The notes under the pieces: model-generated
The model's input: the letters and a program-made list of their open reading frames with translations, nothing else
What the model was told of the DNA's origin: nothing
The model's database searches: none
Shown: in pieces, positions 1 through 64,000 of the stretch
Layout of the letters: each line of letters opens with the position of its first letter
Numbering within the stretch: position 1 is the first letter of the stretch
Program-made: the position numbers and the translations under genes
NCBI GenBank assembly: GCA_021324945.1
Contig: JAJPID010000065.1
Location: forward strand, 1-64,000
DNA length: 64,000 bases
Origin: Lysobacterales bacterium
Lineage (GTDB): Bacteria; Pseudomonadota; Gammaproteobacteria; Xanthomonadales; Rhodanobacteraceae
Reading direction: 5' to 3'

Positions 1-105
1 GCCTTCCTTCACCTTGACGTTGACGACCACGGTGTCGCCGGGGCTGAACTCGGGCAGCTTGCGGCCCATCTGCGCGGCTTCGAATTGTTCGATCACTTTG
101 TTCAT
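1..105 (-). CDS. rplS: 50S ribosomal protein L19 (partial)
   Basis: The N-terminal 35 codons of L19, a large-subunit protein at the 30S-50S interface, are visible; the rest runs off the window start. The reading begins [14 protein letters not shown] and continues into a stretch with [16 protein letters not shown], the usual L19 opening that leads into the SH3-like barrel. It is the last gene of the rpsP-rimM-trmD-rplS operon, 84 bases after trmD, as in most proteobacteria. The start is the only ATG in frame at this point, and I see no strong Shine-Dalgarno sequence before it. Confidence 0.93.
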
Positions 106-189
106 GGCGTCACCGTCTGAAATCTGTTGCGCGCATTCACCGCCGCGCGGGTTGGGTTTTTCGGGCTTCCGTGGCCTGTGCGACTGCCG

Positions 190-945
190 TCAATCTTCCA
201 TGATTGCGGTTTGGCGCTCTTCTTGAAACTCCAGCAACAATTTTTTCGATTCGTCGTCGAGCGACAGATTTTCCAGCAGATCCGGCCGCCGCAACCAGGT
301 GCGGCCCAGCGCCTGCTTGCGGCGCCAGCGACGGATCGCCGCGTGGTCGCCGGACATCAGTACCGCCGGCACCGCGCCCAGTTCATGCGACTCCGGGCGC
401 GTGTAGTGCGGACAATCCAGCAGGCCATCCGAAAACGAATCCTGCTGTGCGGATTGCGCGTCATTCAACGCGCCTTCCTGCAACCTGCCGACCGCGTCGA
501 TCAGCACTGCCGCGGCAAGTTCTCCACCCGACAGAACGTAATCGCCGATCGACAATTCCTCATCGACCTCGTGTTCGAGCAAGCGCTCGTCCACGCCTTC
601 ATAGCGTCCGCACAACAGGATCAGCCGCGGCTCGTCCGCCAGTTGCCGAACCTTGTCCTGCGTCAGCCGCGTTCCTTGCGGACTGAGATAAATCGTGTGC
701 GATGGTTTTTCCGAAGCTCCGCGCGCGGCCTGCAATGCGGCCCGCAGCGGATCAATCAGCATCACCATCCCGGGTCCGCCGCCGAAGGTGCGATCATCGA
801 CCTTTCGGTACGCATCCATTGCGTAATCGCGCGGATTCCACGCGCCGATTTGCAACAAGCCGCGTTCGACCGCCCGGCCCACCACTCCGATCTTCACGCA
901 TTCCTGCATGAATTCCGGAAACAGCGTGATGACGTCGATGCGCAT
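190..945 (-). CDS. trmD: tRNA (guanine-N1)-methyltransferase TrmD
   Basis: TrmD methylates N1 of G37 in tRNAs reading CNN codons, using S-adenosylmethionine, and so prevents +1 frameshifting. The SPOUT knot motifs are present: [10 protein letters not shown] for the cofactor loop, preceded by [12 protein letters not shown], and then [11 protein letters not shown]. At about 251 residues it has family length. I place the start at the ATG giving [12 protein letters not shown], because AGGTGG lies just upstream of it; two in-frame GTG codons at 954 and 951 would add three residues and sit inside that ribosome-binding site. The rimM stop codon is nine bases upstream, so the two genes are translationally close within the S16 operon. 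Confidence 0.97.
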
Positions 946-954
946 CGCCACCAC

Positions 955-1467
955 CTAGAAATCTTCTTCCCAATCGACCGTAATGCGCCCTGCATCCAGA
1001 TCGACCGCTTTCACATACACATCCGGCACGTATGGAATGAGGTGCTCGCGTTCGCTACCGCCTTTCGCGACAAGTACCAGATTCGCGCCGGTGTCGAACA
1101 GGTGGCTCACCTTGCCAAGCGAGACGCCCGCGAGATTGACCACTTCGAGCCCGGCCAGATCTTCCTGGTAGAACTCGTTCTGCAATTCCGGCAACGCCGA
1201 GCGCGAAACGAAAATCCTCGCGCCGATCAGTTTTGCCGCTGCGTCACGGTCACCAAAACCCAGCGAAGCGACCACCCCTTTTCCCTGCACGCGTCCTTGC
1301 ACGTCTCCGATTTTCTCGATCTCATTCGGCGCGGTTTCCACCAGCCAAGGCGAGTAATCGAAAATAGCCAGTCGTGGCTCGGTGTACGACTCGATCTTCA
1401 CCTCGCCGCGCACGCCATGAACGCCAACGATGCGTCCGAGCAGCACCCGCCGCTCGCCGGTTTTCAT
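955..1467 (-). CDS. rimM: 16S rRNA processing protein RimM
   Basis: RimM binds S19 and helps mature the head of the 30S subunit. The 170-residue product has the N-terminal RimM beta-barrel (LLGRIVGVHGVRGEVKIES) and a C-terminal PRC-barrel that starts near FYQEDLAGLEVVNL and ends with VDLDAGRITVDWEEDF, the usual terminus. It lies four bases after rpsP and immediately before trmD, the canonical order. Length and both domains are normal. Confidence 0.97.
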   Translation of the reverse strand: MKTGERRVLLGRIVGVHGVRGEVKIESYTEPRLAIFDYSPWLVETAPNEIEKIGDVQGRVQGKGVVASLGFGDRDAAAKLIGARIFVSRSALPELQNEFYQEDLAGLEVVNLAGVSLGKVSHLFDTGANLVLVAKGGSEREHLIPYVPDVYVKAVDLDAGRITVDWEEDF

Positions 1468-1471
1468 TGCA

Positions 1472-1729
1472 TCAAGCGGCGGCTTGCTGCTTGCCGGCTT
1501 CCTTCACCAGCAATTGCACCTTGTCCGAGCACTGCGCGCCCTTGCCGACCCATTCCTGGATCTTCGCGACATCCAGCTCCAGACGCTTCTCCGGACCGGA
1601 CGCGCCGGGGTTGAAATAGCCCAGCCGCGCAATGTTGCGGCCGTCGCGCGCGTTGCGCGAATCGGTCACCACCACGTGGTAGAACGGACGGCCCTTGGCG
1701 CCAGCGCGCGCAAGACGAATCTTGACCAT
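1472..1729 (-). CDS. rpsP: 30S ribosomal protein S16
   Basis: S16 is a primary-assembly protein of the 30S body. The 85-residue product opens [20 protein letters not shown] and contains the family motif [19 protein letters not shown]. It is the first gene of the rpsP-rimM-trmD-rplS operon. The 173 bases upstream, up to ffh, presumably hold its promoter; I see a short GCCC-TTC-GGGC hairpin there but no clear -35/-10 pair. Confidence 0.97.
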
Positions 1730-1902
1730 GTTCTTACTCTCTCGAAGTGCCGCCCGAAGGGCCGTCTACTACGGCACAGGGGCGCGGAAAACAGGCAATT
1801 GTAGCGGAAATGGAAGGAAAAGCTAGAGATCAGGGCTAGCAGCGAGGATGCCTTGTTCTGACGTTTACGCAAGATCGAAGCGCCCTCGTTACGTCCCTCT
1901 CA

Positions 1903-3273
1903 TCATCCCGGGAACCCTCGCCCGCCCATCCCCTTCATCGCCCCGGACATCTGCCGCATCAGGCCCTTCATGCCGCCGCGGGCGAATTTGGACATCATCT
2001 TTTCCATCTGGGTGTATTGCTTCAGCAGGCGGTTGACCTCGGCGGGCTGCGTGCCGGAACCGCGCGCCACGCGCGCGCGGCGCGAGCCGTTCAACAGATC
2101 GGGATGGCGGCGTTCCTTCTTGGTCATCGAGCTGATAATCGCGATCATGCGCTTCACTTCCTTGTCGTTGACCTTCGACTTCACGTTCTCCGGCAGGGAC
2201 GACACGCCCGGCAGTTTCTCCATCAACCCGGCGAGACCGCCCATGTTGAGCATCTGTTCAAGCTGGTCGCGCATGTCGTTCATGTCGAACTTCTTGCCCT
2301 TGGCGACCTTGGCGGCGAGCCTGGCCGCTTTGTCGGCATCGGTCTTGTGCTGCACGTCCTCGATCAACGACAGCACGTCGCCCATGCCTAGGATGCGCGT
2401 GGCGACGCGATCGGGATGGAACGGCTCCAGCGCATCAGGTTTTTCGCCGGCGCCCAGGAACTTGATCGGCCGCCCGGTGACGTAACGCACCGACAGCGCC
2501 GCACCGCCGCGCGCATCGCCGTCGGTCTTGGTGAGGATCACACCGGTCAGCGGCAGCGCTTCGGAAAACGCCTTCGCCGTATTGGCCGCATCCTGCCCGG
2601 TCATCGAATCGACCACGAACAGCGTTTCGACCGGACGCAGCGCCGTGTGCAGCGTCTTGATCTCGTCCATCATCTGCGCATCGACGTGCAGCCGGCCCGC
2701 GGTATCCACGATCAGCACATCGGCGACTTCGCGCTTGGCCGCGTCCACCGCACGACGCGCGATCGCGACCGGCTCTTCGCCCGGCGCGGACGGCACGAAT
2801 CCAGCGCCGACCTGCTGCGCGAGCGTCTGCAACTGTTCGATCGCAGCCGGGCGATACACGTCGCAACTGACCACGATCACCTTTTTCTTCTTGCGCTCGG
2901 AGAGGTGACGCGCAAGTTTGGCGACAGTCGTGGTCTTGCCCGCGCCCTGCAGACCTGCCACCAGCACGATCGCGGGCGGCGTGGCCGAGAGATCGAGATC
3001 GGAATTGGCCGTGCCCATCACCGCGGTCAACTCGTCGCGCACTACTTTGATGAGCGCTTGACCGGGCGTCAGCGACTTCATCACCTCTTGGCCGATCGCG
3101 CGGGCCTTGATGCGCTCGATCAACCCCTGCACCACCGGCAGGGCCACGTCGGCTTCAAGCAACGCGATGCGTACCTCGCGCAAGGACTCGCGGATGTTCT
3201 CCTCGGTCAGCCGCCCGCGCCCGGCGAGACGCTGGACAGTGGCGGAGAGGCGTTGGCTCAGGGATTCGAACAT
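1903..3273 (-). CDS. ffh: Signal recognition particle protein Ffh
   Basis: Ffh is the GTPase of the signal recognition particle; it binds signal sequences and 4.5S RNA and docks with FtsY. The 456-residue product has the N domain (1-90), then the G domain with the P-loop GLQGAGKTTT near 107, DTAGR near 190 and TKTDGDARGG near 248. The C-terminal M domain carries the RNA-binding SGTQPAEVNRLLKQ segment and ends in a Gly/Met-rich tail (GGRGFPG). Length and domain order are normal. It is transcribed in the same direction as rpsP, as in many gammaproteobacteria. Confidence 0.97.
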   Translation of the reverse strand: MFESLSQRLSATVQRLAGRGRLTEENIRESLREVRIALLEADVALPVVQGLIERIKARAIGQEVMKSLTPGQALIKVVRDELTAVMGTANSDLDLSATPPAIVLVAGLQGAGKTTTVAKLARHLSERKKKKVIVVSCDVYRPAAIEQLQTLAQQVGAGFVPSAPGEEPVAIARRAVDAAKREVADVLIVDTAGRLHVDAQMMDEIKTLHTALRPVETLFVVDSMTGQDAANTAKAFSEALPLTGVILTKTDGDARGGAALSVRYVTGRPIKFLGAGEKPDALEPFHPDRVATRILGMGDVLSLIEDVQHKTDADKAARLAAKVAKGKKFDMNDMRDQLEQMLNMGGLAGLMEKLPGVSSLPENVKSKVNDKEVKRMIAIISSMTKKERRHPDLLNGSRRARVARGSGTQPAEVNRLLKQYTQMEKMMSKFARGGMKGLMRQMSGAMKGMGGRGFPG

Positions 3274-3279
3274 GGGTGA

Positions 3280-4199
3280 TCAGCAAGGACCTAAAAGTTG
3301 AATTATAGCGGGCGCACTCACCGCAAACTTTTTTTCGAACCGATGGTGCGCATAAGGGTTGTCGTTGTAACGTGGGATTTCTCGATAGTCAGCCGAGCGA
3401 TACAGATACAGTGCCTCGCCGAGGGCTTCATCGGTATTGAGGCGGCTCGCACGCATCCTGCGCTTTTTCGCCATTCGCTCCAGCTCCGCCAGCAATCCAC
3501 GGCCTATGCCGAGCCCGCGGGCCCTCTGCGAAATCCACGTGCGTTTGATCTCGCCGATACCGGATTTCAACGTGCGCAGGGCACCGTAGCCCATCGGCTC
3601 TCCGAAGAGCCGAGGGATGAGCATGCCACCGCGCGGCGGCCTGAAGTGCTCGAGCATGCACGTGCCATCTTTCGCACGGTCGAAGCCGCCTGAAAATCAC
3701 ACATCGATTTCCGAAAAATATTGATCCAGTCAATGACGCGCGTCGCGGCTTTCCGGATCCACCGGCGTGATTTCGACGCTGGGAGCGCGCAACAAGTTTT
3801 CGACTTCCGACATGGCCGAAACGAAGCGCTGTGGCCGCTTGTCGCTCGAGGGTTGCAGCATCGAACGCTCGAGTCGGTCGAACAACGCGGCGACCCTGCG
3901 CCATTCTGCGAACCCCGCGCGCGAGAGGCCCACGATCTTTACGCGGCCATCCTCTACGGAAGGTCGTGTGCTCGCCAGCCCTTTTCGCTCCAATGCGCGC
4001 AGCATGCGGCTGAGATGCCCGGATTCCATCCCGAGTCGTGCGCGCAGAGTGTGTACTCCGCACCTTGTCTGCCGATTTCGAAGAGCAGGCGCGATCCCAG
4101 GTAGGGCCTGTCGCGACCCAGATGCTTTTCGTTCAAGACGCCGAGTCGCTGTGCGACGGTGCGGTTGAAGGCGCGGATACGTTGCAGGTCTGCGGACAT
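3280..4199 (-). pseudogene. Decayed MarR-GNAT fusion regulator/acetyltransferase
   Basis: Three pieces together make one gene of the bifunctional MarR-type HTH plus GNAT acetyltransferase family, normally about 300 residues. The first piece begins MSADLQRIRAFNRTVAQRLG and stays open to about 4056. There one G appears to be missing (GGTGCGGAGTACAC where an extra G restores VHTLRARLGMESGHLS), so the helix-turn-helix continues in another frame. After the linker EITPVDPESRDAR the frame holds two TGA stops, at 3730-3732 and 3700-3702. Reading through them gives LDQYFSEIDV and then FSGGFDRAKDG, followed by a good GNAT core (RGLGIGRGLLAELERMA, LYRSADYREIPRYNDNPYAHHRFEKK). The Cys and Arg expected at the stops are one base from TGA. 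I judge it inactive. Confidence 0.85.
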
Positions 4200-4321
4200 T
4201 TGTTGACTAGAGTCAGAGAAATGCCGTTCTGCCACTCCGTCTCCACGAACCGTCGGTGTTCTGCGAACGACCCTGACGTTCATCTCTCCCGTCCCGCAGC
4301 CGCTTGTGCGACACTCGCCGC

Positions 4322-5134
4322 ATGCCGCCGCATGCCTTCGCTCTCGATGTGATCGCCCTGTTCTCGATCGCGCTGTACCTGGCCAGCGCGGGTGCGCTGG
4401 CGCGGCCGCTGCTCTCGGAGGGCGCCGCGCCGAAACGGCTCGCGCTGTTCACCGCCGGCATCGCGGTGATCCTGCATTTCGCGGTGCTGTTCGGCGCGCA
4501 TCGCGGCTCGCTGGATCTGCATTTCTTCGCGGCGCTGTCGGTGGTGGCCGCTGTGATCGCCGCGTTGACCCTGATCGTCAATCTAGTGCGGCCGGTCGCG
4601 GCGTTGGGCGTGATCGTGTTTCCGCTCGCAGCCTTTCTGCTGGTGATCGATCAGTTCCTGGCGCCGCGAACCGCGCCGATCGCGCTGGACTGGCAGATCA
4701 AGCTGCACGTGACGCTGGCGCTGATTTCATTCGGAGTGTTGTCGATCGCCGCGCTACTGGCATTGCTGTTGGCGATGCAGGAGCGCGCGCTGCGTGCGCG
4801 GCAGTTCGGCGCCTGGCTGCGCGCGCTGCCGCCGCTGACGCTTACGGAAACATTGATGTTCCGCCTGATCGCCGCCGGGTTCGTGCTGCTGACCCTGGCG
4901 CTGCTGTCAGGCGTGCTGTTCGTGCACAACATCCTCGCGCAGGATCTGGTGCAGAAGACCGCGCTCTCAGTGCTGGCGTGGATTGTCTTCGGCGTGCTGC
5001 TGATCGGCCGCGCGGTGTCGGGCTGGCGCGGCACCCGCGCGGTCAATCTCACGCTGATCGGAATGGCGGTGCTGCTGCTGGCGTTCTTCGGCTCCAAGTT
5101 CGTGCTGGAGATGGTGTTGCACAAAAACATGTAG
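4322..5134 (+). CDS. ypjD: CcsA/YpjD-family inner-membrane cytochrome c assembly-like protein
   Basis: A 270-residue polytopic membrane protein with about eight hydrophobic segments, matching the CcsA/HemX-like family that E. coli YpjD belongs to. The central WQIKLHVTLALISFGVLSIAALLALLL segment and the late LLSGVLFVHNI region fit that family. The exact role is unsettled; relatives handle haem or act in cytochrome c maturation. As in E. coli it lies divergent to ffh, though here a pseudogene intervenes. I chose the ATG giving MPPHAFALDV; a TTG at 4304 would add six non-hydrophobic residues. Its TAG stop lies inside a GTAG repeat element. Confidence 0.82.
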   Translation: MPPHAFALDVIALFSIALYLASAGALARPLLSEGAAPKRLALFTAGIAVILHFAVLFGAHRGSLDLHFFAALSVVAAVIAALTLIVNLVRPVAALGVIVFPLAAFLLVIDQFLAPRTAPIALDWQIKLHVTLALISFGVLSIAALLALLLAMQERALRARQFGAWLRALPPLTLTETLMFRLIAAGFVLLTLALLSGVLFVHNILAQDLVQKTALSVLAWIVFGVLLIGRAVSGWRGTRAVNLTLIGMAVLLLAFFGSKFVLEMVLHKNM

Positions 5135-5198
5135 GAACCTGTGTACAGGCGATCGCGAAATCGACACGCACAGCAATCGCGAGCACGCCCGCTCCTAC
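5131..5198. repeat. GTAG-type REP doublet between convergent genes
   Basis: Two REP-like units face each other. One begins GTAGGAACCTGTGTACAGG on the plus strand; the other begins GTAGGAGCGGGCGTGCTCGC on the minus strand. Each has the GTAG head followed by an imperfect palindrome, as known for Pseudomonas and Stenotrophomonas REP families, and the pair makes a REPIN-like doublet. The head of each unit provides the TAG stop codon of the gene running into it (ypjD at 5132-5134, tkt at 5195-5197). It may also serve as a bidirectional terminator. Confidence 0.8.
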
Positions 5199-7234
5199 GA
5201 AAGCAACGCCTTCGCCTTTTCCACCACGTTCTCCACCGTAAACCCGTAGTGTTTCAGCATTTCGCCGCCCGGCGCTGAGGCACCGAACGTGTTGACGCCC
5301 ACGCCGGAGCCGTGGTCGCCGACCCAGCGCTCCCATCCTTGCCGGCAGCCGGCTTCCACGGCCAATCGCGCGCGCACATTGGGCGGCAGGACCGAATCGC
5401 GATAATTTTTGTCCTGCGCCTCAAATAATTCCCAGCTCGGCATCGATACCACGCGCGTGCGCACGCCCTCGCCGTTCAATTTCTCCGCGGCCTGCACGCA
5501 CAAGCCGACTTCCGCGCCAGTACCGATCAGGATCAGTCGCGGTTCGCCTTCGCAATCCTTCAGCACGTAGGCGCCCCGTCGCAGGCCGTCCGCGCCGGCA
5601 TATCGCGAGCGATCCAGCGTCGGTACGTTCTGGCGCGACAGCGCCAGCACCACCGGCTGCGCTTTCGTTTCGATCGCCACACGCCAAGCCACTGCCGTTT
5701 CATTCGCATCCGCCGGGCGGATCACGATCATGTTCGGCACCGAGCGCAAACCCGCCAGTTGCTCCACCGGCTGGTGCGTCGGGCCGTCCTCGCCCAGCGC
5801 GATCGAGTCGTGGGTGAACACGAAGATCACGTGCGATTTGGTTAGCGCGGCCAGCCGCATGGGCGGACGCATGTAATCGGAGAAGATCAGGAACGTCGCG
5901 GTGTACGGAATGAAGCCGCCGTGCGCAGCCATGCCGTTGGCGATCGCGCCCATCGCGTGTTCGCGTACGCCGAAGTGCAGATTGCGGCCGGCATAGCTCC
6001 ATGTTTCGTCGGGCTCCACGCCCTGTTCGTCGGGCTCCGCGCCGGGTGAGAAAACACCGAGACCCTTCACCGCGGTGTGCGTAGAAGGATCGAGATCGGC
6101 CGAGCCGCCCGACAGTGCCGGCAGTCTCGGTGCGATCGCACTCAAGACTTTTCCGCCCGCCACGCGCGTGGCCATGCCTTTCGCATCGGCGGGAAATTCG
6201 GGGATGTCGGCATCCCAGCCTTCCGGCAACTGCGCACGCATGCGGCCATCCAGTTCCGCGGCGAGATCGGGAAATTCTTTCGCGTATTTGTTCCAGCGGC
6301 GCTTCCATGCGGATTCGGCGCGCTTGCCCCGCTCCTGCGCTTCGCGGAAATGCTTCAAGGCTTCTTCCGGAACCAGGAACGGCGGCTGCTCCGGCCAGCC
6401 GAGATTGCGCTTGGTGGCGGCGACGTCCTTTTCGCCCAGCGGCGAGCCGTGCGCCTTGTAGCTGTCCTGCTCGGGCGAGCCGTAACCGATATGCGTGCGC
6501 ACCAGGATCAGCGAAGGTTTTTCGGTCTGTCGTTTGGCCTTCTTTACGGCCGTTTCGATCGCGGTGATGTCGTTACCGTCTTCGACCCTCTGCACGTGCC
6601 AACCATAGGCCTTGAAACGCGCGGCGCGGTCTTCGGTAAAGGTGATGTCGGTGCCGGCGGCGAGCGTTACGTAATTGTCGTCGTACAGCACGATCAGCTT
6701 GCCGAGTTTCAGATGTCCCGCGAGCGACGCCGCTTCGGAAGCGACGCCTTCCATCAGATCGCCGTCGCTGGCGATCACATAGGTGCGGTGATCGACGATC
6801 TTGTGGCCTTCACGGTTGTAACGCGCGGCGAGTTGCGCCTCGGCCATTGCCATGCCGACCGCGTTCGCGAAGCCCTGCCCCAATGGGCCCGTGGTGACCT
6901 CCACGCCGGGCGTGTGGCCGCGCTCGGGATGGCCCGGACATTTGCTGCCCCACTGGCGGAACTGCTTGATGTCGTCCAGCGTGACGCCGTAACCGGTGAG
7001 ATACAACAGGCTGTAGAGCAGCGCCGAGCCGTGGCCGGCCGAAAGCACGAAGCGGTCGCGATCGGCCCAAGCCGGGTTGAGCGGGTTGTACTTCATGAAC
7101 TTCGTCCACAGCACGTAGCCCATGGGCGCGGCGCCCAGCGGCATGCCCGGATGGCCGCTGTCGGCCTTCTGCACCATGTCCACCGACAGGAAACGGATGG
7201 TGTTGATGCACTGCTGGTCGAGTTGGTCCGCCAC
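5195..7234 (-). CDS. tkt: Transketolase
   Basis: Transketolase moves two-carbon ketol units between sugar phosphates in the pentose phosphate pathway, using thiamine diphosphate and a divalent metal. The product of about 679 residues has the N-terminal TPP-binding region ([31 protein letters not shown]), the middle pyrimidine-binding domain ([39 protein letters not shown]) and the C-terminal domain ([16 protein letters not shown]). I favour the GTG start at 7234, preceded by GGAG at seven bases; an ATG at 7252 adds six residues but has no ribosome-binding site. The stop codon is shared with a REP unit. Confidence 0.96.
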
Positions 7235-7358
7235 GAGTCGTCTCCGGTGCATTGCGTGAAAACGCCTAGGATAACCCGGCGCGATGAAAGCCCCGTCAGG
7301 CTTGCCTCAAGACCTTGCCCGGGCTAAACTTCCGTGCTTGTGTTTGCCCCATTTTCAT

Positions 7359-7415
7359 GCGTTCGTCCCTGAACGCGAAGATCAAAAAGCAGACGTCCAT
7401 GTCTGCACTTCTCAA
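7359..7415 (+). repeat. 57-nt two-hairpin interspersed element, copy 1 (rpmJ leader)
   Basis: Two hairpins with six-base stems and six-base loops: GCGTTC-GTCCCT-GAACGC (7359-7376) and GCAGAC-GTCCAT-GTCTGC (7389-7406). They are joined by GAAGATCAAAAA and followed by ACTTCTCAA. A second copy of the same 57-nt length lies inside hutF at 58801-58857. This copy ends two bases before the ribosome-binding site of rpmJ, so it sits in the messenger leader. Confidence 0.75.
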
Positions 7416-7428
7416 CAGGAGTTCCGCC

Positions 7429-7554
7429 GTGAAGGTGCTTTCGTCTCTTAAGACCGCTAAAACGCGGCACCGCGACTGCAAGGTCGTGCGCCGGCGCGGC
7501 AAGGTGTTTGTGATCTGCAAGAGCAACCCGCGCTTCAAAGCCAGACAGCGTTGA
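7429..7554 (+). CDS. rpmJ: 50S ribosomal protein L36 (41-residue type)
   Basis: The small protein starts at a GTG and reads [18 protein letters not shown], then [23 protein letters not shown]. This is the longer, 41-residue L36 form (YkgO-like), with a single Cys in each half rather than the full zinc ribbon of the 38-residue form. AGGAG lies seven bases before the GTG, which fixes the start over longer in-frame readings. It stands alone, divergent from transketolase. The leader carries the two-hairpin element at 7359-7415. In xanthomonads this is the usual L36, so I do not infer a zinc-starvation role. Confidence 0.93.
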
Positions 7555-7678
7555 TGTGACGGACTGCTCATGAAAGCCGCGAGCGCGGCCCTTTTTGTTG
7601 CCGGATCGTGGATTGGGCCCTGCGCTTCTGCTAAAACAGTTCCGTCGGCGCCGAAGCGCCTCGGGGAGTTGTAAAGCC

Positions 7679-8002
7679 ATGACCCGCCTGACCCGTTCAC
7701 TGCTGTTCGCCGCGCTGCTGGTCGCGATTGCGCCATTGGCGTTGCCTTCTTCGGCGCACGCCGAAAGCCTGCGCACCAAGGTGCGGCAGGAGCAAGGCAT
7801 GAATCTGCCGCAACGCGGCATGACCATGGCGCAAGTCGAACGCCAGTACGGCACGCCCGTGCGCAAGCTGCAGACGCGCGGCGGCGATTCGCCAAAGCAT
7901 CCGCCGATCAACCGCTGGGAATACGCAAACTACATCGTGTATTTCGAGCGCAATCACGTGATCCACAGCGTGATCACCACGCCGGATTCGAATCCGCACT
8001 GA
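7679..8002 (+). CDS. Conserved hypothetical periplasmic protein, SmpA/OmlA-like motif
   Basis: A 107-residue product with a clear signal peptide (LTRSLLFAALLVAIAPLALP, cleavage after SSAHA). The mature part has QRGMTMAQVERQYGTP near residue 47, then a W-E-Y-x-x-Y-I-V-Y-F-E stretch and VIHSVITTP. This resembles the short beta-alpha fold of BamE/SmpA/OmlA-type proteins (G-M-T-x-x-Q-V ... G-x-P ... W-x-Y), but there is no lipobox Cys, so it should be soluble in the periplasm. GGGGAG lies ten bases before the ATG. Four bases separate it from aguA, which may be incidental. Function unknown. Confidence 0.75.
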   Translation: MTRLTRSLLFAALLVAIAPLALPSSAHAESLRTKVRQEQGMNLPQRGMTMAQVERQYGTPVRKLQTRGGDSPKHPPINRWEYANYIVYFERNHVIHSVITTPDSNPH

Positions 8003-8006
8003 TCGA

Positions 8007-9044
8007 ATGACCGGAACGCACTTCCGCTTGCCCGCGGAGTGGGAGCCGCAGGCGGCGGTGCTGATTGCGTGGCCGCACGAAGGCACCGACTGGGGCCCGC
8101 GTCTCTTGGAAACCGAATCGAGTTATGTCGCGCTGGTTTCCGCCATCGCGCGGTTCGAACGCGTGGTGATTTGCGCGCCCGATGACGCCGTGCGCGAACG
8201 CGCGATCGAATTGCTCGCAGCGGGCGGCGCGAATCTGTCAAACGTGGGCTTCGTCGAGATCCCTTACAACGACACCTGGCTACGCGACTCGGGGCCGATC
8301 ACGCTGCGCAGCGGCGACGAATTCACGCTGGTCGATTTCCGTTTCACCGGCTGGGGCGGCAAGTTCGAGGGTTCGCGGGACGATGCGCTGATCACTGGAT
8401 TGATCGAGCGAGACGTGTTCGCGCCGGGCATCGCTCATGCGCGCTACGACTGGGCGCTGGAAGGCGGCGCAATCGAATCCGATGGTCGAGGCACGCTACT
8501 GACGACCTGGCGCTGTTTGCATCAACGCCATCCGAATCTGTCGCGCGAGGAAATGACGGAACAACTCCGTGAATCGCTGGGTGCGCAGCGCGTGCTGTGG
8601 TTGACGCACGGCTACCTGCAAGGGGACGACACCGATGCGCATATCGACACGCTGGCGCGTTTCGTACCGGACCACGGGATCGTTTTCCAGGCATGCGAGG
8701 ACGCCGACGATCCGCATTTCGCCGAACTCGCCGCGATGCGCGAGGAACTCGAAGCGCTGCGGACCCCCGATGGACTGCCGTACAAATTGCACGCGCTGCC
8801 GTGGCCCAAGCCGATCATTGATGAAGATCGCCGCCTCGCCGCTTCATACGCGAACTACCTGGTCATCAACGATGCGGTCTTGGCTCCCGCCTACGGCGAC
8901 TCCGCGGATCTCGATGCGGCGCGCATCATCGGCGAAGCGCATCCGGGCCGTGAGGTCGTGCAGATCCCCTGCCGTCCGCTGATCTGGCAGAACGGCAGCC
9001 TGCATTGCGTGACAATGCAGTTGCCGGAAGGCGCACTGGCCTGA
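8007..9044 (+). CDS. aguA: Agmatine deiminase
   Basis: AguA hydrolyses agmatine to N-carbamoylputrescine and ammonia, the first step of the arginine-decarboxylase route to putrescine. The 345-residue product belongs to the porphyromonas-type peptidyl-arginine deiminase family: it opens RLPAEWEPQAAVLIAWPHEGTDW, carries NDTWLRDSGPI and WALEGGAIESDGRGTLLTT, and ends with the catalytic Cys in NGSLHCVTMQLP. aguB follows 55 bases later, so both steps are encoded together. Confidence 0.95.
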   Translation: MTGTHFRLPAEWEPQAAVLIAWPHEGTDWGPRLLETESSYVALVSAIARFERVVICAPDDAVRERAIELLAAGGANLSNVGFVEIPYNDTWLRDSGPITLRSGDEFTLVDFRFTGWGGKFEGSRDDALITGLIERDVFAPGIAHARYDWALEGGAIESDGRGTLLTTWRCLHQRHPNLSREEMTEQLRESLGAQRVLWLTHGYLQGDDTDAHIDTLARFVPDHGIVFQACEDADDPHFAELAAMREELEALRTPDGLPYKLHALPWPKPIIDEDRRLAASYANYLVINDAVLAPAYGDSADLDAARIIGEAHPGREVVQIPCRPLIWQNGSLHCVTMQLPEGALA

Positions 9045-9099
9045 CGCGGGCCGGCGTCCGGAATGACGTGATTTGCCGCCCGCCGCTAAACTTCAGGCC

Positions 9100-9987
9100 A
9101 TGGCCACCAGAATCCTCAAACTCGCGCTGCTGCAGGAGCGCGATCGCGGCAGCGCAGCGCTGAACCTCGATGCCATCGAATCTGGCCTGCGCGAAGCGAA
9201 GGCCGTTGGTGCGCAGCTGGTGCTGCTGCAGGAACTGCACAACGGCCCGTACTTTTGCCAGCACGAGCACGTGGGCGAATTCGATCGCGCCGAATCGATC
9301 CCTGGCGAATCGAGCGAACGCGTCGGCCGGCTCGCGGAAGAACTGCAACTCGTCGTGGTCGCCTCGATCTTTGAGCGCCGAACTGCCGGCATTTACCACA
9401 ACACTGCGGTTGTTTTTGATCGTTCGCCAAAAATCGCCGGCACTTATAGAAAGATGCACATCCCCGATGATCCTGCCTACTATGAAAAGTTTTACTTCAC
9501 GCCTGGCGACCTCGGGTTCAATCCGATACAGACGTCGATCGGCAAGCTCGGCGTACTGGTGTGCTGGGATCAGTGGTATCCCGAAGCGGCGCGACTGATG
9601 GCGCTGGCGGGTGCGGAAATCCTGTTGTATCCGACCGCGATCGGTTGGGATCCGTCCGATACACAAGCCGAAAAGGATCGGCAGCGCGACGCGTGGATCA
9701 CCGTGCAGCGCGGGCACGCGATCGCCAACGGCGTGCCGCTGGCCGCGTGCAATCGCGTCGGTTTCGAACCCGCGCCGGACGGCGGCCGCGGCATCCACTT
9801 CTGGGGTTCCAGTTTCGTCGCGGGCCCACAAGGTGAGCTTTTGCGCCAAGCCAACGACGACAGCCGCGAACTGTTGATCGCCGACATCGACATGGCGCGC
9901 AGCGAAGACGTGCGACGCATCTGGCCGTTCCTGCGCGACCGGCGCATCGATGCGTACGGTGATTTGCTGAAACGGTTCAGAGACTGA
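9100..9987 (+). CDS. aguB: N-carbamoylputrescine amidase
   Basis: A nitrilase-superfamily amidase that turns N-carbamoylputrescine into putrescine, CO2 and ammonia. The Glu-Lys-Cys triad is visible: E in LVLLQELHNGPYF, K in AGTYRKMHIPDD, C in LGVLVCWDQWYPEAARL. The 295-residue length is typical, and the C-terminal part has GWDPSDTQAEKDRQRDAW and FVAGPQGE. The ATG at 9100 gives the usual MATRILKLALLQ opening; nine more upstream codons are open but not family-like. It completes the pathway begun by aguA. Confidence 0.95.
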   Translation: MATRILKLALLQERDRGSAALNLDAIESGLREAKAVGAQLVLLQELHNGPYFCQHEHVGEFDRAESIPGESSERVGRLAEELQLVVVASIFERRTAGIYHNTAVVFDRSPKIAGTYRKMHIPDDPAYYEKFYFTPGDLGFNPIQTSIGKLGVLVCWDQWYPEAARLMALAGAEILLYPTAIGWDPSDTQAEKDRQRDAWITVQRGHAIANGVPLAACNRVGFEPAPDGGRGIHFWGSSFVAGPQGELLRQANDDSRELLIADIDMARSEDVRRIWPFLRDRRIDAYGDLLKRFRD

Positions 9988-9991
9988 TCCG

Positions 9992-11215
9992 TTGAACGCG
10001 CAACCCGATTCACCCGACGATCCGCTGCACGAACAGCCGCTGGCGCGCGTCACGCGCAACGGCGTGGAATACGTGCTGCTGGGCACCGCGCATGTGTCGC
10101 GCGCGTCGGTCGCCGTCGTGCGCGCGCTGATCGAGCGCGAAGCATTCGATGCGATCGCGGTGGAACTGTGCGAATCGCGCGCGCAAGGCATGCGCGATCC
10201 CGATGCGCTGGCGAAAATGGATTTGTTTCAGGTGATCCGCACCGGCAAGGCCGGTATGGTGTTCGCATCATTGGCCCTGTCGTCGTTCCAGCGCCGCATC
10301 GCCGAGCAATACGGTATCGAGCCCGGCGCTGAAATGCGCGCGGCGATGGATGGCGCGAGCGAGCGCAACCTGCCGCTGTGGCTGGTGGATCGCGAAATCG
10401 GGATCACGCTCAATCACGCGTATCGGGGCGTGCGCTTCCGCGACCGCATGGCGATCCTGGCAGGTTTGGGCGGCAGTCTGTTCGCGCGAGAGGAAATCGG
10501 CGAGGAAGAAATCGAGAAACTGAAGCAGGGCGACATCCTGGAAAGCGCGTTCGGCGAATTCGCGCGCCAGTCCACGCCGCTCTACAACGCGCTGATCGGC
10601 GAGCGCGATGCCTTCATGGCTGCGCGGTTGCGGCAGAAATCCGCGCAGACGCCGAATGCGAAACGCGTACTCGTGGTGATCGGCGCGGGCCATCTCGCAG
10701 GACTGCAACGGCAAATTCTGGAACAGGAGACGCCGCCGCACATCCTGCTGGAACCGCTCAACGCCAAGCTGCCATCACCGCGCTGGCCTAAATGGTTCGC
10801 GATCGGCGTGATGCTGGCGATCTTCGTGGCGATCGGCATCATCTTCTATCGCAGCCCCGCGATGGGATGGGCCGCACTGCGCGACTGGGCGATCTATACG
10901 GGCGTATTGAGCGCGCTCGGCGCAACAATCGCCGGCGTGCATCCGCTCTCGATCCTGGTCGCGGCGATCGTCGGGCCGCTGAAACCGATTCGCCCGCCCG
11001 GACTCTCTTCGGGCGTGTTCTCGGGCATGACTGAAGTCTGGTTGCGCAAACCACGCGTAGCCGATTTCCAGAAACTGCGCGACGACTTGTTGCACTTCAG
11101 CGGCTGGTGGCGCAACCGCGTCGCCCGCACGCTGTTGGTGTTCATGCTGACCAATCTCGGCACGATCGCCGGCGAGTATCTGGCAGGCATCCGAATTTTC
11201 AGCCGTCTGTTTTGA
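9992..11215 (+). CDS. TraB-family membrane protein
   Basis: A 407-residue protein of the TraB/PrgY family. The N-terminal domain has the hallmark GTAHVSRASVAVVRALIE and DAIAVELCESR, with VIGAGHLAGLQRQI near residue 228. The last third is membrane-embedded, with hydrophobic segments near 265-285, 295-345 and the C-terminus. Bacterial members are poorly understood; the enterococcal and TIKI relatives act as peptidase-like or pheromone-shutdown factors. The start is a TTG four bases after aguB; the next in-frame ATG would cut into the domain. The tight spacing suggests cotranscription with aguAB. Confidence 0.85.
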   Translation: MNAQPDSPDDPLHEQPLARVTRNGVEYVLLGTAHVSRASVAVVRALIEREAFDAIAVELCESRAQGMRDPDALAKMDLFQVIRTGKAGMVFASLALSSFQRRIAEQYGIEPGAEMRAAMDGASERNLPLWLVDREIGITLNHAYRGVRFRDRMAILAGLGGSLFAREEIGEEEIEKLKQGDILESAFGEFARQSTPLYNALIGERDAFMAARLRQKSAQTPNAKRVLVVIGAGHLAGLQRQILEQETPPHILLEPLNAKLPSPRWPKWFAIGVMLAIFVAIGIIFYRSPAMGWAALRDWAIYTGVLSALGATIAGVHPLSILVAAIVGPLKPIRPPGLSSGVFSGMTEVWLRKPRVADFQKLRDDLLHFSGWWRNRVARTLLVFMLTNLGTIAGEYLAGIRIFSRLF

Positions 11216-11308
11216 AGGCGCCGCGGTTCACGCGACCCCTGTTCTTTCACGATGCGAAGGCAGGCTGAAAACCGGCGCGATCCGGCCTGCATCACACGCT
11301 CGCGTGCC

Positions 11309-12349
11309 TCACAACTTTCCGATCGCCAGTTGCACCAGCAGGCTGCAGATCGATACCGCCGCCCATACGCCGAGTCCGAGCAGGATCGGGCGATGGCCGG
11401 TGGCCGCCATCCGCCGTAGGTCGGCAGACAAGCCGATCGCGGTGAGCGCGACGATGATCATGAAACCCGCGGCGAACTGGATCGACACTTGCAGCGAAGC
11501 CGGAACCAGGCCAGCGGTGCGCAGCGCCGAGGCCGCCAGAAACCACAGGATGAACCAGGGGAAGATGCGACGCATACTGAAACCGCCAGCAGCGCCGCCC
11601 TGCTTCGCCGCGCGCTTCGCGCGCCATGCCACAGCCAATGCGAGCGCAAGACACACCGGAATGATCAACGTCGCGCGCGTCAGCTTGACGATGGTGGCGA
11701 AGTCCCCGGCGGCGTGGCTGTAACTGTAGCCGGCGGCGATAACCGACGAAGTGTCGTTGATCGCGGTACCGGCCCAAAGGCCGAAGCCAAGATCGGAAAG
11801 ATGCAACAGATGCCCCAGCAGCGGGAACAGCAGCACCGCGACCACGTTGAACAGGAAGATGGTGGATATCGCGAACGCGGTATCGTGATCGTCGGGCCGC
11901 ACGATTGTCGTCACCGCTGCGATGGCCGAACCGCCGCAGATCGCGGTGCCTACGCCGATCAGCAGTTGCAGCTTGCCATGCACCTTCAATGCGCGGCCCA
12001 ACAACAGCGCGCTCGCGAAGGCGGCCGCGGTCGTCGCCAGCGTCACCGACAGCGATTGCAGTCCGGTTTTCGCCACCTGCGTCAGGCTCAAGCCAAAGCC
12101 CAGCGCGACGATCGACCACTGCAATACCTCTCTGCCGCCGAAGCGGATACCGGGTACGAACACCGCCCCCGGTTTGAACAGGTTGCGCACGAGAATGCCC
12201 AGCACGATGCCGAACACCGGGCCGCCGACGAGCGGCAGCCAGCGTCCGAACTGCCATGCGACCAACGCGAGACCGACGGCGAGCAGCAATCCGGGCACGA
12301 GGCTGCGGTGGTGATGCGGAACGACGGCAGGCGCGAGGATGGCGTTCAT
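11309..12349 (-). CDS. yeiH: YeiH family putative sulfate exporter
   Basis: A polytopic inner-membrane protein of about 346 residues in the Cons_hypoth698/YeiH family, often annotated as a sulfate exporter. Visible family signatures include PVFGIVLGILVRN, the LIGVGTAICGGSAIAAV stretch, AINDTSSVIAAGYSYS and a C-terminal GLSADLRRMAATGHRP. About ten membrane segments can be drawn. Starts at 12349 or 12355 are both possible (MPMNAIL). It is divergent from a LysR regulator, the same arrangement as yeiE-yeiH in enterobacteria, which points to direct control. Confidence 0.87.
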   Translation of the reverse strand: MNAILAPAVVPHHHRSLVPGLLLAVGLALVAWQFGRWLPLVGGPVFGIVLGILVRNLFKPGAVFVPGIRFGGREVLQWSIVALGFGLSLTQVAKTGLQSLSVTLATTAAAFASALLLGRALKVHGKLQLLIGVGTAICGGSAIAAVTTIVRPDDHDTAFAISTIFLFNVVAVLLFPLLGHLLHLSDLGFGLWAGTAINDTSSVIAAGYSYSHAAGDFATIVKLTRATLIIPVCLALALAVAWRAKRAAKQGGAAGGFSMRRIFPWFILWFLAASALRTAGLVPASLQVSIQFAAGFMIIVALTAIGLSADLRRMAATGHRPILLGLGVWAAVSICSLLVQLAIGKL

Positions 12350-12415
12350 GGGCATGCACTTCTGGAAAGTGCGGACATTGTGCAACCGACCATGCATCAA
12401 TAGAACTTCTTATTT

Positions 12416-12432
12416 CTTATTTGATGTATAAG
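12416..12432. promoter_or_regulatory. Likely LysR operator between yeiH and lysR
   Basis: The 91-base divergent intergenic region is unusually AT-rich and holds a perfect inverted repeat CTTAT-N7-ATAAG, close to the LysR T-N11-A consensus. A second, smaller dyad TTGA-TGA-TCAA overlaps the start codon at 12438-12448. The site ends nine bases before the LysR ATG, in line with autoregulation and control of yeiH. Confidence 0.55.
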
Positions 12433-12440
12433 TATTGTTG

Positions 12441-13331
12441 ATGATCAACGTCAGTCCGCGCCAGCTTGAAGTGTTCGTGCAGATCGCCCTGCACGGCAGC
12501 GTGCGCGCTGCCGCCGAACGCCTGCATCTGACCCAGCCCGCCGCGAGCATGGCGTTGGCCGAAATGGAGCGACAGCTCAACGCCAGAGTCTTCGAACGCA
12601 ATCGCGGCCGGCTGCATTTGAACGCGCGTGGCCGCGAGTTGTTGCCGCTGGCGCGGGAACTGCTGGAGCGCTACGCCGAATTCGGCCGGCGCGGCGGCGG
12701 CGAAGACGGCGCGCTTTCCGGCGAGCTGCGCATCGGCGCCAGCAACACGGTCGGCAACTATCGCGTGGGCGAGCTGCTGGGGCCGTTCGTGCGCGCGCAT
12801 CCGCAGGTCGCGGTGCGGCTGCGCGTGACCAACACCGAAACGATCGCCGCGGCGATGCTCGATCACGCCCTCGACATCGCGTGCGTCGAGGGTCATGTGG
12901 CGCACTCGTCGTTGGAAGTGCGCGCATGGCGCGAGGATCGTCTGGTCGTCTGCGCTTCGCCTGAGCATCCGCTGGCGCGTAGGCGCAGGCTCAAAGCCGC
13001 CGATTTCGCCGGCGCGCGCTGGATCCTGCGCGAGTCCGGGTCGGCCACACGCAGCCTCACCGAACGTGCGCTGTCGAAACTGCCGCCCGGCGAAACCGTG
13101 CTGGAACTGGATCAGACCGAGGCGATCAAGCAGGCGGTGATCGCCTGTCTCGGCATCGCATGCCTACCGGAGGTGGCCGTCGCGGAGGCGGTGGCGGCGG
13201 GGAAATTGCGGACGCTGAAAACCGGATTCCTCGATCTGCGGCGGACGCTTTCGCTGCTGCTGCACCGGCAGCGCTATCGCGGCGCGCTGACGCAGGCATT
13301 CCTCGCCGCAGTTACCGCGCGGCGGCGTTGA
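12441..13331 (+). CDS. LysR-family transcriptional regulator (YeiE/CysB-like)
   Basis: A 296-residue LysR regulator. The N-terminal winged helix-turn-helix runs over residues 1-60 (SPRQLEVFVQIALHGSVRAAAERLHLTQPAASMALAEME) and is followed by a periplasmic-binding-protein-like effector domain with ELRIGASNTVGNYRVGELLGPF. The effector domain also resembles CysB/YeiE members, which sense sulfite or sulfur metabolites. I use the ATG at 12441; a TTG six bases earlier is possible. Its divergent partner is yeiH. Confidence 0.9.
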   Translation: MINVSPRQLEVFVQIALHGSVRAAAERLHLTQPAASMALAEMERQLNARVFERNRGRLHLNARGRELLPLARELLERYAEFGRRGGGEDGALSGELRIGASNTVGNYRVGELLGPFVRAHPQVAVRLRVTNTETIAAAMLDHALDIACVEGHVAHSSLEVRAWREDRLVVCASPEHPLARRRRLKAADFAGARWILRESGSATRSLTERALSKLPPGETVLELDQTEAIKQAVIACLGIACLPEVAVAEAVAAGKLRTLKTGFLDLRRTLSLLLHRQRYRGALTQAFLAAVTARRR

Positions 13332-13376
13332 AACCGTACGCGCACTCACGCAGTGGACACGTCGCGGCCGTTCCGG

Positions 13377-16300
13377 CTATTTCGCCGCATCGATCACGAT
13401 CGTAGCGGCGAGCGCCGGCGCGCGGCCCGCTTGTCTCGGGCCGCGTCGCACCACGCCCGCTTTCGCATCCCTTAACACGCGCCGCATCGCCATACGCGCG
13501 TCATCCAGCAACGCATAGATCACCGGCAAGGCCAATAGTGTGACGATGGTGGAAAACAGCAGGCCACCGGCGATGGCGCGCGCCATCGGCGAATACGGCG
13601 GGCCATCGCCGCCGAGCTGGGCGTCGGTGAGGCACAGCGGCAGCATGCCGAGAATCGCCGTGCCCATCGTCATCAGAATCGGGCGCAGACGTTCGGTGGC
13701 ACCGGCGATCAACGCCTGCGTACGCGCCATGCCGCCGTGCCGCAACGTGTTGATGTGCACGATCATCACGATGCCGTTGCTCACCACCACGCCCATCAAT
13801 ATCAATATGCCGATCGCGGCCATGATCGAGAACGTGGTGCCGCTGATCCAGAACAGCCAGAACACGCCCAGCACCGAGAACACGAATGTCGTGAGGATCG
13901 CGGCCGGAAAGATCAGCGACTCGAACATGCAGCACATCACCACATATACCAGCACCAGTGCGATCAGCGTATTGAACAACATCTGGTTGCCGGCCTGCTG
14001 CGCGTCATCGAAGTTGTCGCCGAACGCCCAGGAGTAGCCCGGCGGCAGCGTGACCGCCTTCATCGCGTTGGTGATGTCCTTGCGCGCGTCTTCGGTGGTC
14101 TTGCCGTCGGCGAGATTGGCCTGGATCGATACCGTGGTCTGACGATTGGTGCGATCGATGCTGCTGGCGATCGGATGCGTTTCCACACGCACCATCGACA
14201 GCAAGGGGATCTGCGTGCCATCGTCGCGGCGCAATGAATAATCCGAGAGATCGTCGATGCTCTGCGCGTCGGCGTTGCGGAAGCGCAGCCAAACCGGCAC
14301 CTCGCGGTCGCCGCGATGGAATTCCGACAGCGGCATGCCGCGCAGCGCGACACCAAGGTAATCGCCGACCTGCTGCGCGTCGAAGCCGTACAGTTTGGCG
14401 CGCACGCGATCCACGTGCACCGCGACTTCGCGGTCGCCACTGCGATCGGACGTATGCACGTCGCGCAACGACGGCAGCCGCGACAGCACCGGAATCAGGG
14501 TGTCCGAGAGCTGTTGCAGTCGCGTTGTGGAATCGCCGCGCAATGAAACTTCCACAGGCGCATTGCCGTTGTTCTGCTGATCGAAACTCACCGAGCCGAT
14601 CGCGATTTTCGGCAGACCCTTGCGGATGTCTTCCATGATCTCCCTGGAGTCACGGTGCGCGTCACGGCCTTCGGTCAAGACGATTTCGGTGTGGTTGCCA
14701 CCGTTGTTGTTGGTTTCGGCGTAGTAGGTATAGACCGATTTGATCTCCAGTTGCTTCGCATGATCCAGTAGCCAGGTGTCGATCTTGTGCACGGCCGGCG
14801 CCTGCTGCGCCAGCCGGTACTGGCCGTTGAGCTGCCAGTTCAACGACAGATGCCGCGACTCCGATTGCGCGAACATGTCCACCTTCATGTGCGTCATCGG
14901 CCAGTAGCTCGCCACCATCAGGGCGAACACGAATGCCATGCTCCAGCGCCGGTGCGCGAGCGTCCACGCCACCACGCGGGCGTAGCGCTCGCGCAAGCGC
15001 GAGATCAACGTGCGGCGGTTGAGGAATTTCGGCGGCGGCAGTTTCGCCGAGAGCATCGGTACCACGCTCACCGCCACCAGCCACGAGGCGATATGGGCGA
15101 TCGCCATGGTGATCGCCACCTGCACCAGGAAAATGCTGATCTGGTTGCGCTCGCCGAACAGATTCGGCAGGAACACGATCACCGAAGTGAGCGTGCCGGC
15201 GGCGATCGCGATGCCGACCGCCTGCGTCCCGGCGACCGCGCAATACCATGGCTTGTCAGGATATTTCTCGCGGTACTGGTAGATGCTCTCCACCACTACC
15301 ACCGCGTTGTCCACCAGCATGCCGACCGCCAGTAGCAGGCCCATCATCGAGAGGATGTTGAGACTGATGCCGAAGAAATACATGCAGCCCAGCGTGATCA
15401 CCATACACACCGGGATTGCCAGTGACACCATCAGCGTGGACGGCCAGTCGCGCAGGAAGAAATACAGCACCAGCACCGACAGGATCACGCCGATCAGTCC
15501 CGCTTCGCCCAGTTCGCGCAGCGACGAGGTCACGCCCTTAGCCGAATCCTGCAGCGCATACACGTTGATGCCCTGCATCTCGGGATCGTTGCGCACGCCA
15601 TCCACGTATTTCGTCACCGCCGAACCGACCTGCACCAGGTTGGCGTTGCGCTCCTTGTAGATGTCCACGCCGATCGCGGGCTTGCCATTCAACTCGCGCG
15701 CGAAATCCATCTTCTGCGGCCGCAAGGTGACGTTCGCGATGTCGCCGAGTTTCAAGCCCTGCGAATTCACCGGCAACGCGCGGATGTCGTCCAACTCGCG
15801 CCACTGTCCTTGCGGCTGCACGCGCCAACGCAAGCCACCGTCAGTGACTTCGCCCGCCGAGAGCGAGAAATTGGCCTGCTTCAGGCGCTGGTACAACTGG
15901 TTGAGGCCGATGCCGTGCGCGGCCAGCCGCTCGGCGGACAGTTCGATCTGCACTTCCGGCGCCGAAACGCCATTGATGTCGACGCGAGCCACGCCGGGAA
16001 TGCGCTCCAGCGGTCGCTTCAGTTCGCGGTCCAACAACGTATACGCGTTGGAGAGATTGCGGTTGGAGGCGATGCGCAGTTGCAGGATCGGCTGATCGGA
16101 AGTGGAAAACTTCTGCACGGTGTAGCGCTGCAGGTCGGAAGGCAGATCGGCGCGAATCGCGTCGATCCTCTCCCGCGCCTGCACGGCTTTCACCGCGACA
16201 TTCTCGCCCCACTTGAACTCCATGAAGATCTGCGCCCCGTCCGCGCGGGAAGTCGATTGCATCTTCTGGATGCCCGGCAGCGCGGCCAGCGCGTCCTCCA

Positions 16301-16526
16301 CCGGGCGCGTGAGGGTGCGCTCGACTTCCGCGGGCGTAGAACCGACATAGGGAATGTCCACCAGCAGGAACGGCACGTCCAGCGTGGGAAACAATTCCAG
16401 CGGCAGGCGAAAGGCTGCGATCGCGCCGATCACGAACAACGAAACGAAGAACATTACCGTAGTGACCGGCCGTTTCAGGCTCAACTCGGCGATGCCTCCG
16501 CTGCGGCTGACGGGCGTCTCGCTCAT
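13377..16526 (-). CDS. RND efflux permease (second of pair)
   Basis: A 1049-residue inner-membrane proton-drug antiporter of the AcrB/HAE family. It begins with cytoplasmic ISELSL-like residues and the first membrane helix (RPVTTVMFFVSLFVIGAIAAF), has the PVEDALAALPGIQKMQSTS pore region, the GMLVDNAVVVVESIYQYRE segment of TM4 with its proton-relay Asp, and GVVVSNGIVMIVHIN of TM10. The start ATG at 16526 overlaps the stop of the upstream permease (ATGA), so translation is coupled. A 24-codon upstream extension exists but is only the shadow of the preceding gene. With one fusion protein and two permeases the operon resembles mdtABC in layout, suggesting a mixed trimer. No outer-membrane channel is encoded nearby. 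Confidence 0.95.
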   Translation of the reverse strand: MSETPVSRSGGIAELSLKRPVTTVMFFVSLFVIGAIAAFRLPLELFPTLDVPFLLVDIPYVGSTPAEVERTLTRPVEDALAALPGIQKMQSTSRADGAQIFMEFKWGENVAVKAVQARERIDAIRADLPSDLQRYTVQKFSTSDQPILQLRIASNRNLSNAYTLLDRELKRPLERIPGVARVDINGVSAPEVQIELSAERLAAHGIGLNQLYQRLKQANFSLSAGEVTDGGLRWRVQPQGQWRELDDIRALPVNSQGLKLGDIANVTLRPQKMDFARELNGKPAIGVDIYKERNANLVQVGSAVTKYVDGVRNDPEMQGINVYALQDSAKGVTSSLRELGEAGLIGVILSVLVLYFFLRDWPSTLMVSLAIPVCMVITLGCMYFFGISLNILSMMGLLLAVGMLVDNAVVVVESIYQYREKYPDKPWYCAVAGTQAVGIAIAAGTLTSVIVFLPNLFGERNQISIFLVQVAITMAIAHIASWLVAVSVVPMLSAKLPPPKFLNRRTLISRLRERYARVVAWTLAHRRWSMAFVFALMVASYWPMTHMKVDMFAQSESRHLSLNWQLNGQYRLAQQAPAVHKIDTWLLDHAKQLEIKSVYTYYAETNNNGGNHTEIVLTEGRDAHRDSREIMEDIRKGLPKIAIGSVSFDQQNNGNAPVEVSLRGDSTTRLQQLSDTLIPVLSRLPSLRDVHTSDRSGDREVAVHVDRVRAKLYGFDAQQVGDYLGVALRGMPLSEFHRGDREVPVWLRFRNADAQSIDDLSDYSLRRDDGTQIPLLSMVRVETHPIASSIDRTNRQTTVSIQANLADGKTTEDARKDITNAMKAVTLPPGYSWAFGDNFDDAQQAGNQMLFNTLIALVLVYVVMCCMFESLIFPAAILTTFVFSVLGVFWLFWISGTTFSIMAAIGILILMGVVVSNGIVMIVHINTLRHGGMARTQALIAGATERLRPILMTMGTAILGMLPLCLTDAQLGGDGPPYSPMARAIAGGLLFSTIVTLLALPVIYALLDDARMAMRRVLRDAKAGVVRRGPRQAGRAPALAATIVIDAAK

Positions 16527-19500
16527 GCGGGCTCCGCGTCGGCGGCAAGACGCGCGGCGATCCTGGCCCGGCGGCGCTCGCCGCGCGCGACGTACCAAGC
16601 GTCGTCGCGGCGATCGAGCAGGTCATAGACGACCGGGATTACCACCAGCGTCAGCAGCGTGGAAACCGCCAGACCACCCATCACCGTGATCGCCATCGGC
16701 GCACGCACTTCGGAACCTGCGCCAAGGCCGATCGCCAGCGGCAGGAATCCGAACAGCGTGGCCAATGTCGTCATCGAGATCGGACGCAGGCGCGATTCGG
16801 CCGCGGCGCAGATTGCTTCGCGCTTGGAGAGGCCTTCCTCGCGCAACTGATTGACGCGGTCGATCAGGATGATCGCGTTCTTTACCACGATTCCGACCAG
16901 CATGATCAGGCCGATGAACACCACCACTGAAAGCGTGGAACCGGTGAGTTTCAATGCCAGCACCGCGCCGACCATCGCCAGCGGCACCGAGAACATGATC
17001 ACGAAGGGATGCAGCAGCGATTCGAATTGGGATGCCATCACCAGATACACCATGAAGAGCGCGAGGCCCAGCGCGAACAGCATCGAACGCACGGACTCGG
17101 ACAGATCCGCGCCCTGTCCGCCGATCTGCACCGTGACCCCGGCGGCCAGTGGATTGGCATTGACGAGGTTGCGCACTTCTTTTATCGCGCTGCCGAGATC
17201 GCCGTGCGCCGGGGATGCAGAAACGATCGCCACGCGTTCCTGTCCGATGCGATGGATTTCCGCCGGCCCTTCCGTTGCGATCACGTCAGCGACCGAAGAC
17301 AGTCGCACCGGCGTGTCCAGACCGGGAGAAGGCGTTGCCGCCGGCGGAACGCCGGTGTTCGCGGTATTCGAGCCGTTGCCGGTGTTTGCCAAACCGCTGT
17401 TCGAACCCTCACCGCCGTCGTCGGTTTGCGCCGTGTTGGCGCCGGCGTTTCCCGCGGCATTGGCCGGGATGTAACCCACGATCAGATTGCGCACGGCATC
17501 CACGCTGTCGCGGTCGCTTTCCTGCGCGCGCACCAGCACGTCGATCTTGCGGTCGCGAAAGTCGTAGCGCGTCGCGACCTCGCCCTTGACCTTGCGCACC
17601 ACGCGATCGGCGATGTCGCGCGTAGTGAGTCCCAGCGCGGCCGCACGCGCAGCGTCGAAGCGGATGGCGATTTCCGGATAACCGCCGGCGACCGTCGATT
17701 TCACGTCAGTGAAATCGCCCGAGGTCTGCATCAGGGAGGCGAGCTTGCGTCCGGCTTGCGTCAGCGCATCCAGGTCATAGCCGCGCAATTCGACTTCCAG
17801 CGGCGCGCTCGATGAAAACAACTCCGGCCGCGAAAACTTGGCGGTGACGCCGGGATATTGCGTCAAGGCCGCGCGCAGACGCTGCGTTTCCGCGGCTTCG
17901 CCGTCCGCACCGGCATCGGTTTTCAACGTGACGTCCAAGCGCGCGATGTTCTCGCCGGATTCGGTGGGGTTGGCGTCCAGCCGCGTGCCCACGCCCGCCA
18001 CGCCGTAGATCGAAGCCACCCCCGGATCGTGCGCGTGCGCTTGCGAGATGTCGTGCACCAATGCATCCGTGCGCGACAGCGGCGTGCCGGGCGGCAGCGT
18101 CGCCACGACATCGAAGCGGTGCTGCGCGAGCTGCGGAATCAGATCGAGCCCGAGCGTCGGCACCAAGGCCAGCGCAATCGCGAACGCGACCGCGGCGAAG
18201 CCCAGCACGCGCCAGGGATGGCGCAGCGCGTTCGGCAGCGCGCGGTGATAGAAGCGCGCGGCGCGTTCGTAGGGGATCATCACGCCCTGCCCGATAAAGC
18301 GCAGTACGCGCCCGAGTCCGGCGCCGATCATCCGGAACAGGCCGAAGCCGCTCCATGCGACCGCGCGCGGCAGCACGCCGATACGCGAACGCGGCTTGTC
18401 CTGCTCGTATTCCTCGCGATAGGCCAGCGGTGCGCGGCCTTGCAACGAGGCCAGCATCGGGATCAATGTCATCGCGACGATCAGCGAAATCAGCATCGCG
18501 AAAGTGACCGTCAGTGCCTGATCGCGGAACAGTTGTCCGGCAATGCCCTGCACGAACACCAGCGGCAGGAATACCGCGACGGTCGTCAACGTGGATGCGG
18601 TCACCGCCATGCCGACTTCGGAAGCACCGGCCACCGCGGCCCGCACGATGCCCATCCCCGCTTCGCGTTTGCGCGCGATGTTCTCCAGTACCACGATCGA
18701 ATCATCCACCACCATGCCGGTGGCAAGCGCCAGACCGCCCAGAGACATCACGTTGAGCGACAGGCCGAAGCGGTCCATGAAGAAGAAGGTCGCGATCAAG
18801 GACACCGGCAGCGACAGCGAGACGATGAAGGTGCTGCGCGCATGGCGCAGGAAGAAGAAGATCACCAGGATCGCCAGCACGCCGCCGAGCAGCGCGTCGT
18901 TGCGCACTTCGGACAAGGCGTCGCGGATGAAAGTGGATTGATCTTCCAGCACCGTGAGCTTGGCGCCGGCCGGCAGGCTGTCGCTTAGTTTGTCCAGTTC
19001 CGCGTGCACCGCATTCGCAACGGCCACCGTGTTGGCGTCGCCCTGCTTGTACACGGCAAGCTCGATCGCCTCGCGGCCGTCCACGCGGATCACGCCGTCG
19101 CGTTCCTTGTAACCCTGATAGACCTGCGCGACGTCCTTCAAACGGATCGGCACGCCATTGGCGTCCACCTTGATCAGCGTGTCGCGCATCTGTTGCAGGT
19201 TGGTGAACTGGTTGAGCGTGCGCACCAGATAGCGCTGCGAGCCCTGATCAATGCTGCCGCCGGAGATATTGACGTTCTCGTTCTTCAGGCGCGTGATCAC
19301 GGTGTTGATGTCGATGCCGAGCTGCGCCAGCTTGTGCTGGTCGACTGCGACTTCGATTTCGTCTTCCAGACCGCCGCCGACTTTCACCGCCGCCACGCCG
19401 GCGACGGGTTCCAGGCGCTTCTGCAATTCGTTGTCGGCGAAACGGCGCAGGCGTTTCAGAGCGGCCGGATCGGCGTCGTTCGCTTGCGTCGAAGTCAACC

Positions 19501-19918
19501 CGACGCGCACGATCGGATCGGTGGATGGATTGAAACGCAGCAGCAGCGGCTTCTTGGCATCGAGCGGCAGTTGCAGCGTGTCCAGCTTGTCGCGCACGTC
19601 CAGCGCGGCCATGTCCATGTCCGTGCCCCAGGCGAATTCCAGGATCACGTCGGATTCGCCGGTGCGCGAAATCGAATGCACGCGCTTGACGTTCTTCACC
19701 ACGCCGAGCGCTTCTTCCACCGGCTCGGTGACCAGGTTTTCGATCTCCGCCGGCGCCGCGCCTTCATAATCGGTGCGCACGGTCAGCGTGGGATACGAAA
19801 GATCCGGCAGCAGGTTGACCTTGAGATCGGACAGGCCGATCAGGCCGAACAGCACGAAGGTGAGCGTCACCATGCCGATGGTGACGCGCCGGCGCGTGGC
19901 GATCTCCGGGAGTGACAT
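16523..19918 (-). CDS. RND efflux permease (first of pair)
   Basis: A 1131-residue RND permease, about 80 residues longer than AcrB. It opens MSLPEIATRRRVTIGMVTLTFVLF and carries PVEEALGVVKNVKRVHSISRTG, the TM4 proton-relay helix GMVVDDSIVVLENIARKRE with two Asp, and GIVVKNAIILIDRVNQLRE in TM10. Part of the extra length is an Asn/Thr/Gly-rich run near residues 815-860 (AGNAGANTAQTDDGG, then NTGNGSNTANTG) in the second periplasmic loop. A cytoplasmic loop near 500-560 is also long. It follows the fusion-protein gene by three bases and overlaps the second permease by four. Substrate cannot be read from sequence. Confidence 0.95.
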   Translation of the reverse strand: MSLPEIATRRRVTIGMVTLTFVLFGLIGLSDLKVNLLPDLSYPTLTVRTDYEGAAPAEIENLVTEPVEEALGVVKNVKRVHSISRTGESDVILEFAWGTDMDMAALDVRDKLDTLQLPLDAKKPLLLRFNPSTDPIVRVGLTSTQANDADPAALKRLRRFADNELQKRLEPVAGVAAVKVGGGLEDEIEVAVDQHKLAQLGIDINTVITRLKNENVNISGGSIDQGSQRYLVRTLNQFTNLQQMRDTLIKVDANGVPIRLKDVAQVYQGYKERDGVIRVDGREAIELAVYKQGDANTVAVANAVHAELDKLSDSLPAGAKLTVLEDQSTFIRDALSEVRNDALLGGVLAILVIFFFLRHARSTFIVSLSLPVSLIATFFFMDRFGLSLNVMSLGGLALATGMVVDDSIVVLENIARKREAGMGIVRAAVAGASEVGMAVTASTLTTVAVFLPLVFVQGIAGQLFRDQALTVTFAMLISLIVAMTLIPMLASLQGRAPLAYREEYEQDKPRSRIGVLPRAVAWSGFGLFRMIGAGLGRVLRFIGQGVMIPYERAARFYHRALPNALRHPWRVLGFAAVAFAIALALVPTLGLDLIPQLAQHRFDVVATLPPGTPLSRTDALVHDISQAHAHDPGVASIYGVAGVGTRLDANPTESGENIARLDVTLKTDAGADGEAAETQRLRAALTQYPGVTAKFSRPELFSSSAPLEVELRGYDLDALTQAGRKLASLMQTSGDFTDVKSTVAGGYPEIAIRFDAARAAALGLTTRDIADRVVRKVKGEVATRYDFRDRKIDVLVRAQESDRDSVDAVRNLIVGYIPANAAGNAGANTAQTDDGGEGSNSGLANTGNGSNTANTGVPPAATPSPGLDTPVRLSSVADVIATEGPAEIHRIGQERVAIVSASPAHGDLGSAIKEVRNLVNANPLAAGVTVQIGGQGADLSESVRSMLFALGLALFMVYLVMASQFESLLHPFVIMFSVPLAMVGAVLALKLTGSTLSVVVFIGLIMLVGIVVKNAIILIDRVNQLREEGLSKREAICAAAESRLRPISMTTLATLFGFLPLAIGLGAGSEVRAPMAITVMGGLAVSTLLTLVVIPVVYDLLDRRDDAWYVARGERRRARIAARLAADAEPA

Positions 19919-19921
19919 GAT

Positions 19922-21094
19922 CTACTCCGCGTTCGAGGCGGATGTATTCGTGTTCGACGCGCTCGACGGCAGCACCTGTACTTCGCTGCCGTCGCGCACT
20001 GCGTCGCGTCCGAGCGTGATCACGCGCTCGCCGGGTTCCAAACCTGTGCGGATTTCAACGCGATCGCCATCGATATAGCCGATCTTCACCACGCGGCGCC
20101 TAGCGACCAGTTCCGGTTGCACGGGCTTGCCGGTTTCCGCCGCGACCGCATCGCCGGGTTTCGGCTTGATGGCTCTCGGTTTGGCCGGCTTGGTGGCGGC
20201 GCGCTCGATCACGAACACCGCGGTTTCACCGTCCTCGTCGATCAATGCGCTGCGCGGGATGACCAGCGCATCGCGACGCTGGTCGTAGACGATGTCGATG
20301 CGACCGAACATGCCCGGCCGCAGCAGTTCGTTTCCGGCCGCGGCGTTGTCGAATACGCAAGTGACGCGGAAAGTACCGCTGGAGGCATCGACTACCGGCG
20401 CGATGCGTTGGATGGTGCCGACGAACTTTCGCTCCGGCAGGGCGTCGACCGCGAGGGTCAGCGGCTGGCCGGGTTTCAGCATCCCCAGTTCGCGCTCGGG
20501 AACGTTCAACGTGGCCGTGAGCGGGCTCATGTCCACGATGTGGAAGATCGCCTGATTGGCCTGGACCAGATTGCCCTGCTTGACCATGCGCCTGGAGATC
20601 ACACCCGAAATGGGGGCGGTGATGCGCGTCCACGACAGCTGCAGTTGCGCGCTGCGCGTCGCCGCGGCTTGCGCCTGCATGTCGTACATATCAGTTTCGT
20701 ACTGGGTTCTCGGAATCAGATCCTTCTGGATCGCCTTGGAGGCGCGGTCGTAAGTCGCCTGCGCCTTCTTCAGTTGTGCCTGGCTTTGCGCCAGTTGGTA
20801 TTCGGCGCTGGATGGATCGATCTGCGCCAGGATCTGCCCGGCCTGCACGCGTTGGCCCTCTTCCGCGTAAAGTTTCAGCACCACGCCGGTGGCTTTCGAC
20901 ACCACGTCGGCCTCGTGCTCGGCTTCCAGCGCCGCGGTGCCGGACCAGCTGGCATTGATCGGCGCGTGCGCGGCAGCCGCGACCTCCACCGGCACGCGCG
21001 GGTGGCTGTCGGTGTCGGATTGGGGCGCGCCGCCACAGGCACCGAGCAAGGCAAAGAGAGGAACCAAGGCACACCAACGCAACGGGGTCTTCAT
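19922..21094 (-). CDS. RND efflux periplasmic adaptor (membrane fusion lipoprotein)
   Basis: A 390-residue membrane fusion protein. The start at 21094 gives a lipoprotein signal (WCALVPLFALLGAC with the lipobox Cys). The body has the lipoyl-like halves (SKATGVVLKLYAEEGQRVQAGQILAQID; RITAPISGVISRRMVKQGNLV), the alpha-hairpin between them, and the beta-barrel and membrane-proximal domains. A Lys/Pro-rich insert (PAKPRAIKPKPGD) lies near residue 315 and the C-terminus is Ser/Asn/Thr-rich. It is the first gene of the efflux operon and lies directly behind a 24-base palindrome. Confidence 0.93.
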   Translation of the reverse strand: MKTPLRWCALVPLFALLGACGGAPQSDTDSHPRVPVEVAAAAHAPINASWSGTAALEAEHEADVVSKATGVVLKLYAEEGQRVQAGQILAQIDPSSAEYQLAQSQAQLKKAQATYDRASKAIQKDLIPRTQYETDMYDMQAQAAATRSAQLQLSWTRITAPISGVISRRMVKQGNLVQANQAIFHIVDMSPLTATLNVPERELGMLKPGQPLTLAVDALPERKFVGTIQRIAPVVDASSGTFRVTCVFDNAAAGNELLRPGMFGRIDIVYDQRRDALVIPRSALIDEDGETAVFVIERAATKPAKPRAIKPKPGDAVAAETGKPVQPELVARRRVVKIGYIDGDRVEIRTGLEPGERVITLGRDAVRDGSEVQVLPSSASNTNTSASNAE

Positions 21095-21125
21095 GTCCGG
21101 AAATCGCAGGCAGAGTGAAAGATAT

Positions 21126-21149
21126 GGTGTTATAGTTATGTATAACACC
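21126..21149. promoter_or_regulatory. Palindromic operator over the RND operon promoter
   Basis: Perfect 9-bp inverted repeat GGTGTTATA-N6-TATAACACC. On the minus strand TTGGAT and TATAAC, 16 bases apart, form a plausible promoter whose spacer and -10 box lie within the palindrome. This is the expected layout for repression by a TetR- or MarR-type protein. No such repressor gene is adjacent. Confidence 0.7.
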
Positions 21150-21364
21150 AATCCAACCGACCGACAATGCGCTGGAAGTCATGGATGGATGCGCAAACAG
21201 GATGAAAAGTTGCACAGCTGGAAGTCATGCTACGGAGATCGCAGGCTGGGCCGTCCTCACGCACGAACAGCGCACCGATACATGCGCCTTGTCAGTCGCC
21301 GCGCACCGCACGCTATACTTCGCGCTTTGTGAGCGCGGATTGCGCCCGCGCGGGGAACCTCCGG

Positions 21365-21712
21365 ATGAGAGCTTCGGAAATGATTCGAACGCTGGCGGCA
21401 GTTTGCCTGATCGCCGCCGTTGCCGCGCCTTCGGCGCTGCACGCCGCCGTCACCGGCAACGCCGACGCCGGCAAGGCCAAGGTCTACACCTGTCATGGCT
21501 GTCACGGCATTCCCGGTTACAACAACGCCTATCCGAATTACCACGTGCCGCGCATAGCCGGCCAGAACGAGCAATACCTGATCAACGCATTGCACGAATA
21601 CCAGAGCGGCGACCGCAAGCATCCGACGATGGACGCGCAGGCCGACAGCCTGTCCGATCAGGACATTGCCGATATCGCGGCGTATCTGTCCAGCTTCGCA
21701 AAACAACAATGA
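21365..21712 (+). CDS. Periplasmic cytochrome c (c4/c553-like, single haem)
   Basis: A 115-residue secreted cytochrome c. The signal peptide MIRTLAAVCLIAAVAAPSALHA is followed by a mature domain with the haem motif CHGCH and the distal Met in KHPTMDAQADSLSDQDIADIAAYLSSF. The spacing is that of the class I c553/c4-half type. GGGGAA lies seven bases before the ATG at 21365; an ATG at 21380 also gives a good signal peptide. A second, similar cytochrome follows after 23 bases, so the pair probably form one electron-transfer unit. Confidence 0.9.
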   Translation: MRASEMIRTLAAVCLIAAVAAPSALHAAVTGNADAGKAKVYTCHGCHGIPGYNNAYPNYHVPRIAGQNEQYLINALHEYQSGDRKHPTMDAQADSLSDQDIADIAAYLSSFAKQQ

Positions 21713-21735
21713 GCCCCAACGAGGATCGAATTACC

Positions 21736-22089
21736 ATGCAACGCGCGTTGACGATTTTCGCGGCTCTGGTTTTTGCGTTCGCAAGCGGCGCCGCTTTCGC
21801 ATCCGGCAATGTCGCCGCTGGCAAGCAGAAATCCGCTGCCTGCGCGGCCTGTCACGGGCCGGATGGCAACGCGACCGCGGACGGCCAGTACCCGCGCCTT
21901 GCCGGTCAATACGCCGACTACATTGCCCAGGCCTTGCACGAGTACAAGAACGGCCAACGCGGAAACGCGATCATGGTGGGCATGGCCGCGCCGCTCAGCG
22001 AAGAGGACATCGACAACCTCGCCGCCTATTACGCCTCGCTGCCGGGCAAGCTGAGCGATCTGCACGGCAAGGTGCAGGGCGGGGATTAG
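21736..22089 (+). CDS. Periplasmic cytochrome c (c4/c553-like, single haem)
   Basis: A 117-residue class I cytochrome c with signal peptide MQRALTIFAALVFAFASGAAFA, haem motif CAACHGPDGN and distal Met in NAIMVGMAAPLSEEDIDNLAAYYASLPG. It is a paralogue of the preceding gene and together they look like a split di-haem cytochrome c4. An ATG at 21709 overlaps the previous stop as ATGA, but it would add nine polar residues before the signal peptide; GAGG precedes the ATG at 21736. A cluster of strong hairpins lies just downstream. Confidence 0.92.
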   Translation: MQRALTIFAALVFAFASGAAFASGNVAAGKQKSAACAACHGPDGNATADGQYPRLAGQYADYIAQALHEYKNGQRGNAIMVGMAAPLSEEDIDNLAAYYASLPGKLSDLHGKVQGGD

Positions 22090-22096
22090 TTTGATG

Positions 22097-22223
22097 GCTC
22101 TGGACAAGTCCTTCCTGGACTTGCCAGAGCACGCAAAGTCCGGCACATGTCCGGACTTTGCTTCGCGATCAAGCACGAATGGCAAGAGCGTGCTTGATCG
22201 CGGGCAGGCCGTCCATGGCTTGC
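22097..22223. repeat. Cluster of four inverted repeats
   Basis: Four hairpins stand one after another: 22097-22130 (13-14 bp stem with one bulged A, loop TTCCT); 22133-22161 (11 bp, GCAAAGTCCGG/CCGGACTTTGC, loop CACATGT); 22164-22202 (14 bp, CGCGATCAAGCACG and its complement, 11-base loop); and 22204-22223 (GCAGGCC-GTCCAT-GGCTTGC, one wobble pair). They fill the space between the convergent cytochrome and nfuA genes. No T-tract follows, so they resemble REP-type structure more than simple terminators. The last loop matches that of the 57-nt element. Confidence 0.75.
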
Positions 22224-22249
22224 GAATCCTCGGACGTTTTCGGGTCTAG

Positions 22250-22858
22250 TCAGCGCACCGCGCTCTTGCCCTCATGGCCGCGGTAGTAGGGCGAACGCCC
22301 TGCCGCGTGATCGGTGGCGTCGCGTACCTCGGTGATCTCGGGAAAGCGCGCGCGCAGGGTTTTTTCCACGCCTTGCTTCAACGTGACATTGGCCATGCCG
22401 CAACCCTGGCAGCCGCCGCCGAAACGCAGCACTACTTCGTTGTCCGCGCTCACCGATTCCAGTTTCACGCGGCCGCCATGCGACGCCAGTTGCGGATTGA
22501 TCTCCGCATCCAGCAAATACTGCACGCGCAAAGCCAGTGAAGCATCGGCGCCGGGTTCGCTGCCGCGCAATTTCGGCGCGTGGATGCGCATTTCGCCACC
22601 CATGGTCGTCGACGCGTAATCGATTTGCGCGCCGTCGAGCCACGGTGCACTGGCAGTGTCCACGTAGAAGTTGAAACCCTCGCACTCGATCACCCAGTCG
22701 TCGCCATTGCATTCGCCGGCTTCGCAGAATTCCAGCTCGCAATCGGCGGCGGAGGAACCGGGATTGCGCGCTCGCATGCGAATTCCGAGATCGTCCCCGC
22801 CTTGCGCGGCGATCAGCTTGCGGAAATGAGCCTGTGCGGTTTCGCTGACGTGGATCAT
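22250..22858 (-). CDS. nfuA: Fe-S biogenesis protein NfuA
   Basis: NfuA carries [4Fe-4S] clusters to client enzymes, notably under oxidative stress. The 202-residue product has a degenerate A-type scaffold domain at the N-terminus (IHVSETAQAHFRKLIAAQGG) and a NifU-like C-terminal domain with the cluster-binding CxxC in FGGGCQGCGMANVTLKQGVE. Length and architecture match E. coli NfuA. The ATG at 22858 (MIHVSETAQ) is chosen; the 19 codons upstream are not family-like. Confidence 0.95.
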   Translation of the reverse strand: MIHVSETAQAHFRKLIAAQGGDDLGIRMRARNPGSSAADCELEFCEAGECNGDDWVIECEGFNFYVDTASAPWLDGAQIDYASTTMGGEMRIHAPKLRGSEPGADASLALRVQYLLDAEINPQLASHGGRVKLESVSADNEVVLRFGGGCQGCGMANVTLKQGVEKTLRARFPEITEVRDATDHAAGRSPYYRGHEGKSAVR

Positions 22859-22954
22859 GATCTGAATGTGCGACCGAATCAGCACTATTCTAGTCAGGAT
22901 TGAAGGCACACCCAAACGCGCGCCATACTGCCTGTCTTGTCACGGAGAGATGCC

Positions 22955-23293
22955 ATGGATCGCGCAAGTCTCGCTGCACAGAATTGCAAGCCGCGCAAAG
23001 GTGAATCCGCGCTGGATCAGGCCATGATCAAAGAATTATTGAGCGCCCTGCCCGGCTGGGAACTGGCCGAGGGCGGCAAGGCGATCGGCAAAATTTTCAG
23101 GTTCGAGGACTTCTACGAGACACTCGGCTTCGTCAACGCAATCGGCTGGATGGCCAACAAACAGGATCACCATCCCGATCTGGAAGTCGGCTACAACCGT
23201 TGCGCGGTACGCTGGTCCACGCACGACGTGGGCGGGCTATCCATGAACGATTTCATCTGCGCGGCCAAAATCGAATGCATCTTGCTTGCTTAG
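22955..23293 (+). CDS. phhB: 4a-hydroxytetrahydrobiopterin dehydratase
   Basis: A pterin-4a-carbinolamine dehydratase of 112 residues, which regenerates the pterin cofactor after aromatic amino acid hydroxylation. The signature is visible: FEDFYETLGFVNAIGWMANKQDHHPDLEVGYNRCAVRWSTHDVGGLS, with the catalytic His pair. GGAG precedes the ATG at 22955. No phenylalanine hydroxylase is adjacent, so its partner lies elsewhere. A short CTCTGC/GCAGAG hairpin follows the stop codon. Confidence 0.93.
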   Translation: MDRASLAAQNCKPRKGESALDQAMIKELLSALPGWELAEGGKAIGKIFRFEDFYETLGFVNAIGWMANKQDHHPDLEVGYNRCAVRWSTHDVGGLSMNDFICAAKIECILLA

Positions 23294-23336
23294 GCGACTT
23301 GCAGCTCTGCGTCGTGCAGAGGTAGGTTCGTACGTG

Positions 23337-23735
23337 ATGGACTCGTGCTCGTCGCGTAACAACCGGGATTTGCTCCACCGCCTATGGGCATTCTGGCTGC
23401 TCTGGGCGGTTCCGTGGGGGTGGATCATTGTGACTGGCCTAATCGGCAGCCGCATCGCCCGAACGATTGGATGGACGGCCGGGTTCACCGTGATGGGAGT
23501 GGCGTGTTTGGTAAATGCCCGCCAATGCGGGCGCCGGCACTGTTTCTACACCGGACCGCTGTTCCTCTTGGGCGCATTCTCGTCGCTATTGTTCGGACTG
23601 GACATTCTGCCCCTGCCGCGAAACGGCTGGAACTGGATTCTCGGTGTCGTCATCACGGGCAACCTACTGGCCTGCTGCGGAGTCGAACCGGTGTTGGGCA
23701 AATACGCACGCACCAACCCGAGAGGCAAGAAATAA
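23337..23735 (+). CDS. Small membrane protein of unknown function
   Basis: A 132-residue protein with three or four hydrophobic segments (about 18-40, 44-60, 75-95, 102-120). Between the second and third is a Cys/His-rich loop CLVNARQCGRRHCFYTGP, the kind of conserved motif seen in small uncharacterised bacterial and archaeal membrane proteins; it might bind a metal. The C-terminus is basic. AGGTAGG precedes the ATG at 23337, about ten bases away. The gene is convergent with rluC, nine bases apart. I cannot assign a function. Confidence 0.7.
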   Translation: MDSCSSRNNRDLLHRLWAFWLLWAVPWGWIIVTGLIGSRIARTIGWTAGFTVMGVACLVNARQCGRRHCFYTGPLFLLGAFSSLLFGLDILPLPRNGWNWILGVVITGNLLACCGVEPVLGKYARTNPRGKK

Positions 23736-23744
23736 TTCGGCGCG

Positions 23745-24716
23745 TCATTCTCTGAAAAACAGCCGTCCGAGTTGCAATGCATCCAAGACGCTGCGCAATT
23801 CCTCCGGCAACGGTGTCGAGAAGCTGTAAGCGCGCCCGCCCAGATCGAACTGCAAGCGTCCGGCGTGCAGAAACAGCCGCTTCAACCCGATTTCGCGGAA
23901 GCGCTTGTTGGCTTCGCGAGCGCCGTATTTCGGATCGCCCGCAATCGGATGTCCCGCGTGCGCCGCGTGCACGCGGATCTGGTGCGTGCGGCCGGTGTCC
24001 AGCGTGGCTTCGACCAGACTGGCGTCACGATAGCGCTCGATCTCGCGAAAGAAGGTCAGCGCGGGTTTTCCTGCATCGTCCACACGCACCATCCGCTCGC
24101 CGCCGGAAAGTACCGACTTGCGTAGCGGCGCATTGACGTCGAACTTCGCGCGTTCCAGTTTGCCCGTGAGCAAACACAGATACTGCTTCTTCACTTCACC
24201 GGCGCGGATCAGCGCCTGCACCCCAGTCAGACCCGTGCGCGTGCGCGCGAACAGCAGCACACCCGAAGTGTCGCGGTCGAGGCGATGCGCCAATTCCAGA
24301 TGCGCGCTCGGCCGCGCTGCGCGCAGCAGTTCAACCGCGCCGAAACTGACGCCGCTGCCGCCATGGCTGGCGATGCCGGCAGGCTTGTCGATCGCGAGAA
24401 AATCGCGATCCTCGAAGATCACGGACGCCGCGAGTTGCTGCACCAGAGCCGCCGGCGGCGCACCGCTGCCCTCCCGCTGCGCCGTCCGCACGGGCGGAAT
24501 ACGCAACAGGTCCCCTGTCGCCAGTCGCGTATCCGGTTTCGCCCGCTTTGCATTCACGCGCACCTGGCCGGTGCGCAGCAGACGGTAAATCGCAGCCCGG
24601 GGCACGCCTTTCAGCATCGCCGCCAATGCGTTGTCGATGCGCTGGCCATCGCGCTCCGGTCCCACCTTAAGAGTTTGAACGCCTGTGAACGGATTGTCCG
24701 AAGTGGCTGGCGGCAT
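23745..24716 (-). CDS. rluC: 23S rRNA pseudouridine synthase RluC
   Basis: RluC makes pseudouridine at 955, 2504 and 2580 (E. coli numbering) of 23S rRNA. The 323-residue product has an N-terminal S4 RNA-binding domain (QRIDNALAAMLKGVPRAAIYRLLRTGQVRVN) and an RluA-type catalytic domain with the catalytic Asp in ELAHRLDRDTSGVLL, plus GRTHQIRVHAAHAGHPIAGDPKYG. It is divergent from rne, the classic rluC-rne arrangement of gammaproteobacteria. Confidence 0.95.
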   Translation of the reverse strand: MPPATSDNPFTGVQTLKVGPERDGQRIDNALAAMLKGVPRAAIYRLLRTGQVRVNAKRAKPDTRLATGDLLRIPPVRTAQREGSGAPPAALVQQLAASVIFEDRDFLAIDKPAGIASHGGSGVSFGAVELLRAARPSAHLELAHRLDRDTSGVLLFARTRTGLTGVQALIRAGEVKKQYLCLLTGKLERAKFDVNAPLRKSVLSGGERMVRVDDAGKPALTFFREIERYRDASLVEATLDTGRTHQIRVHAAHAGHPIAGDPKYGAREANKRFREIGLKRLFLHAGRLQFDLGGRAYSFSTPLPEELRSVLDALQLGRLFFRE

Positions 24717-25058
24717 TGGAAAAATCCTGAACGAACTGGTAGACTGCGCAGGCGTCGCGCGGGTTCACGGTCATTCTGGCCGGTATCCGCACCCGCCCGT
24801 CACCGCGGGCGAGGAATGCGCTCAGGCGAAGTTCCCGACCGGAAGCCTTGGCTCTCCTCTCCATCGTAACGGACGGTTCGCGATTGGCCCATCGCTTATG
24901 TAATGCGATGCGGGGATCGCGGCGCGCACGGCAACGAACATTCATCGGAGCAGTTTCTTGCTCCGGATCACCGCCGCTCCGCGGCGCGATTCGCGCGGCC
25001 GGCCGCCTGACAAGGCGCCGCCGCGGCGCGTAGCGTGTGCGGCCCGAAGGATTACAAA
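24717..25058 (+). promoter_or_regulatory. Structured leader/promoter region of rne
   Basis: This 342-base gap between rluC and rne holds no gene. The half nearest rne can fold strongly: CGGAGCA-GTTTCT-TGCTCCG at 24946-24965, followed by GC-rich dyads between 24970 and 25030. A long structured 5' leader is known for gammaproteobacterial rne, where RNase E cleaves its own messenger to autoregulate (rne5-type element). I infer the same here from position and structure; the enterobacterial sequence is not recognisable by eye. Confidence 0.5.
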
Positions 25059-27827
25059 ATGAAACGCATGTTGATCAACGCAACTCAGCGTGAAGAGTTG
25101 CGTGTGGCCATCGTCGATGGCCAGTCGCTCTACGATCTCGACATCGAGATCCCTTCCAAAGAGCAGAAGAAGTCCAACATCTACAAGGGCCGGATCACCC
25201 GGGTAGAACCTTCCCTCGAAGCCTGCTTCGTCGAATACGGCAGCGAGCGCCACGGCTTCCTGCCGCTGAAAGAAATCTCCCGCGACTACTTCACCCCCGG
25301 CGTCGACCACAACAAGGCCGGCATCCGCGAGCTGCTGAAGGAAGGCCAGGAACTGGTCGTGCAGGTCGAGAAGGAAGAACGCGGCAACAAGGGCGCGGCG
25401 CTGACCACCTTCATTTCGCTGGCCGGCCGCTACATGGTGCTGATGCCTAACAATCCGCGTGCCGGCGGCGTCTCGCGCCGCATCGAGGGCGAGGATCGGC
25501 AGGCACTGAAGGACGCGTTGGATCACCTGCAGGTCCCGGACGAGATGGGCCTGATCGTGCGCACCGCAGGCGTCGGCCGTGATGCCGAAGAACTGCAATG
25601 GGATCTGGATTACCTGCTGCAGTTGTGGAAGGCGATCTCCGAAGCCGCGGTCTCGAAACCCGCACCGTTCCTGATCTACCAGGAATCGAAGCTGATCATC
25701 CGTGCGCTGCGCGACTACCTGCGCGGCGACATCGGCGAGATCCTGATCGACGAGCCCGCGTTGTACGAAGACGCACGCGACTTCATGCAGCAGGTGATGC
25801 CCAACAACCTGCGCAAGCTGAAACTCTACGAGGACACCACCCCGCTGTTCACGCGCTTCCAGATCGAAACCCAGATCGAGAACGCCTACGAACGCAGCGT
25901 GCGGCTGCCGTCCGGCGGCTCGATCGTGATCGACCAGACCGAAGCACTGACCGCGATTGACATCAACTCCTCGCGTGCCACCAAAGGCGGTGACATCGAG
26001 GAGACCGCGTTCAACACCAATTGCGAAGCGGCGGTGGAAATCGCACGGCAATTACGTATCCGCGATGCCGGCGGCCTTATTGTGATCGATTTCATCGACA
26101 TGGAATCCCAGCGGCATCAGCGCGAGGTCGAGGAGAAGCTGAAGAACGCGCTGAAGCTGGATCGCGCGCGCGTGCAGATCGGCCGCATCTCGCGCTTCGG
26201 TCTGCTGGAAATGTCGCGGCAGCGCCTGCGCCCGTCGTTGAGCGAATCGATCCAGATCGTCTGCCCGCGCTGCAACGGCCACGGCCGCATCCGCGGCGTG
26301 GAATCGCTCTCGCTTTCGGCATTGCGACTGCTCGAAGAGCACGCGATGAAGGAGAACACCGGGCAGGTGCTGGTGCAGGCGCCGCCGGATGTCGCCAACT
26401 TCCTGTTGAACGAAAAGCGCGCCAGCGTGGTCGAGATCGAGATGCGCCACAAGGTGCACGTGGTGATCGTGTCCGACGAAAAGCTGGAGACGCCGCACCT
26501 GGAGATCACGCGCATCCGCGAGAGCGAGATGGGCGAACATTCAAAACCAAGTTACGAACGCCTCACCGCGGCGACCGCGGCAGCGCTGCCAAAGATGGGA
26601 CAGACCGAAGCGCACGAACAGCCTGCGGTCAGCGGGGTCAAGCCCGCCACGCCGATGCCGGTGCGCCAGGAAATCGAAACGCCGATCGCCCCGGCCACAC
26701 CGATGCCGTTGAATGGCGGCGGTCTGCTGTCGCGGCTGTTCGGCTGGTTCCGCAGCGAGTCCGCAAGAGCAGCCACAGCACCTACGTCTGCGCCAGCGGA
26801 ACGTTCCGTAAACGAACGCCCGATGTCGCGCACCGAAGCGCGTCCGCAGGTGCAGCGCGGTGACGCGCGCGGTCAACGCAATGCGCAGCGCGGGCGGGAT
26901 GCGTCGAGATCGCAACGACAGACTCCGCCACAACAGAACAAGTCGCGCCAGGAATCGCGCGCGCCGCAACGTGCCGAACGCAAGCCCGAGGCGGAGCCAA
27001 AGCCGGCATCGCAACCGAAGCCGGCGCCGCCAGCGCTCGCGGAAACTCCGCGCGCGCCGGAAGCCATTGCAAACTCTGCGGCATCGACATCCGCACCGCA
27101 GGTTGCGCATGCCGAGCCGGAAAAAAAACCCGAAGTGGCATCGAGTGTGCCCGCTTCAGATCAAGCGAAGACGGAAAGCGAAACGCCTGCGCGGCGCCGC
27201 CGCGGCCGTCGCGGCGGACGCCGCCGCAAACGCGCCGACGCGCAGCAGCAGGCGAAAGCGTCCGATGCGAATGCAACGCGACGCGACGTCGACGACGAGG
27301 AAGCTCCCGCACCGGGGGAGTTTTCTGCCGCCACGGAAACCGTGCTACGTGAGCCTGCGCGGCCACGCGAAACGGTTTCCCCGCCAGCTCCATTCGAATC
27401 TGCCGCCGCGCCTGCGCCACGCGAGCCGCAGGCTGCGGTGACACCGATTTCACCGCAGCGCGAATCCGGCTCGGCGCCGGCGAGCGGAAGCGCCGCATCC
27501 ATTACTTCGGCGGCAGACAACCCTGAAGCGAAGACTCATCCGGCCAATCGCGAATCTCCTGGAAATAGCCCTCCGGCCCCCACGGCGCAACCCGCACCGG
27601 TACACTTTCCACAGCAACTATCGCGCCCCGCGAGCGAATTGCCGCAGAGCACATCCGTGGTGACGCCGTTTCCGTCGCCGCGACCCGCGAATCCGTCTCC
27701 GTCGCAAGCACCTGCGTTCAATCTGCATCAAGGCGATCTGCTGCCGAAGCCCATAGCGAAACCGCCGGAAAACGTGGAACCGAATTCCAGCGGGAGCGAG
27801 TCCACGGCGGAGCCGCGCAAAGATTGA
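25059..27827 (+). CDS. rne: Ribonuclease E
   Basis: RNase E is the endonuclease that starts mRNA decay and matures rRNA and tRNAs, and the scaffold of the degradosome. The 922-residue product starts [21 protein letters not shown], with GAAGGA seven bases upstream. It has the S1 domain (about 35-120), the DNase-I-like catalytic core ([34 protein letters not shown]) and the zinc link CPRCNGHGR. After about residue 510 the chain is disordered: Arg-rich ([17 protein letters not shown]) and Pro/Ala/Glu-rich stretches that should bind RNA and partners. The scaffold half is not alignable by eye to that of E. coli. Confidence 0.96.
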
Positions 27828-27828
27828 A

Positions 27829-28494
27829 TTACGCGCCGCTGCTCACCGACGGCGCCAGCTTGCGCTCCTCGAGCAATCCGTGCGCGCTCAGCAGGTGCGC
27901 CAACGCGATCGTGTGTTCCACGTCCAGCTTTTCGAACAGGCGCTGCTTGTAAGTCGAAACGGTTTTCGGACTTAAGTGCAACCGTTCGGCGATTTCGTTG
28001 ACGGCTGCGCCGCGCGCCAGCATCAACGCGACTTCGAGTTCACGCGAAGACAGCGACTCCAGCGGAGATGATTCTCCATCCACTGCTGCCAAGGCCATTT
28101 GCCGCGCGATCGTGGCATCGAGATAGCGTCTGGCTTGCGCGACGGTGCGCACCGCGGTCAACAGCTCTTCCGCGGGACAGGCTTTGGTGAGATAACCGAG
28201 CGCGCCTGATTGCAGCAGCCGACGCGGAAAACGCGCGTCGTCCACCACCGTCAGGATCACGATGCGCGTGGACAACCCCGCGCGCTGCACGCGTTCGGTC
28301 AGTTCGATGCCGCTCATGCCGGGCATGTGCACATCGATCAGCGCGACGTCCGGTTTCAGTGATTTTATCAGGCGCAATCCGTCCTCGGCATCGCTTGCTT
28401 CGCCAGTCACCTCGATATCGGGTTGACCCGAAAGGATCAAACGGAATCCTGCGCGGACGAGCTCGTGGTCGTCCACCAGCACGACGCGGATCAT
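27829..28494 (-). CDS. LuxR-type response regulator, GacA/UvrY family
   Basis: A 221-residue response regulator: receiver domain (1-120) with phospho-acceptor Asp in ALIDVHMPGMSGIEL and the Lys in LGYLTKACPAEELL, then a LuxR-type HTH (LSSRELEVALMLARGAAVNEIAERLHLSPKTVSTYKQRLFEKL). It looks like GacA/UvrY, which with BarA/GacS controls small RNAs that titrate CsrA/RsmA. GGGGAGGGGA precedes the ATG. It lies next to tRNA-Gly and tRNA-Cys, as uvrY does loosely in E. coli (uvrY-uvrC-pgsA-glyW-cysT), but uvrC and pgsA are missing. No cognate kinase is nearby. Confidence 0.88.
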   Translation of the reverse strand: MIRVVLVDDHELVRAGFRLILSGQPDIEVTGEASDAEDGLRLIKSLKPDVALIDVHMPGMSGIELTERVQRAGLSTRIVILTVVDDARFPRRLLQSGALGYLTKACPAEELLTAVRTVAQARRYLDATIARQMALAAVDGESSPLESLSSRELEVALMLARGAAVNEIAERLHLSPKTVSTYKQRLFEKLDVEHTIALAHLLSAHGLLEERKLAPSVSSGA

Positions 28495-28571
28495 GGCGTC
28501 CCCTCCCCAGTTTTCGCCGTCTTCAACTTACGTTCGCCGATGGCGCGATGCAAGCGTGATCGGGCATGGGG

Positions 28572-28599
28572 TTGACTGGCAATACCACGGCGTTATCAT
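28572..28599 (+). promoter_or_regulatory. Promoter of the tRNA-Gly/tRNA-Cys unit
   Basis: TTGACT (28572-28577) and TATCAT (28594-28599), 16 bases apart, lie just before the tRNA-Gly gene. The following GC-rich stretch (CGGACTCGCGCG) resembles the discriminator of stable-RNA promoters under stringent control. Confidence 0.65.
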
Positions 28600-28610
28600 T
28601 TCGGACTCGC

Positions 28611-28686
<76 letters not shown>

Positions 28687-28732
28687 TTTCGTGGCGAAAG
28701 ATCGGGCATCCTGCCGCGACTTTCGCCTCGCG

Positions 28733-28803
28733 GGCGCGGCAAAGCCGCGCCTCGCTCGCGGATGAAATCGAAAATTTCATCCGCCGGCACATCCCTGTGC
28801 CGG
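28733..28803. repeat. Three tandem hairpins between two tRNA genes
   Basis: Three perfect inverted repeats in a row: GGCGCGGC-AAA-GCCGCGCC (28733-28751), GCGGATGAAAT-CGAAA-ATTTCATCCGC (28758-28784) and CCGGCAC-ATCCCT-GTGCCGG (28785-28802, extendable by one pair). A weaker one (GCGAAAG/CTTTCGC) lies just before them. The third loop ATCCCT fits the RTCCMT loop of the 57-nt element. They separate the two tRNAs of one transcript, so they would also be present in the precursor RNA. Confidence 0.7.
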
Positions 28804-28834
28804 ATCGGCGATGCGAAACGCCGCGACAGTCACC

Positions 28835-28908
28835 GGCCAGGTGGCAGAGTGGTCATGCAGCGGACTGCAAATCCGCGTACGCCGGTTCGATTCCGACCCT
28901 GGCCTCCA
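28835..28908 (+). tRNA. tRNA-Cys (anticodon GCA)
   Basis: A 74-base cloverleaf with encoded CCA. The acceptor stem is GGCCAGG/CCTGGCC with U73 discriminator, the anticodon arm is GCGGA-CTGCAAA-TCCGC with anticodon GCA, and the T arm contains GGTTCGATTCC. The U73 discriminator and GCA anticodon are the main CysRS identity elements. Confidence 0.97.
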
Positions 28909-28942
28909 GTTGAGCTGCAAACAATGTCCCTGGAAATCCCTG

Positions 28943-28964
28943 AAAACCGCGCCAGCGGGTTTTT
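28943..28964 (+). terminator. Terminator after tRNA-Cys
   Basis: AAAACC and GGTTTT flank a short GC core (GCGCCAGCG) and are followed by a further T, 34 bases after tRNA-Cys. The form is that of a rho-independent terminator, with a slightly imperfect stem. No tRNA-Leu follows, although one does in the E. coli glyW-cysT-leuZ unit. Confidence 0.55.
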
Positions 28965-29031
28965 ACGAGTTCTCGTCCATGGACGTCCCGCCACTCCGCT
29001 TGAATCCAGCCCAAGCGTGCACAGTGACAGG

Positions 29032-29562
29032 CTATAACGCTGCTTGAGGCATTTTGCGCAACTTGGAATCGTCGTAGCCCAACTGCGCCACACGCGTAGC
29101 GATCTTCTTGTAGTCGGATTGCGAAATGTTCGGGGTGCGGGCAATCACCCATACGTAATCGCGCTTGTCGCGCGCCACGATCGCCTCGCTATAGTCGGTG
29201 TTCAGATAGGCCACGATGTATTGCAGCTTGATCGGTCCGAAGACCCGCACACCCCATACGCCGTTGCCGGTTCCATCGCGCACGTAAGCTGTCGCGTGGG
29301 TTCGCTTGCTCGGTCCGTTGAAGCCGCCTTCGTGGAAACTCAGGGAAGTGCGGATCGTGCCATCAGGCTGCAACGTGTAGGTTTCGATCGCGTTGTAGGC
29401 GTTCTTCTCGTAACGGGTAGGAATGGCTGCGACCACGTACCACTTGCCCATGAAACGTGACAGATCGACATGCGGTACCGGCTCGATCGCGGACAGGGGG
29501 GTGGCGGCGACCGCAGAGGTAATCAGCGCCAATCCGCAAAGCGATAAATCAAGAACGCGCAT
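29032..29562 (-). CDS. Lipocalin (Blc-like), periplasmic
   Basis: A 176-residue lipocalin with a secretory signal (LSLCGLALITSAVAATPLSA) and no clear lipobox Cys. The calycin signature is DLSRFMGKWYVVAAIPTRYEKNAYNAIETYTL, and the C-terminal part has IVARDKRDYVWVIARTPNIS, as in Blc. Blc proteins bind fatty acids or lysophospholipids and respond to envelope stress. GAGGAA lies six bases before the ATG. It is the last gene of the eight-gene lipid operon. A second lipocalin gene flanks the other end of that operon (36498-37088) and shares most motifs. Confidence 0.88.
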   Translation of the reverse strand: MRVLDLSLCGLALITSAVAATPLSAIEPVPHVDLSRFMGKWYVVAAIPTRYEKNAYNAIETYTLQPDGTIRTSLSFHEGGFNGPSKRTHATAYVRDGTGNGVWGVRVFGPIKLQYIVAYLNTDYSEAIVARDKRDYVWVIARTPNISQSDYKKIATRVAQLGYDDSKLRKMPQAAL

Positions 29563-29593
29563 GAACAATTCCTCGCAGGCTCGCGTCGCTGGT

Positions 29594-30676
29594 TTACGGT
29601 CGCACAAACCGATGATGCGCCACCACCCACTCGCTGCCGTCCGCATATCCGAACAATTCCGCGCACGACATCCAGAACATGCGCCAGCGCTGGAACCAGA
29701 GGTTCGCGCGATCGCCATAAGCGGCTCGAAGCACGCTCATTACCGCGCTTTTCCTCTGGTCTTGATTGGCCAGCCAATGATTGGCGCTGCGCTGATAATG
29801 CGTACCGTCGATCAACCAGCTACGTTCGATTTCCAACCCACGCTGGAAGTGCAACAGCGTGTCGACCGACGGCATGAGTCCGCCCGTGAAGAAATGCCGG
29901 CCCAGCCAGTTGCCTGAGCCCTCTGTCTCGAATGGATACATCAGTTCCGTGTGCGCAAAGATATGGACGAACAGCTTGCCGCCGGGTTTCAACCAGTCTG
30001 CGATGCGCTGCATCAGGATGTCGTAATTGCGCATGTGTTCGAACATTTCCACCGATACGCAACGATCGAATTGCCCGGGTTCCAGGGTGAGCACGTTCAC
30101 GTCGCAGGTGATCACACGCACGTTGGAAATGCCGCGCCTGTCGCATTGTGATTCGATGTATTGGCGCTGGCCGCGCGAATTCGAGATCGCGGTGATGGTC
30201 GCCGCCGGATAATGTTCGGCCATCCAAAGCGTGAGAGAACCCCAGCCGCAACCGAGTTCAAGAATGTTCTGGCCATCGGCCAGCTCCGCGCGCTCGGCGT
30301 ATAACGCCAGCATGGCTTCTTCGGCCTGGGCCAACGTTTCGTCCCCGCGCGGGTAGTGACAGCAAGAGTATTTCAACCGCGGGCCGAGGCAGAGTTCGAA
30401 GAATTTTGCAGGCAGTTCGTAGTGTTGCGCGTTGGCAGCTTCCGTATCGATTGCGACGGGACTGCGTCGCAACGCATCGATGCGCCGCTCGAATCGCTCG
30501 GTTTGAGCTTCCAGTCCACCGGCACGTTCCTCGCTCAGGCGCTGCGCACACATCCGTCGGATGCCCATGCGCAGCAGCGGATCAGGAATCAGTCCACGCT
30601 CGGCCATGCCGAGCAGGCCCGGCGCGGCGCGATCCCGCGGTAGTTCCCGCGCCTCACCCATGGCAATGGAATTCAT
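29594..30676 (-). CDS. SAM-dependent methyltransferase of the CFA synthase family
   Basis: A 360-residue class I methyltransferase related to cyclopropane-fatty-acid synthases and coclaurine-type methyltransferases. The N-terminal HYELPAKFFELCLGPRLKYSCCHYPRGDETLAQAEEAML matches the family entry region; the SAM site is ILELGCGWGSLTLWMAEHYP. It is quite different from the other CFA-family gene in the operon (32021-33280), so the two should not be redundant: one may cyclopropanate and the other methylate acyl chains. GAGGAG precedes the ATG at 30676. It lies 11 bases after the DUF1295 gene and 31 before the lipocalin. Confidence 0.85.
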   Translation of the reverse strand: MNSIAMGEARELPRDRAAPGLLGMAERGLIPDPLLRMGIRRMCAQRLSEERAGGLEAQTERFERRIDALRRSPVAIDTEAANAQHYELPAKFFELCLGPRLKYSCCHYPRGDETLAQAEEAMLALYAERAELADGQNILELGCGWGSLTLWMAEHYPAATITAISNSRGQRQYIESQCDRRGISNVRVITCDVNVLTLEPGQFDRCVSVEMFEHMRNYDILMQRIADWLKPGGKLFVHIFAHTELMYPFETEGSGNWLGRHFFTGGLMPSVDTLLHFQRGLEIERSWLIDGTHYQRSANHWLANQDQRKSAVMSVLRAAYGDRANLWFQRWRMFWMSCAELFGYADGSEWVVAHHRFVRP

Positions 30677-30687
30677 GATTTTGCTCC

Positions 30688-31473
30688 TCACCTCACGGGT
30701 TGTTTTGGAAACCACGGAATCAAAACTGATGTGCTTTGCTGATACGCGCGATAGTCGTCACCGCGGGTGCGCAACGCTTGCATCTCGGTCCAGGGAATGC
30801 CGGTAAACCAGCGCAGGAAGGCGTACATCGCCACTGGGCCGACCCAAGTCAGCCCCCACACCGGCGAACTTGCGGCGAAGGCTACATAAGCGAACCAGTG
30901 CAGCCATTCAAAGAAGTAGTTGGGATGTCGCGAATACCGCCACAATCCGACTCGGCAGACTTTCGCGCGATTGGCCGCATCGGCACGAAACCGCCGCAAC
31001 TGTCGATCGGCGATCGTTTCGCCGATCACGCTGAGTAACCAAATCGCGCCACCCACGACGAGCCAAAAAGCATTTGTTCGAGGCGTGCGTGCCACTGCCA
31101 GAAACGGCAACGCGAACAACACGATCACTACGGTCTGTGCCTGGAAGAAAATGAAGAACTTCCATTGCGCGGACCCTTGCCAGTGGCGGCGCATGGCCTG
31201 ATAGCGGCCGTCCTCCGGATCGTGGCGCACGCGCGCGAACAGATGCGATGCCAGACGCAAACTCCACAGTCCACCGGCAAGCGCGACCGCGATGCGCGGC
31301 CACATCTCGCCGTCTTCCAGTATTGCCATCAGCAGCGCCCCGATTCCGAGTCCGGCCGCCCACAATGCGTCGACGATCGTGGCGTTGCTGCGCGTGCGCT
31401 GCCACCACCAACCCGCGGCCATCATCGCAATGCTGATGAGCCACAGCCACAACAACGGCAACCACGAGTTCAC
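30688..31473 (-). CDS. DUF1295 membrane protein (steroid reductase-like)
   Basis: A 261-residue polytopic membrane protein of the DUF1295 family, which resembles the C-terminal domain of 3-oxo-5-alpha-steroid 4-dehydrogenases. The family box GLWRYSRHPNYFFEWLHW is present near residue 175, with hydrophobic segments before and after, and a C-terminal WTEMQALRTRGDDYRAYQQSTSVLIPW. It probably reduces or isomerises a lipid, using NAD(P)H. The start is the GTG at 31473, overlapping the DUF2878 stop as GTGA; a longer upstream reading is only a shadow of that gene. Confidence 0.85.
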   Translation of the reverse strand: MNSWLPLLWLWLISIAMMAAGWWWQRTRSNATIVDALWAAGLGIGALLMAILEDGEMWPRIAVALAGGLWSLRLASHLFARVRHDPEDGRYQAMRRHWQGSAQWKFFIFFQAQTVVIVLFALPFLAVARTPRTNAFWLVVGGAIWLLSVIGETIADRQLRRFRADAANRAKVCRVGLWRYSRHPNYFFEWLHWFAYVAFAASSPVWGLTWVGPVAMYAFLRWFTGIPWTEMQALRTRGDDYRAYQQSTSVLIPWFPKQPVR

Positions 31474-32024
31474 GGCGAACTTCCGTGCGGCAAAACGGTT
31501 CCGCGCGGTATGTCCCGCACGTGCGACCAGCGACGGGCCAGCGCTGTGAGCGTTGGCAAAGCGATGGCCCAACCGATTCCCAGTGCCAGCAACGTACGCC
31601 ACGTCGGCGGCGCGAGCACCACCGCATGCAGGCGCGCTGCGGCGAGGAAAGAAAGCGGGCCGCCGATTGCGCCGAACGAGGCGGCGGTCCACGGCCGGCC
31701 GTGCAAGTAGCCAAACAACGGCAGGATTGTCAAGGCGAAGGCCACCCACACCGCCATGAGCCAGGCCGGAATGACGGCGAGCGGCCACGGCGACGCGTAA
31801 CGGATCAGGCCAGACTGCACCCAGACGAAATCCAGTGCACTACCGAGCAGCAGCGCGATTCCGATGAGTCGCAAGTCGATGCCGCGTCGGGTCGACACAC
31901 CCAGCCGCCATGCGATGAATACGGCGGCGGCAAGCAGGCCCGGCAATGTCGACCCACGCCCCGCGCCGATCACCGCGATGAACCACACGGCTTGGTAAGC
32001 GGCGAGGATGATCCAGAACATCAT
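31470..32024 (-). CDS. DUF2878 membrane protein
   Basis: A 184-residue membrane protein with about six hydrophobic segments, matching the DUF2878 family that travels with cyclopropane-fatty-acid synthase and DUF1365 genes. Recognisable stretches are SALDFVWVQSGLIRYASPWPLAVIPAWLMAVWVAFA and PLFGYLHGRPWTAASFGAIGGPLSFLAAARL. The ATG at 32024 overlaps the cfa stop as ATGA. Function is unknown; context places it in membrane-lipid remodelling. Confidence 0.83.
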   Translation of the reverse strand: MMFWIILAAYQAVWFIAVIGAGRGSTLPGLLAAAVFIAWRLGVSTRRGIDLRLIGIALLLGSALDFVWVQSGLIRYASPWPLAVIPAWLMAVWVAFALTILPLFGYLHGRPWTAASFGAIGGPLSFLAAARLHAVVLAPPTWRTLLALGIGWAIALPTLTALARRWSHVRDIPRGTVLPHGSSP

Positions 32025-33280
32025 GACATGGCCTCGGCGCGACGCCAGCCTGGCCTGGCCAGCAGCAAATGCGAGACGCCGATCGAGCGTTCGCGGAATC
32101 CGCCCTCGCAATAGGCCAGATAAAACTCCCACATGCGAATGAAAGGTTCGTCGTAACCCAGAGCGCGTACCCGATCCAGTTTCGTCATGAATCGCTCGCG
32201 CCAGGCACGCAAGGTGCGCGCGTAGGAATCACCGAAATCCGCTTGAGCGATCAATGCGAGATCACAGACGCGCGACTTGGCGGCCAGCATGGCGCTGAGC
32301 GAAGGGATGAAACTGCCGGGAAATACGTGGCGTTTGATGAAATCGACCGACTTGCACGCTCGCGCGTAGCGGTGGTCCTCGATCGTGATGGCCTGAATCA
32401 GGGCCTGACCTTCAGGGGTCAGCAGAGCACCCACTTTACGGAAGTATTCGTCCAGATATTCGGCGCCGATCGCCTCGATCATTTCGATCGAAACCAGTTT
32501 GTCATAGGTGCCTTCGAGATCGCGATAATCCCTCAACAGCACCTTGATGCGATCCTGCAGCCCGGCTTGCGCCACGCGCTCGCTTGCCAGCGCGTGTTGT
32601 TCGCGCGAAATCGTGGTGGTGGTGACATGACAGCCATAGTGCTTGGCCGCGTACAAGGCAAAACCGCCCCAGCCGGTGCCAATCTCGATCACCCGATCAT
32701 CGGCCTTCAGATCGAGCTTGCGACAGATCGTGTCGAGCTTGCGGGTGGAGGCCTGCTCGAGTGTGTCGTCCGCGTCGGACCAGATCGCCGACGAATACAT
32801 CAGATCGCTCGACAGGAACAGCTTGAAGAACTCGTTGCCCAGATCGTAATGCGCGGCGATATTCCGGCGCGCGCCGCTACGCGTATTGCGCTGCAGCGCG
32901 TGCCAGACCCGCATCGCAATGCCGCCAAGGCGTGCCAACCCTGTCTCCATGCCATCGAGCAGATCGCGATTGCGTACCAGCAACTGCACCAGCGCGACGA
33001 GATCGTCGCAACGCCATGAGCCCTCCATGTACGCCTCACCGGCTCCGACACTGCCATTGCTGGCGATGGCGCGGTAGAACGCCGGATCAAGTACATCGAT
33101 GCGCACGCGCAAATCGCCGGATGCTTCCCCCAATTCGACAACGCCCAACGCGTCGCGCAAGACCAGTTGCCCGTGCCGCACTCCGCGCACCTGCGCGATC
33201 AGGCGTCCGCGCAGGAGACGATCGAGGCTGCCGAACTCACCCCGCAGCTGATCAACTTCGAGATCGACGATGGCGTTCAT
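32021..33280 (-). CDS. cfa: Cyclopropane-fatty-acyl-phospholipid synthase
   Basis: A 419-residue CFA synthase, which adds a methylene group from S-adenosylmethionine across double bonds of phospholipid acyl chains in place. The N-terminal lipid-binding domain (1-120) is followed by the catalytic domain: AAHYDLGNEFFKLFLSSDLMYSSAIW, SAM site VIEIGTGWGGFALYAAKHYG, bicarbonate/active-site region SIEMIEAIGAEYLDEYF, and VDFIKRHVFPGSFIPS. It overlaps DUF1365 upstream and DUF2878 downstream by four bases each. The family member in such clusters sometimes makes methylated rather than cyclopropane chains. Confidence 0.92.
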   Translation of the reverse strand: MNAIVDLEVDQLRGEFGSLDRLLRGRLIAQVRGVRHGQLVLRDALGVVELGEASGDLRVRIDVLDPAFYRAIASNGSVGAGEAYMEGSWRCDDLVALVQLLVRNRDLLDGMETGLARLGGIAMRVWHALQRNTRSGARRNIAAHYDLGNEFFKLFLSSDLMYSSAIWSDADDTLEQASTRKLDTICRKLDLKADDRVIEIGTGWGGFALYAAKHYGCHVTTTTISREQHALASERVAQAGLQDRIKVLLRDYRDLEGTYDKLVSIEMIEAIGAEYLDEYFRKVGALLTPEGQALIQAITIEDHRYARACKSVDFIKRHVFPGSFIPSLSAMLAAKSRVCDLALIAQADFGDSYARTLRAWRERFMTKLDRVRALGYDEPFIRMWEFYLAYCEGGFRERSIGVSHLLLARPGWRRAEAMS

Positions 33281-34107
33281 GAGGGTACTTTGCTGGCTGG
33301 ATGGTCATACACCGGATTGCCTTTCAACCACAGGCGCAGTGCCTGCCAGTAGATCGTGCCGATCACCTGTGTGGTCATGAGTGGATAACGCCACAGCACG
33401 CGCGCAAGCGAGAACCCATTCAGCGGTCGACGCTGCAGGTGTAGATCCGCATCGAATTCCCGCTCATCGCCGCGCTTCACGTCCATGTGTACCTGCAAGG
33501 TTTCACCGGGAACGGTGAAGCGCCAATCGTAATGACGATCCATCGGCATGAAAGGCGAGACGTGGAAGGCTTTGGGGAATGTCCAGCGCAAGGCACGGCC
33601 ATGACGCTGCGCGCTCTCCAGGGGCAGGACATGCGCATGGCGTTCTTTCCACGGCGTGTTGGTGATTTCCGCGACGATACAAACCAGGCTCACTCCATCT
33701 TCGGCGAAGCAGTAGTAAAAGCTCACCGGGTTGAACACAAACCCGAAATAGCGCAGATGGGTCAGCAATCGAATCGGTCCCAGCGGACGCCTTCCGGCGA
33801 CCTGCTCGACGCGATGTCGCACCGCTTCGGAGAGCGGTACTTTCGCAGGACCCAGATAGTCCGTACGCCGGAATTCGGCCACGTTGCGACCTTGGGATGA
33901 CCACAGCCAGCGCTTGGCGAACAGGCTCTCGATTTCGTCCAGGTCTAGATACAGTTGTGCCAGGCGAAACGAAAACGCGTGCGGATGCGGGGCGTACCTG
34001 CGATGCCGCACCCTCCCCTCATATACGGCACTCGCCAGCGCAGCCGTACACGCATCGGACCTCGCTTGCGGCTGCCAGACATCGCGTTTTTGCGCTACGG
34101 CGCTCAT
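33277..34107 (-). CDS. DUF1365 domain protein
   Basis: A 276-residue DUF1365 protein. Visible marks: YEGRVRHRRYAPHPHAFSFRLAQLYLDLDEI, then LLTHLRYFGFVFNPVSFYYCF and the C-terminal WRYPLMTTQVIGTIYWQALRLWLKG. This family is almost always found between an FAD-dependent amine-oxidase-like gene and a CFA synthase, as here, and is thought to act in the same lipid pathway. The ATG at 34107 overlaps the stop of the FAD gene (ATGA). Confidence 0.9.
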   Translation of the reverse strand: MSAVAQKRDVWQPQARSDACTAALASAVYEGRVRHRRYAPHPHAFSFRLAQLYLDLDEIESLFAKRWLWSSQGRNVAEFRRTDYLGPAKVPLSEAVRHRVEQVAGRRPLGPIRLLTHLRYFGFVFNPVSFYYCFAEDGVSLVCIVAEITNTPWKERHAHVLPLESAQRHGRALRWTFPKAFHVSPFMPMDRHYDWRFTVPGETLQVHMDVKRGDEREFDADLHLQRRPLNGFSLARVLWRYPLMTTQVIGTIYWQALRLWLKGNPVYDHPASKVPS

Positions 34108-35378
34108 GCAGCGAGTTCCCGGGCCTGTTCGAACGTCGAACCGCGCTTTCCGATGGAGCGTGCCACTTCCATCGCCGAGCGCATGCCATCCTCGTGAAAT
34201 CCGAACCCCCAATACGCGCCGGCGAACCAGGTGCGTCGCTTCCCTTGGATTTCCGCTTTGCGCCGCTGCGCGGCGAAGGCGGCCTCGTCATACACCGGAT
34301 GGTGGTAGCGCATGCGGCGCAGGATCTTTTTCGGGTCGATCGCATGCGTGCGATTGAGCGTCACCACGAATGGTTCCGCGGAATCGATGCTTTGCAGAAA
34401 ATTCATGCAATAACTGACGGTGCAGGTCTGTTGGGGATTACGCGGCACGAATGCATTCCAGGCAGCCCAGGCCTTGCGACGCCGGGGCAACAACGAGGCG
34501 TCGGTGTGCAGCACGACTTCGTTGGGCTGATAGCGGATCGCGCCGAGAATCTCGCGTTCATCGTTGCCCGCATCGCGCAACAGTGTCAGTGCCTGATCGC
34601 TGTGGCAGGCCAGCACGACGTGATCGAAGCGCTCGGTGCCGGCCGCGCTGCACAGTTCGATGCCTTCCGCATCGCGTCGGATTTCGCGTACGGGGCAGGC
34701 AAGTCGCTCGCCTACGCGCCAGCACGCTCGCATGGCGCGGATATATGTAGCCGACCCACCACGCACCACGCACCACTGCGGACGGCCGCTGATCTGCAAC
34801 ATTTGATGGTTGGCCATGAACTGCACCAGATAGCGTGCGGGAAACTGCAAGATCTCCTTCGCTGGAGAAGACCACAGCGCCGACGCCATCGGCACCAGGT
34901 GCTGATCACGGAATGCGTCGCCGTAAGCGCGCTCGGCCAGATATTCTCCCAACGTCGGACCGGACTCGCCGGTTTCCAGCAAGGCAGGCGCTTCACGATA
35001 GAAGCGCAGCAGATCGACCACCATTCCGTAAAACCGCGGTGACAGCAGATTGCGCCTCTGACAGAACAGCGTGTCCAGAGATGTCGCGCTGTATTCCAAT
35101 CCGCTCGCTTCGTCATGCACGGAGAAGCTCATCGTGGTCGGCTGCGAGTCAACTCGCAGTTCGTCCAGCATCGCAGTCAACAGCGGATAGTGTGTGCGGT
35201 TGTAGACGATGAAACCGGTATCGACCGCGTAACGCACACCCTGCAATTCGATGTCGTGCGTATGCGTGTGGCCACCGAGATAATCGTTCGCCTCGAACAA
35301 CGTGACATCGTGGCAGCGAGAAAGCTGCCACGCGCTGACCAGACCAGAGATTCCAGAGCCCACGACGGCGATACGCAC
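34104..35378 (-). CDS. FAD-dependent amine-oxidase-like oxidoreductase
   Basis: A 424-residue flavoprotein. The N-terminus is the Rossmann dinucleotide fold (RIAVVGSGISGLVSAWQLSR, then an acidic end at VTLFEAND), followed by GGHTHTHDIELQGVRYAVDTGFIVYN, a signature of the FAD oxidoreductases that partner with DUF1365 and CFA synthase. The C-terminal FAD motif is near GAYWGFGFHEDGMRSA. The likely start is a GTG at 35378 with GGAG eight bases upstream; a TTG at 35384 would overlap the desaturase stop. Relatives in alphaproteobacteria act in furan fatty-acid formation (Ufa proteins); that role here is inference. Confidence 0.88.
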   Translation of the reverse strand: MRIAVVGSGISGLVSAWQLSRCHDVTLFEANDYLGGHTHTHDIELQGVRYAVDTGFIVYNRTHYPLLTAMLDELRVDSQPTTMSFSVHDEASGLEYSATSLDTLFCQRRNLLSPRFYGMVVDLLRFYREAPALLETGESGPTLGEYLAERAYGDAFRDQHLVPMASALWSSPAKEILQFPARYLVQFMANHQMLQISGRPQWCVVRGGSATYIRAMRACWRVGERLACPVREIRRDAEGIELCSAAGTERFDHVVLACHSDQALTLLRDAGNDEREILGAIRYQPNEVVLHTDASLLPRRRKAWAAWNAFVPRNPQQTCTVSYCMNFLQSIDSAEPFVVTLNRTHAIDPKKILRRMRYHHPVYDEAAFAAQRRKAEIQGKRRTWFAGAYWGFGFHEDGMRSAMEVARSIGKRGSTFEQARELAA

Positions 35379-35380
35379 GG

Positions 35381-36349
35381 TCAATCTCCGGCCTTCTCGA
35401 GCACCCAGGCTGGTACGGGTTTCAGATCGTGTACTACCCCCAAGAGCGACAACAGTTTCAAGCCATACCAGGTCAGATCGATCTCGCCGGGACGAAATCC
35501 CTGCCGCGCAGAGCCAGGAAAGAAATGGTGGTTGTTGTGCCAGCCTTCGCCTAAGGTCAACAGCGCAAGCCAGAGATTGTTGCGGCTGTTGTCTTGCGTG
35601 TCGAACCGACGTTTCCCATAACGGTGCGCGAGCGAATTGATCGTCACCGAAGCGTGGAACAGCAGCACGGTCGATACAAAGAAGCCCCACGTCACCATCT
35701 GCGCACCGCTGGTGTGCAGGCCGGGCGAGACGTGGTGCAGGAGTACGCCCAATGCGTACAGAGAGATCGCCAGAAGCAGCGGTACCAGCGTGTCGTAACG
35801 ATCCAGCCAGCGCAGCTCCGGAAATTTCGCCAGGTCCGGTACCCGCTCAAAGTCGGTGCGGAATGCACGGGGAGTCAGGAACCAGCCCATGTGGCTCCAC
35901 AGAAAGCCGTACACGCCGGGCGCATGTGGATCGAGGTGGGTGTCGGCATTGCGGTGATGACTGCGATGATGTGCCGCCCACCACAGCGGCCCACGCTGAA
36001 CGCTGGCCGCGCCGAGCAGCGCGAACAAGAATTGCATCGGCCGTGACGCACGAAAGGTGCGGTGCGCGAAATAGCGGTGATAAAAACCCGTCAACGCAAA
36101 CATGCGCAGCACATAGAGCGCCGCCGCCGCGATCAGCGCGACCGGCGAAACGCCGACCCACGCAACCAGCAGACAGCCCAGGTGGAGCACGATGAACGGA
36201 ACCGCGCGCAGCCAGTCGATCCGGTCGGCACGCACGGCTGCGTTCTCTGCATCGACCGACGTATCGAACCACGCGCGCAGGCGCTGCAAGCGGCGTGGGC
36301 GTACCGTATCGGCGGACACGGACAATGATTCGGTGGGAGAGAGTGGCAT
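35381..36349 (-). CDS. Acyl-CoA/acyl-lipid delta-9-type fatty acid desaturase
   Basis: A 322-residue membrane di-iron desaturase. The three His boxes are HRYFAH, HRSHH and HNNHH, with about four membrane segments between them. GFLWSHMGWFLTPRAF and GEGWHNNHHFFPGSARQGFRPGEIDLTW are typical of the stearoyl-CoA-like family. It inserts double bonds aerobically and so supplies substrate for the two CFA-family enzymes downstream. It is the first gene of the eight-gene operon, two bases before the FAD gene, and has an ECF-type promoter 30-55 bases upstream. Confidence 0.92.
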   Translation of the reverse strand: MPLSPTESLSVSADTVRPRRLQRLRAWFDTSVDAENAAVRADRIDWLRAVPFIVLHLGCLLVAWVGVSPVALIAAAALYVLRMFALTGFYHRYFAHRTFRASRPMQFLFALLGAASVQRGPLWWAAHHRSHHRNADTHLDPHAPGVYGFLWSHMGWFLTPRAFRTDFERVPDLAKFPELRWLDRYDTLVPLLLAISLYALGVLLHHVSPGLHTSGAQMVTWGFFVSTVLLFHASVTINSLAHRYGKRRFDTQDNSRNNLWLALLTLGEGWHNNHHFFPGSARQGFRPGEIDLTWYGLKLLSLLGVVHDLKPVPAWVLEKAGD

Positions 36350-36378
36350 AAGACCCCATCGGGCAAGGACAATCCGGT

Positions 36379-36404
36379 ATACGGATCAACGGCGCGCTTG
36401 GATG
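36379..36404 (-). promoter_or_regulatory. ECF-sigma-type promoter of the lipid operon
   Basis: On the minus strand CATCC (36404-36400) and CCGTAT (36384-36379) are 15 bases apart. The same two boxes with the same spacing occur on the plus strand 30 bases away. The pattern is close to SigK-type promoters (CATCC-N16-17-CCGAAT). Transcription would start about 23 bases before the desaturase ATG. Confidence 0.65.
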
Positions 36405-36433
36405 CAGTGGAATCGGGCCTCCGCATCGGGATG

Positions 36434-36459
36434 CATCCGGACCGGGCATTCGGCCGTAT
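36434..36459 (+). promoter_or_regulatory. ECF-sigma-type promoter of the lipocalin-tspO unit
   Basis: CATCC (36434-36438) and CCGTAT (36454-36459), 15 bases apart, form the plus-strand twin of the divergent promoter. Transcription would begin near 36466, about 32 bases before the lipocalin ATG. Confidence 0.65.
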
Positions 36460-36497
36460 CTTCCCGTTCCGGATTGTTTGCCAAGGAGGCAGATGTC

Positions 36498-37088
36498 ATG
36501 AAACAGTCGAGAGGCATCGCTGCAAGCTGTGGCGTTGCCCTGCTGACTCTCGGGATCGCCGCCTGTGCCGGCTCGGACAAAGCGCCGATCGCGGCGGTGC
36601 AGCAGGTGGATCTCTCCCGATATGCGGGACGCTGGTACGTGATTGGCGTGATCCCTACCCGTTTCGAGCGCGACGGCTACAACTCCGTGGAAACTTACAC
36701 GCTCGACAAGGATGGCCACATGTGCACGTGGTTCCATCTCCGCCAAGGCGGGTTCGATGGGCCCGTGAAGACCCTGAGATCGGTCGGTTATCCGGATTCC
36801 GCCAGCGGGAATGCGGTCTGGAGCGTGCACCTGTATGGCCTTTTGCGCCTGCAATATAAGATCGCGTGGCTGGCAGACGATTACAGCCGCGTGATCGTGG
36901 CCCGCGACAAGCGTGATTACGTCTGGATCATGGCGCGCATGCCGAAAATCGCGGATGCCGATTACGCCGCAATGGTCGATCGGGTCAACGGCATGGGCTA
37001 CGACATTTCGAAGCTGCGAAGGGTGCCGCAGCAATGGCCGGAACCGCCCACTGCACCAAAACTCAGCGAAAGCAATCCTTGCGATTGA
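36498..37088 (+). CDS. blc: Lipocalin lipoprotein (Blc-like)
   Basis: A 196-residue outer-membrane lipoprotein. The signal ends in a lipobox (LLTLGIAAC-AGS), and the lipocalin domain has DLSRYAGRWYVIGVIPTRFERDGYNSVETYTL and IVARDKRDYVWIMARMPKIADADY. AAGGAGG lies eight bases before the ATG, fixing a start far inside a longer open frame. It differs from the soluble lipocalin at 29032-29562 by the lipobox and a Pro-rich tail. It probably carries fatty acids or lysolipids released by membrane damage. Confidence 0.9.
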   Translation: MKQSRGIAASCGVALLTLGIAACAGSDKAPIAAVQQVDLSRYAGRWYVIGVIPTRFERDGYNSVETYTLDKDGHMCTWFHLRQGGFDGPVKTLRSVGYPDSASGNAVWSVHLYGLLRLQYKIAWLADDYSRVIVARDKRDYVWIMARMPKIADADYAAMVDRVNGMGYDISKLRRVPQQWPEPPTAPKLSESNPCD

Positions 37089-37144
37089 CACGGCATGCTC
37101 GTATCGGGTAAGTCCGTGCATGAGTCCACGTGTGGGAACTGCCC

Positions 37145-37633
37145 ATGAGCACATTGCGACAAATCGCCGGGTTGATTGGATGGCTGGTTCTCAGTTTCAT
37201 CGCGGGCCTGATCGGCGCGGTGGCTTCGATTCACGCGGCGAGCTTTTATGCAAGCCTGGCGCGCCCCGCGTGGGCACCGCCCGCATCCGTGTTCGGCCCG
37301 GTCTGGACCGTTTTGTACGCGCTGATGGGCGTGGCCGCGTGGCTGGTCTGGCGCGTCGGCGGATATGCATCTGCGAGCCGTGCACTGAATCTGTTCTTGA
37401 TCCAGTTGTCTTTGAACGCTTTGTGGAGTTGGTTGTTCTTCGGTTTCCACTGGGGCGCGGTCGCATTCGTGGATATTGTGTTGCTGTGGCTGCTGATCAC
37501 CCTCACCCTCGTTGCGTTCTGGCGCGTGCGCATCGCTGCCGGAGTGCTGCTTGTTCCGTATCTGTTGTGGGTGACCTTCGCCTCGGTATTGAACTTCGCA
37601 ACATGGCAGATGAATCCACAACTCCTGGGCTGA
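37145..37633 (+). CDS. tspO: TspO/MBR family protein
   Basis: A 162-residue five-helix membrane protein of the TspO (translocator protein) family. Marks: LARPAWAPPASVFGPVWTVLYALMGVAAWLVWR, NLFLIQLSLNALWSWLFFGFHWGAVAFVD and WVTFASVLNFATWQMN. TspO binds porphyrins and responds to light and oxygen in Rhodobacter. It follows the lipocalin by 56 bases without a separate promoter that I can see. Its place beside photolyase and lipid-repair genes fits a photo-oxidative stress role. Confidence 0.92.
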   Translation: MSTLRQIAGLIGWLVLSFIAGLIGAVASIHAASFYASLARPAWAPPASVFGPVWTVLYALMGVAAWLVWRVGGYASASRALNLFLIQLSLNALWSWLFFGFHWGAVAFVDIVLLWLLITLTLVAFWRVRIAAGVLLVPYLLWVTFASVLNFATWQMNPQLLG

Positions 37634-37751
37634 CGCGCCGCAGCCACATCCTTGAACGAACGCGCCATGGAAGGCTTCGACGCGCCGTCTACACAAGTCC
37701 AACTACCTTTCCCCCGCACGGCGGAAGCCGTTCATCTGCAAGGAGTGCGTG

Positions 37752-38252
37752 ATGACCCACGAAGAACAAACCGACAAATCCCGTACCGAGTTGACGAAAC
37801 GCGCTTGGAAAACAGCGAAGGACGTCCGCATAGCAATCTTGATAACGGTGGAGAAGAACATGGCCATTGCGCGCCCCATGGCAGCGCACGCCGACCCTGA
37901 TGCGCACTTACTTCATTTCCTCACCTCGGCAGATTCCCGAAAAACCCACCATGCCGGGCCCGGCGGCGCTCCTGCAACGGTTTTCTTCAACGAAGGCAAT
38001 ACTTACGTATCGTTCACCGGCGAGATGTCCATCAGCAACGATCGCGCGAAGATCAGGGAGCTTTGGAGCCCACTTGCGAAGGCCTGGTGGGATTCGGCGG
38101 ATGACCCCGATATCCGGGTGCTCACGGTGCGTCCAGTCGAGGGCGAGATTTGGGACGGTCCCAACAAGATGGCTGCCGTAGCACTGATGCTCACCGCCGC
38201 CGTCACCGGCTCGAAGCCCAAAGTCGGCGATCACGCCAAACTTGGCGGTTGA
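37752..38252 (+). CDS. Pyridoxamine 5'-phosphate oxidase-like stress protein
   Basis: A 166-residue protein of the general-stress-protein-26 type (split-barrel flavin-binding fold). The second half is diagnostic: GEMSISNDRAKIRELWSPLAKAWWDSADDPDIRVLTVRPVEGEIWDGP. The N-terminal part is shorter and less typical than in relatives. AAGGAG lies seven bases before the ATG. These proteins bind FMN, FAD or haem; the substrate is unknown. It is probably the third gene after lipocalin and tspO, and is convergent with phrB. Confidence 0.82.
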   Translation: MTHEEQTDKSRTELTKRAWKTAKDVRIAILITVEKNMAIARPMAAHADPDAHLLHFLTSADSRKTHHAGPGGAPATVFFNEGNTYVSFTGEMSISNDRAKIRELWSPLAKAWWDSADDPDIRVLTVRPVEGEIWDGPNKMAAVALMLTAAVTGSKPKVGDHAKLGG

Positions 38253-38300
38253 CAGTTGGCGGTCGACAAAAAGTGCACCGATCGCCACCGATACTTGAAA

Positions 38301-39716
38301 TCAAGCGGCGGTAGTTTTGACTTTTTCGTAAGCCTCCAACGCCGTCCGTCGGGACTCGCCCAGATCTGCAATCGGTTCTGGATAGCCACACGCGCGTAAC
38401 ATGGTTGGATCGAGCGACGGATCGAACAGCACTTCGGCCGGCACCTCCGCGAGTTCGGGCAACCACCGCCTCAAATATTTTGCGTCAGGATCGAACTTGC
38501 GCGCCTGCGTCAGTGGATTGAAAACACGGAAATAGGGCGCCGCATCCGCACCGGAACCGGCCACCCATTGCCAACCGAGCGTGTTATTCGCGAGATCGGC
38601 ATCCACCAGCGTGTCCCAGAACCAGCGCGCGCCGTAGAGCCAGTGTTGGCGCAAGTTCTTGGTGAGGAAACTCGCGACTACCATGCGCACACGGTTATGC
38701 ATCCAGCCCGTGGCCCACAGTTCGCGCATACCTGCGTCGACCAGCGGGATGCCGGTGCGCCCTCGCGTCCACGCTCCCAAAACGCTCGTGTCCTTGCGCG
38801 CCCAGGGAAACCCATCGAACTTGGGATTGAAATTCCGTGTGGGTGTTTGCGGGAAGTGATAAAGCAGGTGATGCGCGAATTCGCGCCAACCCAACTCGCG
38901 CAGGAACGGTTCAAGATCGAGGTGTTTGCGCTCCCGCGCACGTTGCTGCAAAGCGTGATGAATCTGGCGTGGCGTGATTTCACCGAAGTGCAGATGCGGC
39001 GAAAGCCGCGAGGTGCCATTGCGTGAAGGCAGATCACGGCCGCGCGCGTAATCCGCCAAGGCGTCGTCTGCAAAAAGCTCCAGCATCTCGCACGCTGCGG
39101 ATTCTCCGGGTTTCCAGGTTTGTTCGAGCCCCTGATCCCAGCGAATTTTTGGCAGCAATTGCAACGCATCCAGTGAAAGGCTGCCTTCGAGGTGTGCCCA
39201 TTGTTTCGGCCTGCCGGGCGGCAGTGGCGCTGCCGGTTCGATGCGCGTGCGCAACTTGCGCCAGAACGGCGTGAATACGCGATAGGGTTGATCCTCGGCG
39301 GTGGAAATTTGCCAAGGTTCGCACCAGAGATTCCCGGCATGACTCTCCGCGGCAATGCCGCGAGCGCGTAACGCAGTCTTGATCCTGGTGTCGCGCGCGA
39401 TGATTGCCGGCTCGTACAAGCGGTTCCAGTACACCGCCGCGGCACCGGTGCCTTCGACGAGGCGAATCAATTCCGCGAGACTCTCGCCGCGCGCAATAAA
39501 CAGCTCGCCGTTCGATTTCTTCAGTTGCGTGGAGAGCGCGCCGAGCGAATGGTGCAACCACCAGCGGCTGGCACCACCTGGTTGCCACGGCGCCTCCTCT
39601 TCCGGTGCGTGCACATAAACGGGCAGCACGCGTGTGTGCGCAGCGCAAGCTGCAAGCAAGGCAGGATTGTCCGCAATTCGCAGATCGCGCCGCAGCCAGA
39701 CCAGCGCGGTGCTCAT
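38301..39716 (-). CDS. phrB: Deoxyribodipyrimidine photolyase
   Basis: A 471-residue class I photolyase, which splits UV-induced cyclobutane pyrimidine dimers using blue light and FADH. The N-terminal antenna domain starts STALVWLRRDLRIADNPALLAAC. The FAD domain has WATGWMHNRVRMVVASFLTK and WDTLVDADLANNTLGWQWVAGSGADAAPYFRVFNP. Ten bases separate it from the anti-sigma gene, so it is the third gene of the sigma operon. That ties DNA photorepair directly to this sigma factor. Confidence 0.96.
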   Translation of the reverse strand: MSTALVWLRRDLRIADNPALLAACAAHTRVLPVYVHAPEEEAPWQPGGASRWWLHHSLGALSTQLKKSNGELFIARGESLAELIRLVEGTGAAAVYWNRLYEPAIIARDTRIKTALRARGIAAESHAGNLWCEPWQISTAEDQPYRVFTPFWRKLRTRIEPAAPLPPGRPKQWAHLEGSLSLDALQLLPKIRWDQGLEQTWKPGESAACEMLELFADDALADYARGRDLPSRNGTSRLSPHLHFGEITPRQIHHALQQRARERKHLDLEPFLRELGWREFAHHLLYHFPQTPTRNFNPKFDGFPWARKDTSVLGAWTRGRTGIPLVDAGMRELWATGWMHNRVRMVVASFLTKNLRQHWLYGARWFWDTLVDADLANNTLGWQWVAGSGADAAPYFRVFNPLTQARKFDPDAKYLRRWLPELAEVPAEVLFDPSLDPTMLRACGYPEPIADLGESRRTALEAYEKVKTTAA

Positions 39717-39725
39717 CGCAGACGT

Positions 39726-40523
39726 TCAGCCTGTTGCGTGGACGCGCTCAACGCGTGCAAGCATCGCAACCGGATTGCCACCGCTTTCTGAGGCGGCGCC
39801 GATCGCACCCTTTGCGATTACCGGCCCGGTCGGCTGACCGCTGGGCGAGCCACCCGGCGGTTCCACCGAAACCGCCAGCGCCGCGGTTGGCCCGAGCCGC
39901 GCCAGCAACGCCGAATCGAGCCGGATCGCGGTGGGTGCACCGGCCGCGATCATGCCGACCGCGATCGGCTTCTGACCGGCCGGAATGAGCCACAGCTCGG
40001 GGGCACGTCCTGCGGGTAAGGCCTGCGGTTTGGCCGGCACGACCACCATGCGCGCGTGTTGCAGATCCATGGTGGCTGTCCAGCCCACCTGGCCGTTGTC
40101 CTGGATGATGGTCGAAGCCATGTACGACACGTGCGGCGCGTTCGGAGCCAGGTTGCGCGACAACAAGACGGCCAACGCGATGACGCAGGCTGCTGCGACC
40201 GCGCTGGTGCCGAGTGCAAGCCAGCGCCAGAACGAAAGACTTTCGCCAAGGCGGCGCGATGACGTCTCGGCCAAGTGGGATCGCGTCTCGGCCAAGTTGA
40301 GCGAAGCGCGTATCCGCGTCCACATGTAATCAGCCGGTGTGACCGACGGAAAATCTTCGGCCAGCGGCGTCAGGCGCTCCTGCCAGCGCGCAACCTCTAC
40401 TGCTGCGCGCTCGTCCTCCCGCACTTCGCTTTCGACGGCGACGCGCTCGTCGGCCTCCAGCACGCCGAGTGCGTACTCGGCGTAGCGCAGGTCTTCACGG
40501 TCTTCGTCGTACGTTGCGTTCAC
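39726..40523 (-). CDS. RskA-type membrane anti-sigma factor
   Basis: A 265-residue anti-sigma factor. The cytoplasmic part (1-97) begins DLRYAEYALGVLEADERVAVE, as in the RskA/SigK-type family; one membrane helix follows (about 98-122) and the periplasmic domain (PELWLIPAGQKPIAVGMIAAG) matches the RskA C-terminal domain. The cytoplasmic part has no Cys and no HxxxCxxC zinc motif, so it is not a ChrR/ZAS-type protein. A short tandem duplication gives LAETRSHLAETSS just before the helix. It starts four bases after the sigma gene. Confidence 0.9.
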   Translation of the reverse strand: MNATYDEDREDLRYAEYALGVLEADERVAVESEVREDERAAVEVARWQERLTPLAEDFPSVTPADYMWTRIRASLNLAETRSHLAETSSRRLGESLSFWRWLALGTSAVAAACVIALAVLLSRNLAPNAPHVSYMASTIIQDNGQVGWTATMDLQHARMVVVPAKPQALPAGRAPELWLIPAGQKPIAVGMIAAGAPTAIRLDSALLARLGPTAALAVSVEPPGGSPSGQPTGPVIAKGAIGAASESGGNPVAMLARVERVHATG

Positions 40524-40527
40524 GGAT

Positions 40528-41103
40528 CTAAATTGGATGTTCGAGACAGGTGCGCAACCGGATAAGGCTGCGCCGGATCCAGCTCTTCATGGTAGCCAGC
40601 GGCACGCCGCCCTGAGTGGCCAGTTCGTTATACGTGCGACCCGAGAAAAAGGCTGCACGCACCGCCGCCTTCTGCCGCGGCTCCAATTTATCCAGGCAAT
40701 GTTCCAGTCTTTGCCGTTGCTCGCTGCTGTGGGCGTGGGCGGCCGGGGAAGGCTGATCGTCGACCAACTCGCGCGCGGTCGCCTCGTCCAGCGGGATTTC
40801 ACCAGGACGACGCAACCGATCGATGGAACGGTTGCGTGTCAGGGTAATCAACCAGGTCATTGCCGAAGCGCGGCTGGAATCGAAATCGCCTGCGCGCTGC
40901 CAGACGGTGGTGAAGACTTCCTGCAACACATCCTCAGCTTCCTGGCGCGCACGCAACATCGTCAGGCAAATGCCAAACAGCCTGGGTGACGTCTGCTCGT
41001 AAAGTTTGGCGAATGCGCGCTGGTCGCCACGCGCGCTGGCCGCGAGCAGTCTTGCCAGTTCCGAAGGTTCCCCGGATTGCGTACCTCCCATAGCCACTAG
41101 CAT
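40528..41103 (-). CDS. ECF-type RNA polymerase sigma factor
   Basis: An ECF sigma factor of about 191 residues. Region 2 is visible (DQRAFAKLYEQTSPRLFGICLTMLRARQEAEDVLQEVFTTVWQRA) and region 4 near the end (LEPRQKAAVRAAFFSGRTYNELATQGGVPLATMKSWIRRSLIRLRTCLE). It is most like the SigK/SigL-type group that pairs with RskA anti-sigma factors. The ATG at 41103 or 41091 may be the start. It heads the sigma/anti-sigma/photolyase operon and probably recognises the CATCC-N15-CCGTAT promoters found in this block. Confidence 0.92.
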   Translation of the reverse strand: MLVAMGGTQSGEPSELARLLAASARGDQRAFAKLYEQTSPRLFGICLTMLRARQEAEDVLQEVFTTVWQRAGDFDSSRASAMTWLITLTRNRSIDRLRRPGEIPLDEATARELVDDQPSPAAHAHSSEQRQRLEHCLDKLEPRQKAAVRAAFFSGRTYNELATQGGVPLATMKSWIRRSLIRLRTCLEHPI

Positions 41104-41144
41104 CGCAGGATCAGGCGCAGAACCGCAAGCATTGATTGAGTCTC

Positions 41145-41170
41145 AGACGTACCCAAGCCTGCCGGCGATG
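41145..41170 (-). promoter_or_regulatory. Weaker ECF-type promoter before the sigma gene
   Basis: On the minus strand CATCG (41170-41166) and ACGTCT (41150-41145) are 15 bases apart, four of five and four of six matches to the divergent promoters at 36.4 kb. The position, about 40 bases before the sigma ATG, suggests autoregulation. Confidence 0.4.
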
Positions 41171-41403
41171 AAACACCGAAAAGGTCTCACTCGCTGGTGC
41201 ATCCGAAGTCGGTTGCTTGCGTAGCAATCCCGTACGACTCCAAATCCGGCCGAAGAGGACGTACACGCGACCGCTAAGTCAACTTCACGGTGCCTTGGCA
41301 TCCGTACCTGCGCCGCGATCACACGGTCCCATATCCCACCCCCGGCATCAGCGTCGGCCTGCTCGCAGACGTTGCAATGAGGCCCACGACCGTTCCTAAC
41401 CTG

Positions 41404-41429
41404 CATCCACGAAAGTCTTTGCAACGTAT
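41404..41429 (+). promoter_or_regulatory. ECF-type promoter of the hydrolase-MAPEG unit
   Basis: CATCC (41404-41408) and ACGTAT (41424-41429), again 15 bases apart, lie about 40 bases before the hydrolase start. Eleven of the expected motif bases are scored and ten match the 36.4-kb pair. The rest of the 365-base gap between the sigma gene and this site holds no gene that I can see. Confidence 0.6.
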
Positions 41430-41468
41430 GTTGCTTGTCGCCACCCGAACGCGGAGGTCTTGAGCACC

Positions 41469-42413
41469 GTGCAAAACAGATCTGCGTTGCGTCGCTGCCT
41501 GGTGACGTTGCCGGCGGGATTGCTTGCGTTGTTCCTGGGCGGCTGCCAGGCCGTCCTGTTTCATGCCGTCAACGCCGCTTCAAGTGACGGCGGGCTGAGT
41601 GAGCATCGAAACATCGAGTTCGATCCCTCGCACCACCTGCGGCTGGACATGTATGCACCACGCGACGCGCGTCATCTGCCGGTGGTGGTGTTCTTCTATG
41701 GCGGCAGTTGGCAGGACGGCAAGCGTCAGTGGTATCACTGGATGGGCGAAACACTGGCGCGGCACGGGCTGGTCGTGGCCATCTCCGATTACCGCAAATA
41801 TCCGCAAGTGCGTATGGACGGGTTCATGACCGATGCGGCCAACGCCGTGGCGTGGGTGCACGCGCATGCCGCTGACTACGGCGGCGATCCGAAAGTGCTA
41901 TTCCTGATGGGACATTCGGCCGGCGCACACATCGGCGCCTTGCTGGCCACAGACAAGCGATGGCTAAGCAGCGTGGGCATGAAACCGCAAGATCTTGCGG
42001 GCTTCATTGGCTTGGCCGGACCCTACGACTTTCTGCCGCTGACCGACCCCGCCTTCGTCGGGATGTTCGGGGCCACGCCGCAAGCGCAGGCCCACTCACA
42101 ACCGGTCAACTTCGTCGACGGCGACGAACCGCCGATGCTGCTGTTGCAGGGAACGTCGGATGATCGCGTGAAGCCCCGCAATGCTCGTTCACTGGCCGAC
42201 CGTCTGCACAGTCTGGGCGAACCGGTGCAGATTCACTTGTATTCTGATGTCGGTCATGCCCGCCTTTTGCTCTCATTCTCACGTCCTTGGCGCGGCGATT
42301 GCACGGCCTTGCGCGACACCCTCAATTTCATACGCGACCAAACGTCCCTCGTCGTACGGCGCGATGATGGCGAGGGCACCGCGAAGCTGACGGCGATGAG
42401 CTGCGGACCGTGA
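41469..42413 (+). CDS. Alpha/beta-hydrolase lipoprotein
   Basis: A 314-residue hydrolase with a lipoprotein signal (LVTLPAGLLALFLGGC). The fold is that of BD-FAE/esterase-lipase relatives: oxyanion loop VVVFFYGGSWQDGKR, nucleophile GHSAGAH, Asp in GTSDDRVKP and His in YSDVGHARL. GGAGG precedes two possible starts: GTG at 41469 (11 bases) and TTG at 41460 (too close). It should face the periplasm and might clear oxidised or released acyl esters. An ECF-type promoter links it to the sigma regulon. Confidence 0.87.
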   Translation: MQNRSALRRCLVTLPAGLLALFLGGCQAVLFHAVNAASSDGGLSEHRNIEFDPSHHLRLDMYAPRDARHLPVVVFFYGGSWQDGKRQWYHWMGETLARHGLVVAISDYRKYPQVRMDGFMTDAANAVAWVHAHAADYGGDPKVLFLMGHSAGAHIGALLATDKRWLSSVGMKPQDLAGFIGLAGPYDFLPLTDPAFVGMFGATPQAQAHSQPVNFVDGDEPPMLLLQGTSDDRVKPRNARSLADRLHSLGEPVQIHLYSDVGHARLLLSFSRPWRGDCTALRDTLNFIRDQTSLVVRRDDGEGTAKLTAMSCGP

Positions 42414-42441
42414 TGGCGTTCAAACAACTGAGGATATTCCC

Positions 42442-42834
42442 ATGACAATCGAATTGCAGATGCTGGGCTGGTCAGTGGTTCTGGGCATTGTCTATGTGCT
42501 GGTCGCAGCGGGCTTCGGTACCTGGCAGCGCGGGTTGCTATGGAATGCCGGCAATCGCGACGGCGAGCCGCAACCCCTCGACAAATTCGGCGCTCGCGCG
42601 GATCGCGCCCGGCACAACTTTCTCGAGACCTTCGCGTTCTTCGCGGCCGCGACGCTGGCGGTGGTGGCGGCGCACAAGACCGGGCCGCAAACCGCGTTGG
42701 GCGCGCAAATCTATTTCTGGGCGCGCGTGATTTATTTGCCGGTTTATATCGTGGGCATTCCCTACTTGCGTACTGCGATCTGGGTCGCCAGCCTGTGGGG
42801 CATCTTGCAGATGCTCGAAGCGCTGCTGCGCTGA
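42442..42834 (+). CDS. MAPEG family membrane protein
   Basis: A 130-residue four-helix membrane protein of the MAPEG family (glutathione- or lipid-peroxide-related membrane enzymes). Marks: RADRARHNFLETFAFFAAATLAV, with the conserved Arg-Asn-Glu cluster, and RVIYLPVYIVGIPYLRTAIWVASLWGI. It follows the hydrolase by 28 bases and likely shares its transcript. Some relatives detoxify lipid hydroperoxides, in keeping with the context. Confidence 0.88.
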   Translation: MTIELQMLGWSVVLGIVYVLVAAGFGTWQRGLLWNAGNRDGEPQPLDKFGARADRARHNFLETFAFFAAATLAVVAAHKTGPQTALGAQIYFWARVIYLPVYIVGIPYLRTAIWVASLWGILQMLEALLR

Positions 42835-42988
42835 TTTACGCGGACGCGACCTCGGGTCACGGTCTTGGGCGGTTCGTCTCGGCCCTCGGATCACCGTCAC
42901 GCATGCAGTGGCATCGGCCGTCTGAGACCACACGGTGCCCTGCCCCCACCCGGGTCTGCAGTCGGTGTGCGACTGCGGTAGCCGAGAT

Positions 42989-43019
42989 GCGGTTCGCCCT
43001 CGGCCTCAGGGCGAACCGC
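42989..43019. terminator. Inverted repeat between MAPEG gene and katG
   Basis: A perfect 12-bp inverted repeat, GCGGTTCGCCCT-CGGCCTC-AGGGCGAACCGC, lies 26 bases past the katG stop and 155 bases after the MAPEG gene. No T-tract follows on either side. The position between convergent genes suggests a terminator or mRNA-end protector. The rest of the 210-base gap has no gene. Confidence 0.5.
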
Positions 43020-43044
43020 GAGCTCCCGATCCTCGACCTCTGGA

Positions 43045-45450
<2,406 letters not shown>

Positions 45451-45491
45451 TTACGTCCGCCGATCAATTTATAGAAGTAATTAATTTTTAT

Positions 45492-45830
45492 TTATTCGAT
45501 AGATAGAATATATTGAAATTCCGACTTCGTTGCATCGGCTTGCCCTTGCACTGTACGTCCGGCGCCGTAGGCGTCGTTGGCGGCCCACGCAAGACAGGCC
45601 TGCTCGCGCCAGTCCAGGAATGAAGTCTCGCCGCGGTACAAATCCATGCTGGCGTCCAACAGATACCTGCGACCCATGCTCGAGCGTGGCGGTCAACGCT
45701 CGGTTGCGAATGTGCCGGTCACCGTGCGGCGAATGCAAAAGAAAACCGCCATCCGCCTGCACGGCCATGCTGACGGTCTGCCCCGCGCCATTGCAGACTG
45801 TCGCGCCACTGCGGCGCGGCGGGTACCGTA
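45492..45830 (-). pseudogene. Fragment of a decayed gene, possibly a glycosidase
   Basis: Two open stretches join over a frameshift near 45680. The first reads CNGAGQTVSMAVQADGGFLLH and then DRHIRNRALTATLEHG; the second reads GRRYLLDASMDLYRGETSFLDWREQACLAW. The YRGETSFLDWREQ run resembles six-hairpin glycosidase proteins, but this is recall without a search. Neither piece has a credible start, and both termini are gone. It lies just beyond the GH92 gene, consistent with a shrunken glycan locus. The surrounding 473-base gap (45418-45890) shows nothing else. Confidence 0.4.
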
Positions 45831-45890
45831 GCGATGCTCGCAAGCATCCACACGGTGGACAGCTTCATCGGCGGCAGTTCTCGGCAACGA

Positions 45891-48311
45891 TCAAGTTTTC
45901 TGCACATCGGGCGCCATGCCGAACGCCGGTGGCCGGTCCTGCAACGCCGAGCCGAAACGCTCGTTCGGTTTCTCGCCCATCTCGAACACCAGCGTGCCGC
46001 CTTTGGACAATTCGGCGTGACTGATCCAGCTTTTCGTCCAGGGTTTGCCATTCCAGGTGACGGACTGGATGTACGGCTTGCCCGCTCCGTTGTTGCGCGC
46101 CTCGACGACCAGGCTCTTACCACTCGCCAGCATCATTTCCGCGCGATCGATCAAAGGACTGCCGAATACGTAGTTGGCGCTGACCGGATCGACCGCGTAC
46201 AAACCCAGCGCGCCCAACACGTACCACGCGCTCATCTGACCGCAATCCTCGTTGCCGGCCAGGCCATCCGGTGCGGCGCGGTACATAGTTTCCAGCAACA
46301 TGCGCACGCGCGCCTGCGTCTTGTGGTGCGCGCCCGTGTAAGCGTAGAGATACGCGACATGATGGCTGGGCTCGTTGCCGTGTGCGTACTGACCGACCAT
46401 GCCGGCGATGTCCGGCGGGGCATCGGCAGGCAATGACGAAGAGGTATTGAACAATTCGTCCAGTTTCTTCTCGAATGCCTGCTCGCCACCGAACAACCGC
46501 ATGTAGTGATACAGATCGTGCTGGTTGAGGAAGGTCGCTTCCCAGGCGTTCGATTCGGTGAAGTCGCGCCATCGTTGCGAATGTCCCATTGAGCGCGGAT
46601 TGAAGGGTTCCAGCCATTGACCGTCGCTGCCGCGCGGACGCACGAAAGTCAATCTGCGGTCGAACACGTTGCGGTAATTGCGCGAGCGTTCGCGCAAGTG
46701 CTTCGCGTCGTCGTGCGCGCCGGCGGCATCGGCCAGGTGTGCCAGCGCCCAATCGTCGTAAGCGTATTCCAGCGTCTTGCTGACCGCCTCGCCCTCCTTG
46801 TCGCTCGGGATGTAGCCGAGCTTGCGATACCAGCTCAAGCCCCGCCAGTCGTCATCGAACCCGCGCTTGCGGAACATCGGCCATGCCTTGGCGTAGTCGA
46901 TGCCGGTAAATCCTTTCGCGTGCGCCTCGGCGATCACCACGACCGAGTGATAGCCGATCATCGTGCCGGTCTCCACGCCCTGCAGCGGCCACACCGGCGG
47001 ACCTTGCGGGCTCTCCGCGGTCATGCGCACCAGACCATCGACGAGATCGGGCACCTTGTCGGCCTGGAACAACGTGTACAACGGATGCAGCGCGCGATAG
47101 GTGTCCCACAGAGAATAGGTGCTGTAGTTGTGGCGATCCTTCGGCAACCGGTGAACTTGCAGATCCATGCCGCGATAGCGCCCGTCCACGTCGTCGAACA
47201 GCGTCGGCGCCAGCATCGTGTGATACAGCCCGCTATAGAACGTGCGCTTGACCTCCTCCGAGTCGCTTTCGATGCGAAGGCACGAAAGTTCGCGCTCCCA
47301 TTGCGCAGCGGCTTCATTGCGTACCTTGTCAAAATCCCAGTGCGGGATTTCCGCGTCCAGGTTGTCCAGCGCGCCATCGATGTCCACGGCCGAGATGCCG
47401 ACCTTCACCAGCAGTGGCGCTTTCGAGGCATCGTCGAAATGCAGCGCCGCCTTGAGATGCGTGCCTTTTGTTTCATGCGTCGCTTCCGGCAGCGCGCGGT
47501 CTTCGTCGTACAACGCCGCGCGCGCGAACGGCCGCGACAGTTTCATCGCGAAGAAGAGGTAACGCCCCTCCGCCCACTGTTGCACGCGCCGGCCACCGAC
47601 CAGCATGTCGTTGCCGACGAGTTTCAACTGCGCATCGGAGACTTTGCATGGCACGTTGGCGTCGTCGTGATAGCCATGCGCCAGATCCACGATCAAATGC
47701 GCGGGCCCTTCCTTGTTGAAGGTGTAGCGATGCAGCCCTGCACGCAGCGTGGCGGTGAGTTCCGCCAGAATGTCGTGATCGCTGAGATGCACGCGGTAGT
47801 AGCCTGGGACCGCGTGCTCATTGTCGTAGCGCGAGCGGTAGCCCTTGCCCGGATGACCGACGGCATCCGCCGGGATCAGATCGCCGCGCGCAGCACCGTC
47901 GTAGCGCGAACGGTAATTCTCGTCCCGCAAGCCGCGTGCGCCGGGTTGCAACAGCACTTCGCCCTGCGCGGGCATCACCAGCACGTCCAGCATGTCGCCG
48001 GCACCGGTGCCGGAAAGATGCGTGTGCGAAAAGCCCATGATCGAGCCGTCGCGCTGGTGATAACCCGAACACGCGTCCCAGCCGGAGTCGTTGGTATCGG
48101 GAGAAAGCTGCACCATGCCCCACGGCACCGTCGCGCCGGGGAAAGTGTGGCCGTGGCCGCCGGTGCCGACGAACAGATCGACGTATCGGGTGACGCCGCT
48201 TTGTGTGATGCCGTCACTGCCGACCTGGGCGGCAAATGCATCGCGAGGGTTGATGCGGCTCAGCAACGCCGCGCTCACCGCGCCTTGCAGGAATCGTCTG
48301 CGGGTCACCAT
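45891..48311 (-). CDS. GH92 family alpha-1,2-mannosidase-like protein
   Basis: An 806-residue glycoside hydrolase family 92 protein, calcium-dependent exo-alpha-mannosidases. The N-terminus is a Tat signal (TRRRFLQGAVSAALLS, ending near DAFAA). Family marks: VDLFVGTGGHGHTFPGATVPWGMVQLSPDT, GYHQRDGSIMGFSHTHLSGTG, and the catalytic-domain part GNEDCGQMSAWYVLGALGLYAVDP. It lies divergent to a sugar transporter and beside fragments of other genes. Periplasmic location and substrate class follow from the family; the natural glycan is unknown. Confidence 0.93.
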   Translation of the reverse strand: MVTRRRFLQGAVSAALLSRINPRDAFAAQVGSDGITQSGVTRYVDLFVGTGGHGHTFPGATVPWGMVQLSPDTNDSGWDACSGYHQRDGSIMGFSHTHLSGTGAGDMLDVLVMPAQGEVLLQPGARGLRDENYRSRYDGAARGDLIPADAVGHPGKGYRSRYDNEHAVPGYYRVHLSDHDILAELTATLRAGLHRYTFNKEGPAHLIVDLAHGYHDDANVPCKVSDAQLKLVGNDMLVGGRRVQQWAEGRYLFFAMKLSRPFARAALYDEDRALPEATHETKGTHLKAALHFDDASKAPLLVKVGISAVDIDGALDNLDAEIPHWDFDKVRNEAAAQWERELSCLRIESDSEEVKRTFYSGLYHTMLAPTLFDDVDGRYRGMDLQVHRLPKDRHNYSTYSLWDTYRALHPLYTLFQADKVPDLVDGLVRMTAESPQGPPVWPLQGVETGTMIGYHSVVVIAEAHAKGFTGIDYAKAWPMFRKRGFDDDWRGLSWYRKLGYIPSDKEGEAVSKTLEYAYDDWALAHLADAAGAHDDAKHLRERSRNYRNVFDRRLTFVRPRGSDGQWLEPFNPRSMGHSQRWRDFTESNAWEATFLNQHDLYHYMRLFGGEQAFEKKLDELFNTSSSLPADAPPDIAGMVGQYAHGNEPSHHVAYLYAYTGAHHKTQARVRMLLETMYRAAPDGLAGNEDCGQMSAWYVLGALGLYAVDPVSANYVFGSPLIDRAEMMLASGKSLVVEARNNGAGKPYIQSVTWNGKPWTKSWISHAELSKGGTLVFEMGEKPNERFGSALQDRPPAFGMAPDVQKT

Positions 48312-48460
48312 GTCTTGCGCTCCTGTTCAAACATGTGTAATACGGCCAGCTCACGTCTGCATTCTGCAAGCTGTTGTGTTGGAGCGTACACCGCACGTGT
48401 CGTTGGCCGGTGACGCCACATTGCAGTTCGCGCTGGAACAGGGGTCAAGGTTGCAGGGAA

Positions 48461-48877
48461 TTGGTCTTCGCCGCATCCGGCATGGGCACCACCTTTCACC
48501 GCGCCTTCGATTGCACACGCGATCCGCATTCGGCACTGGCAGACCTCGTCGTACTGGACTGCGAGCGCGAGCTGACTGCCGGTCGGCGCGAAACCGCTTT
48601 GCAAGGCGCACCGCTGATTCGCGAGCTGAGCAAGCGCGCTCATGGGCGCATCGTGATCCTGCCCGGCGCCGTCATCACATCTGGGAACATCGTGGATGTG
48701 GCTACGGCGACCGGGGCACACGAATTCCACGCTTCCGCAAAATGCCAACTGCAGAGAAAAACGAAACATCATTCCGCGCTGCGCGAAATGAGTGCAGATG
48801 AATTGCGCAGCGATCCGGATGAAATCCGTGCGATGCTGCGCGCGCTGCGAACTGTTACGACACCAGAAGGGGCGTGA
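48461..48877 (+). pseudogene. 5'-truncated cutC-like gene
   Basis: The C-terminal half of a CutC copper-homeostasis TIM-barrel protein is readable: ELVFAASGMGTTFHRAFDCTRDP, DLVVLDCERELTAGRRETALQGAPLI, AHGRIVILPGAVITSGNIVDVATATGAHEFHASAK. The N-terminal half, with the usual substrate-side residues, is absent: upstream of about 48461 the frame stays open but is not CutC-like, and no good start with a ribosome-binding site is seen. It ends three bases before the sugar-transporter ATG, so it may have been part of that operon. Confidence 0.65.
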
Positions 48878-48880
48878 GCG

Positions 48881-50176
48881 ATGAACTCAATGCATACGGT
48901 AGACGATTCGTGTCCGGCGCAGCCGGCCTCCGGCCGTGCCGCCGGCAATCGCGTGGCAATGGCGGTGATGAGCGCCATCTTCTTCATGTGGGGCTTCATC
49001 ACAGTCTTGAACGACGTGCTGATCCCACATCTGAAGTCGCTGTTCACCCTGAACTACGCGCAGGTGATGCTGGTGCAGTTCACGTTCTTCGGCGCGTATT
49101 TCGTGATGTCGCTCCCTTCTGGCAAGCTGGTCTCGCACTTCGGTTATCGCCTGAGTATCATCACTGGGCTGTGCGTCACCGGCATCGGCGCGTTGTTGTT
49201 CATCCCGGCGGCGTACATGCGGTCGTATCCGTTGTTCCTGCTGGCCTTCTTCGTGCTGGCCAGCGGCATCACGCTGTTGCAGGTCGCCGCCAATCCCTAC
49301 GTCAGCATGCTCGGCGCGCCGCAGCGCGCATCGAGCCGCCTGAACCTGGCGCAGGCCCTGAATTCGCTGGGCACCACGCTGGCGCCGAAAGTCGGCGGTC
49401 TGCTGATTCTCTCCGCCGCCGTGTTGGGTGCGGCGGAACTGGCGCAGTTGTCGCCGCCGCAGCAAGCCGCCTATAGATTGCAGCAGGCGCACAGCGTGCA
49501 GGGGCCGTACATCGGCATCGCGCTGGTGCTGTTCGCGCTTGCGGTCGTGGTGTGGCTGTTCCATCTGCCGCGGCTGGAAAGCGAGGGCGCGGACGATTCG
49601 CGGCACCGCTTCGCCGACGCGCTGAAACACCGCCGCGTCTGGTTCGGCATGGCCGCGATCTTTCTCTACGTCGGCGCGGAAGTGTCGATCGGCAGCTTCA
49701 TGATCAACTATCTTTCTTTGCCACAGATCGGCGACATGCCGCAGGCGCGCGCAGCGGGTTACGTTTCGCTCTACTGGGGCGGCGCCATGGTCGGCCGCTT
49801 CATCGGTTCGGCGTTGTTGACTCGCATCGACACGCGCGCGCTGCTGACGGTGTTCGCGGCAATCGCCGGCCTGCTGGTGCTGACCACCATGCTGACCCGC
49901 GGCAACGTCGCGTTGTGGAGCGTGGTCGCGATTGGCTTGTTCAACTCAATCATGTTCCCCAACATCTTCACGCTGGGCATCGAGAAATTCGGCGCGCTGA
50001 CCGGCAAGGTGTCCAGCCTGCTGGTGATGGCGATCGTGGGCGGCGCGGTGGTGCCGCTGTTGCAAGGCGCACTCGCCGACCGCATCGGCGTGCAGCACGC
50101 GTTCGTGCTGCCGTTCGCCTGCTACGCCTATATCGTGTTCTACGGCCTGCGCGGTTCGCGCGTGCAGTCAGCCTAG
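48881..50176 (+). CDS. FucP/GluP-type sugar MFS transporter
   Basis: A 431-residue twelve-helix major-facilitator transporter of the fucose-glucose-galactose proton-symporter family. Marks: MSAIFFMWGFITVLNDVLIPHLK, FTFFGAYFVMSLPSGKLV, LQVAANPYVSMLG and RASSRLNLAQALNSLGTTLAPKVGG, all typical of FucP/GluP/NagP. GAAGGGGCGTGAG before the ATG provides the ribosome-binding site. The neighbouring GH92 mannosidase makes mannose a reasonable substrate, but fucose, glucose or N-acetylglucosamine fit equally. Confidence 0.9.
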   Translation: MNSMHTVDDSCPAQPASGRAAGNRVAMAVMSAIFFMWGFITVLNDVLIPHLKSLFTLNYAQVMLVQFTFFGAYFVMSLPSGKLVSHFGYRLSIITGLCVTGIGALLFIPAAYMRSYPLFLLAFFVLASGITLLQVAANPYVSMLGAPQRASSRLNLAQALNSLGTTLAPKVGGLLILSAAVLGAAELAQLSPPQQAAYRLQQAHSVQGPYIGIALVLFALAVVVWLFHLPRLESEGADDSRHRFADALKHRRVWFGMAAIFLYVGAEVSIGSFMINYLSLPQIGDMPQARAAGYVSLYWGGAMVGRFIGSALLTRIDTRALLTVFAAIAGLLVLTTMLTRGNVALWSVVAIGLFNSIMFPNIFTLGIEKFGALTGKVSSLLVMAIVGGAVVPLLQGALADRIGVQHAFVLPFACYAYIVFYGLRGSRVQSA

Positions 50177-50218
50177 TTCCTGATACCGCGGCGCGAATTC
50201 CGAAAGGTGGCTTCCCTC

Positions 50219-50242
50219 TTCGGCTCCATTTTCGGAGCCGAA
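50219..50242. terminator. Bidirectional terminator hairpin
   Basis: TTCGGCTCC-ATTTTC-GGAGCCGAA, a perfect 9-bp stem, lies between the convergent sugar transporter and hutU. A and T residues at the stem base let it act in either direction. Confidence 0.6.
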
Positions 50243-50260
50243 ATAGCACGGAGTGGCCGT

Positions 50261-51931
<1,671 letters not shown>

Positions 51932-51998
51932 GGCGGCTCCTGCGAAGCGGATCGATCGGGGATTATAGTCACCGCCACGCGAACCGCTGGAGTGATCG

Positions 51999-52661
51999 AT
52001 GGATGCCGATTACTGGCTGCAACGCTGGCAGGAGAGCCGCACCGGCTGGCATCGCGATGCGGTGATGCCGTTGCTGCAAAAGCACTGGCCGGCGCTCGAC
52101 GTGCCGCCTGCCACGCGGGTGCTGGTGCCGCTGTGTGGCAAGACGCTGGACATGCCGTGGCTGGCGTCGCAAGGCCTGCGCGTACGTGGCGTGGAACTGG
52201 CGCAGCTTGCCGTCGAGCAATTCTTCAACGAGCAGCATTTGCAGCCGCAACCACAATCCGTGCCCCATGGAACGATTTACCAGACGAGCCAAATCGAAAT
52301 CATCAACGCGGATATTTTTACAATCGACAAGGCGCTGATTGCCGACTGCGGCGCGGTATATGACCGCGCCGCGCTGATCGCGTTTCCGCCGCAAATGCGC
52401 GAGTGCTATGCACGCGAGGTTTACGATCAACTACCCGCCGGCTGTCGTGGCCTGCTGATCACGCTGGAATATCCGCAACACGAAATGCAGGGGCCGCCCT
52501 TCTCGGTGGAGGAACGTGAGGCGCATCGGTTATTCGGCGAACAATGGGACATCGATCTGCTGGAGCACCGCGACATCCTCGCCGATCAGCCGACGTTTTC
52601 CGGGCAGGGCGTCACCGCGCTGCATACGTCAGTATATGCATTGCGGCGACGCGGGGTTTGA
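51999..52661 (+). CDS. tpm: Thiopurine S-methyltransferase
   Basis: A 220-residue SAM-dependent methyltransferase of the TPMT family, which methylates thiols and, in bacteria, selenium and tellurium oxyanions. It begins [25 protein letters not shown], has the SAM region [46 protein letters not shown] and [18 protein letters not shown]. Divergent from hutU with 67 bases between. Confidence 0.94.
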
Positions 52662-52711
52662 TCTGCAATATTTGTTCGGGATGATGCGCGCAGCCGCGAG
52701 GACGTTCTGAC

Positions 52712-54007
52712 ATGCGGGAAAATCACTCCATGCGATTCGGACGCTGCCTGTTGCTCGGCTGCGCGCTGGCGCTGGCCGGCTGCGCCGCCCATGCGCCGCC
52801 GCGCACGACTGCCGAAGCGCCGCCCGCGCCGTCTCCGATCGCGTTGGCCAATCCGGTCATCCTGATCTCGATCGACGGTTATCGTACCGATTATCTGCAA
52901 CGTGGGCTCTCGCCAAACCTGCAGGCGCTGGCAAATCGCGGCGTGCGTGCGCAATGGATGACGCCGTCGTTTCCCTCGTTGACATTCCCGAATCACTTCA
53001 CGCTGGTGACCGGCCTTTATCCCGATCATCACGGCATCGTCGCCAACGAGATGGAAGATCCGGCGATCCAGCCGGACCACCACTTCACGCTGTCGAATCG
53101 CGAAGCCGTCGGCGACGAGCGTTGGTGGGATGAGGCGACGCCACTATGGGTGAGTGTGCAGCAACAGGGTGGTCATGCGGCGACGATGTTCTGGCCGGGC
53201 TCGGAAGCGCCGATCCACGGCGTGCGGCCGGATCACTGGCATCCTTACGATATGAGTGTGTCGGCGGACGCGCGCGTGAATCAGGTGTTGCAATGGCTCG
53301 ACCTGCCGCGCATGCAGCGGCCGCAGTTCATCACGCTGTATTTCGACCAGGTCGATCATCAGGCCCACGAACACGGGCCGGATTCGAAGGAGGTCGATGA
53401 GGCGCTGCGTCAGACCGACGTCGCGCTGGGGCGATTGATCGACGGACTGAAGCAGCGCCATCTGTTCGACACCGTGAATCTGGTGATCGTCGCGGATCAC
53501 GGGATGGCGGCGGTGCCCGCGGGTCACTCCATTTATATCGATAAGTTCTTCAACACACGGCGTGCGCACACAGTGATGCTCGGCGCGGTCGCGGGTGTTG
53601 ACGCAAACGCGGGCGAGACGCTGGATGCGCATCGGTTGCTGGCGCCGCACGCCCACATGCAATGTTGGAAGAAGCAGGACATCCCGCCCCGGCTGCACTA
53701 CGGCAGCAACGCTCGCGTTCCGCCCGTCGTGTGCTTGGCACAGACCGGCTGGTTGATCACCACGCGCACGGAGCAGGCGAAGCACGAGCATCCCCAGCGC
53801 GGCGAGCACGGCTACGACAATGCCGACCCGCTGATGCGTGCATTGTTCGTCGCGGAAGGCCCGGCGTTTGTCTCAGGCTACATCGCGCCGCCGTTTCCGA
53901 ACGTGGACGTTTATCCGCTGCTCGCGCACTTGCTGCGCATTACACCGGAAAAGAACGACGGTGATTACTCGGCCATCGAGGCGATGCTGAAACCGCAGGT
54001 GCGCTAG
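52712..54007 (+). CDS. NPP-type phosphodiesterase/nucleotide pyrophosphatase lipoprotein
   Basis: A 431-residue alkaline-phosphatase-superfamily enzyme of the nucleotide pyrophosphatase/phosphodiesterase type. The N-terminus is a lipoprotein signal (LLLGCALALAGCAAH). The two-metal site is readable: first Asp in LISIDGYRTDYL, nucleophile Thr in PSLTFPNHFTLVTGLYPDHHG, then YFDQVDHQAHEHGPDS and IVADHGMAAVP. GAGGACG lies before the ATG at 52712; a second ATG at 52730 would also keep the signal. It should act in the periplasm on nucleotide or phospholipid diesters. Confidence 0.9.
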   Translation: MRENHSMRFGRCLLLGCALALAGCAAHAPPRTTAEAPPAPSPIALANPVILISIDGYRTDYLQRGLSPNLQALANRGVRAQWMTPSFPSLTFPNHFTLVTGLYPDHHGIVANEMEDPAIQPDHHFTLSNREAVGDERWWDEATPLWVSVQQQGGHAATMFWPGSEAPIHGVRPDHWHPYDMSVSADARVNQVLQWLDLPRMQRPQFITLYFDQVDHQAHEHGPDSKEVDEALRQTDVALGRLIDGLKQRHLFDTVNLVIVADHGMAAVPAGHSIYIDKFFNTRRAHTVMLGAVAGVDANAGETLDAHRLLAPHAHMQCWKKQDIPPRLHYGSNARVPPVVCLAQTGWLITTRTEQAKHEHPQRGEHGYDNADPLMRALFVAEGPAFVSGYIAPPFPNVDVYPLLAHLLRITPEKNDGDYSAIEAMLKPQVR

Positions 54008-54040
54008 CACCGAAATGCGCGCGCACCTGCAAAATCCTTG

Positions 54041-54217
54041 CTATCTGCAATAACCCGGCACCCAGTAACCGTGTGCGTTGTAATGGCCCGGCACCCACCA
54101 GCAACCCGGCGGCGGAGGCGGCGGCAATGGTCGGCGCGGCACCACCACGCAACCGCTGGACGCCAGCGTGCCGCCTAGGATCAATACGCCCATCAGAATT
54201 CGCACAGTGCGCAACAT
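54041..54217 (-). CDS. Small lipoprotein with WVPGHY repeats
   Basis: A 58-residue open frame starting MLRTVRILMGVLILGG with a lipobox (TLASSGC). After the Cys comes VVVPRRPLPPPPPP and then two copies of a short repeat, CWWVPGHYNAHG and YWVPGYCR. The G-Y/W-W-V-P-G-H-Y pattern is common in small bacterial surface proteins of unknown function. It is opposite to the phosphodiesterase gene and convergent with it. I rate it real because the lipobox, Pro linker and repeats appear together. Confidence 0.65.
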   Translation of the reverse strand: MLRTVRILMGVLILGGTLASSGCVVVPRRPLPPPPPPGCWWVPGHYNAHGYWVPGYCR

Positions 54218-54319
54218 GTCGTTCTCCGCAGTTGAACCTGTGCGGAAAACGCTTCTCTCTTCGACGCGGTTGACGAACGCGCGCGTTTCGCTTTGCGCGC
54301 GTTCATTAGGCGATGACGA

Positions 54320-54490
54320 TCAACCGCGCAATGCGCGCATCCATTCTTCCATGTAGCGCGCACCCACCGCCGCATCGCGAGAACACCTCGTCGATCATGG
54401 CGAGGTCGTCACGCGAGAGCGCGACCTCCTGCGGGCCGGGATTCTCCTCGAGATATTTAACGCGCTTGGTGCCCGAGATCGGCAAAGCTC
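54320..54490 (-). pseudogene. C-terminal remnant of an aldo/keto reductase
   Basis: About 55 codons of the C-terminus of an aldo/keto reductase survive: [35 protein letters not shown], then after a frameshift near 54378 [18 protein letters not shown] and stop. The NADP-binding [11 protein letters not shown] motif is the family signature. Everything upstream is gone. It sits between the small lipoprotein and the histidine kinase. Confidence 0.65.
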
Positions 54491-54556
54491 CGCGTGTTCA
54501 TCGATTTTCCTGGAGCAATGGATGAAATGAATGCGCGCGTTGTCGCGCCGTCCATT

Positions 54557-55966
54557 TCAGGCGCGGGTGTAAGTCTCGGCCTCACCCTCGCGCACGCGCG
54601 GCAAGCGCAGGCTCACGCGCAAGCCGCCGCCCTCGGCATTCTGCGCGCGCACTTCGCCGCCGTGTGCCTTCGCCACGCGTTCGACCAGCGTCAGTCCTAA
54701 TCCGTGGCCTTCCGCCAGCCGTGAATTGCTGCCGCGGAAGAACGGACGGAACAGCAGAACGAGCTCGTGCGCGGGCACGCCGGGGCCGTAATCCCGCACC
54801 TCGATCGTCGCGTATTCCGCATCGCTGCGCAGTTCGATTGATGCGCGCCCGCCCTGCGGGCTGAACTTGATCGCATTAGCGATCAGGTTCTCGATTGCGC
54901 GCCGAAGCAACACCGCGCTGCCGCTCACCACCGGCGCGCTGCCGTGCGTCAGCCGCAATTCGATGTTCCGCTCGCGCGCGGAAAGTTGCATCGTCGCCGT
55001 GCATTCTTCCAGCAGCAAACCGAGTTCGACCGGCTCGCTTTCCATGCCTGGCAGATCGCCCTTCAACCGCGACAGCGCGAGCATCTCGCCGGTGAGGCGG
55101 TCCAGCCGCGCGATCTCGCGCTCGGCCTGCGCGAAGTGGGCTGCCGCCTCGACCGGCGTGGCGCTGTGCTGCGCGAGATCCAGGATCACCTGCAAACGCG
55201 CCAACGGCGAACGCAATTCGTGCGAGAGGTCCTGGAGAACGCCGCGATCGTGTGCGACCAGGGCTTCGATGCGTTCGGCCATGGCGTTGAAATCGCGGGC
55301 GAGCTGGCCAAGCTCGTCGCGACGGTTCCAGCGCTCGTCCACGCGCGCGGATAGGTCTCCCGCCGCGACGCGGCGCGACGCGCTGCGCAGCGCCTCTACC
55401 GGCCGTGCCACGTTGCGCGCCACCCACCAGCCGGCGAGGCCTATCAGCAGCAGCGACAACAGCAACTGCACGGCAAGGAAGATTTCCCAACGTGTGCGAT
55501 GCGACAAACGCGAATGCGCGAAAGCGAATCCGACAAACTGGCGCGCTTGTCCATTGTCGCCGGCAAGTTGCTGGATCGAGACGTACGCCTCTGGACCTGG
55601 ATCCGCGCCCGGGCCGCCACGCCGCGGCCGCAGTAGCACATCCCGTCCGCTGGCGAGCCAGCGCGGCAGCATGTCCTGCACCGGCGGCGGCAAACGTATC
55701 GGTACCAGCGCGCGGCCGCCCTGATAGAGCGTCGCGTCCACGCCGCGCCTCCGCTGCTCGTCCTGCCAGCGCGCCAATGCAACGCCGCCGCCGCTTTCGT
55801 ATGCCTCATTGGCCTGCTGCGCCAGCGCGCTCCAGTTGATGTCTCGCTCGGTGGCGTGTTCGATGAAGTAGCGCGTCACAGAACCGCCCAGCGCGAACAC
55901 CAGCACGTTGACGATGCAGAACGAAATCAGCAATCGCCAGAACAACGGGCTCTTGAAAGGAATCAT
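54557..55966 (-). CDS. Sensor histidine kinase, CpxA-like
   Basis: A 469-residue inner-membrane kinase: first membrane helix about 8-30, periplasmic sensor domain 31-165, second helix 166-186, HAMP (VARPVEALRSASRRVAAGDLSARV), then the dimerisation box with phospho-His in LQDLSHELRSPLARLQV, and the ATPase domain with N, G1 and G2 boxes (NLIANAIKFS, DYGPGVP, GHGLGLTLVERVAKAHGG). The periplasmic part is Pro/Arg-rich and not clearly CpxA. The start overlaps the stop of the response regulator by one base, so translation is coupled. Confidence 0.9.
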   Translation of the reverse strand: MIPFKSPLFWRLLISFCIVNVLVFALGGSVTRYFIEHATERDINWSALAQQANEAYESGGGVALARWQDEQRRRGVDATLYQGGRALVPIRLPPPVQDMLPRWLASGRDVLLRPRRGGPGADPGPEAYVSIQQLAGDNGQARQFVGFAFAHSRLSHRTRWEIFLAVQLLLSLLLIGLAGWWVARNVARPVEALRSASRRVAAGDLSARVDERWNRRDELGQLARDFNAMAERIEALVAHDRGVLQDLSHELRSPLARLQVILDLAQHSATPVEAAAHFAQAEREIARLDRLTGEMLALSRLKGDLPGMESEPVELGLLLEECTATMQLSARERNIELRLTHGSAPVVSGSAVLLRRAIENLIANAIKFSPQGGRASIELRSDAEYATIEVRDYGPGVPAHELVLLFRPFFRGSNSRLAEGHGLGLTLVERVAKAHGGEVRAQNAEGGGLRVSLRLPRVREGEAETYTRA

Positions 55967-56646
55967 CAGCCTACCGTCAGCACATAGCCCGCGCCGCGGA
56001 CCGATTCGATGCGCGGCGATTCGGCGTCAGCCTGTTTCAATTTCTGCCGCAGACGGCTGACGTGCACGTCGATGCTGCGATCGAAACGTTCCAATTCACG
56101 GCCGAGCGCGGTGCGCGAGAGAGTGGCCTTGTCGATCACTTCACCCGCGCGCTGCGCCAGCGCGAACAGCAGACCGAATTCGGCGCCGGTCAACGGTACT
56201 TCCCGCTCGCCGGCGAACACGCGGCGTTCGCCGGGCAACAGCCGCAACGCGCCGACGTGCAGATCGCCCGCAGCCGTCAAGGTGTGCCGTCGCAACTGTG
56301 CGCGCACGCGCGCCAGCAGTTCACGCGGCAGACAAGGCTTGGCGAGGTAATCGTCCGCCCCGAGTTCCAGGCCGATCACGCGATCCACCGGCTCCCCGCG
56401 CGCTGACAGCATGATCACCGGCATGCGATGTTGCAACCGCAATTCTCGCAAGGCATCCAGCCCGTTCTGCCCCGGCATGCTGACATCGAGGATCAGGACG
56501 TCGGGACGCAAGGATGCGTCGGACATTCGCGCCAGCATGGATGCGGCGTCGTGCACGTAATCCACCTCGAACGCTTCGCGGCGCAAATATTCGGCGAGCA
56601 GTTCGCACAGCTCTCGGTCGTCGTCTACGATCAGAATTCTCGACAT
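55966..56646 (-). CDS. OmpR-family response regulator, CpxR-like
   Basis: A 226-residue response regulator: receiver domain with phospho-acceptor Asp in VLILDVSMPGQNGLDAL and conserved Lys in DYLAKPCLPRELLARV, then the OmpR winged helix (LTGAEFGLLFALAQRAGEVIDKATLSRTALGRELERFDRSIDVHVSRLRQKL). The ELERFDRSIDVHVSRLRQKL part is typical of CpxR. The gene starts at 56646; the long open frame upstream is not family-like. A CpxR-type box and a CpxP/Spy-like gene lie divergently upstream. Confidence 0.92.
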   Translation of the reverse strand: MSRILIVDDDRELCELLAEYLRREAFEVDYVHDAASMLARMSDASLRPDVLILDVSMPGQNGLDALRELRLQHRMPVIMLSARGEPVDRVIGLELGADDYLAKPCLPRELLARVRAQLRRHTLTAAGDLHVGALRLLPGERRVFAGEREVPLTGAEFGLLFALAQRAGEVIDKATLSRTALGRELERFDRSIDVHVSRLRQKLKQADAESPRIESVRGAGYVLTVG

Positions 56647-56970
56647 ATGGGTCTGTTGGGCGCTGCTCAAGTGAGCCGCGTTGCTTCCGTAGCGGCTGTC
56701 AAACAAGACGCGCGGCGCAGCACCAGAGCACTTCCATGGCCGCGCCGCGCGCCGCAGTATGGCAACCGCTGCGGAGCACCCCGGAGGGCCGTCGCCCTTT
56801 GCCCGCATGGCTGCGTCATCACTCGTCGAAGTATCGACATACATCTTCCTCGTTCTCGCTTGCCCTGCAGACAAAGGCCGACGCCGCGGCCATTGGGGGG
56901 CACCAACAGACCCAGCATCCAGCATAGAGTGCCGGCGAAAGCTGACTCGAAGCTGCACGAAGCTGCGCGC

Positions 56971-56985
56971 TTTACCCTTCTTTAC
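56971..56985 (-). promoter_or_regulatory. CpxR box
   Basis: TTTAC-CCTTC-TTTAC is the exact complement of the CpxR consensus GTAAA-N5-GTAAA. It lies 77 bases before the Spy/CpxP-like gene and 325 bases before the divergent regulator gene. The remaining 416-base gap (56647-57062) holds no gene that I can see. Confidence 0.65.
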
Positions 56986-57062
56986 TCCGTGCGAACGATC
57001 TTCAACGCGACGCGGGTTTCAAATGCGTGCAAGGGTTCATTTCGAACCTTCAGGAGCAAGCA

Positions 57063-57560
57063 ATGCGCAAGACTGTACTTTCCAAGACCGTACTTTCAAT
57101 GATAGCCGCCGCCGCGATCGGCGCTTCCTCGCTGGCCATCGCCGCAGGCGGCATGGGCCATGAGTGGCAAGGCCATCACGGCATGGCGATGCACGAGCTG
57201 GACAAACTGAATCTCACCGACGCGCAGCGTGATCAGATCAAGCAGATCGCCAAGCAGAATTTCGAGCAGTTGAAGCCGCAGATGGATGCGCTGCGCCAGC
57301 AGCGGCAGACGTTCGAATCAACCGATCCGACCGCGTCCGGTTATCAGACCGCCGCCAACAATCTCGCACAGGCGGAAGCGGATGCGGCGCGCGCGCGGGT
57401 GCTGCAACGCGCCGCGGTGCGCGCGCAGATCTACAACATCCTGACGCCCGCGCAACGCACGCAACTGGCGAGTCTGCGCGCGCAGCAGGAAGCGCGCCGG
57501 CAGCAGTGGGAGCAGTTCAAGGCGCAGCATCCGGTGTCGGGCGATTCGTCCGCGCAATAA
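57063..57560 (+). CDS. Spy/CpxP-like periplasmic LTXXQ protein
   Basis: A 165-residue periplasmic protein with signal peptide SMIAAAAIGASSLAIAAGG. The mature helical domain has LTDAQRDQIKQIAKQNFEQLKPQM and LTPAQRTQLASLRAQQEARRQQW, two LTxxQ motifs as in Spy and CpxP. In enterobacteria these act as a chaperone and as the feedback inhibitor of CpxA, and both are CpxR targets. The divergent Cpx-like pair and the CpxR box support that role. CAGGAG precedes the ATG at 57063; a rho-independent terminator follows. Confidence 0.9.
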   Translation: MRKTVLSKTVLSMIAAAAIGASSLAIAAGGMGHEWQGHHGMAMHELDKLNLTDAQRDQIKQIAKQNFEQLKPQMDALRQQRQTFESTDPTASGYQTAANNLAQAEADAARARVLQRAAVRAQIYNILTPAQRTQLASLRAQQEARRQQWEQFKAQHPVSGDSSAQ

Positions 57561-57580
57561 CAAGAGCAGAGCGCGACCGC

Positions 57581-57613
57581 GGCGGCCATCGAGCGATCGA
57601 TGGCCGCCTTTTT
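57581..57613 (+). terminator. Rho-independent terminator of the Spy/CpxP-like gene
   Basis: GGCGGCCATCGA-GCGA-TCGATGGCCGCC, a perfect 12-bp stem, followed by TTTTT. It ends at the stop codon of the convergent hutF gene. Confidence 0.88.
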
Positions 57614-59091
57614 CATGCCTGCATCGCAAGCATCTCGACGCAAGCGCGATACCGCGCGACGATGCGTTCCTCGTCGCGATGCCGGAAATCGCGCACTACC
57701 CAATCGCCGTGGACCATCACGTCCCGCACCAGCGGTGTGTTGCCGGCGAAGACGAAACTGTCCAACAGGTTGTATCTATCGCGCGCTGTCAGCAGCGGCG
57801 AGCTTTCGTCCAACACCAGCAGGTCGGCACGTGCGCCGACACCGAATGGCGCCATGCCGGAAGCGTGTGTGCCGCCCCGCAACGCGGTCTTCCACAAAGT
57901 CTCGCCCACACTGTCACCGGCTTCGCGCGCCGCGACGTTGCGGCTGCGTGTAAGCAGGCGCTGGCCGTATTCCAGCCAACGCAACTCCTCGACCGGCGAA
58001 ACCGAGATATGCGAATCGGAACCGATGCCGAGCGTACCGCCAGCATCCAGATAATCGGAGAGTGGAAACAGGCCGTCGCCCAGATTCGCTTCCGTGGTCG
58101 GGCACAGCCCGGCGACTGCGCCGGACCTGGCGATGTTCGCGATTTCACCCTCGTCCAGATGCGTGGCGTGCACCAGGCACCAGTGCGCATCGACATCGAC
58201 ATGATCGAACAACCAGCGCACCGGGCGAGCGCCGCGCGTGGCGAGACACTCCTCGACCTCGGTGATTTGTTCGGCGATGTGGATGTGGATGGGCATCGCC
58301 ATTCGTTCTCGCGAGCCATCCCCCCATACACCTTGGGCCCCTTTCGCCGCGAGCGGGGGCAGGGAATGCAAAAGCTCGCGCATCGCCGCTTCCGGCACCG
58401 CGCGCAGCGAGTGCAAGGCGACGCCGACGCGCAGCATCGGCGATTCGAGTGTTAGCAGGAAGTCGATCAGCCGTAAATACGTCTGTAGGTCCATGCCGAA
58501 GCGGCACTGACGCTCGCTCAAAGGGCGCCCGTCGAATCCGCCGGTCATGTAAAGCACGGGCAACAAGGTCAGGCCGATTCCGGCCTCTTTCGCCGCTTCG
58601 ATCAACGCCAGCGACATCGCATGCCGGTCGGCATACGGCTTTCCATCCGGCGCGTGATGCAGATAATGGAACTCGCAGACCTGCGTGTAGCCAGCCTTCA
58701 ACATCTCGACGTACAGCTGCGCCGCGATCGCACGCAGATCGTCCGGACCGATTCGCGATGCGAACGCATACATCGCTTCGCGCCACGACCAGAAGTTGTC
58801 TTGAGAAGTGCGGTCATGGATGACCGCTTCTTGATCTTCGCGCCCATGGATGAGCGCACCTGCATGAGGGCCGCGCCCACGTTTTTCGGCCAGCCCCGCC
58901 ATCGCGCGCTGGAACGCGTGCGAATGCAGATTCGGCATGCCGGGCAGTACGAAGCGGTGTTTCGATTCATATCCAACCGTTTCGGACGCACCCCAATCCG
59001 CAATGCGGCCGTCCGCAATGCGCAGATTGGAGCCGCTACGCCACCCCTGCGGCGTCCACAGATTTTCCGCATGCACCATCGTTGCTTTCAT
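57613..59091 (-). CDS. hutF: Formimidoylglutamate deiminase with two in-frame insertions
   Basis: HutF converts N-formimino-glutamate to N-formylglutamate in the five-step histidine pathway of pseudomonads and relatives. The amidohydrolase has metal ligands in GMPNLHSHAFQRAMAGL, IHIHIAEQITEVEECL and LGIGSDSHISVSPVEELRWLEYGQRL. At about 492 residues it exceeds the usual 450-455. Two inserts explain this: ALIHGREDQEAVIHDRTSQ (19 residues, the 57-nt repeat) just after the first metal loop, and about 15 residues (AQGVWGDGSRER) before HIHIAEQ. The frame is intact and catalytic residues are kept, so it may still be active. AGGA precedes the ATG at 59091. Confidence 0.93.
   Translation of the reverse strand: MKATMVHAENLWTPQGWRSGSNLRIADGRIADWGASETVGYESKHRFVLPGMPNLHSHAFQRAMAGLAEKRGRGPHAGALIHGREDQEAVIHDRTSQDNFWSWREAMYAFASRIGPDDLRAIAAQLYVEMLKAGYTQVCEFHYLHHAPDGKPYADRHAMSLALIEAAKEAGIGLTLLPVLYMTGGFDGRPLSERQCRFGMDLQTYLRLIDFLLTLESPMLRVGVALHSLRAVPEAAMRELLHSLPPLAAKGAQGVWGDGSRERMAMPIHIHIAEQITEVEECLATRGARPVRWLFDHVDVDAHWCLVHATHLDEGEIANIARSGAVAGLCPTTEANLGDGLFPLSDYLDAGGTLGIGSDSHISVSPVEELRWLEYGQRLLTRSRNVAAREAGDSVGETLWKTALRGGTHASGMAPFGVGARADLLVLDESSPLLTARDRYNLLDSFVFAGNTPLVRDVMVHGDWVVRDFRHRDEERIVARYRACVEMLAMQA
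58801..58857 (-). repeat. 57-nt two-hairpin interspersed element, copy 2 (inside hutF)
   Basis: Read on the minus strand: GCGCTC-ATCCAT-GGGCGC, linker GAAGATCAAGAA, GCGGTC-ATCCAT-GACCGC, then ACTTCTCAA. Linker and tail match the copy at 7359-7415 almost exactly while the stems differ in compensated pairs (for example GCGGTC/GACCGC against GCAGAC/GTCTGC). Length 57 is a multiple of three, which keeps hutF open. Confidence 0.8.
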
Positions 59092-59166
59092 CGCCATTCC
59101 TGTGTCAGTGCGATCGCGCATCGAAGCGGGAGACCGCGGCGGCATCCTATCGGCAATAATGCATCG

Positions 59167-60522
59167 ATGCAGGAGCCCACCGATCCCGCCAAGCCGCGTT
59201 TGCAGCACCTGTTGCGCCACGACTGGATTTCGCCGCAGCAATGGCGTCGCCGCCTGCTGTTCTGGTGCGGCGCGTTGGCGGTCGCGGTCACCGCGATCGT
59301 GTTCGCCAGACTCAGCACGCTCGCCTACCAGACTTTCGTGCGCATGATCGCACACCGTTCCTGGTTGCCGTTGCTGCTGACGCCCGCCGTGTTCGCGTTG
59401 CTGGCTTGGTTGACCTCCGGTGCCTTGAAAGCCACGCGCGGCTCGGGCATCCCTCAGGCGATCGCGGCATTGCAGATCGAAGACGAAAACTTCCGGCACC
59501 GTTTGCTTTCATTGCGCATCGCGGCCGGCAAGATGGCGCTGACTTTGGCTGGACTGCTCGCGGGTGCATCAATCGGCCGCGAAGGCCCGACCGTGCACGT
59601 GGGCGCGGGATTGTTGTATTCGCTGGGACGGCGTTTCGGTTTCGCGGAACCCGCAGCGGCGGGGAGATTCGTGCTGGCCGGCGCGGCGGCGGGACTGGCC
59701 GCCGCATTCAACACGCCGCTGGCGGGTGTGGTGTTCGCGATCGAGGAAATGGCCGGCGCGTTCGAACACCGCATGAGCGGCATCATTCTCACCGCGGTGA
59801 TCATCGCGGGCATAGTTTCACTGGGACTGCTCGGCAACTACGCCTATTTCGGATCCGTCAACACTGCGCTACCACTGGGGCAGAGCTGGCTGGCGGTGCT
59901 GGTCTGCGGCGGGCTGTGCGGATTGGCAGGCGGCTTGTTCGCGCGTGTGATCCTGCTGAACGGCGGCGTGCTCTCTCGTGTCGCAAGGCTTCGCGCGCGT
60001 TTTCCGATTCCGTTCGCCGCCGCGTGCGGACTGGCCCTCGCGATCCTTGGTCTCGCCAGCGCGAACAGCGTGTACGGCACAGGTTACGATCAGGCGCGTG
60101 CGATCCTGCAACAGGCGGCCGGTGCGCCCGGCGTCGGTTTTGGCGGTTACAAATTTCTCGCCAATATCGTCTCGTATTGGGCCGGCATTCCCGGCGGCAT
60201 CTTTTCGCCCGCGCTGGCAGTCGGCGCGGGACTGGGCCAGAGCATCGCGCACCTGCTGCCGGGCTCGCCCGCGGCGGCGGTCGTATTGCTGGGCATGGCG
60301 GGTTACCTCGCCGGCGTGACGCAGGCGCCGTTGACCTCGGCGATCATCTCGATGGAATTGACCGACAATCAGGCGATGATCATTCCGATTTTGGCGGTGT
60401 GCCTGATCGCGCGCGGCACGTCCGCGCTATTCTGTCCGGTGCCGGTGTATCGCGCGTTCGCGCAGCGATTGGTTGCGGAGCACGAACAAGAGTTGGGCAA
60501 GCCGGGGGCCGCGAACCGATGA
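59167..60522 (+). CDS. ClC-family chloride channel/transporter
   Basis: A 451-residue ClC protein. Selectivity-filter motifs are present: GSGIP, the GREGPTVHVGAG loop (with the Glu of the gate), and GIPGGIFSPALAVGAGLG. TM segments and the final AGYLAGVTQAPLTSAIISMELT are typical. No CBS domains follow. The gating Glu suggests a Cl-/H+ antiporter. The TGA stop overlaps the hutI start (ATGA). Such coupling with a histidine-degradation gene is unusual. The ATG at 59167 is chosen. Confidence 0.92.
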   Translation: MQEPTDPAKPRLQHLLRHDWISPQQWRRRLLFWCGALAVAVTAIVFARLSTLAYQTFVRMIAHRSWLPLLLTPAVFALLAWLTSGALKATRGSGIPQAIAALQIEDENFRHRLLSLRIAAGKMALTLAGLLAGASIGREGPTVHVGAGLLYSLGRRFGFAEPAAAGRFVLAGAAAGLAAAFNTPLAGVVFAIEEMAGAFEHRMSGIILTAVIIAGIVSLGLLGNYAYFGSVNTALPLGQSWLAVLVCGGLCGLAGGLFARVILLNGGVLSRVARLRARFPIPFAAACGLALAILGLASANSVYGTGYDQARAILQQAAGAPGVGFGGYKFLANIVSYWAGIPGGIFSPALAVGAGLGQSIAHLLPGSPAAAVVLLGMAGYLAGVTQAPLTSAIISMELTDNQAMIIPILAVCLIARGTSALFCPVPVYRAFAQRLVAEHEQELGKPGAANR

Positions 60523-61751
60523 ACGCGCGTTGGGATCACCTGCTGCTCGACTGCACGCTGGTCACGCTGGCAGACGACCATGGTTATGACTTGATCGGGC
60601 ACGGTGCACTGGGCTGGCGCGACGGCGAGATCGTTTTTGCAGGCGCGATCGATGATTTGCCGGACAAACCCGATGTGCTTGCAAGGCAGGTGGAATCGCT
60701 GCATGGCGCGCTGATCACCCCGGGGCTGGTCGATTGCCATACGCATTTGGTATTCGCCGGCGATCGCGCCGACGAATTCGAGCGCCGGCTGCAGGGCGAG
60801 AGTTATGAAGCCATCGCGCGTGCAGGCGGCGGCATTCTTTCGACCGTGCTCGCCACGCGCGCGGCGAGCGAAGACGAGCTGTTCGCGCAGTCATTGCCGC
60901 GTGCGCGCGCATTGATCGCGGATGGCGCCACTACACTTGAAATCAAATCCGGCTACGGCCTTGATCTCGACACCGAATTGAAGATGCTGCGGGTGGCGCG
61001 GCGGATCGGCAAGGAGCTGGATATCACGGTACGCACTACCCTGCTCGGCCTGCATGCGCTGCCGCCGGAATATCGCGACCGTCGCGATGAATATGTCACG
61101 ATGGTGCGCGAAGAATGGCTGCCAGCGGCAAAACGCGAAGGTTTGGCCGATGCGGTGGATGCGTTTTGCGAAGGCATCGGTTTCACGCCGGACGAAGTGC
61201 GGCGCGTGTTCGGACGCGCACGCGAACTGAACTTGCCGGTGAAGCTGCACGCGGATCAATTGTCGGGCCTCGGGGGCGGTGGTCTGGCGGCGGAACACGC
61301 CGCGCTGTCGGCCGATCATCTGGAATGCGCCGGCAACGAGTGCATCGCTGCCATGGCCGATGCGGGGACTGTCGCGGTGCTGCTGCCCGGCAGTTTCTAC
61401 GCACTGCGCGAAACGCGGCTGCCGCCCATGGAAGCGCTGCGCGCGCGAGGGGTGCCGATCGCCGTCGCCACTGATCTGAACCCCGGTACTTCGCCATTAC
61501 GCTCGTTGCGGCTGGCGATCAATCTGGCTTGCACGCTGTTCGGTCTGACGCCCGAAGAGGCGCTGCGCGGCGCCACGGTCAATGCGGCGCGCGCGCTGGG
61601 CCTGCGCGATCGCGGCCGGCTGATCCCCGGACAGCGCGCGGACGTGGCGGTCTGGAACGCACACACGCCCTCGGAACTGGCCTACTGGATCGGCGGTTCA
61701 CTCCTGCAACGCGGGTTCGCCGGAGGACGCGAATTGTCCTTGCGCGCCTGA
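60519..61751 (+). CDS. hutI: Imidazolonepropionase
   Basis: HutI opens the imidazolone ring of 4-imidazolone-5-propionate to give N-formimino-L-glutamate. The 410-residue amidohydrolase has the first metal motif VDCHTHLVFAGDRADEFERRLQGESYEAIARAGGGILSTV, HADQLSGLGGGGLAAEHAALSADHLE and ATDLNPGTSPLRSLRLAINLACTLFGLTPEEAL. The start overlaps the chloride-channel stop. With hutU and hutF in this window it covers three of the pathway steps. Confidence 0.97.
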   Translation: MNARWDHLLLDCTLVTLADDHGYDLIGHGALGWRDGEIVFAGAIDDLPDKPDVLARQVESLHGALITPGLVDCHTHLVFAGDRADEFERRLQGESYEAIARAGGGILSTVLATRAASEDELFAQSLPRARALIADGATTLEIKSGYGLDLDTELKMLRVARRIGKELDITVRTTLLGLHALPPEYRDRRDEYVTMVREEWLPAAKREGLADAVDAFCEGIGFTPDEVRRVFGRARELNLPVKLHADQLSGLGGGGLAAEHAALSADHLECAGNECIAAMADAGTVAVLLPGSFYALRETRLPPMEALRARGVPIAVATDLNPGTSPLRSLRLAINLACTLFGLTPEEALRGATVNAARALGLRDRGRLIPGQRADVAVWNAHTPSELAYWIGGSLLQRGFAGGRELSLRA

Positions 61752-61872
61752 TGCATCCCTCACTCAGGTCACACAATGTGACGCGGCCGCCGAGCGCGCA
61801 CTGCATCACATTCCGCGCTCGCTCACGAGAGAAAGATTGCGCACGGAAGGATTCGCTCACAGGGGAGCGATC

Positions 61873-62355
61873 ATGCGTGGTTTCCTTGGATTTCTTGCGC
61901 TCGCGGTGGCATTCGCCACCATGCCGGCGTGGTGCGGCGAAGCGAGCGGTCAGTTGATGGTATCGGTGACGGTGGTGGCCTCATGCCGCTTGAGCGTCGA
62001 CACCACGGCCCTTTCGTTCGGCAACGTCGATCAGGATGCCGGCAGCGCCAGCGCCGCTGTGGATCTGGGCGTGCGCTGTTCCAGCCGGCAGCCATACGCA
62101 ATCGGTTTCGATTACGGCGAGCATGCCGTCGGTGCGCAGCGGCACATGAGCAACGGCAGCGCCGAAGTTTCCTATCAGTTGTATGCGGATGCCTCGCGCC
62201 GTCACGCGCTGGGCCCGCATGGCAGCGGCGGCGAATTGCAGGGCATCGGCAATGGCGAGGAACAACGCCTGCCACTGTATGCGCGCCTTGATCTGGACCG
62301 CAATACACCGGCGGGCACCTACTCCGACGTGGTGCGGATGACCGTGACGTGGTGA
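61873..62355 (+). CDS. Spore coat U domain-like secreted protein
   Basis: A 160-residue secreted protein with signal peptide FLGFLALAVAFATMPAWC. The domain matches the spore coat U/SCPU beta-sandwich: VSVTVVASCRLSVDTTALSFGNVDQ, AVDLGVRCSSRQPYAIGFDYG, YQLYADASRRHALG and the closing TPAGTYSDVVRMTVTW. In Csu pili several such genes form a cluster with a chaperone and usher; none is next to this one. AGGGGAG before the ATG fixes the start. A strong terminator follows four bases after the stop. Confidence 0.87.
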   Translation: MRGFLGFLALAVAFATMPAWCGEASGQLMVSVTVVASCRLSVDTTALSFGNVDQDAGSASAAVDLGVRCSSRQPYAIGFDYGEHAVGAQRHMSNGSAEVSYQLYADASRRHALGPHGSGGELQGIGNGEEQRLPLYARLDLDRNTPAGTYSDVVRMTVTW

Positions 62356-62358
62356 TGC

Positions 62359-62384
62359 GAAAGCCCGCCTTGCGGCGGGCTTTC
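62359..62384. terminator. Terminator hairpin
   Basis: GAAAGCCCGCC-TTGC-GGCGGGCTTTC, a perfect 11-bp stem with flanking A and T residues, lies between the SCPU-like gene and the convergent THX gene and can act both ways. Confidence 0.85.
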
Positions 62385-62404
62385 TTGTGCATGTCCTCGA
62401 TGAG

Positions 62405-62590
62405 TCAGCTCGCGGATTTCTTCGCCGCGGCCTTTTTCGGTGCAGCCTTCTTCACGGCCGGACGCGCTGCCGGCTTCGGCGCCGCGGGTTTCTTCACGGC
62501 GGTCTTCGATTTCGGCGAATGCGGCCGCGCGTTGCCGTGGCTGCCGCGATAGATCTTGCCCTTGCGTGTCTTTCTGTCGCCTTTGCCCAT
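62405..62590 (-). CDS. 30S ribosomal protein THX-like
   Basis: A 61-residue, highly basic protein. The first 24 residues (GKGDRKTRKGKIYRGSHGNARP) are the THX/RPTHX core. The rest is a Lys/Ala/Pro tail (VKKPAAPKPAARPAVKKAAPKK, then AAAKKSAS) like histone H1, which is common in xanthomonads. It probably binds 16S rRNA at the top of the 30S head. The second of two adjacent ATG codons gives the family start. Confidence 0.82.
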   Translation of the reverse strand: MGKGDRKTRKGKIYRGSHGNARPHSPKSKTAVKKPAAPKPAARPAVKKAAPKKAAAKKSAS

Positions 62591-62637
62591 CACTCAACTC
62601 CGGTTGAAATGCGTGCGCGATGGTAACAGTGCGGCCG

Positions 62638-64000
62638 TTAATTCGGAATCGGCGTGACCCAATCAATCGCACGCAGGAAATCCGGCGAGCGCCCGGTGAA
62701 AAACAGACAAAGGTCGTGAGTCCCTGCCGCGGAGAAGTCTGCGTGCACCGTAGCGAGACTCCCTCGCGGCATATCCTTCATTGGGATCGAAGCCAGCAGT
62801 AGTCCGTCGCAATCGTCCTGATGGATTTCCAGCTCGCCCGCGTGCGAGTGCGGCGGCCGCGTTACGATCTTGGCGGCATCGTGCCAGAGCTGAAAATTGT
62901 TCGGCACAGTGCCGATGCGGACATCGACGCGACGGATATCAGAAAGATCGAGCTGCGGGTAACTCCAGCACGGATCGAGCAGGTCGAGATTGAAATAGGC
63001 GCCTGCTTCGCCCGGGCCATCTTCCAGCCGCAGTGCCAGGCCGCTCTTGCAGGGTTTCAATTGATCGCTGCGCAGACGCAGCAGCGATTGCGGATCGAGC
63101 TCGCGAGAACGCCTGGCCGCCAATGACTCGTCGTTTGCAAAGGCGCTTGTTCGAATCGTGGTCGGCATGGTTGCGATGAACGGCCCGGAGTAGATGCGCG
63201 AATGTATTGCAGGTTCGCTGCCATCCAACGTGTAGCGGATCGTGCCGAAGCCGGTCTGATTGGACAATGTCACGCGCGCGCGCCGCCCGCCGTCCGGCTG
63301 CACTTCGATCTTCACCGCAAACGCATCGTCGGAATAGTTCACGCCGAGCGCGCGATAACGCGCCAGTTGCGCAGGCATGCGCGCGAGAAACCCGTTCCAG
63401 TTCCGCGCATCGCGCGGCGACCACAACACCTCCGCCAACGCGGCTATGCGCGGAAACGCCGCGTGCTCTACCCGCGCGGGCGTGGTCAGGTATTCGCTCC
63501 ACAGATTCGCCTGCGCGCCGATCACGTGTCGCATCTGCTGCGCGTCCAACTCGGATGGCACCGGCTCGAAGTCGTAAACGTCTTTCAATGAAACCACGGA
63601 AGGCCGACCCGTTGGCTCATCCGGCAGATCGCTTTGCAGATGATCGAAATACATTTGCGGCGACGGCGACATCACCGTGTCGTGGCCGAGCCTCGCCGCC
63701 TCTATCGCGCCTTGAGCGCCGCGCCAGGACATCACGACGGCATTCGCCGGCAAACCGCCTTGCAGGATTTCGTCCCAGCCGATCAAGGTGCGACCGCGCG
63801 CGGAGACGTCCTTGCCGACCTGTGCCACAAACCACGCCTGCAACGCGTCTTCGTCCTTTATGCCGAGCCCGCGCATCTTGCGCCGGATCTTCTTCGACGC
63901 CAGCCATTGATCCTTCACCGCCTCATCTCCGCCGATGTGGATGTAGGGCGAAGGAAACAACGTCATGACTTGATCGAGCACGTGATCGAGGAATGCGAAC
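62638..64000 (-). CDS. Beta-N-acetylhexosaminidase, GH20 (partial)
   Basis: The C-terminal part, at least 454 residues, of a family 20 hexosaminidase; the N-terminus lies past the window end. The catalytic Asp-Glu pair is in YIHIGGDEAVKDQW; WDEILQGGLPANAVVMSWRG and GAQANLWSEYLTT follow, then AALAEVLWSP and a C-terminal Ig-like part with TIRYTLDGSEPAIHSRIYSG. It releases terminal GlcNAc or GalNAc from glycans. An internal ATG at 63981 is not the true start because the frame stays open and family-like to base 64000. Confidence 0.93.
   Translation of the reverse strand, partial: FAFLDHVLDQVMTLFPSPYIHIGGDEAVKDQWLASKKIRRKMRGLGIKDEDALQAWFVAQVGKDVSARGRTLIGWDEILQGGLPANAVVMSWRGAQGAIEAARLGHDTVMSPSPQMYFDHLQSDLPDEPTGRPSVVSLKDVYDFEPVPSELDAQQMRHVIGAQANLWSEYLTTPARVEHAAFPRIAALAEVLWSPRDARNWNGFLARMPAQLARYRALGVNYSDDAFAVKIEVQPDGGRRARVTLSNQTGFGTIRYTLDGSEPAIHSRIYSGPFIATMPTTIRTSAFANDESLAARRSRELDPQSLLRLRSDQLKPCKSGLALRLEDGPGEAGAYFNLDLLDPCWSYPQLDLSDIRRVDVRIGTVPNNFQLWHDAAKIVTRPPHSHAGELEIHQDDCDGLLLASIPMKDMPRGSLATVHADFSAAGTHDLCLFFTGRSPDFLRAIDWVTPIPN

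Follow-up and report, generated by a model that had tools for sequence, protein, structure and literature searches.

A compact operon of a Lysobacterales bacterium encodes homologues of UfaM, UfaD, UfaO, and FufM and probably directs dimethyl furan fatty acid synthesis

In R. sphaeroides and Rhodopseudomonas palustris, the activities of UfaD, UfaO, and UfaM and their order in the furan fatty acid pathway are established; the desaturation step is performed by the FAD protein UfaD rather than by a di-iron desaturase, the furan product of R. palustris is 9D5, and R. palustris FufM methylates the furan ring to give dimethyl furans (PMC7380195). FufM is 37.9% identical to Arabidopsis AT4G33110, as stated in a plant paper. 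A further described system is the S. maltophilia operon smlt2375-smlt2367, which is under ECF-sigma control and contains, by annotation and in this order, an acyl-CoA desaturase, a FAD enzyme, a hypothetical protein, CfaS2, two inner-membrane hypotheticals, CfaS1, and a lipocalin (PMC11832516). The authors read this operon as cyclopropane synthesis, and the word furan is absent from their text; in a single RNA-seq run, loss of chrR raised the transcripts of these eight genes 165- to 507-fold, and the operon has superoxide and β-lactam phenotypes (PMC11832516). In Chlamydomonas, the genes induced by singlet oxygen include CFA1, CFA2, a DUF1365 gene, and a DUF1295 gene (PMC4067076).

We analyzed a 64,000-nucleotide stretch of a Lysobacterales genome (contig JAJPID010000065.1; hereafter, the window), in which eight minus-strand genes follow one another with successive gaps of 2, –4, –4, –4, –4, 11, and 31 bases (Table 1). 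With the coordinates recomputed on the window and each of the eight products placed in its Pfam family above the cut-off by profile search, gene order, families, and gaps are exactly those given in the first-pass annotation. Beyond positions 29032 to 36349, the divergent lipocalin and TspO genes and the upstream photolyase, anti-sigma, and ECF sigma genes are likely co-regulated neighbors.

Table 1. Coordinates of the operon, its neighbors, and the putative promoter motifs in the window
Feature	Position	Strand	Evidence
DES, SCD/DesC-type fatty acid desaturase, 322 aa, operon gene 1	35381..36349	-	PF00487 71.1 bits
UfaD homologue, FAD-dependent oxidoreductase, 424 aa, GTG start	34104..35378	-	PF01593/PF13450
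UfaO homologue, DUF1365 protein, 276 aa	33277..34107	-	PF07103 278.7 bits
UfaM homologue, CFA-like acyl methyltransferase, 419 aa	32021..33280	-	PF02353
DUF2878 membrane protein, 184 aa	31470..32024	-	PF11086 118.4 bits
DUF1295 membrane protein, 261 aa, GTG start	30688..31473	-	PF06966 213.6 bits, PF02544 39.7 bits
FufM homologue, plant-NMT/FufM-branch methyltransferase, 360 aa	29594..30676	-	PF02353, identity to R. pseudopalustris FufM homologue
Lipocalin, 176 aa; apparent signal peptide, no lipobox (by eye)	29032..29562	-	PF08212 129.6 bits
Second lipocalin, divergent from operon; lipobox by eye	36498..37088	+	PF08212 120.6 bits
TspO/MBR protein, 3' of second lipocalin	37130..37633	+	PF03073 148.2 bits
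DNA photolyase/cryptochrome family protein	38301..39716	-	PF03441 + PF00875
Anti-sigma factor, RskA type	39726..40523	-	PF10099 73.8 bits, sole Pfam match
ECF sigma factor	40528..41103	-	PF04542 + PF08281
Putative ECF-sigma promoter, TGCATC-N17-CGTA, starts 57 bases before DES start	36380..36406	-	in 17/20 family loci
Second motif copy, facing divergent lipocalin	36432..36458	+	motif scan

The Ufa and FufM comparisons were made with Rhodopseudomonas pseudopalustris DSM 123 as a stand-in for R. sphaeroides and R. palustris CGA009. The FAD protein shares 43% identity over 421 columns with its UfaD homologue (locus L205), the DUF1365 protein shares 34% over 259 columns with its UfaO homologue, and the first CFA-like protein shares 37% with its UfaM (274 bits). 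By homology, these proteins are assigned as UfaD, the furan-forming UfaO, and UfaM, respectively. The first-pass annotation had related the cluster to UfaM/UfaD/UfaO and considered a methylated furan fatty acid among its possible products; the identities support the relation, and such a product is the most likely one. The concern that the FAD and DUF1365 proteins might group with unrelated families is answered by their matches to R. pseudopalustris UfaD and UfaO. The enzyme roles need amendment: the FAD protein would perform the pathway's own desaturation step, and the DUF1365 protein, which had been given no role, would be UfaO. The identities of UfaO and UfaM are modest, which is a point against the furan reading. 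The UfaO model is a β-barrel (pLDDT 88.4), and its best Foldseek match, a nitrobindin mutant, has an E value of 8.2e-3; VIA ranks a spirocyclase first (Z 7.5) and places nitrobindins near 7, and no PDB sequence matched at E 0.1. Because these fold matches are weak, no heme or other cofactor can be named. The UfaO structure alignment comprised 47 of the 76 proteins of the named loci and that of the window.

For the matching gene order, the S. maltophilia authors propose that cyclopropane fatty acids are made and alter membrane permeability (PMC11832516), and the same could be argued here, since both methyltransferases match PF02353, the S. maltophilia enzymes are annotated as CfaS1 and CfaS2, and the best PDB relative of the window UfaM is E. 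coli Cfa (6bqc), to which it is also 37% identical, with a lower score of 214 bits. In a tree of CFA-like proteins, from which 27 of 285 sequences had been removed by length and which includes three Cfa-type sequences, however, the window UfaM falls into a 177-member clade with R. pseudopalustris UfaM (support, 0.928), which contains neither the E. coli enzyme Cfa nor the Cfa of this genome. It reaches 282.3 bits with the curated Cfa model PRK11705 (cut-off, 400), much as R. pseudopalustris UfaM does (293 bits), and stays under the cut-offs of other NCBIfam Cfa models too. The genome's own Cfa, whose gene lies on a different contig, shares 57% identity with E. coli Cfa and, at 596.5 bits, passes the same cut-off of 400; therefore, ordinary cyclopropane synthesis is already covered.

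The bicarbonate ligands of Cfa are E239, H266, and Y317 (PMC11387697). The window UfaM, which carries the E236/Q266 signature, has E, Q, and Y in this set, with one of the three changed; Q266 is present in 176 of 176 aligned members of the UfaM clade, and H266 is found both in E. coli Cfa and in the Cfa of this genome. Cotton cyclopropane synthases also have Q at position 266 (PMC3132707), and for this reason, we dropped Q266 as proof of non-cyclopropane chemistry. The ligand change argues against Cfa membership only, because plant synthases share the residue, and still allows cyclopropane chemistry. Overexpression of a Halomonas UfaM in E. coli came with cyclic fatty acids, but E. coli, which has a cfa gene itself, is poorly suited to test this. 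Given that the first enzyme stands beside UfaD and UfaO homologues, which are needless for cyclopropane synthesis, and that the second methyltransferase groups with FufM, we consider a cyclopropane product improbable. The published S. maltophilia operon may in fact make dimethyl furan fatty acids, which are natural antioxidants.

The second CFA-like protein and the R. pseudopalustris FufM homologue are 48% identical in 339 aligned columns, against 28% over shorter stretches to the window UfaM and the genome's own Cfa; it is assigned by sequence as FufM-like, nearer to FufM than to UfaM or Cfa. The R. pseudopalustris gene directly follows a DUF1295 gene and is presumably the orthologue of the tested RPA0924. 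The earlier count of two enzymes methylating double bonds has to be corrected, since the first is assigned as UfaM and the second is FufM-like, and FufM acts on the finished furan ring. The best PDB relative of the window FufM is coclaurine N-methyltransferase (6gkv; E value, 1.2e-69), and its likeness to plant alkaloid enzymes could mean that the furan product is monomethylated and that the second methyltransferase uses another substrate, such as an amine. The R. pseudopalustris FufM homologue, however, has the same top PDB relatives, plant N-methyltransferases, and the same DUF1295 neighbor; R. palustris FufM has been demonstrated to methylate the furan (PMC7380195), and the second methyltransferase gene is in the operon in all 20 family loci. 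A monomethyl product thus seems quite unlikely, and a dimethyl furan is preferred.

The PDB sequence matches of DES are two acyl-CoA desaturases, 4ymk (E value, 4.7e-28) and 4zyo. The histidines of its boxes (HRYFAH, HRSHH, and HNNHH) are kept in 59 or 60 of 60 members from the order, and the protein is 54.5% identical to the product of a cyanobacterial plasmid gene annotated desC1, features by which DES is classed as SCD/DesC type. A DesA acyl-lipid desaturase was ruled out (85.8 bits with NF049918; cut-off, 400); a separate DesA-type gene elsewhere in the genome scores 562 bits with this model. DES lies directly upstream of ufaD, co-oriented, in 60 of the 71 mapped loci of the order, against 0 of 69 outside it, and also on 7 Acinetobacter plasmids; 3 of the 11 order loci without it are on contigs shorter than 8 kb. 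The desaturase at the head of the set, singled out in the first-pass annotation as a notable addition, is therefore real and conserved but not unique, being the rule among the order loci mapped and already in print in the matching S. maltophilia operon (PMC11832516).

Alternatively, DES might be a general Δ9 desaturase that shares the regulation of the operon but supplies no substrate to UfaM. Other sources of double bonds are at hand, namely, the DesA-type enzyme in this genome and FabA, which 58 of the 140 DUF1365-bearing genomes of the order have, and the loci without a desaturase point the same way. Its adjacency and shared orientation, the 2-base gap in the window, and its carriage on the Acinetobacter plasmids speak for a function in the operon, so that mere co-regulation is possible but somewhat unlikely. 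We also considered DES as a stand-in for FabA, which was not found in the window genome (best TIGR01749 score, 35.6 bits; cut-off, 238). This was rejected, as DES occurs both with (21) and without (39) FabA in order loci; 7 of the 11 DES-less loci have FabA (Fisher P = 0.098). Across 200 order genomes, 58 have DUF1365 and FabA, 82 only DUF1365, 38 only FabA, and 22 neither (P = 0.005), and the two are somewhat exclusive; these statistics treat related genomes as independent, and for 8 of the 96 genomes counted with FabA the match fell below the curated cut-off.

Loci were mapped for 71 of 140 DUF1365 genomes of the order (window included), 33 of 48 from the same class, and 36 of 41 from other classes; all 20 loci of the own family were taken, and the selection elsewhere was meant to span genera. 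DES, UfaD, UfaO, UfaM, DUF1295, and FufM share one locus and one orientation in 20 of 20 DUF1365 genomes of the own family (window included) and in 28 of the 51 mapped loci from other families of the order, a recurrence that argues against a chance grouping. With DUF2878 and the lipocalin added, the counts are 17 of 20 and 22 of 51. A further 14 genomes of the family are without any DUF1365. A UfaD homologue shares the locus with DUF1365 in 138 of the 140 mapped loci (co-oriented in 136), and UfaM is present in 128 of 140. Two order loci among the 51 outside the family have no recognized UfaD near DUF1365, which speaks against the furan reading. The methyltransferase counts use clean profiles built from the tree, which left the own-family counts unchanged; one duplicate locus piece (L198) was left out, some named loci are shortened by contig ends, and the overlap filter of the initial locus maps drops some UfaO genes.

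The DUF1295 model (pLDDT 93.7) was aligned in VIA with 4quv_B (Z 14.8, RMSD 4.0, 235 aligned), 7c83 (Z 13.6, RMSD 4.1, 206 aligned), 7bw1 (Z 12.9, RMSD 3.9, 198 aligned), and ICMT 4a2n (Z 11.8), the first unrelated row being at 5.6; the best Foldseek E value was just 3.3e-3, and no PDB sequence matched at E 0.001. The model thus indicates a sterol-reductase/5-alpha-reductase-like fold. Because SAM-using ICMT proteins share this fold, it does not fix the cofactor as NADPH or SAM. The structure alignment comprised 17 of the 19 proteins of the named loci and that of the window. Among 80 named loci, DUF1295 shares the locus with FufM in 13 of the 13 that bear FufM, and it adjoins FufM in R. pseudopalustris (38% identity between the DUF1295 proteins) and on three Acinetobacter plasmids. 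DUF2878 was rejected as an essential part, since the three Acinetobacter plasmid operons examined carry no gene annotated as such.

Furan acids quench reactive oxygen and then open to reactive ene-diones. We propose, as a doubtful extension, that the operon is a renewable membrane antioxidant, in which DUF1295 would turn the ene-dione into a 1,4-diketone by reduction, and this could re-close to the furan or be removed by the lipocalin; DES would determine where the furan sits, so that the products form a class unlike the alphaproteobacterial one. DUF1295 is the proposed reductase because its fold resembles that of enzymes reducing such conjugated ketones; its shared loci with FufM and the induction of the Chlamydomonas DUF1295 gene by singlet oxygen fit this proposal.

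The S. maltophilia regulon has no effect on singlet oxygen tolerance (PMC11832516), whereas furan fatty acids are regarded as scavengers, and this counts against the furan reading.

With spacings of N16 to N18, the putative promoter motif has 5 matches in the window versus 0.37 expected. The fixed-spacing form with one mismatch allowed gives 9 versus 4.77 expected, as many being found in 6 of 100 shuffles, and is not clearly above chance. Genome-wide, 9 exact sites were found versus 1 for a reversed control, and 3 of the 9 are in the window. The ChrR-type anti-sigma factor expected for a SigmaE-ChrR regulon is absent beside the sigma gene, where RskA_C is the sole Pfam match; the shared motif suggests an ECF regulon even without ChrR.

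Taken together, the operon is probably a self-contained, likely stress-induced line for dimethyl furan fatty acids on existing phospholipid chains. An ECF sigma factor, probably the neighboring one, would drive it from TGCATC-N17-CGTA. Once the regulon is on, DES may quickly supply, at a fixed place, the cis double bond that UfaM would methylate and shift; UfaD would add a second, conjugated double bond, UfaO would insert oxygen from O2 and close the furan, and FufM would methylate the ring, the last four roles following from homology to tested enzymes. The substrate of DUF1295 may be the furan lipid itself or the product of its oxidation, and the lipocalin may handle released or oxidized lipid. 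If DES is a Δ9 enzyme, the product would be 7D5 or 7D7 and not the 9D5 of R. palustris. The locus offers a compact, single-operon source of the four homologues, connects the furan pathway with DUF1295 and a desaturase dedicated to it, and gives the chemically unexplained stress operon of S. maltophilia (PMC11832516) a concrete biosynthetic proposal.

Compared with the Ufa pathway of R. sphaeroides and R. palustris, the window holds homologues of UfaM, UfaD, UfaO, and FufM, with Pfam families that agree with those given in PMC7380195. The order UfaD-UfaO-UfaM is the same in R. pseudopalustris and, by locus numbers, in R. palustris; the DUF1295-FufM pair is shared with R. pseudopalustris. Unlike the Ufa systems, which use two or more loci, the window has one operon, headed by a di-iron desaturase and including DUF2878 and a lipocalin, and its anti-sigma factor is of the RskA type, versus ChrR in R. 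sphaeroides. The light-induced Pseudomonas cluster phrB-ufaM resembles the window in bringing together a photolyase, a FAD oxidoreductase, and UfaM, whereas LitR/LOV control and a short-chain dehydrogenase are different, and the excerpt does not name a desaturase or FufM (PMC9758184). The S. maltophilia operon matches all eight genes in order by the annotation table of the paper, not by sequence, its hypotheticals presumably being DUF1365, DUF2878, and DUF1295; it differs from the window in starting with one more gene, for a periplasmic protein, and in having ChrR as its anti-sigma factor (PMC11832516). The Acinetobacter operon differs in having no annotated DUF2878, in an adjoining sensor kinase, and in the lipocalin, which comes first where annotated. 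On p1AsACE, identities to the window proteins are 27% for the lipocalin, 55% for the desaturase, 42% for UfaD, 33% for UfaO, 51% for UfaM, 39% for DUF1295, and 51% for FufM, and the whole set is thus also carried on mobilizable plasmids.

Recomputed coordinates of the eight-gene operon gave intergenic distances of 2, -4, -4, -4, -4, 11, and 31 bases, exactly as claimed in the first-pass annotation, and the family names assigned there were borne out, with every product scoring above the Pfam curated cutoff. In order, the products match FA_desaturase, amine-oxidase/NAD_binding_8, DUF1365, CMAS, DUF2878, DUF1295, CMAS, and Lipocalin_2; the DUF1295 product also matches Steroid_dh, more weakly. In Rhodobacter sphaeroides and Rhodopseudomonas palustris, UfaM methylates cis-vaccenate in phospholipids, the FAD enzyme UfaD introduces a second double bond, and the DUF1365 protein UfaO inserts oxygen from O2, whereas methylation of the furan is carried out by FufM of R. 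palustris (PMC7380195). The kinship to the Ufa pathway suggested by the annotation was upheld, but it had left the FAD and DUF1365 proteins without a pathway step; because the known UfaD is an FAD enzyme and UfaO a DUF1365 protein, both are core pathway enzymes. Most likely, judged from its sequence, this single operon specifies the complete pathway to dimethyl furan fatty acids, includes its own desaturase gene, and is controlled by an ECF sigma factor.

The reference genome, R. pseudopalustris DSM 123, was found by one scan of genome contigs, and the window proteins share 43% (UfaD), 34% (UfaO), and 37% (UfaM) identity with its ufa cluster. The second CFA-like enzyme of the operon is 48% identical to the FufM homolog of that genome (E value of 1.5e-100; the next match is far weaker, at 9e-20), which is encoded away from the ufa cluster and is immediately preceded by a DUF1295 gene whose product is 38% identical to that of the window. 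The published FufM, RPA0924, is from a different Rhodopseudomonas than DSM 123, and we infer that the R. pseudopalustris gene is its ortholog. In PDB searches, the best solved relatives of the window and Rhodopseudomonas FufM homologs are plant N-methyltransferases, ahead of cyclopropane synthases, and that of the window UfaM is Escherichia coli Cfa. Arabidopsis AT4G33110 shares 37.87% identity with FufM (PMC10940516).

When 258 CFA-like proteins were placed in a tree with the window FufM as the root, the first CFA-like enzyme fell into a 177-member clade with R. pseudopalustris UfaM (support of 0.928), and E. coli Cfa formed a separate pair (0.994) with the Cfa encoded on another contig of the genome containing the window, to which it is 57% identical. 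That Cfa scores 596.5 bits against PRK11705 (cutoff of 400), compared with 282.3 for the window enzyme and 293 for R. pseudopalustris UfaM. All 176 aligned members of the UfaM clade carry E at position 236 and Q at position 266 (E. coli numbering), and the two Cfa proteins carry G and H; among the other 79 tree members, E236 occurs in 78 and H266 in all, the sole exception being Cfa-type by tree. H266 is one of the ligands of the catalytic bicarbonate in E. coli Cfa (PMC11387697). Q266 is not to be overread, however, because cotton cyclopropane synthases carry Q there too (PMC3132707); the E236/Q266 signature, for which the contrast set is only three Cfa-type proteins, is a marker of the clade and not of the chemistry.

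The operon desaturase is SCD/DesC-like (PDB 4ymk, E value of 4.7e-28) and 54.5% identical to the product of a desC1-annotated gene on a cyanobacterial plasmid, which makes a delta-9 position plausible. Following the published steps, a delta-9 substrate would give a ring displaced by two carbons (7M5 or 7M7), which FufM would then convert to 7D5 or 7D7. The three histidine boxes of the desaturase are conserved in 59 or 60 of the 60 sequences from the order. The enzyme is not DesA; a DesA is encoded elsewhere in the genome (562 bits). FabA was not found in the genome with TIGR01749, and desaturase and FabA are without clean mutual exclusion across the order.

DUF1365 is encoded by 94 of the 299 genomes sampled from the phylum and by 140 of the 200 sampled from the order; in the window's own family, it is present in 20 genomes and absent from 14 listed ones. 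Of 140 mapped loci, 138 contain the UfaD homolog (co-oriented in 136) and 128 contain UfaM. FufM is found in 20/20 own-family loci, 47/51 other loci of the order, 1/33 of the same class, and 4/36 of other classes, and a same-strand desaturase lies directly upstream of UfaD in 20/20, 40/51, 0/33, and 0/36, respectively. A desaturase-like frame at greater distance was seen in 2 of the 33 same-class loci, and a profile search of 80 loci from named genomes revealed no desaturase.

FufM is present in 13 of these 80 named loci (including Mesorhizobium, Neorhizobium, Variovorax, and Paracidovorax), all 13 of which also have DUF1295; six have DUF1295 without FufM. DUF1295 is dispensable for ring methylation, since methylation of the furan was obtained with FufM produced by cell-free synthesis (PMC7380195). 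The DUF1295 model (pLDDT of 93.7) is closest in fold to delta-14 sterol reductase and 5-alpha-reductases (Z scores of 14.8, 13.6, and 12.9), followed by ICMT (11.8), and DUF1295 may act reductively on oxidized furan lipids. In Chlamydomonas, singlet oxygen coinduces a DUF1295 gene, CFA1, CFA2, and a DUF1365 gene (PMC4067076, Table 5).

TGCATC-N16-18-CGTA stands at the head of the desaturase gene in 17 of 20 family loci, in 5 of 13 loci from a second family, and in none of 27 loci from the rest of the order. Relative to the position aligned with the window start codon, the motif begins 52 to 61 bases ahead in 12 of the 17 loci, 168 bases ahead in 1, and 1 to 27 bases past it in 4, which would require a later start. 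When the upstream regions were shuffled once, no spaced word reached more than 3 of 20, and 379 kb of the other family loci contain 36 matches, compared with between 0 and 4 for each of four control patterns. Five matches occur in the window (0.37 expected): one ahead of the operon, one ahead of the divergent second lipocalin gene, two ahead of a frame that, by eye, looks like an alpha/beta-hydrolase lipoprotein and would join the regulon, and one without evident meaning; none is directed at the sigma factor gene. The neighboring ECF sigma factor is likely the reader of the motif; the adjacent anti-sigma factor is of the RskA type, not ChrR (Pfam). The PF16242 gene is perhaps cotranscribed with the second lipocalin gene.

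Coordinates of the operon, neighboring genes, and motif copies
Feature	Sequence	Coordinates	Strand	Remark
Eight-gene operon	window	36349-29032	-	
PF16242 gene, pyridoxamine-phosphate-oxidase-like	window	37749-38252	+	downstream of TspO
Motif copy	window	41198-41223	+	upstream of frame 41460-42413
Motif copy	window	41402-41428	+	upstream of frame 41460-42413
Hydrolase-like frame	window	41460-42413	+	
Peroxidase-family gene (PF00141)	window	43045-45417	-	790 aa; near oxidative-stress block
Exact motif	G000:C43 (outside the window)	40091-40117	+	spacer closely similar to that of operon promoter; possible extra regulon member

Outside the order, seven of 72,556 plasmid records, all from Acinetobacter, have a desaturase match of at least 54% identity, each with FufM 4.2 kb downstream. 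Three of these plasmids (L297, L300, and L301) carry desaturase, FAD enzyme, DUF1365, CFA-like, DUF1295, and methyltransferase genes, preceded by an annotated lipocalin gene in two; the desaturase-ufa-fufM pathway is thus mobile, these plasmids being mobilizable. Their operons adjoin a sensor kinase gene, and a photolyase gene is nearby in two of the three. In five Acinetobacter plasmid records (H110 to H114), the match to the desaturase is split in two and covers 74%, possibly a broken gene. An Azoarcus plasmid combines the ufa core with a different set of genes (MerR regulator, chalcone isomerase-like, MFS transporter, DUF3833, SDR, and NTF2-like); SDR (and NTF2-like) genes are also named in Aeromonas and Pseudomonas papers.

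The gene order of the window operon matches that of Stenotrophomonas maltophilia smlt2374-smlt2367, except that S. maltophilia has one extra first gene (PMC11832516). According to that paper, a chrR mutant expresses all nine genes at 165- to 697-fold higher levels (a single RNA-seq run), an induction that is reversed on removal of rpoEc. Deletion of the nine genes in the chrR mutant brings menadione tolerance and ceftazidime susceptibility nearly back to normal, but has no such effect in the wild type. Singlet oxygen tolerance is unaffected, so a simple scavenger role is not favored. The authors inferred cyclopropane synthesis, and the word “furan” is absent from the paper's text; we found no open-access paper combining “furan fatty acid” with “Stenotrophomonas,” and FufM is named in only two relevant papers of the open-access literature searched. 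The operon most likely encodes a variant of the known furan pathway, and a matching gene order has already been published under a different reading.
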